From the NCBI GenBank assembly GCA_017554405.1, contig JAFZIK010000063.1, forward strand, positions 1 to 33,872: a stretch of 33,872 bases of DNA, in the 5' to 3' direction. The notes beneath the pieces were generated by a model, which ran no database searches, was not told the origin of the DNA, and saw nothing but the letters and a program-made list of their open reading frames with translations. The position numbers were made by a program, and so were the translations under genes. Below, in pieces: positions 1 to 33,872 of the stretch. The DNA comes from Clostridia bacterium. GTDB taxonomy: Bacteria; Bacillota; Clostridia; Oscillospirales; Acutalibacteraceae. Within the stretch, counting starts at the first letter, position 1, and every line of letters begins with the position of its first letter.

Positions 1-186
1 AAGCCCGCGGGGTTTTGCGATAGCGCGTGGGATACTCTTTCGCCCTTTGTTATGGCTCTTGCCCACGGCGCCGAAAATTTCTATGACGGGTGGATGAAGA
101 ACAAAAGATCCGCGATGATCTCTTGTAACGACGGCTTTCGCCCGGTAAGTTTTCTTTTGGAAACGACCGAAGAGGACGCGGACTGA
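1..186 (+). CDS. TIGR04076-like small protein, C-terminal part
   Basis: The reading frame is open from the first base and stops at TGA 184-186, giving 61 residues of a gene whose start lies outside the window. It contains a Gly-Phe-Cys-x3-Trp segment, an Ala-Leu-Ala-His-Gly segment, and the ending Cys-Asn-Asp-Gly-Phe-Arg-Pro-Val-Ser-Phe-Leu-Leu-Glu. This resembles the end of the roughly 90-residue TIGR04076 family, whose function is unknown. The family call is from memory of its conserved pattern. The stop codon lies inside the first copy of the intergenic dyad that recurs through the next four genes, so it appears to be a member of the same array. Confidence 0.6.
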   Translation, partial: KPAGFCDSAWDTLSPFVMALAHGAENFYDGWMKNKRSAMISCNDGFRPVSFLLETTEEDAD

Positions 187-207
187 TAAACACGATTTTT
201 CGGAGGA
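184..207 (+). repeat. Array dyad repeat, copy 1 (divergent)
   Basis: GATAAA, a short spacer, GATTT and then TCGGAGGA fill the junction before the TipAS gene. It aligns with the better-preserved copies at 591 and 1178, although its dyad is decayed. The last bases form the ribosome binding site of the next gene. Confidence 0.5.
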
Positions 208-212
208 ATAAA

Positions 213-584
213 ATGAACGGAACATACTTTGAAGAAGCAAGAAAACGCTGGGGCGATACCGCGGCGTGGAAAGAATTTGAAAATCAGTCGGATACGTCAA
301 AAGAAACGGGCGACGGGCTGATGAAACTGTTTGCGCGGCTCGGCGAGTTTAAAAACCTTCCACCCGAAAGTGTCGAAGCGCAGGCGGCGGTCTCGGATAT
401 TCAGCTGTATATAACCGAGCATTATTACGAATGCACCGACGAGATCTTCGCCGGGCTCGGCGAGATGTATGCCGCCGACGAGCGGTTCAGAACGAATATC
501 GACAAAGCCGGCGGTGAAGGAACGGCAGAGTTCGCCCGCACCGCGATACGCGTCAAATGCGGCAATCACTTAGCAAAAGCATAA
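213..584 (+). CDS. Stand-alone TipAS domain protein
   Basis: This 123-residue protein corresponds almost entirely to a TipAS antibiotic-recognition domain. In TipA-type MerR regulators this domain binds thiopeptides; free-standing versions are thought to sequester drugs. Supporting features are the N-terminal EEARKRWGDTAAW segment, the central helices with ECTDEIFAGLGEMY, and the DERFRTNID segment, all typical of the globin-like TipAS fold. There is no N-terminal HTH, so it cannot act as a MerR regulator on its own. The ATG at 213 follows GGAGG by 7 bases. It is the second gene of the small-gene array. A role in antibiotic binding is inferred from the family, and the ligand is unknown. Confidence 0.8.
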   Translation: MNGTYFEEARKRWGDTAAWKEFENQSDTSKETGDGLMKLFARLGEFKNLPPESVEAQAAVSDIQLYITEHYYECTDEIFAGLGEMYAADERFRTNIDKAGGEGTAEFARTAIRVKCGNHLAKA

Positions 585-590
585 GCAACT

Positions 591-619
591 ATCCCGACAA
601 ATCGGGATTTGCGGAGGAT
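591..619 (+). repeat. Array dyad repeat, copy 2
   Basis: This 29-base unit is identical to the copy at 1178-1206. It holds the perfect dyad ATCCCGA-CAAA-TCGGGAT and an alternative one pairing CCG-A-CAAAT with ATTTG-CGG. It ends in the GGAGG that serves the next gene. Confidence 0.75.
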
Positions 620-623
620 TGAT

Positions 624-1178
624 ATGGAAAAGAACAGACTTGAAGCGTTCAGCGATGGTGTGCTGGCGATCATCATCACAATTATGATACTGGAACTGAA
701 GCAGCCGGTCAGCGACGGATGGGGCGACTTCTTCGCGCTCTGGCCTACATTGCTTACGTATATGCTCAGTTTTCTGTTTATCGCAATTTACTGGGTGAAT
801 CATCACATCATTATCAATCAGGCGCAGCGGGTCAATTACCCGATATTATGGTGCAATATCGCGTGGCTTTTCGTGATGTCGTTCATACCGTTCGCAACGG
901 CGTGGATCGGTAATCATCCCACGTCGTTCGCGCCTGTATGCCTGTATTTTACGGACTTGCTTCTGGCGTGTCTGACCTTCCATCTTATGGTGTATCTGAT
1001 TGCACGTGAGAACGGTATGGCAAAGCAATTTAAGCTGAGCCTTCGAAATATCATCAGCATTATCACTTACACGTTGGCGGCGGCTCTCGGCGGCTTCTGC
1101 CCGATTGCGGCGTATATCGTAGTTGCAATCGTTTCGTGCTGGTGGATCTTCCCCGAAAAGAAAAAAGAAAGCAAATGA
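624..1178 (+). CDS. TMEM175-family (DUF1211) potassium channel-like protein
   Basis: The 184-residue membrane protein has about six hydrophobic segments. Near the N-terminus it carries the sequence LEAFSDGVLAIIITIMILEL, whose Phe-Ser-Asp motif is the hallmark of bacterial TMEM175/DUF1211 proteins, some of which conduct K+. I start it at ATG 624 because GGAGG lies 6 bases upstream; the in-frame TTG at 609 precedes that ribosome binding site. The length is normal for single-repeat bacterial members. Both ends are bounded by identical copies of the array repeat. The family assignment is firm, but the physiological ion and role are inferred. Confidence 0.85.
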   Translation: MEKNRLEAFSDGVLAIIITIMILELKQPVSDGWGDFFALWPTLLTYMLSFLFIAIYWVNHHIIINQAQRVNYPILWCNIAWLFVMSFIPFATAWIGNHPTSFAPVCLYFTDLLLACLTFHLMVYLIARENGMAKQFKLSLRNIISIITYTLAAALGGFCPIAAYIVVAIVSCWWIFPEKKKESK

Positions 1179-1206
1179 TCCCGACAAATCGGGATTTGCG
1201 GAGGAT
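1178..1206 (+). repeat. Array dyad repeat, copy 3
   Basis: All 29 bases are identical to 591-619. It begins at the last base of the previous stop codon and ends just after the ribosome binding site of the next gene, so it occupies almost the whole junction. Confidence 0.75.
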
Positions 1207-1212
1207 ACTGTA

Positions 1213-1827
1213 ATGACACAATACGAACGTATGGTAAATGGACTGATATACGACCCCGCGGATGAAGAAATCGCAAAGGAGCAGTTCCTGTATCTCGACC
1301 GGCTTTGGGAGTTCAATCAGCTGAAGCCCTCCGACTATGAGAAAAAGCAGCAGTATATGAAAGAGGTCTTCGCCGAATGCGGCGAGAACTGCTATATCGA
1401 GCTACCGTTTCACGCCAACTGGGGTGGGCATCATGTGCATTTCGGCTCCGGCATTTACGCAAATTCCAATCTCACGCTTGTTGACGACGGACATATCTAC
1501 GTCGGCAACAAGGTGATGTTCGGTCCGAACGTAACGATTGCGACAGCGAATCATCCGATCGATCCCGAATTGCGCTCGCGCGCTTTGCAGTATAACAAGG
1601 ACGTGCATATCGGCGAGAACGTATGGATCGGCGCGGGAGTTATCATCGTGCCCGGAGTACGTATTGGAAAGAACAGCGTTATCGGCGCAGGAAGTATTGT
1701 AACGAAGGATATTCCCGAAAACGTCGTCGCCGTCGGCAATCCTTGCCGTGTGCTGCGTGAAATATCCGACCGTGACAAAGAGTTCTTTTACAAAAACGAA
1801 CGGATTGACCGGGAAGAGTTAGTTTGA
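1213..1827 (+). CDS. maa: Maltose/galactoside-type O-acetyltransferase (left-handed beta-helix)
   Basis: This 204-residue enzyme belongs to the LacA/Maa/NodL group, which transfers acetyl from acetyl-CoA to a sugar hydroxyl in the cytoplasm. The N-terminal MVNGLIYDPADEEI segment and the Trp-Gly-Gly-His-His-Val-His-Phe-Gly-Ser-Gly segment match the family. The presumed catalytic His is in TANHPID. Hexapeptide repeats follow (IGENVWIGAGVIIVPGVRIG, then KNSVIGAGSIVTKDIP), and the AVGNPCRVLREI segment closes the fold. ATG 1213 is preceded by GGAGG inside the dyad repeat; the longer in-frame start at 1123 would overlap the upstream gene by 56 bases and is unlikely. The exact acceptor sugar cannot be read from the sequence. 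Confidence 0.88.
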   Translation: MTQYERMVNGLIYDPADEEIAKEQFLYLDRLWEFNQLKPSDYEKKQQYMKEVFAECGENCYIELPFHANWGGHHVHFGSGIYANSNLTLVDDGHIYVGNKVMFGPNVTIATANHPIDPELRSRALQYNKDVHIGENVWIGAGVIIVPGVRIGKNSVIGAGSIVTKDIPENVVAVGNPCRVLREISDRDKEFFYKNERIDREELV

Positions 1828-1848
1828 CAAATTCCGGTTTGTTGAGGT
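1824..1848 (+). repeat. Array dyad repeat, copy 4 (divergent)
   Basis: TTGACAAATTCCGGTTTGTT overlaps the stop codon of the upstream gene, and the unit ends in GAGGT, the ribosome binding site for ATG 1856. The ACAAA/TTTGT arms are kept, while the loop differs from copies 2 and 3. Confidence 0.65.
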
Positions 1849-1855
1849 AAATGAA

Positions 1856-2416
1856 ATGATAATTGAAACTGAAAGACTGATACTCCGTCCGTTTCTTGAA
1901 TCGGACGCGGCGGACGTTTACGAATACTTACACAAACCTGCGGTAAACTGCTTTGCGTCGATGAAACTGGATACGCTTGAAGACGCAAAGGCGGAAATGA
2001 AAAAGCGCATTGGAGAGACCGAGTATTACTTTGCCATTACTCTCAAAGACGGCGGCAAGGTTATCGGAGAGATCGACGCTTATCCCGAAGCCGGAGAGCC
2101 GCACGAGGATGAAATCGCGCCGAAGGACACGTTCAGCCCGTGCTGGATGCTGAACCTGAACTATACCGGAAAGGGCTACGCCTATGAAGCGGCGCACGCT
2201 TTCTTCAATTACCTGTTCAACGAAAAAGGCGCACGGCGCATATACGCATATACAGAGGATGACAACCTACCGAGCCAGCGCCTTTGCGAAAGACTCGGTA
2301 TGCGCCGCGAAGGATTGTTTCTTGAGTTCATCTCGTTCGTGAAGAATCCGGACGGCACGCCGCATTACGAAAACACATACGAATATGCCATCCTGAAAAA
2401 AGAGTGGAGCAAGTAA
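1856..2416 (+). CDS. GNAT family N-acetyltransferase (RimJ/RimL-like)
   Basis: A 186-residue GNAT acetyltransferase of the RimJ/RimL type. It opens with ETERLILRPFLESDAADVYEY, typical of the group. The acetyl-CoA binding region appears as LNYTGKGYAYEAAHAFFNYL (about residues 101-120), and RIYAYTEDDNLPSQRLCERLGMRREG forms the canonical C-terminal half. Such proteins acetylate ribosomal proteins, amino groups of antibiotics or small metabolites, and the substrate cannot be told from sequence. It is the last gene of the array, ending 8 bases before the final dyad copy. The ribosome binding site is GAGGT inside copy 4. Confidence 0.85.
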   Translation: MIIETERLILRPFLESDAADVYEYLHKPAVNCFASMKLDTLEDAKAEMKKRIGETEYYFAITLKDGGKVIGEIDAYPEAGEPHEDEIAPKDTFSPCWMLNLNYTGKGYAYEAAHAFFNYLFNEKGARRIYAYTEDDNLPSQRLCERLGMRREGLFLEFISFVKNPDGTPHYENTYEYAILKKEWSK

Positions 2417-2423
2417 TAAATAT

Positions 2424-2448
2424 TTCCGATAAATTCCGGTTTATCGAT
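2424..2448 (+). repeat. Array dyad repeat, copy 5 (terminal, no gene downstream)
   Basis: CGATAAA-TTCCGG-TTTATCG is a perfect 7-bp dyad. Its sequence aligns with copies 2 to 4, but GGAGG is replaced by GATGT and no gene follows on the plus strand. It therefore trails the last gene rather than supplying a ribosome binding site. Confidence 0.65.
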
Positions 2449-2472
2449 GTGAAAACCGTCAAATATCAATTG

Positions 2473-2516
2473 ACCGAAAAACCGCCGCACCAAAGCACAC
2501 TGCTCTGATACGGCGG
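2473..2516 (-). terminator. Two-stem hairpin with T-tract, minus strand
   Basis: On the minus strand an outer stem CCGCCG/CGGCGG encloses an inner stem CAGAGCA/TGCTTTG (one G-T pair) with symmetric three-base internal loops, followed by TTTTT. It has the form of an intrinsic terminator for leftward transcripts, about 150 bases beyond the tRNA 3' end. Confidence 0.6.
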
Positions 2517-2520
2517 CTCT

Positions 2521-2594
2521 GACAGTCCCCCGGACTGTCATTCACTACCGCCTCACCCTCCGGGTCATTCGCCCTTCGGTCTCATAACCCGGAG
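2521..2594. repeat. Hairpin-rich element with an inverted copy of the tRNA anticodon arm
   Basis: GACAGTCC-CCC-GGACTGTC (2521-2539) is a perfect 8-bp hairpin. CTCCGGGT (2558-2565) can pair with ACCCGGAG (2587-2594). The 14-mer CTCATAACCCGGAG at 2581-2594 is the exact reverse complement of 2690-2703, inside the initiator tRNA gene. I see no coding region between 2417 and 2658. Confidence 0.5.
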
Positions 2595-2616
2595 TGCAGG
2601 TAAATACTCTCCGTAT

Positions 2617-2655
2617 TCAGAAAATTACCGGCACCGCAAAAACGGCACCGGCAAT
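2617..2655 (-). terminator. Intrinsic terminator of the initiator tRNA
   Basis: On the minus strand ATTGCCGG pairs with CCGGTAAT around an inner CCG/CGG stem, followed by TTTTC. It starts only 4 bases after the encoded CCA end of the tRNA. Confidence 0.6.
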
Positions 2656-2658
2656 TTT

Positions 2659-2734
<76 letters not shown>

Positions 2735-2764
2735 ATATATTTGCCCTTTTTAGGGCGCTTTTCG

Positions 2765-2793
2765 ATTATATCACAATCGTTTTATTATTGCAA
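2765..2793 (-). promoter_or_regulatory. Promoter of the initiator tRNA
   Basis: On the minus strand TTGCAA (2788-2793) and a perfect TATAAT (2765-2770) are separated by 17 bases, 31 bases upstream of the tRNA 5' end. Confidence 0.75.
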
Positions 2794-2811
2794 GAACTTT
2801 TTTACGTATTT

Positions 2812-3489
2812 TTATAATATGTTCCGAAGGTCCAGAATATCCCTTATTTCGTAGGTAGACTTGAAGCGCGCCTGTTCGCCCTTACGGTTAAGCCAGCAGG
2901 TGTCCATTCCGGCGTTTATGCCACCCAAAATATCCGAGGTTTCAGAATCGCCTATAACCAGTATCTTTTGCCTGTTTTTTTCGGGGGTATGCGCTATAAC
3001 GTAATCGAAATACGCCGGTTCCGGCTTTTTGGATCCGGTATCCTCGGAAATAAAAACGTGATCAAAATAACGTCCGAGCCCGGATTCGGCGATACGCTTA
3101 TGCTGGGTTTTTGATACGCCGTTTGTTACTATGCAAACGGTATAGCCCCTGCTTTTTACAAAGCCGAGTATTTCCTTTGCACCGGGCAGACAGGCGTGAC
3201 CCTCGGCAAGCAGGGAAAAATACTTTGCCGACATCTCTTTTGTGTTCGCCGTTTTGCCTATGGTGTTTAAAAGCTCGATAAACCTGCCCTCAAAGATATC
3301 CTCTTTTTTTATCTCGCCGCGCTCGAAGCGTTCCCAGAATCTTTTATTTATTGCCGAATAGGCGGAAATATACTCGTCCTTAGGCTCTATACCGTAAAGC
3401 GGCAGAAGTTTCTTTATCGCGCCTTTTTCGGCGGCGGAAAAATCAAGCAGGGTATTATCAAGGTCGAAATAAAGCGTTGTATACTTCAA
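2812..3489 (-). CDS. yjjG: HAD hydrolase, YjjG-like noncanonical pyrimidine nucleotidase
   Basis: This 225-residue HAD subfamily IA phosphatase resembles the YjjG/YfnB group, which dephosphorylates nucleoside monophosphates including damaged pyrimidines. Motif I is FDLDNTLLDF at the N-terminus, motif II IVTNGVSKTQ, motif III the Lys in GSKKPEPAYF, and motif IV VIGDSETSDILGG. The helical cap (about residues 15-90) is of the usual size. The ATG overlaps the galU stop codon by 4 bases (ATGA), so the two are translationally coupled. Pairing with galU is not a standard functional link, and the nucleotidase assignment rests on similarity only. Confidence 0.8.
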   Translation of the reverse strand: MKYTTLYFDLDNTLLDFSAAEKGAIKKLLPLYGIEPKDEYISAYSAINKRFWERFERGEIKKEDIFEGRFIELLNTIGKTANTKEMSAKYFSLLAEGHACLPGAKEILGFVKSRGYTVCIVTNGVSKTQHKRIAESGLGRYFDHVFISEDTGSKKPEPAYFDYVIAHTPEKNRQKILVIGDSETSDILGGINAGMDTCWLNRKGEQARFKSTYEIRDILDLRNIL

Positions 3490-4355
3490 AGCTTTTGCGC
3501 CAGTTCCTTTATATAGTTGCGGGTCTCTTCGGCTATCTCCTTATGATTGAGGGCTACCTCGATATTTGCCTTGAGCATACCGAATTTATTGCCCATATCG
3601 TAGCGGGTGGCGGCGAAGTCCACACCTATCATACCTTTCTTGCGGGCGAGGGTCTTCATCGCATCGGTAAGTTGAAGCTCGTTGCCCACGCCGAGTGTGG
3701 TCTTGCGAAGGATATCGAATATCTGCGCATCAAGCACGCAGCGCCCGAGCACCGCAAAGTTTGAAAACTTATTGCCGATAGCCGGCTTTTCTATCATATC
3801 CGAAACGTCGTATATCTTATCCTCTTTAAGCGCCACCTTAAGCGAGCTGTATTTAACTATAAGCTCATCGGGAACCTCTTTTATGCCAACAACGGATTTG
3901 CCGTATTTTTCATAGGCGTTGCAAAGCTCAAGCGTTGCGGGGGGTTCGCCTATAATAACGTCGTCACCGTAAAGCACGGCAAACGGCTCCCCGCCGACGA
4001 AGCTTTCGGCTTTTAGCACCGCGTCGCCAAGCCCTCTCGTTACCTTTTGCCTTATAAAGAATATGTTTGCGAGGTTTGCAACGGCTTTAAGGTCGCGCAG
4101 CATTTCATAATTGCCGCGCAGACGCATCATTTCCTCAAGCTCGATAGAGTGATCAAAGTGGTCTTCTATCACGTTTTTGCCGCGGTTGGTGATGATAAGT
4201 ATATCGGTTATGCCGGAGGCGACCGCCTCTTCAACTATATACTGTATCGCCGGTTTATCAACAATGGGCATCATCTCTTTGGGGATCGCTTTTGAAGCGG
4301 GCAAGACCCTTGTTCCGAGCCCCGCCGCGGGAATGATCGCCTTTTTTATCGTCAT
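3486..4355 (-). CDS. galU: UTP--glucose-1-phosphate uridylyltransferase
   Basis: The enzyme makes UDP-glucose from UTP and glucose-1-phosphate, supplying glycolipid, teichoic acid and capsule synthesis. The 289-residue length is normal for GalU/GtaB. The nucleotide-binding signature AAGLGTRVLPASKAIPKEMM lies at residues 10-29, followed by VDKPAIQYIVEEA, the metal/sugar region VLYGDDVIIG, and IEKP further on. A clear ribosome binding site (GGTGGGAG on the minus strand) precedes ATG 4355. It lies 25 bases after the RING/DUF2628 gene and overlaps the phosphatase gene, so it is inside a minus-strand operon. UDP-glucose could feed glycosyltransferases such as the fusion protein at 10727. Confidence 0.93.
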   Translation of the reverse strand: MTIKKAIIPAAGLGTRVLPASKAIPKEMMPIVDKPAIQYIVEEAVASGITDILIITNRGKNVIEDHFDHSIELEEMMRLRGNYEMLRDLKAVANLANIFFIRQKVTRGLGDAVLKAESFVGGEPFAVLYGDDVIIGEPPATLELCNAYEKYGKSVVGIKEVPDELIVKYSSLKVALKEDKIYDVSDMIEKPAIGNKFSNFAVLGRCVLDAQIFDILRKTTLGVGNELQLTDAMKTLARKKGMIGVDFAATRYDMGNKFGMLKANIEVALNHKEIAEETRNYIKELAQKL

Positions 4356-4380
4356 ATTTCTCCCACCTTAAATATACTTG

Positions 4381-5283
4381 TTATCTGAAAAATCCGTATA
4401 AAATCTCCGCAAGCATCTGCGCCCCGAAAAATCCGGTTATAAACAGAAAAATATTTGCGCCGCCCTTTTTGCGGTAATCAAGGTCGATATCATCGCTTTC
4501 CTTCTTTATGCGGCGCACGGTCTCTATAACGTGGTTGCGGTAGATCCTGTCACCGAACATCCCGCAAACAACGCTTAAAGCAGTATAGAGAAAACCGCCC
4601 GCCATAAAAAGATAATAAAACGTGCCGCCCGCCGCGGGATTTGCCGCAACCGAAGAGGCGATCTTGATATACTCCGCGGTGGTCATACCGTCCTGATTCA
4701 TAAAGGGCATCATAAACAGCATAAAGCATACCGAAAGTATGCCGGTAACGGCGCTTATAAGATACATTTTTCTCGATAAAAACCAGCCGAAGGGGAACAA
4801 GAAGGCAAACCAGTTCCAGCCCACCTTTTTGCCTTCTTTCATAGCGGCGAATTTAGGTATATACCGGGTAGTGTTCGAAAAAACGAATCTGCGCGCTTCG
4901 GCGGCTGTAACGCCCCCGCCAAGATCGGTGTTCTCGGGAACGCCGCCCAAAAAGTCGTAAGGAACGAACGCGGGACCGCCCACCGCCTTGAAGTTGGGGG
5001 CGCCGCACTTGGGGCAGGACCGCTCGCTTATATCATAGCTTTCGCCGCATATATCGCAAACGGTATTTGCGGCTTCGCTTTTTTCTTCTTTTGCCGGGGA
5101 TACGGTATCTTCCGGCTTTTTATACGCCTCATCCGTGCCGTGTTTATCCTCAAATACGCAGTGACCTACGGAATTATAGCAGTCCCTGTGATAAGGGGCG
5201 CCGCAATCCGGGCAATATACCACGTCGTCATCCTCAAAAAGATACGCGTGGCAAACGCTGCATTTAAGCTTTTGTTCACTCAT
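4381..5283 (-). CDS. RING-finger/zinc-ribbon membrane protein with DUF2628 domain
   Basis: A 300-residue protein. The N-terminus is a prokaryotic RING-type zinc finger (C8, C11, C24, C27, H32, C35), followed by a polar linker and a second zinc ribbon of form CDICG...CPKCG near residues 75-95. The C-terminal half is a DUF2628-like membrane region: a conserved juxtamembrane segment with KVGWNWFAFLFPFGWFLSRKMY, then hydrophobic segments near residues 170-225 and at the extreme C-terminus. The function is unknown. Zinc-finger plus DUF2628 proteins occur in Clostridia and are presumed to be scaffolds or sensors at the membrane. It lies 39 bases after a longer relative, indicating a paralogous pair. 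Confidence 0.7.
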   Translation of the reverse strand: MSEQKLKCSVCHAYLFEDDDVVYCPDCGAPYHRDCYNSVGHCVFEDKHGTDEAYKKPEDTVSPAKEEKSEAANTVCDICGESYDISERSCPKCGAPNFKAVGGPAFVPYDFLGGVPENTDLGGGVTAAEARRFVFSNTTRYIPKFAAMKEGKKVGWNWFAFLFPFGWFLSRKMYLISAVTGILSVCFMLFMMPFMNQDGMTTAEYIKIASSVAANPAAGGTFYYLFMAGGFLYTALSVVCGMFGDRIYRNHVIETVRRIKKESDDIDLDYRKKGGANIFLFITGFFGAQMLAEILYGFFR

Positions 5284-5322
5284 TATAATACCTCTGATGT
5301 GTTTTCTGAAACTACCGGGAGA

Positions 5323-6918
5323 TTATCCTCCGATTTGATTATAATACCCGATATTGACTATATATCTTTTCACGGAACCGTCCGAAAAAGTAACTTCAAG
5401 CTCCGGACGTCCCAATATGTCGGACGTTATCATACTTATAATCAAGATGGCCATACATACAATAAATATGCCGGCTATTACATTTGAGACGGACGTTCCT
5501 CTATGTGGATCAAAGCAAACGGTCGAGGTGTTTTGGCAGTTCGAAAGCGGCGATTTGTTGTTAATTCTTTTTGCGATGTGCCTTTTGTAAATATACATAC
5601 CGAAAAGTCCGATAAGTATGGCGCAAGCAAAATCAAGCAATACCGCGGTATGGTTAATTACTTTAAAAAACGTTGTATAATTGTTTACATCGTTTATACT
5701 GTCAATATGGACTATGCTGCCTAAAGCGTCCGGGCCTAAAAATAACGCAAAGAAGGAAGCGGTTAAAGCCGCAAACTCATAAGCGACAGAATCCAAACCA
5801 AACGACGACACGGCTTCTTCATACATCCCTATAGCCAAACGAACACCGGTGATCAACGCGCCGATAGCTCCGAAAAGGCAGGCGTGTTTATACATTTTGC
5901 GGTATAAAAACCATATCATTACGCCCAACGGCCCAAACAGCAAGCCCAATAAAAACGGTGACCAGCACCAGGAGATCTTCGAACCTTTTTGCTCCATACG
6001 CAGAAGTTCGGGAATGATTCTGTTTCTGTTCTTGTCCACAAATCCCGCCACGGTGTTTACGGGGTTGCCGTCGATAAGATCCGGCGGAGAAGCAACGTTT
6101 GCCGGCTGTGCTTTATCGGGTGAGGGGGAGGAGGAATCCGAACCGTTTGCATCGTTCAAAAGCGCCGGTCGTTTGCCGAGACAGTTTGCGATATGCTTTT
6201 TGTAAATATATAATCCGAAAAGCCCGATAAGTATCGAAAATACAAAACAGATAAAAGATTTGGTAAAGAAAAAAGCGTTAAAGATATCGAGATATCCGAG
6301 TTTTTTGGTATATAATAGAAAGGTTAAATCCAGGCGGCCGCAGAGAAAGACAGATGCGCGCAAAACAATTAATAGCAAAGGCAAAAGGGCGATAACGAGT
6401 GTTTTTGCCGACAAATCGGCAAAAACATTGAAGATGCCGTTTAAAACAGACAATATCATGTTCCGATCCGTGGGAATGCCGTATTGGGCGTTCTCATGCA
6501 CGCCATTATAAGAGTCAATCGCCGAATCTGCGACCAAAAAGGCCGGAAAAGCCAAACGGGCAAATATGATCAGCGCGCCGATCGCTCCGAAAAAGCAGGC
6601 GGGTTTATACATTTTGCGGTATAAAAACCAGAACATTATGCCTATCGGTCCAAAAAAGAAACCCAATAAAAACGGCGGCCAGCACCAGGATATTTTCGAG
6701 TTTTTTTGTTCCATACGCAGCAGTTTCGGAATAATCTTTTTGCTGTTCTTGCCTACAAATTCCGCAACGCTGTTTACGGGGTTGCCGTCGATAAGGACCG
6801 ATGAAGAAACGTTTTCAGGCGGGGTTTCACCGGTATTTATGTGTGCGCCGCGGTTTGCGCAGTAAGTATTCTCCGGCATATTTTGCGCGCCGCACTCAGG
6901 GCAGATACCGTTATCCAT
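5323..6918 (-). CDS. Zinc-ribbon membrane protein with two tandem DUF2628-like domains
   Basis: The 531-residue protein starts with a zinc ribbon (C6, C9, C20) whose fourth ligand is Arg23 instead of Cys (codon CGC for TGC). Two homologous halves follow. Each begins with a Leu-Ile-Asp-Gly-Asn-Pro-Val-Asn stretch, continues with a KIIP/RIIP-x-LLRMEQK segment and a SKISWCW-x-PFLLG segment, then the WFLYRKMYK motif, several membrane helices, and an IGLF-Gly-x-YIYK-(K/R)-HIA end. Half 1 covers roughly residues 42-265 and half 2 roughly 285-475. A final hydrophobic segment near residues 485-505 is followed by a short tail. The function is unknown. The arrangement points to an internal gene duplication, and the broken zinc ribbon suggests metal binding there is lost. 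Confidence 0.75.
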   Translation of the reverse strand: MDNGICPECGAQNMPENTYCANRGAHINTGETPPENVSSSVLIDGNPVNSVAEFVGKNSKKIIPKLLRMEQKNSKISWCWPPFLLGFFFGPIGIMFWFLYRKMYKPACFFGAIGALIIFARLAFPAFLVADSAIDSYNGVHENAQYGIPTDRNMILSVLNGIFNVFADLSAKTLVIALLPLLLIVLRASVFLCGRLDLTFLLYTKKLGYLDIFNAFFFTKSFICFVFSILIGLFGLYIYKKHIANCLGKRPALLNDANGSDSSSPSPDKAQPANVASPPDLIDGNPVNTVAGFVDKNRNRIIPELLRMEQKGSKISWCWSPFLLGLLFGPLGVMIWFLYRKMYKHACLFGAIGALITGVRLAIGMYEEAVSSFGLDSVAYEFAALTASFFALFLGPDALGSIVHIDSINDVNNYTTFFKVINHTAVLLDFACAILIGLFGMYIYKRHIAKRINNKSPLSNCQNTSTVCFDPHRGTSVSNVIAGIFIVCMAILIISMITSDILGRPELEVTFSDGSVKRYIVNIGYYNQIGG

Positions 6919-6985
6919 ATAATTACAACTCCTTTGGTCAAAGCGACTCGGCAGCCGCGGCGGGCGGTTACTCCCTCATTTATAA

Positions 6986-7492
6986 TTACCTCTGATGTGT
7001 TTCAAAGATAACCGAGAAATATTCCTCGCCGTAATTATGATACTCGCCTTTTGCTATCATATTCTCAAATTCCGTGCGGCTGACCCACTTTACTTCCGCC
7101 ACCTCGCTTGCCTGAAGGGTAAGCTTATCGGCGGGGATATCTGCGGTAACGGTCCAGATATCAAGAAAGGAGTTGCGCCGTTTCATCCTTGCCAAAAAGG
7201 TAAGACTTTGGCGGTCGGTTTTTATGCCGAGCTCCTCAAAAAGCTCGCGTGCCGCGGCGGAAAACGAATCCTCGCCAGCCTGCGCGGCGCCGCCTGTTGC
7301 CGCCCATTCGCCGGGCATAAGCTTTTTATTATCGGAGCGGCGCTGGATAAGAAAATCTCCGTTACCCGATACTATCCTTATATGGACCACCAGGTGATAT
7401 TCACCCTTTTTAAAAGTATACCTGCCGCGAAGCATGGTGCGCCCCGTGGGGTTGCCCGCCTCGTCAAGTATATCCCATTTTTCCGTTTGCAT
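6986..7492 (-). CDS. Nudix hydrolase
   Basis: This 168-residue protein has a complete Nudix box, GAAQAGEDSFSAAAREL followed by FEELGI, matching Gx5Ex7REUxEExGU. The N-terminus (EKWDILDEAGNPTGRTMLRG) resembles the Idi/YfcD-like Nudix group that often acts on isoprenoid or nucleotide diphosphates; the substrate cannot be fixed from sequence. I start it at ATG 7492 because AAAGGTG lies 6 bases upstream. The longer frame to 7567 would begin upstream of the promoter -10 element. It is transcribed divergently from the SRP RNA gene and may head the minus-strand operon that runs to the YjjG-like gene. Confidence 0.85.
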   Translation of the reverse strand: MQTEKWDILDEAGNPTGRTMLRGRYTFKKGEYHLVVHIRIVSGNGDFLIQRRSDNKKLMPGEWAATGGAAQAGEDSFSAAARELFEELGIKTDRQSLTFLARMKRRNSFLDIWTVTADIPADKLTLQASEVAEVKWVSRTEFENMIAKGEYHNYGEEYFSVIFETHQR

Positions 7493-7535
7493 TTTTTCAC
7501 CTTTTGTTAAGTCAGAACAATCGTAAATTATAGTC

Positions 7536-7564
7536 ATTATAACACCGTTTGCCGTTTTTTTCAA
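7536..7564 (-). promoter_or_regulatory. Promoter of the Nudix gene
   Basis: On the minus strand TTGAAA (7559-7564) and TATAAT (7536-7541) are separated by 17 bases. It lies back to back with the SRP RNA promoter. Confidence 0.7.
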
Positions 7565-7581
7565 CATTTATAATTTTGCTA

Positions 7582-7610
7582 TTGTAAAAGCGGGAAAAAT
7601 ATATTATAAT
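7582..7610 (+). promoter_or_regulatory. Promoter of the SRP RNA gene
   Basis: TTGTAA (7582-7587) and a perfect TATAAT (7605-7610) lie 17 bases apart, placing the transcript start near 7617. No other promoter is evident before dnaX, so read-through may also supply that operon. Confidence 0.7.
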
Positions 7611-7626
7611 AATTAGGCTAAATATA

Positions 7627-7757
7627 CGCAGGGGCGTGCGAACGGGCGGGTCCTGTGCGGCGGAAGATTATGAACCATGTCAGGCGGGGAACCGAGCAGC
7701 ATTAAGTATATCCGTCCGTGCGCGCAGCAAATCGGTCCGTTCGTGCGTCCGTGCGTA
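7627..7757 (+). ncRNA. ffs: Signal recognition particle RNA, small bacterial type
   Basis: The region contains the conserved domain IV core ACCATGTCAGGCGGGGAACC followed by GAGCAGC, the Ffh-binding asymmetric loop and apical tetraloop of SRP RNA. The ends pair extensively: 7633-7646 pairs with the stretch ending at 7750 over 14 positions using only Watson-Crick and G-U pairs, and ACGCA pairs with TGCGT outside that. A T-run (ATTTTT, 7761-7766) follows the terminal stem and probably ends the transcript. A location directly upstream of dnaX is common in Firmicutes. The exact ends are uncertain by several bases. Confidence 0.88.
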
Positions 7758-7784
7758 TAGATTTTTAGGAAAGAGGCGAAGGCA

Positions 7785-9395
7785 GTGGCATATCAGGCGC
7801 TTTACCGAAAATACCGCCCGCAGACTTTTTCGGAAGTTTACGGTCAGGAGCATATCACAAAAACTCTTGAAGCCGAGATCGAAAGCGGCAAGATAGGTCA
7901 CGCCTACCTCTTTACGGGAACGCGGGGCACCGGCAAGACCACCTGCGCCAAGATCCTGGCGCGGGCGATAAACTGCACCGCCCCGAAGGCGGGCAACCCC
8001 TGCGGCGAGTGCGATATGTGCCGTATGATCCTTTCGGGCGAGGCGACCGATATCGTTGAGATCGACGCCGCCTCAAACAACGGGGTGGACAGTATCAGGG
8101 AACTGCGCGAGCAGGTCGTTTTCACCCCCGCGGCGGCAAAATACCGGGTCTATATAATCGATGAGGTCCACATGCTCTCGATAGGCGCCTTCAACGCGCT
8201 TTTAAAGACCCTTGAGGAGCCGCCGGAGCACGTTGTTTTCATACTTGCCACTACCGAGGTGCATAAGCTCCCCGCAACTATACTTTCCCGTTGCCAGCGG
8301 TTTGATTTTCGCAGGATCGATACCGAAAAGATAGTAGAACGCCTTAAATACGTTGCAGAAAAGGAAAACCTCCGCCTTACGGACGACGCGGCAATGCTTA
8401 TCGCCGCCGCGGCTGACGGCGGCATGAGGGACGCCCTTTCGATACTTGACCTCTGCGCCGGGTCGGAAGGCGAGATAACCGAGGCAAGCGTTGTATCGGT
8501 ATGCTCCATGGCGGGCAACGAATATCTCCTTAATATGGCGGATCTTATAAGCGCCCGCGATACCGGCGGGGTGCTGACCCTCCTTGATAAGCTTCATAAT
8601 TCATCGGTGGATATGAACCGGCTGCTTGTTGAGCTTACCGCGCATTTCCGCAACCTTATGGTGATAAAAACGATAGCTTCGGGACCGTGGCCCATAGTAT
8701 GCTCAAAGGCGCATATGGCGGCGCTTCAAAACCAGGCACAAAAGTTTTCTCTGCCCGAGATAATGGCGATACTCGGCATTCTCCAGAACAGCGCGGCGCT
8801 GATGGTCGATTCAAACCGCCGCTCGGTTATGGAGATGGCGCTGCTGCGCATATGCACACCTGCGCTGCGAAATGATATCGCCAGTCTTGAAATGCGTATA
8901 GCCGCGCTCGAGGCGGGCACCGTCAAGGCACCGGCAAAGCCGAAGGAAACACCGCCGGCAGAAGAGCCTGAAGCGGCAAAGGCGCCGGATATTACCGAGA
9001 GCGTGAAGACCGAAGAAAAAACGCCCGCGGATAAGGCGCCCGCAAAAGAGACCGCCGAAAAGCCCGCCGCGGCACAGCAGACCGGCGAGGTTTTAAACTG
9101 GCAGGATATTATCGAGGTGTTGAAGACTACCTGCCCGCTGATAGCCGGTGTGCTTAAGGATTCAAAGGCGTATATAGGCGGGGGAAGACTGCTTATCGAT
9201 ACCGGGAACACCCAGTTTAAAACCCTTGTAAACGGCAGTAATACTACCTATCGCGAGGCGATAAAGAGCGCCGCCGAAGAGGTGCTCGGCAAGCGTTATA
9301 ATTTAGGACCGTATGTTAAGGAATCCGCGGCGGCAGCCTCCGGTGATCCGCTTGCCGCGTTTGCGGATAAGTTAAAAATATTAGAAAACGATTAG
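7785..9395 (+). CDS. dnaX: DNA polymerase III subunit gamma/tau
   Basis: The clamp-loader ATPase of the replicative polymerase. MAYQALYRKYRPQTFSEVYG opens the protein, Walker A GTRGTGKT lies at residues 45-52, the zinc module has C64, C73, C76 and C79, and Walker B is YIIDEVHML. Sensor 1 is ILATTEVHKLPATILSRCQR. An Ala/Pro/Glu-rich linker (about residues 385-435) separates the ATPase from a folded C-terminal region. At 536 residues it is typical for Clostridia. Translation starts at GTG 7785, with a purine-rich AGGAAAGAGG stretch upstream. I see no classic AAAAAAG slippery site, so a frameshifted gamma form is not evident. Confidence 0.96.
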   Translation: MAYQALYRKYRPQTFSEVYGQEHITKTLEAEIESGKIGHAYLFTGTRGTGKTTCAKILARAINCTAPKAGNPCGECDMCRMILSGEATDIVEIDAASNNGVDSIRELREQVVFTPAAAKYRVYIIDEVHMLSIGAFNALLKTLEEPPEHVVFILATTEVHKLPATILSRCQRFDFRRIDTEKIVERLKYVAEKENLRLTDDAAMLIAAAADGGMRDALSILDLCAGSEGEITEASVVSVCSMAGNEYLLNMADLISARDTGGVLTLLDKLHNSSVDMNRLLVELTAHFRNLMVIKTIASGPWPIVCSKAHMAALQNQAQKFSLPEIMAILGILQNSAALMVDSNRRSVMEMALLRICTPALRNDIASLEMRIAALEAGTVKAPAKPKETPPAEEPEAAKAPDITESVKTEEKTPADKAPAKETAEKPAAAQQTGEVLNWQDIIEVLKTTCPLIAGVLKDSKAYIGGGRLLIDTGNTQFKTLVNGSNTTYREAIKSAAEEVLGKRYNLGPYVKESAAAASGDPLAAFADKLKILEND

Positions 9396-9405
9396 GAGCG
9401 TTGTT

Positions 9406-9741
9406 ATGAAGGTAAGGATACCGAATTCCGGCGGCGGAAATATGAATCAGATGCTTAAGCAGGCGCAGAAGATGCAGCAGGATATGGCGGTTTTGCAGGA
9501 GGATCTTGAAAACCGCGAGTATTCGGCAACCGCCGGCGGCGGACTTGTAAGCGTTACGGTGGACGGTAAGCACTTTATCAAGTCGATAAAGATAAACCCC
9601 GAAGCGGTAGATACCGATGATATAGAAATGCTTGAGGATTTTATTACGATAGCCGTTAACGAAGCGGTGGGCAACGCCGTTAAAACCGCGGAGGATGAAA
9701 TGGGCGCCATAACCGGCGGGCTCAATATTCCCGGTATCTGA
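9406..9741 (+). CDS. ybaB: YbaB/EbfC family nucleoid-associated protein
   Basis: The 111-residue protein matches the YbaB/EbfC family, dimeric DNA-binding proteins that sit between dnaX and recR in most bacteria. It has the Gly-rich N-terminal extension seen in Clostridia (IPNSGGGNMNQML), the amphipathic helix KQAQKMQQDM, and the core GGGLVSVTVDGKHFIKSIKI. AGGAG lies 7 bases before ATG 9406. Two bases separate its stop codon from the recR start, indicating coupling. Confidence 0.94.
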   Translation: MKVRIPNSGGGNMNQMLKQAQKMQQDMAVLQEDLENREYSATAGGGLVSVTVDGKHFIKSIKINPEAVDTDDIEMLEDFITIAVNEAVGNAVKTAEDEMGAITGGLNIPGI

Positions 9742-9743
9742 TC

Positions 9744-10343
9744 ATGGTAAACAACATAGTTTCGCTCAACGAGCTTATAAACCAGTTTGCCCGCCTGCCC
9801 GGCATAGGCAAAAAAACCGCGCAGCGGCTGGCTTTCAGCATACTTGAACAGCCGCCCGAGCGCGCAAAGCAGTTTGCCGAGGCGCTTATAAACGCGCGGG
9901 AAAAGATACATTTCTGCAAGGTATGCCAGTGCCTTACCGATCTTGACGTTTGCTCGATATGCTCAAGCGAGCAGAGAGATAAGGGCGTTATATGCGTTGT
10001 GGAAGACCCCAAGGATATAATGGCTTTTGAGCGCACCCGCGAGTTTTCGGGTGTTTATCACGTGCTTCACGGCGTTATATCCCCGCTCGATAACGTTGGA
10101 CCGGACGATCTTAAGATAAAAGAGCTTATGGCGCGCCTTGCCGGCGGCGAGGTCCGCGAGATAATAATGGCCACCAACCCTACGGTAGAGGGCGAGGCAA
10201 CGGCAAGCTATATTTCCCGCCTTGTAAAGCCGATGGGCATCAAGGTAACGCGCCTTGCCTACGGCGTTCCGGTGGGCGCGGACCTTCAGTATGCCGATGA
10301 ATACACCCTTGCGCGCGCGCTTGAGGGCAGAAACGAGATATGA
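9744..10343 (+). CDS. recR: Recombination mediator protein RecR
   Basis: RecR works with RecO to load RecA at gaps. This 199-residue protein has the N-terminal helix-hairpin-helix segment FARLPGIGKKTAQRLAF, a C4 zinc finger (C58, C61, C70, C73), and a Toprim domain beginning ICVVEDPKDIMAFERTREF and containing NPTVEGEATASYI. The length is normal. It sits directly downstream of ybaB, a classic order, and its stop codon is one base away from the next start. Confidence 0.96.
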   Translation: MVNNIVSLNELINQFARLPGIGKKTAQRLAFSILEQPPERAKQFAEALINAREKIHFCKVCQCLTDLDVCSICSSEQRDKGVICVVEDPKDIMAFERTREFSGVYHVLHGVISPLDNVGPDDLKIKELMARLAGGEVREIIMATNPTVEGEATASYISRLVKPMGIKVTRLAYGVPVGADLQYADEYTLARALEGRNEI

Positions 10344-10344
10344 T

Positions 10345-10548
10345 ATGGAACAAAAGAAGATAGACAGGATAAACGAGCTTGCCCGCAAGCAAAAGTCCGA
10401 GGGGCTGACAGAGGAAGAAAAGGCGGAACAGCACGCGCTTCGCCGCGAGTATATAGAGGCGTATAAGCAGTCGCTTATCTCTCAGCTTCAGAATATCGAG
10501 TTTGTTGAGCCGGACGGTTCAAAGCACAAAATAATACCGAAAAGTTAA
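10345..10548 (+). CDS. ynzC: DUF896 (YnzC/UPF0291) small protein
   Basis: A 67-residue protein with the DUF896 pattern: IDRINELARKQKSEGLTEEE at the N-terminus, then LRREYIEAYKQSL, and an ending containing EPDG. B. subtilis YnzC is LexA-controlled and forms a two-helix hairpin; its role is unclear. The ATG at 10345 lies one base after the recR stop codon, so it is translated as the last gene of the dnaX operon. A longer in-frame start at 10255 lies inside recR and is unlikely. Confidence 0.88.
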   Translation: MEQKKIDRINELARKQKSEGLTEEEKAEQHALRREYIEAYKQSLISQLQNIEFVEPDGSKHKIIPKS

Positions 10549-10551
10549 ATG

Positions 10552-10585
10552 TTTGCCGGGTCGTCTGACCCGGCAAAGTTTTTTT
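10552..10585 (+). terminator. Terminator of the dnaX operon
   Basis: TTTGCCGGGTC-GTCT-GACCCGGCAAA is a perfect 11-bp stem followed by GTTTTTTT. Confidence 0.92.
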
Positions 10586-10632
10586 AACGGGCGTTTTGCG
10601 GCGGCGGTAAAAATTTACCGCGGTATAAATTG

Positions 10633-10661
10633 TTGAAAAACGGCGCCTTATATGTTATATT
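10633..10661 (+). promoter_or_regulatory. Promoter of the flippase-glycosyltransferase gene
   Basis: TTGAAA (10633-10638) and TATATT (10656-10661) lie 17 bases apart. A small dyad GGGGTGATCCCC lies at 10669-10680 in the leader. Confidence 0.6.
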
Positions 10662-10726
10662 ATTTAATGGGGTGATCCCCGTATATTCAAACTGCCGTTT
10701 AAATACTGTTTGCGGAGAATGATATT

Positions 10727-12937
10727 TTGAAAGATAACACGCCAAAAAAGAAGGAAGGTTCCTTCCGCCGGATATTCTGGACCGCCGTTACCATAGTTAT
10801 CAATTTAACTATCGTGGGCTATATCGCGTTTCACGAGATAAGCGGCAACGCCGGAAATATCCGCTCGATACCGCCTTCGGAAATTCAATACGGATTTATC
10901 GCGCTCGGGTTTTTATGCTTCGGGCTTGCCGTGTTTGCGGAATACCGCAAGTATCTTAAAATGATAGTGGCAAGCGAGGGCAGGTGCGACCGCGAGGGCG
11001 CCATCAACTGCGTGCTCATCGGTAAATATTACGATAATATAACCCCCTTCGGCGCGGGAGGTCAGCCATTCCAGATATACTATCTGCGCAAGAGGGGAAT
11101 GGCGCCCGGCACCGCCAATACCGTTCCCATAGTAGGGTTTATCACCCAGCAGTTCGCCTTTGTTATTCTGGCGGGCATCGTTTTTGTGGGCAACAGAAAC
11201 GTTCTCGGCGAGATAGCGCTGATACGCTACGCCGCATACGTGGGGCTTCTTTTGTATCTGGCGCTCCCGGTCATGATACTTCTGTTCGCCTTTGTTCCGA
11301 AGCCCTTTAAAAAGTTTATAAAGGGCGTTTCGGTCATCCTTACAAAGCTGCATATATTCAAAAACGCCGATAAAGCTTCCGAAAGGATCTGCGGCGCGCT
11401 GGATGAGTATACCTTAAGCCTTAAAAAAATGGGCGAGCGGCCCTTTATTCTGGTATCGCTCATACTGTTTTCGGCGCTCTATCAGACGGCGATACTCTCG
11501 GTGCCGTTCTTCATGATACGCGCCTTTGGCGGAACAGGCAGCTGGTGGACGATATTTTCGATCACCGTATATATTTATTCCGCCATAACCATCGTTCCAA
11601 CGCCCGGCAATTCAGGCGCGGCAGAGGGCTCTTTTTACGCCGTGTTTTCATCGCTTGAGGGCGGCTTCCTTTTCTGGGCGATGGTAATATGGCGGATAAT
11701 CGTTTACTTCTCGTGGATAATAACGGGTATAATCGCCGTAACGAGAAGCGCCGTTAAAAAGAGCGTGTATCGTAAAAAGAAGGTCCCGGCAAGCGGTCCG
11801 TTGCGCGTTGCGCTGTTTATAGATATTTACTATCCAAACATTGACGGCGTTATAAAAACGGTGGATTCCTATGCCCGCGAGATAAACAAAAGCGGCTCAT
11901 ACGCCTGCGTGTTCTGTCCTAAAAGTCCGCGCAAGCACACCGACGATCTGCCTTATGACGTTGTGCGTCTGCCGGCGATACGGCTTAAAAAGCTAAATCT
12001 TTCGATCGGTTTGCCGTTTACCGGCAGAAAATTCAAAAACGCCTTTGCAAAAAAGAATTTTGACGTTATCCACGTGCATTCGCCTTTCGGCTCGGGGCGC
12101 ATAGGCATGAAGCTCGGCAAAAAATTCGATATACCGGTGGTATCCACCTTCCACAGCAAGTATTATGACGACGCGATGAATCTGACCCACAGCAAGTCGC
12201 TCGCCAAAATAACGGCTAATATAGTTTCCGATTTCTTTTCGACGGTCGATCACGCCTGGGCTTGCAGCAACAGCACGGCAAAGACGCTCAGAAGTTACGG
12301 CTATAAGGGCAATATCCGGGTCGTGGAAAACGGCGTTGATCCGTTCCCGGAATGCGATCCGCGGGAAAAAGCCGCCGAGGCGGCGGAGAAATTCGGCATA
12401 CCGGGGGATAAAAAAATACTGCTCTTCGTAGGTCAGCAGATTTGGCAGAAAAACCTTAAGACCGTGCTTGATTCAACAAAGCTTGCCGCCGAAACCGATC
12501 CCGATATCTTCACCGTTATCGTGGGCGGCGGATATAACGGCGCGCAGATACGGAAATATGCCGAGAGCATCGGCGTAAGCGATAGGGTGATATTCACCGG
12601 CAAAATATCCGACCGCGCGCTTCTGTTCGGCGTTTACAAGCTCGCTTCGCTCTTTTTCTTCCCCTCGCTTTACGATAACGCGCCCATAGTTTTGCGCGAA
12701 GCGGCGCTCGCGGGCGTTCCGGCTCTGCTTACCGCGGGATCGAGCTCCGCCGAAATAGTTACCGACGGCGTGAACGGTTACACCGAGGAAAACGACCCCG
12801 GTTTAATGAGCAAAAAGATCCTTTCGATCCTTTCCTCGGGCGAGCTTTCGCGAGTGGCGGAAAACGCGAGGGCTACCATACCGGTTTTCTGGAGTGAAAT
12901 TGTTAAAACGGTAACCGAAAAATATCGGGAAATGTGA
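10727..12937 (+). CDS. Flippase-like membrane domain fused to a family 4 glycosyltransferase
   Basis: The 736-residue protein has two parts. Residues 1 to about 345 form a multi-span membrane domain of the lysylphosphatidylglycerol-synthase TM/flippase-like type (TIGR00374), shown by the signature KYYDNITPFGAGGQPFQIYY. From about residue 357 a cytoplasmic glycosyltransferase of GT-B fold begins (VALFIDIYYPNIDGVIKTV), with the substrate segment VVSTFHSKYYDD and the nucleotide-sugar site YDNAPIVLREAALAGVP, where Asp replaces the first Glu of the usual EX7E. Together they could synthesise and translocate a glycolipid; this is inferred. It starts at TTG 10727, 8 bases after GGAG. It is monocistronic, between its own promoter and terminator. 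Confidence 0.85.
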   Translation: MKDNTPKKKEGSFRRIFWTAVTIVINLTIVGYIAFHEISGNAGNIRSIPPSEIQYGFIALGFLCFGLAVFAEYRKYLKMIVASEGRCDREGAINCVLIGKYYDNITPFGAGGQPFQIYYLRKRGMAPGTANTVPIVGFITQQFAFVILAGIVFVGNRNVLGEIALIRYAAYVGLLLYLALPVMILLFAFVPKPFKKFIKGVSVILTKLHIFKNADKASERICGALDEYTLSLKKMGERPFILVSLILFSALYQTAILSVPFFMIRAFGGTGSWWTIFSITVYIYSAITIVPTPGNSGAAEGSFYAVFSSLEGGFLFWAMVIWRIIVYFSWIITGIIAVTRSAVKKSVYRKKKVPASGPLRVALFIDIYYPNIDGVIKTVDSYAREINKSGSYACVFCPKSPRKHTDDLPYDVVRLPAIRLKKLNLSIGLPFTGRKFKNAFAKKNFDVIHVHSPFGSGRIGMKLGKKFDIPVVSTFHSKYYDDAMNLTHSKSLAKITANIVSDFFSTVDHAWACSNSTAKTLRSYGYKGNIRVVENGVDPFPECDPREKAAEAAEKFGIPGDKKILLFVGQQIWQKNLKTVLDSTKLAAETDPDIFTVIVGGGYNGAQIRKYAESIGVSDRVIFTGKISDRALLFGVYKLASLFFFPSLYDNAPIVLREAALAGVPALLTAGSSSAEIVTDGVNGYTEENDPGLMSKKILSILSSGELSRVAENARATIPVFWSEIVKTVTEKYREM

Positions 12938-12955
12938 TATGAAATAATTTTTACA

Positions 12956-12995
12956 TAAGCTGACGGGTCTGGCGCCCGTCAGCTTACCTTTCTTT
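12956..12995 (+). terminator. Terminator after the glycosyltransferase fusion
   Basis: TAAGCTGACGGG and CCCGTCAGCTTA form a perfect 12-bp stem with a 7-base loop, followed by the T-rich CCTTTCTTT. Confidence 0.85.
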
Positions 12996-13020
12996 AATAA
13001 AGCAGCAAAGCGGGTATGAT

Positions 13021-13944
13021 ATGGCTCTTACAAATCGCACGAAAAAGTGGCTTAATAAAAATCACGCGCCGGATTTAAGCGGGAAAACCGTGATTATAAC
13101 CGGCGCAAACAGCGGCGTTGGCTATAAATCCGCCGAGATAGCGCTCTATCTCGGCGCAAAGGTAATAATGGCTTGCAGAAACGCCGATAAAGCCGAAGCG
13201 GCAAAGGCGAAACTCCGGGCGGAGTATCCCGGCGCCGGGATCACCGTTATGACGCTTGACCTTGCCGATTTTGATTCCGTTGACGCGTTTGCGGCGCAGC
13301 TGCAGCAAGAGAAGACCGATATAGACGTTTTTTTAAATAACGCCGGCGTTTTCCGAAAACCCGGCAAAACCACGGCGCAGGGGTTCGAGCTTGTTATGGG
13401 GACCAACTATTTAGGCGTTTACCGCTTGAGCGAAAAGGTGCTCCCATATCTTAAAACTCTGCCTCACAAGGTTTTATATATAAATACCGTTTCGCTTATA
13501 CATAAGGCGGCAAAAACCGATTACGGCGATTTCTTCTGCCAAAGGCATTACGGCAGTTTTAAGATTTACGCCCGCTCAAAACTTTATCTTGCGAGATATA
13601 CCTATTGCATAGCAAAAAAGTATGAAAACAGCAACGTAAGAATACTTATGAGCCATCCCGGTATCGCCATAACTCCGCTTGGTATCAATGCCTTCGGCAA
13701 GACCGTGGGGCATGCGGCAAAGGCGGTAAGCGTATTGTTCAATTCGCCCGAAAAATCGGCGCTCGCGCTGCCCTTTATAATTGCAAACGGTTTGCCGGCG
13801 GGTTCGATAGCGGGACCGAAAAAGCTTTTCGGCGGTTGGGGATATCCGAAGGTAAACAGGGTTTTAAAAAGGGTAAAAACCGGCGGCGAGCAGTTAGCCG
13901 CAAAGACCCTTGAGATAACAGAAAAGCCGTCTCACGAAACGTGA
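13021..13944 (+). CDS. Short-chain dehydrogenase/reductase
   Basis: A 307-residue SDR with the nucleotide-binding motif TGANSGVG, ACRN after beta-2, NNAGV, the catalytic Ser in NTVSLIH, and the catalytic YxxxK as YARSK. It resembles retinol dehydrogenase/WW-domain oxidoreductase-like SDRs by its length and its N-terminal LSGKTVIITGANSG, but the substrate is not predictable. No strong ribosome binding site is visible before ATG 13021; only a weak GCGGG lies about 7 bases upstream. The last codons overlap the 5' arm of a terminator hairpin. Confidence 0.85.
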   Translation: MALTNRTKKWLNKNHAPDLSGKTVIITGANSGVGYKSAEIALYLGAKVIMACRNADKAEAAKAKLRAEYPGAGITVMTLDLADFDSVDAFAAQLQQEKTDIDVFLNNAGVFRKPGKTTAQGFELVMGTNYLGVYRLSEKVLPYLKTLPHKVLYINTVSLIHKAAKTDYGDFFCQRHYGSFKIYARSKLYLARYTYCIAKKYENSNVRILMSHPGIAITPLGINAFGKTVGHAAKAVSVLFNSPEKSALALPFIIANGLPAGSIAGPKKLFGGWGYPKVNRVLKRVKTGGEQLAAKTLEITEKPSHET

Positions 13945-13957
13945 GACGGCTTAAATT
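13924..13957. terminator. Bidirectional terminator between convergent genes
   Basis: AAGCCGTCTCACG-AAA-CGTGAGACGGCTT is a perfect 13-bp stem with AAATTTTT on the plus strand and TTTTCTG on the minus strand. It can serve both the SDR and the HdeD-like gene, and its left arm is coding sequence. Confidence 0.85.
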
Positions 13958-13969
13958 TTTAAAGAGGTT

Positions 13970-14521
13970 TTATTCCGTTTTCTCCGGTTTTGCGTTGAGC
14001 ATTATCAGCGCAAAGTCGATAAATCCTTCGATGATAAGCGCTATGCCGGCAAAACGCCAAACGGTGAGTATGGCTTCAAACGGCTTTACTATAAGCACAA
14101 CGCCGATAGCAAGGGAAATAAGTATGCTTACTATATTGAGCGCCGAGCCGGGCTGTTTGTTTTTCTTTAATTCAACGTAGTTTTTCGCTTTATAAACGCC
14201 CGATACGATGATTATGATACCGTAGATGACCCAAACAAAGGTCAGGAATTTGAGTATCCAATCAAAAAGCAGCGCGCTTACCGCGCCGAGGATCAGCGCC
14301 GATATGGCAACTGCCAGGGTGAAAACGTTAACGTTTTCACCGTTCTTTTTATCGGCAAGATAACGAACGAGATATATAACGCCTATCGTTATAAGAACCA
14401 CGCCGAAGGCGATAAATACCGCCTTTGTAAATTTTTCGGGCTCGGTAAGCAGGAAAATGCCGATAACAAGCTCTAAAAGGAAGAGGAGTATCACCGGAGC
14501 GGTTTTTTTAAACGTATTCAT
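13970..14521 (-). CDS. DUF308/HdeD-like membrane protein
   Basis: A 183-residue membrane protein with six hydrophobic segments in three hairpins, the usual layout of the DUF308 family that includes the E. coli acid-stress protein HdeD. Recognisable stretches are FGVVLITIGVIYLVRYLADK and FVWVIYGIIIIVSGVYKAKN. No catalytic residues are expected, and the family role is poorly defined. The gene has its own strong promoter on the minus strand and shares a terminator with the convergent SDR. Its coding sequence contains a 24-bp perfect palindrome at 14316-14339. Confidence 0.8.
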   Translation of the reverse strand: MNTFKKTAPVILLFLLELVIGIFLLTEPEKFTKAVFIAFGVVLITIGVIYLVRYLADKKNGENVNVFTLAVAISALILGAVSALLFDWILKFLTFVWVIYGIIIIVSGVYKAKNYVELKKNKQPGSALNIVSILISLAIGVVLIVKPFEAILTVWRFAGIALIIEGFIDFALIMLNAKPEKTE

Positions 14522-14561
14522 GGTTTTTCAAGACCTTTCTTTTTGTGTTTTTATGTTAGTA

Positions 14562-14590
14562 AATATAGCAGAAAACCGCGCAAATGTCAA
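14562..14590 (-). promoter_or_regulatory. Promoter of the HdeD-like gene
   Basis: On the minus strand perfect TTGACA (14585-14590) and TATATT (14562-14567) are 17 bases apart. Confidence 0.78.
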
Positions 14591-14600
14591 TATAATGGCA

Positions 14601-15050
14601 CTATCGGGCGTTTTGGGCCTTAATACTATCCTTGTTTTGTTTAGTAACCGCGGTATCAATGCTTTTGCCGAAAACGAAAAACCGCTGGTAAAGGTATTCG
14701 GTAACAAAGTTGATTATCATAGTCGCGGCAAGAACGATATAAGCGTTTATCCCCTTTGTATACGTAAAGTAATCTGTCCACCAGATGGAAGCAGGGGCAA
14801 AAACGGCGTAGTATGCCGCCACCTTGAGCATTGCGATCGGAACGTTGTTTGCCGATTTAAAGGTAATGTTGCGGTTAAGCGTAAAATTCCATAACACCGA
14901 TAACGCGAGCGCGATGCCGTATGATACCCAGTATCCTAAATGAAAAACCTCGTTAAACAGGATATCCGATACCGTTTCGATAACGCCGGCGCTTATTGAA
15001 AAAAGCGTAAATTTTACGGTTCGTAACAGTTCTTTTCTTTTTTCCGTCAT
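14601..15050 (-). CDS. GtrA family membrane protein
   Basis: The 149-residue protein has four membrane helices and the GtrA pattern: KFTLFSISAGVIETVSDILF at the N-terminus, then NFTLNRNITFKS after helix 2, and NFVTEYLYQRFFVFG near the end. GtrA-like proteins are thought to help move lipid-linked sugars across the membrane for cell-surface glycosylation. It starts 4 bases after the stop codon of the upstream unknown gene and is therefore probably cotranscribed with it. Its 3' end lies inside or next to the promoter of the HdeD-like gene. Confidence 0.85.
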   Translation of the reverse strand: MTEKRKELLRTVKFTLFSISAGVIETVSDILFNEVFHLGYWVSYGIALALSVLWNFTLNRNITFKSANNVPIAMLKVAAYYAVFAPASIWWTDYFTYTKGINAYIVLAATMIINFVTEYLYQRFFVFGKSIDTAVTKQNKDSIKAQNAR

Positions 15051-15054
15051 AGGA

Positions 15055-15693
15055 TCATCCCCGTTTTTCGTTTACAGAGCAGGTCATATCAAGCTCTTCG
15101 CCGATATCTGCGGTCAGCAGGCGGTCGGGCTCAGGGTATAGGGGCGAATTTGCCCTTATAACCACCTTTGCGTTGCCCGGGCGTAAGGGGAAAAACGAAA
15201 ACCTTATCTCGTAACCCGAGCCGCACATCTGATCGTGATCGGGATTAAAGTATACCGTGTTTCTATACCAGGTGATAAGCCCCGGCGTTACCACCTCGGG
15301 GAAATATTCCGCGCCGCCGCCGTCAAACGAATCAAAGGTGAGAGTAAACGGTTTGATCTCCTTTTCTGAGTAGGCGGTAAAATAACGGCCGATATCGGAA
15401 AACAGGCGGTCGCCGTCCGGCAGATCGCCGCGGCAAAGGGTATACTTACGCCCGTCGTCAAAAGCGACCGAAAGCGCGGGCGCTTCGGCACTGCCGGTAT
15501 CGTTAAGGTCGTCAAAGCAAACATCGCGCAAAAGGATATCAAAATTATTAAGGTATTCCGCGGGCACTTCGCGTTCTTCTTCGCCGACCGCCTGCGCTTT
15601 TTTAAAAACGCAGCGGTTTTCGTGGGAGATAAGGGAAAGCCGCGTATCGGCGCTTTCGGGTATATATGTTACCGAGCAAATATGGCTTTTCAT
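15055..15693 (-). CDS. Unrecognised cytoplasmic protein
   Basis: I do not recognise this protein of about 212 residues. It has no signal peptide and no membrane segment, is acidic overall, and appears to contain two regions. The first half carries AFDDGRKYTLCRGDLPDGDR; the second carries SFDGGGAEYFPEVVTPGLI and a beta-rich GYEIRFSFFPLRPGNAKVVI stretch that resembles an immunoglobulin-like or chagasin-like fold only in a general way. I prefer ATG 15693, 9 bases after AAGGCGG, over ATG 15699 or TTG 15702, which are too close to that site. It is followed at 4 bases by the GtrA gene. Confidence 0.65.
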   Translation of the reverse strand: MKSHICSVTYIPESADTRLSLISHENRCVFKKAQAVGEEEREVPAEYLNNFDILLRDVCFDDLNDTGSAEAPALSVAFDDGRKYTLCRGDLPDGDRLFSDIGRYFTAYSEKEIKPFTLTFDSFDGGGAEYFPEVVTPGLITWYRNTVYFNPDHDQMCGSGYEIRFSFFPLRPGNAKVVIRANSPLYPEPDRLLTADIGEELDMTCSVNEKRG

Positions 15694-15717
15694 AAACATC
15701 AACCGCCTTATAAAGTA

Positions 15718-15746
15718 ATTATATAACGGTTTTCACAAAATTTCTA
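15718..15746 (-). promoter_or_regulatory. Possible promoter of the unknown-gtrA pair
   Basis: On the minus strand TAGAAA (15741-15746) and TATAAT (15718-15723) are 17 bases apart. The -35 matches only 4 of 6 positions. Confidence 0.35.
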
Positions 15747-15793
15747 CAAATATTTATTTTTTATAAAATATTTAAACTTGTCCAAACTTATTC

Positions 15794-15823
15794 TTGACAC
15801 AACGCAAAGCAGTATAGTATAAT
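15794..15823 (+). promoter_or_regulatory. Promoter of rpsU
   Basis: Perfect TTGACA (15794-15799) and perfect TATAAT (15818-15823) with an 18-base spacer, as expected for a highly expressed ribosomal protein gene. Confidence 0.85.
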
Positions 15824-15870
15824 ACACTGTGTATTTACATACGCCATATTTTTCGGAGGGAGGGATTTTA

Positions 15871-16047
15871 ATGAGTCAGGTCAAAGTTAAAGAAAATGAG
15901 TCTCTTGACAATGCTTTGCGCCGTTTCAAAAGGCAGACCGCTAAGGATGGCGTTATTCAGGAAGTTCGCAAGAGAGAGCATTATGAAAAACCCTCTGTAA
16001 AGCGTAAAAAGAAGTCGGAGGCGGCTCGCAAGAGAAAGTTCCGCTGA
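15871..16047 (+). CDS. rpsU: 30S ribosomal protein S21
   Basis: This 58-residue basic protein matches S21: [20 protein letters not shown] at the N-terminus and a Lys/Arg-rich C-terminus ([19 protein letters not shown]). S21 joins the 30S platform near the 16S rRNA 3' end and assists initiation. The start at ATG 15871 follows the very strong GGAGGGAGGG; an in-frame ATG at 15829 lies upstream of that site. A promoter and a terminator flank it, so it is mainly monocistronic. Confidence 0.96.
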
Positions 16048-16062
16048 TTTATAGCATGAGGC

Positions 16063-16092
16063 AGGCGGTCGCTTTGCGACCGCCTATTTTTT
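16063..16092 (+). terminator. rpsU terminator
   Basis: AGGCGGTCGC-TTT-GCGACCGCCT is a perfect 10-bp stem followed by ATTTTTT. Confidence 0.92.
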
Positions 16093-16108
16093 GATCTGTG
16101 AGGCAATT

Positions 16109-16609
16109 ATGCTTTTAAAACCCCATTTAAAACTAAACCGCATAACCGATATCGAAAAGCGCCACCTTGATATGCTGGGCGTAGGCTGTTTGCTTATCGA
16201 TATAGATAACACCGTTTCAACCGATCACGGCACCGAGCTTGTAGGGGGGCTTTCCCTCTGGATAACAAAAATGCGCGAAGCGGGCGTTAAGCTCTATATT
16301 CTTTCAAACGCGCGCGGCAGCCGCGTTCTGCCCTTTTCAAAAAAGATCGGGCTCGACTATATCGCTCTTTCGATGAAGCCGCTGCCTTTCGGATACTGGC
16401 GCGGCGTGCGGAAAAGCGGCGGAAGCATAAGAAAAACCGCCATAGTTGGCGATCAGATATTTACCGATATTTTAGGCGGCAGGCTCGCGGGGGTAAAGAC
16501 GATTTTGCTTACCCCTATACTGCCCGAAGACAAAATGAGCTTTAAAATAAGGCGTAAACTCGAAAAGTTGGTTTTCAAAATCCACAAGATAGAAGATTTT
16601 AAGGGGTGA
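16109..16609 (+). CDS. yqeG: YqeG family HAD IIIA-type phosphatase
   Basis: A 166-residue HAD phosphatase of the YqeG/GEP4-like group. It has motif I LLIDIDNTVS, motif II ILSNARGSR, the family segment KPLPFGYWRG, and motif IV IVGDQIFTDILGG. Eukaryotic relatives dephosphorylate phosphatidylglycerophosphate; the bacterial role is not settled and the PGP activity is inferred. ATG 16109 is preceded by GTGAGG 5 bases upstream, and the TTG at 16091 lies inside the rpsU terminator. Five bases separate it from the next gene, so the two form a pair. Confidence 0.88.
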   Translation: MLLKPHLKLNRITDIEKRHLDMLGVGCLLIDIDNTVSTDHGTELVGGLSLWITKMREAGVKLYILSNARGSRVLPFSKKIGLDYIALSMKPLPFGYWRGVRKSGGSIRKTAIVGDQIFTDILGGRLAGVKTILLTPILPEDKMSFKIRRKLEKLVFKIHKIEDFKG

Positions 16610-16613
16610 GCGT

Positions 16614-17462
16614 ATGGCGGCAAAATTCGGACCTGCAGGCAATTCGGCAAGTTTTTTTGAAAAAGGGTATAAGCAAACGCTTGATATTCCGCGTTATCTT
16701 ACCGAAATGGGGCTTAACGCCTTTGAGTATCAGTGCGGCAGGGGTGTAAACATAGGCGAAGAAAAGGCGGCGCTGTTCGGCAGTGCCGCAAAAGAGGCGG
16801 GCATTACGCTATCGCTTCACGCGCCTTATTATATCTCGATGTCCTCGGTCGATGAGGAAAAGCGGCTCAACTCGATAAACTATATTTTATCGAGCGCGCG
16901 CGCGGCAAACGCCATGGGCGCCGACCGCATCATAGTCCATACCGGCTCCTGCGGCAAGATAAGCCGCGAGGAGGCGCTCGTTCTCGCAAAGGATACGATG
17001 CGTTTATCGCTTGAGGCGCTCGAGCGCGAAGGGCTTTCGCATATTCACATCTGCCCTGAGACCATGGGCAAGGTGAATCAGCTCGGCACGCTCGATGAGG
17101 TGCTTTCGCTCTGCGAACTTGATGAGCGCCTTATACCCTGCATAGATTTCGGGCACCTTAACGCCCGCGAGCTCGGCTTCTTTAAAACCTTTGCCGATTA
17201 CGAGGGGGTATTCCGCGCAATAGGCGACCGCTTAGGCGAAGAACGGCTTAAAAACTTCCACTCGCATTTTTCAAAGATAGAGTGGACCGCCGGCGGCGAA
17301 AAGCGCCACCTGACCTTTGCCGATACGGTATACGGTCCCGATTTTGAACCCGTTATGGAACTGACCTGTAAATACGGCTGCAACACCCGGTTTATCTGCG
17401 AGTCTGACGGAACCCAGGCGGAAGACGCAAAAACCATGCGGGACTATTACGAGAGTTTATAA
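16614..17462 (+). CDS. Endonuclease IV-like TIM-barrel protein
   Basis: The 282-residue protein has the endonuclease IV (Nfo) fold and most of its metal ligands: H69 in SLHAPYY, H109 in IIVHTGS, E149 in CPETMGK, D178 and H181 in CIDFGHLNA, H216 or H218 in NFHSHFS, H232 and E263 in FICESDG. The Asp preceding the late His in Nfo is replaced here by Glu-Lys-Arg. With a nearly complete trinuclear site it could be an AP endonuclease of base-excision repair or a related sugar isomerase-like barrel; the near match to Nfo spacing favours a nuclease. It directly follows yqeG with a 4-base gap. Confidence 0.82.
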   Translation: MAAKFGPAGNSASFFEKGYKQTLDIPRYLTEMGLNAFEYQCGRGVNIGEEKAALFGSAAKEAGITLSLHAPYYISMSSVDEEKRLNSINYILSSARAANAMGADRIIVHTGSCGKISREEALVLAKDTMRLSLEALEREGLSHIHICPETMGKVNQLGTLDEVLSLCELDERLIPCIDFGHLNARELGFFKTFADYEGVFRAIGDRLGEERLKNFHSHFSKIEWTAGGEKRHLTFADTVYGPDFEPVMELTCKYGCNTRFICESDGTQAEDAKTMRDYYESL

Positions 17463-17478
17463 GATAAACTGAATAACG

Positions 17479-17506
17479 ATACGGCGGGGAAGCTTCCCCG
17501 CCGTAT
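17479..17506. terminator. Bidirectional terminator, 28-base perfect palindrome
   Basis: The 28 bases are identical to their own reverse complement, centred on AAGCTT, and are flanked by T-rich sequence on the plus strand and by the malQ stop codon 3 bases away. It separates convergent genes. Confidence 0.75.
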
Positions 17507-17509
17507 TTG

Positions 17510-18976
17510 TTATCTTGAGTATGTTTCGGTCATTGTTTTTATTTTCTTTGCAAGCGTCTTTGTCGCCGCGCCCTTTTCCATGCGCCAGCGCCAGTTGCCG
17601 AGCGCCGTGCCGGGTGTGTTTATGCGGGCTTTTGAATCAAGCGAAAGCCAGTCCTGCATCTGCACTATAAAAAGGTTTGCTTTAGAGCGCATGCCCGCGC
17701 GGATGATGCTATCGGCAAAATCGTCGCCCGCGGCAAGGTATTCCTTTGCAAAGGATATCTCCCGCTTTTTGCCGTTTTTATACCAGCCGTTAAGGGTATC
17801 GTTATCGTGGGTGCCGATATAGCAGACCGCGTTTTCGCTATACTTGTGCGGCAGATACGCACTGCCGCCCTCCTCCGGCTCAAAGGCAAACTCCAGCACC
17901 TTCATACCGGGAAGCCCCGAATCGGCAAGAAGCTTTCGCACCTCGGGGGTGAGGATGCCGAGATCTTCCGCTATAAAATCGGTGCCGTAAAACCAGGAGG
18001 TTATCATGCGAACAAAATCTATGCCCGGTCCCTTTACCCAGCGTCCGGACTTTGCCGTAACGCTTCCCGCCGGGATCTCCCAATAGCTTTCAAGACCCCT
18101 GAAATGATCTATGCGGATAACGTCGTAAGCCCTTGCCGCCGCGCCTATACGGCGTATCCAGAAGCCGTATCCGTCCTCCTTCAGCTTATCCCAGTCGTAA
18201 ATAGGATTTCCCCAAAGCTGACCGTCGGCTGAAAAGGCGTCGGGCGGAACGCCGGCAACGCATCGCGGGGAACAGTCCTCGTTTAACTTGAAAAACCGGG
18301 CGTTCGCCCAAACGTCCGCCGAATCGTAGGCAACGTATATCGGCATATCGCCGATGATTTTTACGCCGTTTTCGTGCGCGTAGGATTTCAGCGCCTCCCA
18401 CTGCTTAAAAAACAGGAACTGTATGTATATTATTTCATCTATGCGGTCTTTAAGCGCCTGTCGCTTCTTATCGAGCGCCGCGGGATCGCGCCGCCTTATT
18501 TCCTCATCCCATTCATACCACGGCTTCATTCCGAAGTGCTCTTTTAAAGCCGTGTAAAGCGCGTAATCGCCTATCCAGTCGGCGTTATCACGCGCAAATA
18601 CCTTAGCCGCGGCGCCGTCCTTTTTAATACCAGCCCTCGCCGCTTTGGTAAGCAACGGCATACGGGTATGGTAAAGGTGTTCGTAATCCACCCGCTGGGC
18701 GCTTTCGGCGTTTTCAAGGTCGCCCTCTTCAAGCAATCCTTCCTTTTTAAGGATATCAAGATCGATAAAATACGGATTGCCCGCAAAGCTCGATAGGCAC
18801 TGATAGGGCGAATCGCCAAAGCCGGTAGGACCTATCGGCAGTATCTGCCAGTAGCTTTGAGAGGCGCTTTTAAGAAAATCAACAAACTTTATCGCTTCTT
18901 CTCCGAGCGTTCCTATACCGTGGTCGGAGGGCAGAGAAAATATGGGCATAAGTATGCCGCTTGAACGAGTTAACAT
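17510..18976 (-). CDS. malQ: 4-alpha-glucanotransferase (amylomaltase)
   Basis: A 488-residue GH77 enzyme that transfers alpha-1,4-glucan chains in maltodextrin and glycogen metabolism. N-terminal ILMPIFSLPSDHGIGTLGEE and YWQILPIGPTGFGDSPYQ are diagnostic. The catalytic nucleophile lies in VIRIDHFRGLESYW, the acid/base Glu in IAEDLGILTPEV, and the third carboxylate in YIGTHDNDT. The length fits bacterial amylomaltases lacking the long E. coli N-terminal domain. I choose ATG 18976, 8 bases after AAGGG, over the adjacent TTG at 18979. No other sugar-catabolic gene is next to it. Confidence 0.95.
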   Translation of the reverse strand: MLTRSSGILMPIFSLPSDHGIGTLGEEAIKFVDFLKSASQSYWQILPIGPTGFGDSPYQCLSSFAGNPYFIDLDILKKEGLLEEGDLENAESAQRVDYEHLYHTRMPLLTKAARAGIKKDGAAAKVFARDNADWIGDYALYTALKEHFGMKPWYEWDEEIRRRDPAALDKKRQALKDRIDEIIYIQFLFFKQWEALKSYAHENGVKIIGDMPIYVAYDSADVWANARFFKLNEDCSPRCVAGVPPDAFSADGQLWGNPIYDWDKLKEDGYGFWIRRIGAAARAYDVIRIDHFRGLESYWEIPAGSVTAKSGRWVKGPGIDFVRMITSWFYGTDFIAEDLGILTPEVRKLLADSGLPGMKVLEFAFEPEEGGSAYLPHKYSENAVCYIGTHDNDTLNGWYKNGKKREISFAKEYLAAGDDFADSIIRAGMRSKANLFIVQMQDWLSLDSKARINTPGTALGNWRWRMEKGAATKTLAKKIKTMTETYSR

Positions 18977-19045
18977 CAAAACAACCCTTTTTTATGTGAT
19001 AGTTGAATTATACTATCTTTCGCGCCGCTTGGCAATATAAACTTC

Positions 19046-19074
19046 TTGACAACGTTCGTTTTATAGGGCATAAT
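19046..19074 (+). promoter_or_regulatory. Promoter of the TSCPD gene
   Basis: Perfect TTGACA (19046-19051) and CATAAT (19069-19074) with a 17-base spacer. Confidence 0.75.
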
Positions 19075-19094
19075 CTTTACGGAGGATGATAAAA

Positions 19095-19349
19095 ATGAGA
19101 TATTCGTATAAACCGAAGGGCATTTGCGCCTGGCAGATAGATTTTGATATTGATGGCAACGTTGTCAAAAACATTGAATTCAAAGGCGGCTGCAACGGCA
19201 ACCTTAAGGCGATATCAAAGCTTTTGGAGGGGCAAACCGTTGAATATATCGAAACTAAGTTAAAGGGCAACACCTGTGGTATGAAGCCCACCTCCTGCGC
19301 CGATCAGCTTGCAATAGCCGTGCGGAACGCTTACGAAAGCGGCAAATAA
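19095..19349 (+). CDS. TSCPD domain protein (TIGR03905 family)
   Basis: This 84-residue protein carries the Cys-rich TSCPD signature (GNTCGMKPTSCADQLAIAV) plus the GGCNGNL segment, matching the stand-alone TIGR03905 family. The same domain occurs at the C-terminus of some ribonucleotide reductases; the free protein has no established role. GGAGG abuts the ATG at 19086, so ATG 19095, 9 bases further on, is the better start. Its last 19 bases overlap the 3' end of the convergent SLOG-fold gene. Confidence 0.85.
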   Translation: MRYSYKPKGICAWQIDFDIDGNVVKNIEFKGGCNGNLKAISKLLEGQTVEYIETKLKGNTCGMKPTSCADQLAIAVRNAYESGK

Positions 19350-19813
19350 GCGTTGATTATATTTCTTTTCTTTTTTCGGGCATGGCGGAGCGCCGCTTTT
19401 GTTCCGCTTTTACGATTTGCATATTCCTTTTTTTCATCATAATAAAAAACGCAGTATTTACTGCGATCTATCATTTCGCGGTTGCGCCTTAAGTAAACCG
19501 CTTTACCGGCACCGCCTATCTTTTCGGGGTAAAAGGTTTCCTCATAGTTTTTTAAAATATAACCTTTATAACCGTCGTCAATAATTGAATATTCCGCCCG
19601 CACATAAACCCGCTTTATGTGCGGGTATTTTTCTTTTAATCGGGTAACTATTCTGTGGCACAAGCCGTTAAAACTGCTCTTACTGCCGAAAAGAAAGGTA
19701 TCAACACCGTTATTTACTATAAGATTTTCCACTAAAGCGTAAAGAGTATCCTTTAACGCTTCGGTTGCGTTTATTTCCCTGTGACCGATAAAACAACAAA
19801 CATTATTTATCAT
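19331..19813 (-). CDS. SLOG/YspA-like Rossmann-fold protein
   Basis: A 160-residue protein resembling the YspA/DUF1273-like part of the SLOG superfamily, thought to bind nucleotides or nucleotide-derived ligands. It has CCFIGHREI at the N-terminus, a glycine-bearing loop FLFGSKSSFNGLCHRIV, and RNREMIDRSKYCVFYYDEKK in the second half. The C-terminal tail is very basic (about residues 136-153). ATG 19813 is preferred over GTG codons 6 and 9 bases upstream; the ribosome binding site is weak in either case. Some SLOG proteins sense signals in defence systems, but nothing in the surroundings supports that here. Confidence 0.75.
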   Translation of the reverse strand: MINNVCCFIGHREINATEALKDTLYALVENLIVNNGVDTFLFGSKSSFNGLCHRIVTRLKEKYPHIKRVYVRAEYSIIDDGYKGYILKNYEETFYPEKIGGAGKAVYLRRNREMIDRSKYCVFYYDEKKEYANRKSGTKAALRHARKKKRNIINAYLPLS

Positions 19814-19842
19814 ATACACCACGTTTAAATGATTTTTTAATT

Positions 19843-19871
19843 ATTATACATAAAATTTGACATAAAGTAAA
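19843..19871 (-). promoter_or_regulatory. Promoter of the SLOG-fold gene
   Basis: On the minus strand TTTACT (19866-19871) and perfect TATAAT (19843-19848) with a 17-base spacer. It overlaps the opposing promoter at 19857-19885. Confidence 0.55.
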
Positions 19872-19885
19872 TAATTGTTTATCTT
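19857..19885 (+). promoter_or_regulatory. Possible promoter of the XRE regulator
   Basis: Perfect TTGACA (19857-19862) and TATCTT (19880-19885) are 17 bases apart. It overlaps the divergent SLOG-gene promoter, so the two may compete. Confidence 0.5.
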
Positions 19886-19946
19886 TGGAAAATTATAATT
19901 ATACGGTCTGCTTGTTAGAATATCATTGTAAAACGGAGGCGATGAT

Positions 19947-20177
19947 ATGAAAACAGAATTTGCGGACAGGTATATAACTTTGGGACTGAAAATCGCTTAT
20001 TACAGGAAAAAATCAGGATACACACAAGAAGTATTTGCTGAACTTATAGATAAGAGTGTAAACTTTGTGGGTCAGGTTGAAGGTCCCGGCACGGTAAAGG
20101 GCGTATCTCTTGAAACGCTTTTTAAAATGGCGCAGGTGCTTAATATTCCGCCCTCAAAGCTTTTAGAGGATGATTAA
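19947..20177 (+). CDS. XRE-family helix-turn-helix regulator
   Basis: The 76-residue protein is a single Cro/CI-type HTH domain: LKIAYYRKKSGYTQEVFAELIDKSVNFVGQVE forms helices 1 to 4 and SLETLFKMAQVLNIPPSKLLE the last. An unusual Gly-Pro-Gly replaces the usual polar turn after helix 3. There is no sensor domain, so it probably acts as a simple repressor or antitoxin-like regulator. GGAGG precedes ATG 19947 by 8 bases. Its target is unknown; the overlapping promoters just upstream are a plausible site of autoregulation. Confidence 0.85.
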   Translation: MKTEFADRYITLGLKIAYYRKKSGYTQEVFAELIDKSVNFVGQVEGPGTVKGVSLETLFKMAQVLNIPPSKLLEDD

Positions 20178-20186
20178 AGGAAAAAG

Positions 20187-20225
20187 AAAAGGCACGTGAT
20201 GAACAATTCATCACGCGCCGGTTTT
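20187..20225. terminator. Bidirectional terminator between the XRE gene and proC
   Basis: CGTGATGAA-CAA-TTCATCACG within GGC/GCC arms, followed by GGTTTTG on the plus strand and CCTTTTCTTTTT on the minus strand. Confidence 0.82.
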
Positions 20226-20264
20226 GTTCCGCTAAACACAAGGGAGGCAGATAGGAAATCTTAT

Positions 20265-21065
20265 TTATTTTTTGCCGAGTTCAAGGCTTCGCTTATAGGA
20301 TGCCCGGACCGCATCGGCAAAAGCCGAACGCACTTTTCTTTCTTCAAGCACCGCAACGCCCTCAACGGTGGTGCCTTTAGGACTGCAGACCGCCTGTTTT
20401 AATTCTTCAAGGTCCCTGCCGCTTTGGAATGCAAGCTCCGCCGCGCCGAGCAATGTCAGCTCGGCGTATTTTTTTGCCTTTTCGGGGTCTATGCCGCACT
20501 CCGCCGCGCCGCTTGCCAGCGAGTTCATCGTTATATACGCAAACGCCGGACCGCATCCGGTAAGCGCCCCGGCCGCGTCGATATCGCCCTCGTTTATCTC
20601 ATCGCAAAAGCCGGCGGCTTTGAACATCCGGAAAAATTCTTCCTTTTGACTGCTGTTTGCGCCGTCAAACACGCAGAGTATCACGCCCTTGCCAACAAGC
20701 ACCGGGGTGTTGGGCATAAGCCGTATCACGGGGCAGTAAACGCCGGTCTCCTGCCTGACGGTTTCTATCGCTATGCCCGCGGCAATTGTAATTAAAACGT
20801 AATTATCGGTTCTGCTTTTAAGCACCGGCGCGATTTCAGATAGCACCTCGCGGATTATCTGGGGCTTTACCGCAAGCACGATATATTCGCATTCTTTTGC
20901 CACGGTCATATTATCACCGGCGGCGCAATCAAGTTCGTTTGCAAGATCGTCGGCAACACTCTTTGGAACGTTTGAAAGAAGAACGCTGTTTTCGCTTTTT
21001 CGCACCGCGCGCGCCAACGCGCCGCCCATAACGCCGGTCCCTATAAATCCTATTTTATAGCTCAT
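20265..21065 (-). CDS. proC: Pyrroline-5-carboxylate reductase
   Basis: The last step of proline synthesis, reducing pyrroline-5-carboxylate with NAD(P)H. The 266-residue protein begins with the Rossmann motif KIGFIGTGVMGGALARAV and contains VLAVKPQIIREVL, LMPNTPVLVGKG, and the C-terminal GCGPAFAYI and CSPKGTTVEGV signatures. The length is normal. The start lies one base after the proA stop codon, so translation is coupled within a proB-proA-proC operon. Confidence 0.96.
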   Translation of the reverse strand: MSYKIGFIGTGVMGGALARAVRKSENSVLLSNVPKSVADDLANELDCAAGDNMTVAKECEYIVLAVKPQIIREVLSEIAPVLKSRTDNYVLITIAAGIAIETVRQETGVYCPVIRLMPNTPVLVGKGVILCVFDGANSSQKEEFFRMFKAAGFCDEINEGDIDAAGALTGCGPAFAYITMNSLASGAAECGIDPEKAKKYAELTLLGAAELAFQSGRDLEELKQAVCSPKGTTVEGVAVLEERKVRSAFADAVRASYKRSLELGKK

Positions 21066-21066
21066 A

Positions 21067-22320
21067 TTATCTTACCTGTCCGTTTCCGCTTATGATATAT
21101 TTATAGCTTGTAAGTTCAGAAAGTCCCATAGGACCGCGGGCGTGGAGCTTCTGGGTGGAAATGCCCATTTCACAGCCGAGCCCGAACTCGCCGCCGTCGG
21201 TAAAGCGGGTGGAAGCGTTAACGTATACCGCCGCGCTATCCACCTTATCGCAGAATTTTTGCGCCGCCGCGCTGTCTTTTGTTATTATAGCTTCGCTGTG
21301 GTGGGTAGAGTGCGCCGCGATGTGGGCTATCGCCTCATCCACGCCGTTAACTATACCGATCGCCATTATATAATCCGAAAACTCGGTATCAAAATCAAGC
21401 TCGCCGGCAGGTGTGCCGTCTATGATCTTTGCCGCGGCTTTATCGAGCCGAAGTTCAACAGGCGTTTTACCCGCCGCCCTGCGGTCGGCAACCAGCCGTT
21501 TTTCAAGAAGGGGCAGAAATTCATCCGCTATATCTTTATCTATTAGGCATACCTCAGCCGCGTTGCAAACGGAGGGGCGCGAGGTTTTGGCGTTTTCGAT
21601 AATATCGAGCGCCATTTTGAAATCGGCGGTTTTGTGAACGTATATATGGCATATTCCCGTGCCTGTTTCTATGCAGGGAACGGTGGCGTTTTTAAGGCAG
21701 GCGCGTATAAGCCCGGCGCCGCCGCGGGGGATAAGCGCGTCAACAAGCCCGTTTGCGCGCATAAGCTCCTCCGCCGCCTCGCGGGAGGGATCGGGAACTA
21801 AATTTATAAAGTTCTCGTCTATGCCCGCCGCTTTAAGACCTTTCCGCATAGCCGCAACTATCGCCGCCGCCGAACGGTAACTGTCCTTACCCGGCTTTAA
21901 AACGCATACGTTTGAGGATTTAAAGCAAAGCACCGCCGCGTCGGACGTAACGTTCGGGCGGCTTTCAAATATTATCGCTATTACCCCGATAGGGCATGAC
22001 TTTTTACTTATGATAAGCCCGTTTTCGCGGCGAACCTCGGATAAAACCCGCCCGACCGGATCGGGCAGAGCCGCTACCTGCCGCATACCCTCGGTCATAC
22101 CCGAAATGCGGCTTTTATCAAGTTTCAGGCGGTCTATCATAGAAGCGGAAAGCTTGCCCTGTGCCTCGGCAACGTCGATACTGTTTGCCGCTATTATATC
22201 GTCCGCCGCGGAATCTATCGCCGCCGCCATAAGTTCTATGGCGCTGTTTTTCTGTTCTGTGCCGAGCGCCGCGCCGCCCGCGCACTTCTTTGCGCTTATC
22301 AGCATATCTTTTGTAGTCAT
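21067..22320 (-). CDS. proA: Glutamate-5-semialdehyde dehydrogenase
   Basis: The second step of proline synthesis, reducing gamma-glutamyl phosphate. The 417-residue protein is full length, with FESRPNVTSDAAVLCFKSSN, the ALIPRGGAG segment, and the catalytic Cys in RPSVCNAAE. The C-terminal RFTDGGEFGLGCEMGISTQK is diagnostic. Four bases separate it from proB and one from proC. Confidence 0.97.
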   Translation of the reverse strand: MTTKDMLISAKKCAGGAALGTEQKNSAIELMAAAIDSAADDIIAANSIDVAEAQGKLSASMIDRLKLDKSRISGMTEGMRQVAALPDPVGRVLSEVRRENGLIISKKSCPIGVIAIIFESRPNVTSDAAVLCFKSSNVCVLKPGKDSYRSAAAIVAAMRKGLKAAGIDENFINLVPDPSREAAEELMRANGLVDALIPRGGAGLIRACLKNATVPCIETGTGICHIYVHKTADFKMALDIIENAKTSRPSVCNAAEVCLIDKDIADEFLPLLEKRLVADRRAAGKTPVELRLDKAAAKIIDGTPAGELDFDTEFSDYIMAIGIVNGVDEAIAHIAAHSTHHSEAIITKDSAAAQKFCDKVDSAAVYVNASTRFTDGGEFGLGCEMGISTQKLHARGPMGLSELTSYKYIISGNGQVR

Positions 22321-22324
22321 ATCA

Positions 22325-23086
22325 TTATTTCCTTAAAAATTTCGTTCCGGTGGGTTTGCCTTCGGCTATATCGTAAAGCAGATCGGGCTTGCCGCCGTTT
22401 GTTATTATCATATCGATACCCGCGGCGGTAACGAGCTTTGCCGCCTGCAGTTTTGTGAGCATACCGCCCGTGCCTAAACCGGAAGAGGTATCGCCCGCGA
22501 GCGAAGCGACTTCATCCGCGTTTTCTACCACCGATATAAGCTTTGCCTCGCTGTTTTTATGCGGATCGGCGGTATAAAGCCCCTCGATATCGGATAGGAT
22601 TATAAGCAGATCCGCCTTTGCGCTTATTGCCACCAGGGCGGAAAGGGTATCGTTATCGCCTATGCCGAGCTCGGCAGTGGATACGGTATCGTTTTCGTTT
22701 ATTATGGGCAGTGCCTGGAGTTGGAGCAGCCTTGCCAGCGTGTTGGTAAGGTTCTTGTGCTTTACCTCATCCTCAAAATCGTTGGCGGTAAGAAGCATTT
22801 GCGCCACCGTGTGATGATACTCGCCGAAGTATTTATCATACATATACATAAGCTCGCTTTGACCTACCGCTGCCGCCGCCTGCTTCGTGGGTATATCCTC
22901 GGGCTTTGCGCCGAGCCCCAACTTGCCGGCGCCCATACCGATAGCGCCCGAGGAAACGAGGATGACCTCTATCCCCGAGTTTTTAAGGTTTGAAATAACC
23001 TTAGTGAGTTCCTCAAAAGCGCGGATGTTGAGTTTTCCGGTCTTGTGAGCCAGCGTTGAAGTGCCGATCTTTATTACAATTCTCAT
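22325..23086 (-). CDS. proB: Glutamate 5-kinase, short form without PUA domain
   Basis: Catalyses phosphorylation of glutamate, the committed and usually proline-inhibited step. The 253 residues form only the amino-acid-kinase domain: IKIGTSTLAHKTGKLN, VSSGAIGMGAGKLGL, NENDTVSTAELGIGDNDTLS and GTGGMLTKLQAAKL. The C-terminal PUA domain of the E. coli enzyme is absent, as in many Firmicutes. It heads the proBAC operon behind a good promoter. Confidence 0.96.
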   Translation of the reverse strand: MRIVIKIGTSTLAHKTGKLNIRAFEELTKVISNLKNSGIEVILVSSGAIGMGAGKLGLGAKPEDIPTKQAAAAVGQSELMYMYDKYFGEYHHTVAQMLLTANDFEDEVKHKNLTNTLARLLQLQALPIINENDTVSTAELGIGDNDTLSALVAISAKADLLIILSDIEGLYTADPHKNSEAKLISVVENADEVASLAGDTSSGLGTGGMLTKLQAAKLVTAAGIDMIITNGGKPDLLYDIAEGKPTGTKFLRK

Positions 23087-23115
23087 ACGTATCCCCTAAA
23101 AATTAATTATGATAT

Positions 23116-23144
23116 ATAATACTACACTTTTGAAATTAAGTCAA
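23116..23144 (-). promoter_or_regulatory. Promoter of the proBAC operon
   Basis: On the minus strand TTGACT (23139-23144) and TATTAT (23116-23121) are 17 bases apart, 30 bases upstream of the proB start. No riboswitch or T-box fits in this short leader. Confidence 0.7.
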
Positions 23145-23250
23145 TTATAAAAGATTTCTGTAAAAAGCAAAATTTTTTTAATTATCGCACCTTTCGACAG
23201 CATATGACAGACTATATATTATACTATTATAGCGAAGGGGGGTGATAGAA

Positions 23251-23415
23251 ATGAAATACGCAAGGATAGTTAAATCAATAGCAAAAAAACATGGAATTTC
23301 AAAAAGGGAAGTGGATATGCAAATGAGAAAGGCTCTTAAAGAAAGCGGCATTAACTTTTCGCCCGAGGTGATCATAGAAATTGCAACGCAGCAGATCAAA
23401 GACTATTTATCATAA
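23251..23415 (+). CDS. Small Spo0A C-terminal-like protein
   Basis: A 54-residue reading frame from ATG 23251 to TAA 23415, preceded by the strong AAGGGGGGTGA 5 bases upstream. The product is rich in Lys and predicted helical. Its IAKKHGISKREVDMQMRKAL segment resembles part of the DNA-binding C-terminal domain of the sporulation regulator Spo0A, as do many small orphan proteins in Clostridia. It is too short for the full DNA-binding domain, so direct regulation is uncertain. It lies upstream of the HTH gene at 23485 on the same strand. Confidence 0.65.
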   Translation: MKYARIVKSIAKKHGISKREVDMQMRKALKESGINFSPEVIIEIATQQIKDYLS

Positions 23416-23439
23416 TTCGTATAATATATAGTCTATCAT

Positions 23440-23475
23440 CTCCCCGTAAAACAGTTATTCTGTTTTTGCGGGGAG
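23440..23475 (+). promoter_or_regulatory. Hairpin that encloses the ribosome binding site
   Basis: CTCCCCG (23440-23446) pairs with CGGGGAG (23469-23475), and AAAACAG with CTGTTTT inside, around loop TTATT. The right arm contains the GGGGAGG that serves ATG 23485, and there is no T-tract. The structure looks like a translational gate rather than a terminator. Confidence 0.6.
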
Positions 23476-23484
23476 GCGATCTCT

Positions 23485-23727
23485 ATGAACGTTGCGCAGG
23501 CGACCAAAGAAAGAATCGAAGAATTGGCAAATAAAAAGGGAATTAACTTTTGCAAATTGGCAACCGTTTCGGGTATACCTTATACAACTATCAAATCAAT
23601 TATTTACGGTCAAAGCAATAATCCCGGCATTTCAACCATAAAAAAGATATGTGACGGTCTTGAAATATCTATAACCGATTTCTTTGATACAGCGACTTTC
23701 AGAAATCTTGAACAGGAGATCAAATAA
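23485..23727 (+). CDS. XRE-family helix-turn-helix regulator
   Basis: The 80-residue protein is a Cro/CI-type HTH: IEELANKKGINFCKLATVSGIPYTTIKSIIYG spans helices 1 to 4, and ISTIKKICDGLEISITDFFD completes the domain. It is similar to small clostridial XRE regulators of unknown target. The start at ATG 23485 is 8 bases after GGGGAGG, which is buried in the hairpin at 23440-23475, so translation may be conditional. The region 23728-23826 after it holds two further hairpins (ATGTTTT/AAAACAT and ATGCCTC/GAGGCAT) and no gene. Confidence 0.85.
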   Translation: MNVAQATKERIEELANKKGINFCKLATVSGIPYTTIKSIIYGQSNNPGISTIKKICDGLEISITDFFDTATFRNLEQEIK

Positions 23728-23826
23728 GAATAATCTGTATAAACGGATTGGTTTTCTGCATGTTTTTTTGCAAAACATATTCAGAATAACCGTATGCCTC
23801 AGGGCAACGAGGCATATATAGCAGTA

Positions 23827-23865
23827 AAAAAATGACCCGCCGGGGCGATACGCATCCCGGCGGGT
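23827..23865 (-). terminator. Terminator of the EF-G-like gene
   Basis: ACCCGCCGGG and CCCGGCGGGT form a perfect 10-bp stem with an 11-base loop, followed on the minus strand by CATTTTTTTA. Confidence 0.85.
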
Positions 23866-23879
23866 TTAATATTATCGGA

Positions 23880-25886
23880 TCATTCCGCTTTTGCTTTTTC
23901 TATGACCTTCTGCATTATTGCCGCCGGAACTTCCTCATAGCGGGCAAACTCGGTGGTAAAGGTCGCGGTGCCCTGCGAGATAGCGCGCATGGCGGTTGAG
24001 AAATCGCTCATTTCGGCTATCGGCACTTCGGCTGTTACTTCCTGCTGATTGTTTTCCTTCGGGTCAATGCCGATAATTCTGCCGCGGCGCTTGTTGATAT
24101 CGCCCATAACGTCGCCCACGATATCGCCGGGGGCAAGGACCTTTAAGGTGTAGATCGGTTCAAGCAATACGGGAGACGCGTTTGAGATACCCTCCTTGAA
24201 CGCTATCGAAGCGGCGGTCTTGAACGCCATTTCCGAAGAGTCGACCGGGTGATACGAACCGTCGTAAAGCGTTGCCTTGATACCGACCATCTTGTAACCC
24301 GCTAAAACGCCGGTCTGGGCGCTGTCACGCAGACCCTTTTCAACGGCGGGGAAGAAGTTCTTGGGCACGGCGCCGCCGAATACCTTTTCTTCGAATACGA
24401 GATCGTCGCTGTCACAGGGTTCAAACTCTATCCAAACGTCACCGAACTGGCCGTGACCGCCGGACTGCTTCTTGTGCCTGCCCTGCGCCTTTACCGACTT
24501 TTTGATGGTCTCTCTGTAAGCGATCTTGGGCTCCTGGAGCTTGGCTTCGCAGCCGAACTTGGAACTTAATTTTGATAAAACTATATCGGTGTGCTGTTCG
24601 CCGAGGGTAACGATTATCTGCTCGTGGGTCTCGGGGTCGTTATACACCTCAAACGAGGGATCCTCTTCGCATATGCGGACAAGGCCGGAGCTGATCTTTT
24701 CTTCATCGCCCTTCTTGACCGGATAAATAGCGGCTTTAAGGGAGGGCTTCGGGAACTCTACGGCTTTTGCCTCTACCTTGCCCGATGCCGAAAGGGTATC
24801 GCCGGTAACGGTATCCGAAAGCTTTGAAACGCATCCGATATCGCCGAACGGGATCTTCGGAGCATCCTCCTGCTTGCCGGCTTTGAGCCACATTACCTTT
24901 GCTATGCGCTCCTCATCGCCGGTGCGGTTGTTCTTAAGGCGCATATCGCCCTTTATCTCGCCGCCTAAAACCTTGAAATACGAAAGCTTGCCAACGAACG
25001 GGTCGGCTATGGTCTTGAACACGAGAGCGCTGTTTTCGCTCTGCGCCTCGTTTGCCTCCGCGGCGGAGGGGAAGACCTTGAGTATACCGTCGATAAGGAA
25101 CTGGATCGCCTCGCCGGTCTGCTGAACGCCGCAGTAAACGGGGCATATATCGCCCGAGCGAACGCCGGCGGCAAGACCGTTCACCATTTCATCGTGTGTG
25201 AACGCTTCGCCCTCGAAGAATTTTTCCATAAGGGTCTCATCGGCGGAAGCAATGGCTTCAAGAAGCATGTTGCGCATATTATCTATATCCGCGCTTGAAG
25301 GCATATCGCATTTTGTCGCCTTGGTGCCGTCAAACGAATACGCCTCGTTTTCAATAAGGTTAACGTAGCATTTTACCGCGTCCTCAACAACGTAGGGAAC
25401 TATAACCGGGCATACTACCGAGCCGTAAAGACCGACGAGGTCGGATACAACGCGGTAAAAATGCGCGTGTGATGAATCGAGCTTGCCTATAAAGAAGGCG
25501 ATCGACTTTTTAGCGGCGCGCGCCTTTTCGTAGCACTGCTTCGCGCCTACCGTTATTCCCGATTTGCCCGATATCGCTATGATCGCGCAATCGGCGGCGG
25601 TGAGCGCCTCGCTTATGCCCGAGGCAAAATCAAAAAGTCCCGGGGCGTCTATAAGATTTATTTTCTGACCGGCGGTCTCAAGAGCGTAAACCGCGGTCGA
25701 AACCGAACAGCCGCGTTTTTTCTCCTGCGGGTCAAAGTCGAGAATGGCTGTTCCGTCGGCGGTTTTGCCGATCCTGTCCGCCTCGCCGCAGCAATAGATT
25801 ATTGAATCGGCAAGCGTGGTCTTGCCGGCGGCGGAATGGCCTAAAAAGGCGATATTTTTAATTTTTTCCGATTCGTAAACTTTCAA
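23880..25886 (-). CDS. Elongation factor G-like GTPase
   Basis: A 668-residue translation-factor GTPase with the domain order of EF-G, closest to the divergent EF-G-like/EF-G2 group rather than the main FusA. The P-loop is GHSAAGKT (residues 16-23), G3 is DAPG (80-83; DTPG in FusA), and G4 is GKLD (134-137) where NKxD is usual. The C-terminal half holds the family segments YRETIKKSVKAQGRHKKQSG and IKATLYDGSYHPVDSSEMAF. I start at TTG 25886, 9 bases after AAGGAG; the TTG at 25895 abuts that site. A role in ribosome function is inferred, and members of this group can lack full translocase activity. Confidence 0.82.
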   Translation of the reverse strand: MKVYESEKIKNIAFLGHSAAGKTTLADSIIYCCGEADRIGKTADGTAILDFDPQEKKRGCSVSTAVYALETAGQKINLIDAPGLFDFASGISEALTAADCAIIAISGKSGITVGAKQCYEKARAAKKSIAFFIGKLDSSHAHFYRVVSDLVGLYGSVVCPVIVPYVVEDAVKCYVNLIENEAYSFDGTKATKCDMPSSADIDNMRNMLLEAIASADETLMEKFFEGEAFTHDEMVNGLAAGVRSGDICPVYCGVQQTGEAIQFLIDGILKVFPSAAEANEAQSENSALVFKTIADPFVGKLSYFKVLGGEIKGDMRLKNNRTGDEERIAKVMWLKAGKQEDAPKIPFGDIGCVSKLSDTVTGDTLSASGKVEAKAVEFPKPSLKAAIYPVKKGDEEKISSGLVRICEEDPSFEVYNDPETHEQIIVTLGEQHTDIVLSKLSSKFGCEAKLQEPKIAYRETIKKSVKAQGRHKKQSGGHGQFGDVWIEFEPCDSDDLVFEEKVFGGAVPKNFFPAVEKGLRDSAQTGVLAGYKMVGIKATLYDGSYHPVDSSEMAFKTAASIAFKEGISNASPVLLEPIYTLKVLAPGDIVGDVMGDINKRRGRIIGIDPKENNQQEVTAEVPIAEMSDFSTAMRAISQGTATFTTEFARYEEVPAAIMQKVIEKAKAE

Positions 25887-25945
25887 TACAAGCAACTCCT
25901 TATTATATGTTTGGCGGGACCCCGCCGAGTATTAGCGACAATAAG

Positions 25946-25974
25946 AGTATAGCATATACTTTATGCAATTACAA
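25946..25974 (-). promoter_or_regulatory. Promoter of the EF-G-like gene
   Basis: On the minus strand TTGTAA (25969-25974) and TATACT (25946-25951) are 17 bases apart. The leader holds a compact dyad GGCGGG-AC-CCCGCC at 25913-25926. Confidence 0.68.
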
Positions 25975-26089
25975 CTGAAATTTTTAAATTACCGGATTAA
26001 AATTGTCGATTTGTAACAATGCTAAAAAAACCAAAAAAAATTTGCTGAAATAGTAACAAATCTGAAAACATTTGTAACTGAATTGTTGC

Positions 26090-26117
26090 TTACTTTATGC
26101 CGTTTTTTCAGTATAAT
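26090..26117 (+). promoter_or_regulatory. Promoter of the exported protein gene
   Basis: A perfect TATAAT (26112-26117) with a weak TTACTT (26090-26095) 16 bases upstream. The A/T-rich DNA at 25980-26089 repeats GTAACAA/TTGTAAC words but holds no gene. Confidence 0.5.
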
Positions 26118-26149
26118 GAAATATAGAAATTATTAAGGGAGGCGCCGAT

Positions 26150-26722
26150 ATGAAAAAGAAGATATTTATACTCGCCGCCTCGCTTTGCGCGCTTATAGTT
26201 TTCGCCTGCGCGTTTGCCGCGCCTTCGGCGGAAGTTAAGGCGGCGCCCGCCGCGGAAGAGAATACCGCTCTTGCCGCCCGTTTCCAGAATATGCTCAACC
26301 GCAACTACGTTTATAACGCAGATTTTGAGGACCTTGACGTTATAACCGAAAACTCCGTTCTGGCGCTTCTCGATCGCCGCGATACCGATGAGCCCGAGTA
26401 TATTTCGGAGGCGGTAGTCACCGGGTTTATAAAGGATATGTACGGTATCGAGATAACCGATATCACCCAGGATGAAAGCATTTATAAAGAGGGATACGTT
26501 TATATCGTTCCCCGCGGCTTTACAAGCTACGTAAGCACGGTAAAGGATATCGCCGGGAATGAGGACGGCAGCTTTACCGTTACCTCTTCGGTCACGGTGG
26601 ACCCGCATGATTCCGAGGCGTTCGTTACCGAGGCAAAGACCCTCTTTGTGCCGAACGAAAAATCGGCTTTCGGATATAATATAATCTATTCCGATCTGAA
26701 GCTCCCGGCAAGTGATATTTAA
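26150..26722 (+). CDS. Secreted protein of unknown function
   Basis: The 190-residue protein starts with a typical signal peptide: KKK, a hydrophobic core IFILAASLCALIVFACAFA, and a likely signal peptidase I site near APSA. A lipoprotein site at the internal Cys is less likely because Phe sits at position -2. The mature part is acidic, predicted mixed alpha/beta, with VYNADFEDLDVITENSVLAL and FTVTSSVTVDPHDSEAFVTE; I recognise no domain. GGGAGGCG lies before ATG 26150. It has its own promoter and terminator. Confidence 0.75.
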   Translation: MKKKIFILAASLCALIVFACAFAAPSAEVKAAPAAEENTALAARFQNMLNRNYVYNADFEDLDVITENSVLALLDRRDTDEPEYISEAVVTGFIKDMYGIEITDITQDESIYKEGYVYIVPRGFTSYVSTVKDIAGNEDGSFTVTSSVTVDPHDSEAFVTEAKTLFVPNEKSAFGYNIIYSDLKLPASDI

Positions 26723-26731
26723 TAAGCGATA

Positions 26732-26768
26732 AAGCGGCGCTTCTTAGCGCCGCTTTTTTTATTTTTTT
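26732..26768 (+). terminator. Terminator of the exported protein gene
   Basis: AAGCGGCGC-TTCTTA-GCGCCGCTT is a perfect 9-bp stem followed by TTTTTATTTTTTTT. Confidence 0.93.
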
Positions 26769-26770
26769 TC

Positions 26771-26799
26771 TTGACAAAATAAGCCTTAACTTATATAAT
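26771..26799 (+). promoter_or_regulatory. Consensus promoter of the tRNA pair
   Basis: Perfect TTGACA (26771-26776), 17-base spacer, perfect TATAAT (26794-26799), 21 bases before the first tRNA. Confidence 0.92.
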
Positions 26800-26820
26800 A
26801 TGTAGGTCGCCCGCTAAAAC

Positions 26821-26897
26821 GGCTGTATAGCTCAGTTGGCTAGAGCATTCGGTTCATACCCGGAGTGTCACTGGTTCGAGTCCAGTTACAGCCACCA
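26821..26897 (+). tRNA. tRNA-Met (CAT), elongator
   Basis: A 77-base gene with encoded CCA. The acceptor stem GGCTGTA/TACAGCC is fully paired, the anticodon loop is TTCATAC, and the T arm is ACTGG/CCAGT. The fully paired acceptor end and the TTCGG/CCGGA stem separate it from the initiator at 2659; a lysidine-type tRNA-Ile is less likely from the anticodon arm. Confidence 0.93.
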
Positions 26898-26899
26898 TC

Positions 26900-26975
26900 G
26901 GCCCGGTGGTCAAGTGGCCTAAGACACCGCCCTTTCACGGCGGTAACACGAGTTCGAATCTCGTCCGGGTCACCA
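26900..26975 (+). tRNA. tRNA-Glu (TTC)
   Basis: A 76-base gene with encoded CCA. The acceptor is GGCCCGG/CCGGGTC, the anticodon stem CCGCC/GGCGG around CTTTCAC, and the T arm ACGAG/CTCGT. Two bases separate it from tRNA-Met, so both come from one transcript. Confidence 0.95.
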
Positions 26976-26978
26976 AGA

Positions 26979-27014
26979 AAAAAGTGCCTTTTGCTTACCA
27001 AAAGGCACTTTTTT
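26979..27014 (+). terminator. Terminator of the tRNA pair
   Basis: AAAGTGCCTTTTG and CAAAAGGCACTTT pair perfectly over 13 bp around a 5-base loop, flanked by A and T tracts. Confidence 0.93.
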
Positions 27015-27016
27015 CA

Positions 27017-27236
27017 ATGATATCCGTTCCTTGTCGGAACGGGTGATATACCCTGCGGGTATGATATCCGCTAACGCGGATGAAATACTTTATGTATTCC
27101 TCGCCAAAGGCGAGATATACATAAAGCATGAAGGAACGGATATCATATCATATTTGCGTAGGCAAATATATCATGCCGCGTTTACGCGGTATATCATGCG
27201 GCGAAGCCGTATATCATTTCGGAATATTATTTTCAA
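27017..27236. repeat. Mosaic of short hairpins joined by ATATCAT/GATAT
   Basis: At least eight small dyads follow each other, for example CCGTTCC/GGAACGG, ATACCC/GGGTAT, ATCCGC/GCGGAT, CTCGCC/GGCGAG, ATATTTGC/GCAAATAT, CCGCG/CGCGG and CGGC/GCCG, each bounded by ATATCAT or GATAT. A longer inverted repeat, 27017-27032 with 27131-27146 (16 of 16 bases), encloses the first half. It resembles the dispersed hairpin mosaics of clostridial intergenic DNA. The open frame at 27031-27285 is a by-product. I see no gene between 27015 and 27398. Confidence 0.75.
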
Positions 27237-27284
27237 GCCCGGGTGCGTGCCGGCGTTAATAAGCGATTGTCAACAAAAACAATA

Positions 27285-27328
27285 AAATGTAAAAAATTTT
27301 TTAAAAAACACTTGACAAGTTTACATTT
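27285..27328. promoter_or_regulatory. Possible operator for the HTH-dynamin operon
   Basis: AAATGTAAA (27285-27293) and TTTACATTT (27320-27328) form a perfect 9-bp inverted repeat that flanks the -35 element, and the -35 itself sits in the dyad ACTTG-A-CAAGT (27310-27320). Such symmetry fits a dimeric HTH regulator, perhaps the fusion protein itself; this is inferred. Confidence 0.45.
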
Positions 27329-27340
27329 GTGTGTTATAAT
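27312..27340 (+). promoter_or_regulatory. Consensus promoter of the HTH-dynamin operon
   Basis: Perfect TTGACA (27312-27317) and perfect TATAAT (27335-27340) with a 17-base spacer, about 60 bases before the small gene. Confidence 0.88.
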
Positions 27341-27398
27341 TATCCCGCAAGCAGGGGAGGGACCTGAAAAAAGAATCCGGAGGATAGTGAAAACTGTG

Positions 27399-27578
27399 AT
27401 GGACTTTAATACTGATACTTTCTGCAAAAGCGAATTTGGAGAAAAATATCTGAAGGTGGTGAAAACTATGATGAACTTTGATCTTCATTCTATCTACGAA
27501 AGCGGATTTGGCGAAGAATATGAGAGGCAGATGGAAGCAGAGGAAGAAAACGGCCTCGATTACGACGACTACGTATAA
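27399..27578 (+). CDS. Small acidic protein with an internal duplication
   Basis: A 59-residue product I do not recognise, first in the operon with the HTH-dynamin gene (24-base gap). It contains two related units: MDFNTDTFCKSEFGEKYLK and MNFDLHSIYESGFGEEYERQ, each preceded by Val-Lys-Thr when read from the upstream GTG 27387. The C-terminus is strongly acidic (MEAEEENGLDYDDYV). The start is ambiguous: GGAGG at 27379-27383 is 3 bases from GTG 27387 and 15 from ATG 27399, and a second ribosome-site-like GAAGGTGGTG precedes ATG 27468. The duplication is 72 bases long and covers the start region itself. It could be a partner or regulator of the GTPase; this is inference. Confidence 0.6.
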   Translation: MDFNTDTFCKSEFGEKYLKVVKTMMNFDLHSIYESGFGEEYERQMEAEEENGLDYDDYV

Positions 27579-27602
27579 ATTCGACTTTGGAGGTTTATTT
27601 AT

Positions 27603-29861
27603 ATGAACGATTTTAATCCCGTTAAAAAAACGTTGGAGATTATAGGAACAACAAAGGAAAAGCTTGCAAAAGCATTGGGTATTACCCGTCAGACGCTTGA
27701 CAACTATGAAAAAGACCCGTCAAAAATACCGTATTCCGTTATAATGATAATGACAGAGCTTACGGGATGCTCGCCGGAGGTGCTTATGGGCGGCGGGGCG
27801 AAAAGTCCGCAAGGTCCGTCGCCCACGGAGTATCATTCAAAAGCGACCGCAACAGGCAACGCTATTTGCGCCGGATTGGCAACGCTTAATGATTCTCTTG
27901 ACCGAATCGACGGAGCCGACGATAAAATATTTACCGCGGAACGCACCGCCGCAAAAGAGGAGATCGCAAATCTGATCTATGCGATCAAAAAATCGAATAA
28001 TAAGCCGGTCGTGTGTTGCTTCGGTGAAAGCGATTCCGGAAAATCCTCTTTGCTGAATTTCCTTATCGGAGAAAAAATAATCCCCGCCCGTTACTGTCCC
28101 GTGACTTCGGTGCCTACGGTTATACATCATATTGAGGATAAGCCGGATTATCTTGCGGCTGCCGAAGACAGCATCGTTTTCGGCAGGAAACTTAACAAAA
28201 ACAGGCGGCCTGACGCCGAAGAGCCGTTTACTCATCTGAAATATGATATTTCGAAATATCAAGACGTAAAGGATCATATTATCCGTGAAGGTGATCATGA
28301 ATCGATATTGAAGGCGTATGCAACGAGGGACGGGGCATATTACAATAACGCCGATTTTAATTACATTATCGACGAGGTGCACATTTACTTAAACAACGAG
28401 ATCCTTAAGGAAATAACCCTTGTAGATATTCCGGGATTCAATACGGGCGTAGAATCGGACGACGTAGGGCTTACAATGAATATGTCGGCGTTTGATATAG
28501 TGCTTTATTTAAGCCCGGCAATTTCGTTTATGCGTCCGGAGGATATAGCCGCTCTGCAGCAGATCCTGCGTGCCAAAAGCCCCGTCGGCGCCAACGGCGA
28601 AGAAATAATACCCGTATTCGTTCTTGCAACACACGCAAATGCCGTAGGCGATCCCGAAGAGATCCGCGGGATATGCGAAAACGGTTATAACAGAGTTGTT
28701 GAAGGGATGTCCGATACCGATAAGCAACGCCTTATGATAGGCGAAGACGGCAGTATCCTGCGTGACTGTTTTATCGGAATGGATATATTCAATAAAAAAC
28801 TGACCGAAGGTTTTAACGATAAATTCATAAAATGTCTTGAAGCCGTTAGGGAGTATAAAAACGCCTGTTTTAAAAAGCATTTTCACGGGGTATTTGAAGC
28901 TTTGCGCGAAAAATACCAAAGCAAGGCGGATAATATCGAGGGTCCTATTACCAAAGAAGAACACGATGAATCGATCAAAACGCTTGAGAAAAAGCATAAA
29001 CAGATGAAAAAGGAAGTCGAGTCAAAAATAGACTCGCTGCGCGACAAAAATTGCAAACTATACGAGGAAGAGTGCGAGAAAATACTGGATGTTGACAACC
29101 TTCTTAAACTCATCGATAAAAAGGGAATTAAAAACAATAAAAAAGACCGGCAGGATTTTGCAAATTATATCAACAACAGAATCAATAATGTTCTGACCGG
29201 GGTTTTGGAGTTTTCGAGCAAAGAATTCAACGAAACGCTGGATACCGAGTTGGCTTCCATCAAAAAGGCGGATAACATCGCCGGATTTAACGTGAGCATG
29301 GCTTCGTTTGATGCAAGATCCGTATTCGTTTCTGGGCTTACCGGTGTTTCGACCTTCGGCGCGCTTGCGGCGTGGTCATCGGCGGTGGCGGCAGGAAGCA
29401 ATTTAGGCGGCTATATACTTTTGGCAAAAGTTGTTTCCGCGCTTTCTTCAATAGGGATCTCTCTTGGCGGAACAGCCACCGTTGCAACCGCTATTTCCGC
29501 GATCGGCGGTCCGGTCACGTTGGGAATAGGTCTTTCGGTGATCACCGCAGTTTCGGCATTCGGCATAATGGGCGGGACGTGGAAAAAGAGTTTTGCCAAG
29601 AAACTAAACGAAGCCTTCTCAAAAAATGATGTTATCGGGAAAGGCAAAGAATGTATTGAAAAATACTGGTCCGATACCAGGCAGGCTTATGAGCGCTGTG
29701 AGGCTCAACTCTTTAAAGCGGCAATCGAGTTCATAAATGCAAAATATGAGCAATCGGAACTTAACGGTGAAAATGCCGTAAAGCTTAACATTCTGCTGAA
29801 AATGATGTATGGCACGCTTAATAATTATTATGCCGACAGCGCCGATAAACTTATGCGGTAG
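27603..29861 (+). CDS. HTH domain fused to a dynamin-like GTPase with membrane segment
   Basis: The 752-residue protein joins an N-terminal XRE/Cro-like HTH (residues 6-60, containing KLAKALGITRQTLDNYEKDP) to a large GTPase. P-loop GESDSGKS is at 141-148, the G2 region CPVTSVPTVI at 165-174, G3 DIPG at 275-278, and the G4 region is the atypical ATHAN (342-346). A charged helical or coiled-coil stalk covers about 445-500, a Gly/Ala-rich hydrophobic stretch about 575-658 probably enters or crosses the membrane, and a helical tail returns after it. This matches bacterial dynamin-like proteins, which remodel membranes and in some cases protect against phage lysis. The HTH fusion is unusual. ATG 27603 follows GGAGG by 10 bases. 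Confidence 0.82.
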   Translation: MNDFNPVKKTLEIIGTTKEKLAKALGITRQTLDNYEKDPSKIPYSVIMIMTELTGCSPEVLMGGGAKSPQGPSPTEYHSKATATGNAICAGLATLNDSLDRIDGADDKIFTAERTAAKEEIANLIYAIKKSNNKPVVCCFGESDSGKSSLLNFLIGEKIIPARYCPVTSVPTVIHHIEDKPDYLAAAEDSIVFGRKLNKNRRPDAEEPFTHLKYDISKYQDVKDHIIREGDHESILKAYATRDGAYYNNADFNYIIDEVHIYLNNEILKEITLVDIPGFNTGVESDDVGLTMNMSAFDIVLYLSPAISFMRPEDIAALQQILRAKSPVGANGEEIIPVFVLATHANAVGDPEEIRGICENGYNRVVEGMSDTDKQRLMIGEDGSILRDCFIGMDIFNKKLTEGFNDKFIKCLEAVREYKNACFKKHFHGVFEALREKYQSKADNIEGPITKEEHDESIKTLEKKHKQMKKEVESKIDSLRDKNCKLYEEECEKILDVDNLLKLIDKKGIKNNKKDRQDFANYINNRINNVLTGVLEFSSKEFNETLDTELASIKKADNIAGFNVSMASFDARSVFVSGLTGVSTFGALAAWSSAVAAGSNLGGYILLAKVVSALSSIGISLGGTATVATAISAIGGPVTLGIGLSVITAVSAFGIMGGTWKKSFAKKLNEAFSKNDVIGKGKECIEKYWSDTRQAYERCEAQLFKAAIEFINAKYEQSELNGENAVKLNILLKMMYGTLNNYYADSADKLMR

Positions 29862-29931
29862 GACCTGCAAAAACGTATGTTATCGTGCTGTGAATATCCG
29901 TAAATCAATAACGGATACAAATCAATAACAG

Positions 29932-29958
29932 TGCGCCGGCGTCTGCCGTGCCGGCGCA
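29932..29958 (+). terminator. Possible terminator hairpin after the dynamin-like gene
   Basis: TGCGCCGGC and GCCGGCGCA form a perfect 9-bp stem with a 9-base loop, but only TTA follows. An upstream dyad ATCCGT/ACGGAT lies at 29896-29916. Confidence 0.45.
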
Positions 29959-29985
29959 TTACCGATATGCGATTCGCGCAAACCG

Positions 29986-30015
29986 AAAGCCCCAGGCATT
30001 CGCCCGGGGTTTTCA
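29986..30015. terminator. Bidirectional terminator next to the holin gene
   Basis: CCCCAGG and CCCGGGG pair with one mismatch around CATTCG, followed by TTTTC on the plus strand and CTTTC on the minus strand. It lies 5 bases beyond the holin stop codon. Confidence 0.65.
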
Positions 30016-30020
30016 GTTTG

Positions 30021-30446
30021 TTATTGATCTTTTGCTTTTTCGCTTTTCATAACGTCGATCGCGCGCATAAGCGGCGCCGGGAGAGGCACCCCCATAAGCG
30101 CGGCGTTCTCGGTTATGCTTATCGCCTCATTGGTAATAAAGGCGATGATCACCCCGTTGGCGACAAAATCAAGTCCCGTTACCATATCGAGGCGGAAGGA
30201 AAGAAGCACGATTATCAACATTATGCCTTTGCGGACTATCCCTTTGAATCCTGCGTAGGACTGAAGCGCGCCGTTTTCGCTCTTGGGGCTTTTTTTGAAG
30301 ACCCCGGCAAGCAGAAGCCCGCTTATGTAGTCCGCCGCCATGAATATTAAAAGCGTTGTCATAGCGCCGTTCCAGCCGCCCGTTATTTTAACTATCAGTG
30401 CGCCCGCCGTTCCCGCGGCGGCGCTTAATATATCTTTAAACCTCAT
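30021..30446 (-). CDS. Phage-type holin (toxin-secretion/lysis holin family)
   Basis: A 141-residue membrane protein of the phage holin family found in clostridial phages and toxin loci (TIGR01593, TcdE-like). It has three or four membrane segments, with the family's ADYISGLLLAGVFKKSPKSE and FKGIVRKGIMLIIVLLSFRL segments and a charged C-terminus. Holins form membrane lesions that release the partner endolysin. GGAG lies 8 bases before ATG 30446. The gene is 13 bases downstream of an amidase gene, a classic lysis pair, but no other phage gene is nearby. Confidence 0.88.
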   Translation of the reverse strand: MRFKDILSAAAGTAGALIVKITGGWNGAMTTLLIFMAADYISGLLLAGVFKKSPKSENGALQSYAGFKGIVRKGIMLIIVLLSFRLDMVTGLDFVANGVIIAFITNEAISITENAALMGVPLPAPLMRAIDVMKSEKAKDQ

Positions 30447-30459
30447 AATTTTTTCTCCG

Positions 30460-31440
30460 TTATTTAAAGTATACGCGAATGGCGTCTATCTCATTGCCGA
30501 AGTTTCCCGCGTAGCCGTTCCTGCTATCGGAAGTATTATAACCGGTTACCGTCGGCAGCCACCTGCCGCTTTTCTTTTCGTGCGCTTCGTAACAAAGCGT
30601 TTTTCCGGTATCGGTATAAAACGCTACGGCGTCTATCGGTTGATTGTAGTTGCCGGCGTAGTCCTCACGGTTTTTAACCTCGGGCAGCCAGCGCGCCTTT
30701 TGCGTTTTGGTGCCCTTTATATGCACCTTATAATATATGTTGCCGCGCGTAAGATTTGCGCGAACGCAGCATATCGCGTTTTTAAAATTGCCCGCGTGAT
30801 CCTTTTTGCCCTCAACGTCCGGCAGCCACCGCGCCTTTACGTCCTCCCAGACCTGGTATATTACCTCTAACGGTTCGCTTTCTTTCTTTTTAAGCTCTAA
30901 AAACTCAATAAGTCCTTCGGCAACGGCGCGGGCGTAGCCGCGTTTGCCGATATTTGAGGTAATGATCTTATAATCAAAGGTGCCGTCCATAAACCCGCCC
31001 TCGCAGAGCACGGCGGGTATTTTGTTCTGATTGATTATCTGAAAATTAGCGCGCTTTATGCCCCTGCCCTTAAGACCGGTATACATAACAAGACGATCGT
31101 AAATATCCTTTGCCAGGCGTTCATCCGCCGCGGTGGGGGACCGGTCGGTGTAAACCTCAACGCCGGTGGCGCTGTTCCAGGAGCCGGTGTATGCGTTGTG
31201 GTGGATCGATACGAACGCCGATACCCCCGCGTTAATATAGCGATCAACACGCTGTGAAAGCGGCTCGTCGGTATAACCCTCGTCTTTATCGGTGCGGATT
31301 ATCTCGCAATCGTAACTGCTTAAAATATCTGTTATGATATCGCATACGTCGTCGTTTAAGGACCACTCCTTTATGCCGTCCGGCGTTTGTTTGCCGGCGG
31401 TATAAAGCCCGTGACCGGCGTCAAGCCCTATTTTTTTCAT
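30460..31440 (-). CDS. N-acetylmuramoyl-L-alanine amidase with three C-terminal repeats
   Basis: The 326-residue endolysin-like enzyme begins directly with an Amidase_3 domain (residues 1-182) and has no signal peptide, as expected if it depends on a holin. Zinc and catalytic residues are visible: H10 in LDAGHG, E25, H80 or H81 in SIHHNA, and E147 in LCEGGFMD. Residues 197-326 contain three related units, each with an RWLP-x-V segment followed by AGN(F/Y) and an Ile-(Asp)-Ala stretch, probably a wall-binding module. A strong GGGAGGGC ribosome binding site precedes ATG 31440. It is cotranscribed with the holin gene. Confidence 0.9.
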   Translation of the reverse strand: MKKIGLDAGHGLYTAGKQTPDGIKEWSLNDDVCDIITDILSSYDCEIIRTDKDEGYTDEPLSQRVDRYINAGVSAFVSIHHNAYTGSWNSATGVEVYTDRSPTAADERLAKDIYDRLVMYTGLKGRGIKRANFQIINQNKIPAVLCEGGFMDGTFDYKIITSNIGKRGYARAVAEGLIEFLELKKKESEPLEVIYQVWEDVKARWLPDVEGKKDHAGNFKNAICCVRANLTRGNIYYKVHIKGTKTQKARWLPEVKNREDYAGNYNQPIDAVAFYTDTGKTLCYEAHEKKSGRWLPTVTGYNTSDSRNGYAGNFGNEIDAIRVYFK

Positions 31441-31562
31441 AATTTGCCCTCCCGTTAAAAATATGAGGCGCGGAGCTTTTCCTATTCCGCGAACACATAT
31501 TTTTTTATTGCACAGCCGGGAGAAAGATTAAAGCCGGAATCCGCGCCATGCAAGGACATTTC

Positions 31563-31743
31563 AGACGTTAGACGTTAGACGTAAGACAATAGATAATGCG
31601 GCGGGGAAACCCCGCCGCACCTTACAAATGCAATCTAAACGGCTATATCGTAGGGGACGATGCCCACATCGTCCCGCTTTTATATATCGCGGCTTTGCCG
31701 CACCTTACCTCTTCACTATTACATATTACCTATTACCTATTGC
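31563..31743. repeat. Low-complexity and hairpin repeats in the amidase-rny gap
   Basis: Three tandem AGACGTT-type units (31563-31587), a hairpin TGCGGCGGGG-AAA-CCCCGCCGCA (31597-31619), a hairpin GGGACGATG-CCCA-CATCGTCCC (31654-31675), and TATTACC units (31724-31743). They resemble short dispersed repeats common between genes in gut Clostridia. The 333-base gap 31441-31773 holds no gene I can support. Confidence 0.6.
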
Positions 31744-31744
31744 C

Positions 31745-31777
31745 TAAAAAAACTGCCCCGTGGGGCAGTTTTTTTAT
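31745..31777 (-). terminator. Terminator of rny
   Basis: AACTGCCCC and GGGGCAGTT pair perfectly across a 2-base gap, with A and T tracts on either side. It overlaps the rny stop codon. Confidence 0.88.
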
Positions 31778-33372
31778 TTTGCTATATCCACGGCGCGGTT
31801 TTCTCTTATGAGATTTACCTTTATCTGCCCCGGATACTCAAGTTCGTTTTCGATCTTGCGGGCGATATCGTGCGCCACTATTACCATTTGATCGTCGCTT
31901 ATCATTTCGGGCTTAACGATAATTCTTATCTCTCTGCCCGCCTGGATAGCGTAGGAGCTGTCAACACCGCTGAACGAATTTGCTATTTCCTCAAGCTTTT
32001 CAAGGCGTTTGATATAGTTTTCGATGTTCTCGCGCCGCGCGCCCGGTCTTGCCGCCGAGATGGCGTCCGCCGCCTGAACTATGCAGGCAACGACCGTTTT
32101 TGCCTCAACGTCGCCGTGGTGGGCGTGGATCGCGTGGATGACCGCTTCGCTTTCGTGGTATTTCTTTGCCGCCTCAACGCCGAGCTGGATGTGCGAGCCC
32201 TCCTGCTCGTGGTCTATCGCCTTGCCGATATCGTGAAGTAGTCCCGCGCGCTTTGCAAGCGTTACGTCAGCACCCAGTTCAGCCGCCAGGAGACCTGCTA
32301 TATGGCAAACCTCAAGCGAATGATTAAGCACGTTCTGACCGTAGCTTGTGCGGTAATGGAGCCTACCGAGCAGTTTAACAAGCTCGGGGTGGAGGTTGTG
32401 CACGCCCGATTCTATAATGGCGCGTTCGCCCTCCTGCTTGATGACCGCCTCTACCTCGGCGGTAGCTTTGGCTACAGATTCCTCGATCCTTGCCGGATGT
32501 ATCCTTCCGTCCGCAATGAGCTTTTCAAGGGTGCGCCTTGCTATCTCGCGGCGTATCGGCTCAAAACTCGAAACGGTGATCGCCTCGGGCGTATCGTCGA
32601 TAATAAGGTCAACGCCGGTGGCGTTTTCAATAGCGCGGATGTTTCTGCCCTCGCGGCCGATTATTCTGCCCTTCATTTCATCGTTCGGAAGCGGTACTAC
32701 CGAAACGGTGATCTCGGACGAATGGTCGGCGGCGCAGCGCTGGATAGCCCTGCCCAGTATTTCGCGGGCGAGCTTATCGGAATCATCCTTTACCTGGCGC
32801 TCGTATTCCGAAATGCGCACCGCTTTTTCGTGCGTAAGGTCGCCCTCAAGCATACTTAAAAGCTGTGCCTTTGCCTGCTCCTTTGAAAGACCTGAAATTT
32901 TTTCAAGCATTTCGAGCTGACCGCGTTTTAACTGCTCGCATTCTTCGAGCTTGGCTTCGATCTCCTTTGATCTTTGGGCTAATTTTTCTTCTTTTGCCTC
33001 GATATTATCGGTTTTTCTGTCAAGGCTTTCTTCTTTTTGCTGGATCCTGTGCTCCTGGCGCTGGACCTCTGCTCTGCGTTCGCGCAGGTCACGCTCGGTG
33101 TCCTGGCGAAGCTGGTGGATCTCCTCCTTTGCTTCAAGCAAGGTTTCTTTTTTCTTGGTTTCCGCCGTCTTCATAGCTTCGCTTAAAATGCGCTTGGCTT
33201 CCTCTTCCGCAGAACCTATGGTCTTTTCGGCGGAGCGCTTGCGGTATGCGGAGCCCACGAAGAACCCTATCACACCGAGCAAGAGGCATATGGCGGCGAT
33301 AATCAAAATCTCAACTAAACCGAACGGTTTAGGTTGTTGCTCAAAAGGCAATTCAAGCAAACCGGACCTCAT
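31774..33372 (-). CDS. rny: Ribonuclease Y
   Basis: The membrane-anchored endoribonuclease that starts mRNA decay in Firmicutes. The 532 residues follow the family order: an N-terminal membrane helix (about 20-43), a long coiled coil (about 45-200) rich in Glu, Lys and Arg, a KH domain around 222-285 containing [20 protein letters not shown], and an HD domain around 345-440 with [10 protein letters not shown] and [13 protein letters not shown]. The ribosome binding site AAGGAGGG lies 6 bases before ATG 33372. It has its own promoter and a long leader. Confidence 0.97.
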
Positions 33373-33553
33373 AACTGTCCCTCCTTATATAATAAAGCGG
33401 TTTTGCAGACGTTAAGTTTTATATGAAAAATCCGCCGGGGACCGCTGTTTAACCCCGCGATAGCAATTTCGCCTTTACGTTTAAAGGTACCGCCTTTACG
33501 CGTAAATAACAAGATTAACTCATCAAAAGCCGGCAGGGCAATACTCTGCCAAC
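33373..33553 (-). promoter_or_regulatory. Long leader of rny
   Basis: About 180 transcribed bases precede rny. The leader repeats CGTAAAGGCG twice (within 33469-33503) and can form CCGCCGGGGACCGC-type and GGCAG/CTGCC hairpins. No known riboswitch pattern is evident. RNase Y or other factors may act here, but this is inference. Confidence 0.4.
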
Positions 33554-33559
33554 ATAACG

Positions 33560-33588
33560 ATTTTACCACTATATACGCAAACTGTCAA
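33560..33588 (-). promoter_or_regulatory. Promoter of rny
   Basis: On the minus strand perfect TTGACA (33583-33588) and TAAAAT (33560-33565) are 17 bases apart. Confidence 0.8.
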
Positions 33589-33615
33589 GAAAATATATAC
33601 TATATAAGGAAATAT

Positions 33616-33661
33616 TATAAAAAGGCAGGCGGCGGTATCAATATTGAACCGTCCCCTGCCT
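33616..33661 (-). terminator. Terminator on the minus strand after the dockerin gene
   Basis: On the minus strand AGGCAGG pairs with CCTGCCT around an inner CGGT/ACCG stem and the self-complementary TCAATATTGA, followed by TTTTTATA. Confidence 0.65.
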
Positions 33662-33685
33662 CTTCTAACCGGCTTAAACTGTCAA

Positions 33686-33730
33686 GACACAGAACCGTCC
33701 CATGTGTCCCCAGAACCGTCCCCTGTGTTC
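33686..33730. repeat. Two CAGAACCGTCCC-type repeat units
   Basis: CAGAACCGTCCC occurs at 33690-33701 and again at 33711-33722, and the first lies in a dyad GACACA...TGTGTC (33686-33708). A related GAACCGTCCCCTG is part of the terminator to the left. This motif recurs between genes in many bacterial genomes. The gap 33589-33769 holds no gene. Confidence 0.6.
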
Positions 33731-33769
33731 CTTTAATCAGGTAATGAAAAACTCAAGTGTTGTTTTCAG

Positions 33770-33872
33770 TTAGAATATTTCAACGTCCCAATCAGAGAGA
33801 TACTGGAAGAGTCGAGTCAAATCTTTGTTGTTTACATTTCCGTCGCCGTTTACATCAGTTGCGCCGGCACTC
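33770..33872 (-). CDS. C-terminal end of a type I dockerin protein
   Basis: Thirty-three residues before a TAA at 33770-33772, running off the right edge. They hold one complete type I dockerin repeat: DVNGDGNVNNKDLTRLFQYL, with the Ca-binding Asp/Asn positions of an EF-hand-like loop and the following helix, then SDWDVEIF. Dockerins anchor secreted proteins to cohesins in cellulosomes or similar complexes. In gut Clostridia single dockerin modules also end proteins with other functions. The catalytic part lies outside the window. Confidence 0.85.
   Translation of the reverse strand, partial: SAGATDVNGDGNVNNKDLTRLFQYLSDWDVEIF

Follow-up and report, generated by a model that had tools for sequence, protein, structure and literature searches.

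The window, the whole stretch of 33,872 nt that was analysed, is one of the 71 contigs that make up a 1.67-Mb genome. In it, tRNA-Met and tRNA-Glu genes (26821-26975) are followed by a repeat-rich stretch, a sigma-A type promoter, a small acidic ORF and a 752-aa ORF (27603-29861, + strand) in which a helix-turn-helix (HTH) precedes a dynamin. It is the only dynamin gene of this type in the genome. A holin and an amidase gene lie 3′ of it on the opposite strand.

Domain organization of the HTH-dynamin protein

The HTH-dynamin ORF is preceded by the Shine-Dalgarno sequence GGAGG at 27589-27593. Two Pfam domains were matched above their curated cut-offs, HTH_3 at residues 14-61 (27642-27785, + strand; E 3e-7, 30.8 bits, cut-off 23) and Dynamin_N at residues 137-325 (28011-28577, + strand; E 2.7e-17, 63.7 bits, cut-off 27). 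The HTH is of the Cro/C1 type, with ITRQTLDNYEKDP as its recognition-helix region, and matches phage transcriptional regulators in PHROGs. The GTPase domain carries the P-loop GESDSGKS at residues 141-148 and DIPG at 275-278. Hydropathy indicated a hydrophobic, glycine-rich, paddle-like region at residues ~573-660 (29319-29582, + strand) with the core NLGGYIL; this stretch is a candidate paddle, and putative neck/trunk helices are suggested by the part of the profile, position 73 onwards, that aligns to 2j68. The original prediction of one 752-residue protein joining an HTH to a dynamin is supported.

When the profile built from the seven members of the first alignment was compared with solved structures, HTH regulators (C.BclI, HipB and others) were matched over positions 5-72 and Nostoc BDLP1 (2j68) over positions 73-302 (E 1.4e-11), below top hits that were short P-loop matches, for example to the GTPase Der. 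The first 65 residues of the window protein alone matched no solved structure at E 0.01. Judged by the family profile, the HTH appears to be a module joined to the dynamin and no portion of its bundle. The dynamin G4 motif is [NT]KxD; in an alignment of the ten HTH-dynamins alone, LATHAN or ASQAHT was seen by eye at the expected place.

The HTH-dynamin family and its distribution

Protein and profile searches identified nine further loci that align with the window in identical domain order, and the fusion is a family. These are four loci in genomes of the phylum to which the window belongs (G021, from the family of the window genome, G474, G504 and G1243), one P2-like Vibrio phage, and plasmid loci of Carboxydocella (pCCELLA01), Lactococcus, L. 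plantarum and Acinetobacter (pMsp11). Left out of this set of ten as near-duplicates were the second Lactococcus copy, pDRC3A, pIL7, three more Lactococcus records, one L. plantarum record, three Vibrio phages and an IMG/VR copy. Identity to the window protein is 21-28% across the nine other loci. All ten keep the P-loop, DxPG and the paddle core NLGxY, with GTPase residues G141, G146, K147, T168, D275, P277 and G278 and paddle residues N600, L601, G602, Y604, G635, G636 and P637 invariant. The Pfam scan covered the seven members of the first alignment (Dynamin_N in 7/7, HTH_3 in 6/7) and G1243, where both domains were matched; G474 and G504 lay outside it. The ORFs at the Acinetobacter and G1243 loci end ahead of the C-terminal helices.

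Within the genus, one of 70 genomes carries an HTH-dynamin. Matches were found in 2/200 genomes of the family, 2/295 of the order, 2/381 of the class and 4/398 of the phylum, and in 1/82, 1/3 and 1/4 genomes of the classes of G474, G504 and G522; these sets overlap, each takes in its query or centre genome, and the counts are lower bounds because the large profile searches scored the best 2-15 candidates per genome. The 50,697 phage records gave four matches, all Vibrio and identical in the HTH-dynamin protein. Ten matches came from 72,556 plasmid records, all on records predicted to be mobilizable. In the collection scans, the window protein alone as query found no match in viral or genome contigs. 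Alignment A1 found one match in viral contigs, the Vibrio element. The three-row alignment A2 found none in viral contigs, and in genome contigs only the Carboxydocella and G021 loci already known.

The order of genes from EF-G to tRNA-Glu is kept in six of the ten genus genomes fetched, and in the other four the EF-G region has no tRNA pair. Beyond tRNA-Glu, G066, G875 and G874 have other genes, and in G912, G883 and G917 the contig ends within ~400 nt. In the four closest relatives, the amidase and EF-G genes are on separate contigs. The distribution of the HTH-dynamin is patchy; this, together with the differing genes beyond tRNA-Glu and the amidase on another contig in relatives, makes the gene look accessory and horizontally acquired. 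A prophage unit with the holin and amidase was considered and rejected, since the amidase is present in 18/61 genus genomes as against 1/70 for the dynamin.

Promoter and candidate operator in the window

The sigma-A type promoter (TTGACA-17-TATAAT, 27312-27340, + strand) has its -35 element at 27312-27317 and its -10 element at 27335-27340, with a 17-nt spacer and a TG ahead of the -10. It matches the consensus at 12/12 positions, a score reached by 0/500 shuffles of the promoter region, which confirms the promoter as originally called. The inverted repeat AAATGTAAA-N26-TTTACATTT (27285-27328), a candidate operator, has perfect 9/9 arms, AAATGTAAA at 27285-27293 and TTTACATTT at 27320-27328, separated by 26 nt (p = 0.035, 200 shuffles of 120 nt). 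It had been described as flanking the promoter. The perfection of the repeat holds, but only the left arm is upstream of the -35, and the right arm lies within the promoter spacer.

A core motif of this repeat is common to the window (ATGTAA-N28-TTACAT) and its family relative G021 (ATGTAA-N26-TTACAT), at the promoter in both. ATGTAA-N18-36-TTACAT occurs once in the 33.9-kb window, against 0.04 expected, and the ATGTAA-N-TTACAT core was contained in 8/3000 shuffles of the G021 promoter region. Four further, unrelated occurrences of ATGTAA-N18-36-TTACAT are found in the loci, which overlap in part and total 667 kb; one of them is inside the L. plantarum dynamin gene. A structured leader or riboswitch was rejected, as folding of the leader was no better than that of shuffles (z -0.24) and Rfam, searched up to E 1, gave no entry for the stretch from the promoter to the dynamin gene.

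Palindromes at the promoters of homologues

The palindrome TATGC-N6/7-GCATA precedes the gene at four of the ten loci, those of G504, Carboxydocella, G1243 and Acinetobacter, its first base lying 88-98 nt from the start codon; it occurs at only three other places in 326 kb of loci. The motif was first spotted by eye, and the limit on G/C content was set afterwards: for half-sites with at least two G/C, 0/400 shuffled sets share one in more than two regions, whereas without the limit 9/400 sets also share a half-site in four regions. G504, Carboxydocella and G1243, with a mutual identity of 48-57%, have the recognition helix RQDxxSRLE. The palindrome of this RQD group is compact, as against the window arms 35 bp apart. 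In G474 (56% identical to G504, 55% to G1243 and 47% to Carboxydocella) the helix is EPLEKISRIE and there is no TATGC site, nor was any promoter-like or operator-like site found in its upstream region. The Acinetobacter palindrome (L007 2089-2105) lies between the dynamin gene and a divergent DUF4258-JukA pair. In the Vibrio phage, AGACA-N4-TGTCT flanks the promoter on both sides and is otherwise absent from the 13.8 kb; any such palindrome is present twice in 9/5000 shuffles.

Inverted repeats as such are frequent. At p <= 0.05 they were seen in 4/9 upstream regions of dynamins and in 19/56 control regions, the controls including a few that are nearly the same in L004 and L005 and one from the window itself, a region rich in hairpins that precedes the small-ORF frame. 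Enrichment of bare repeats was therefore dropped as an argument and replaced by the sharing of motifs. Pairwise alignment of whole upstream regions gave 4/36 pairs at p < 0.06, about chance (G1243 was outside this set). Judged by sequence, promoter motifs are common to homologues, and in one group they track the recognition helix. The suggestion that the protein may bind its own operator draws sequence support from these shared motifs and not from bare repeats, which show no enrichment over controls, and autoregulation through a putative operator at the own promoter gains support. The placement of the motifs suggests repression, activation being another possible outcome.

The small acidic ORF

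A putative coding ORF of 63 aa (27387-27578, + strand; pI 4.2, charge -10) lies between the promoter and the dynamin ORF, from which it is separated by 24 nt. Its start is ambiguous (GTG at 27387, GTG at 27396 or ATG at 27399), with GGAGG at 27379-27383. A 72-nt tandem duplication (27387-27458 and 27459-27530) begins with it, the copies being identical at 54/72 nt. The differences between the copies number 11, 6 and 1 at codon positions 1, 2 and 3, the opposite of what purifying selection on the acidic frame would be expected to give. BLOSUM scores of the copies were 50/128 for the acidic frame, 57/97 and 67/119 for the other forward frames, and 71/126, 27/112 and 40/119 for the reverse frames. 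It is thus not the acidic frame that is kept best, but both other forward frames contain stops, and no alternative gene is proposed for the duplication. The duplication also made a toxin-antitoxin RNA of the tandem-repeat type a conceivable reading.

No relative of the small ORF was found in 148 other genomes, in phages or in plasmids, and no match in Pfam, NCBIfam or PADLOC, the queries against the 148 genomes and these three databases beginning one codon inside. A match to PDC-M09A was at chance level (E 0.05). By similarity the ORF was found at 1/10 loci, the window itself, and a small gene conserved beside the dynamin is not seen, although short proteins are easily missed in such searches and this absence is not proof. 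The tiny acidic protein of the original prediction stands as an ORF; its part in the system is not supported, given the missing relatives and a repeat divergence that speaks against selection on this frame. It may be a leader.

Neighbourhood of the HTH-dynamin genes

Four of the ten loci have a defence context, a raw count of neighbours that is uncorrected for chance; the PADLOC scan covered chosen neighbours only. In Acinetobacter, JukA (PADLOC E 7e-71) is beside the HTH-dynamin gene. The G1243 gene lies 2.8 kb from a JukA-like ORF, 59% identical, and 4.6 kb from GmrSD. In Lactococcus, PDC-M09A (E 4e-107) and PDC-M09B (E 6e-170) lie between two HTH-dynamin genes. The Vibrio phage carries the HTH-dynamin gene in a slot that holds variable cargo in P2-like Vibrio phages, with late control gene B on one side and the portal gene on the other; P2-like phages have a defence hotspot near this position. 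Before the portal gene, five other phages carry different cargo, among it an Llp-like lipoprotein (record note) and a protein that is similar to endonuclease effectors in its N-terminal part (E 5e-20); of ten sister-phage cargo proteins scanned, nine gave no PADLOC match.

G474 and G504, which belong to different families, have two downstream genes in common, with identities of 46% and 58%; the second of these genes encodes a Tox-GHH nuclease domain. At the other four loci nothing was recognised among the neighbours scanned or annotated, except ArdC, an antirestriction gene adjoining the HTH-dynamin gene in Carboxydocella. The window locus has no recognised defence neighbour, and tblastn found no match to JukA in the window. 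The context that speaks for a phage-defence role, which had been thought plausible, comes from the homologues.

Discussion

The reading put forward here is that the gene is an accessory, horizontally acquired and autoregulated dynamin effector, most likely in anti-phage defence; as a whole this is held tentatively, at a little under even chances. According to this model, the N-terminal Cro/C1 HTH would bind the inverted-repeat operator at its own promoter and keep expression low, and the C-terminal dynamin would bind the membrane and deform or seal it with GTP. Infection or envelope damage would draw the protein into membrane assemblies, leaving less on the operator, and expression would rise. 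DNA binding, repression, a switch that works by membrane titration and anti-phage protection are all inferred, and the step from membrane assembly to promoter release is a hypothesis. Excerpts of the report on B. subtilis DynA describe delayed phage lysis, membrane clusters during infection and a need for the GTPase lysines, named as K56 and K625, in a mode of action termed passive (PMC8844932). These observations make the effector half of the model plausible. The model does without the small acidic ORF.

In a more specific version, repressor, sensor and membrane effector would form a one-protein immune circuit in a single chain, whose assembly on phage-damaged or phage-derived membrane frees its own promoter and, in Acinetobacter, also that of the divergent JukA. 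Target recognition would be supplied by JukA in some lineages; in others the protein would be partnered by PDC-M09AB or by a membrane protein with a GHH nuclease. This version is possible but somewhat unlikely.

An autoregulated HTH-dynamin could instead serve general envelope protection or the upkeep of mobile elements. The mobilizable records of all ten plasmid relatives and the lack of a defence neighbour in the window agree with such a role, as does the membrane surveillance against antibiotics also ascribed to DynA in parts of the same report (PMC8844932). Against it stand the cargo slot in the phage and the neighbouring JukA-like, PDC-M09 and GmrSD genes, and the envelope or upkeep role is considered unlikely. 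Doubt can also be directed at the HTH. If it had lost DNA binding and served protein contacts, the window repeat would be due to chance; its p of only 0.035, the frequency of repeats in control regions and the failure of the window HTH alone to match a solved structure at E 0.01 fit this explanation, which becomes quite unlikely in view of the window motif over the G021 promoter and the palindrome that goes with the helix in the RQD group. Were the HTH a tether for foreign DNA, which the dynamin would hold or wall off at the membrane, the palindromes would be a by-product. TATGC palindromes are placed in front of the genes and seldom occur at other positions in the loci, so this is very unlikely, even though G474 has no promoter-like or operator-like site and the regulatory effect is so far inferred.

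A toxin-antitoxin-like pair, with the acidic protein restraining a toxic dynamin, would fit the position of the small ORF, which has a Shine-Dalgarno sequence and ends 24 nt ahead of the dynamin ORF. Such a pair is highly improbable: no relative of the ORF was found in the 148 genomes, phages, plasmids or other loci, although short proteins are easily missed, and its repeat did not diverge as selection on the acidic frame predicts.

On the preferred reading of an autoregulated effector, a dynamin with its own DNA-binding head would make its expression depend directly on the state that the protein is in; no description of such control was found in the open-access literature. The recognition helix and the matched palindromes open the idea to direct test, and candidate partners are indicated by the neighbours of the JukA-like, PDC-M09 and GHH-nuclease kinds.

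BDLP1 is not known to have an HTH, and the alignment of Nostoc BDLP1 (PDB 2j68) begins behind the HTH of the HTH-dynamin profile. The closest kind of HTH among solved structures, by profile, is that of C.BclI, a controller of restriction-modification, and PADLOC assigned capH to 5/10 members and Control_protein to 4/10. C.BclI-type controllers and CapH of CBASS are free small regulators that autoregulate defence operons, whereas in HTH-dynamins the regulator is fused to the dynamin.

LeoA and LeoBC, the Eleos system, are bacterial dynamins with a Gly-rich paddle, to which the paddle-like region of the HTH-dynamins may correspond. The LeoBC model matches 10/10 members and LeoA 7/10 (E <= 0.01); for the window these matches are partial and weak, at ~26 bits over residues 432-650 and 455-697. 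Full-length matches to both model proteins, encoded in tandem, would be expected of that system; with its partial matches and single dynamin gene, the window is not assigned to it. LeoABC is listed within a defence island of Pseudolactococcus laudensis in excerpts of PMC13335696. In the parts of PMC4159319 that treat it, LeoA begins with the neck helices, and the neck hairpin of BDLP1 and LeoA is termed a helix-turn-helix motif. Unlike in LeoA, a Cro/C1 HTH precedes the predicted neck helices in HTH-dynamins, and it is distinct from that hairpin because it precedes the BDLP1-aligned part.

DynA is composed of two GTPase modules. These are fused, whereas the window has one Dynamin_N stretch and an HTH, and the NCBIfam DynA model scored 16 bits against a cut-off of 1600. 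Both are dynamins, and DynA is linked to phage resistance and membrane stress in excerpts of PMC8844932. Excerpts of a review (PMC13282480) describe JukA as common in Gram-negative bacteria and as pairing with diverse effectors, including transcriptional regulators. JukA-like genes are near two HTH-dynamin loci, and their absence from the window sets it apart from Juk. The original statement that no described system has such an architecture met no contrary report in the open-access literature. By the tests made, the window locus is a variant of bacterial dynamins, distinct from LeoA/LeoBC, DynA and Juk.

Repeats and genes around the HTH-dynamin of the window

The small acidic frame (27387..27578, forward strand), a possible coding sequence upstream of the HTH-dynamin gene (27603..29861, forward strand), contains a 72-nt tandem duplication (27387-27530), the two copies of which differ mostly at position 1 of the frame (11, 6 and 1 differences at positions 1, 2 and 3, respectively). 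A Gut-1 RNA was detected with Rfam at 27015-27230 (58 bits against a cut-off of 50), within an array of short hairpins linked by ATATCAT. In G066, a genome of the same genus, a similar stretch, inverted, adjoins tRNA-Glu (L076 8795-9014), and no Gut-1 match at or above the Rfam cut-off was found in it. Possibly, Gut-1 belongs to the dispersed palindromic repeats. A holin and Amidase_3 pair (30021-31440) adjoins RNase Y, and its amidase is present in 18 of 61 genomes of the genus.

Gene neighborhoods at related loci

A block of three genes is conserved in two families (L019 6419-10735 and L020 2774-7084; genomes G474 and G504). It comprises an HTH-dynamin, a protein of unknown kind (278-279 aa) and a third protein (397-398 aa), which carries a Tox-GHH nuclease domain and has a hydrophobic-looking C-terminal part. 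The block is a candidate defence operon. The G021 contig (L017) was placed taxonomically in the family of the window; its record is labelled 'Bacteroides sp.'.

In P2-like Vibrio phages (L089-L093), the cargo upstream of the portal gene varies. Among ten cargo proteins scanned, none matched Pfam and one matched a PADLOC defence-gene model.

Genes resembling JukA, the sensor of the anti-phage system Juk, lie close to HTH-dynamins on the Acinetobacter plasmid pMsp11 (L007 1030-2040) and in a genome of the class of the window (L095 9906-10628), and are 59% identical to each other. JukA was located after an HTH regulator in two of three other plasmids examined, both from Escherichia. A weak tblastn match of JukA within the dynamin of an L. 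plantarum plasmid (L006 7570-7935; 29%, E 4e-4) is probably hydrophobic, paddle-like sequence.
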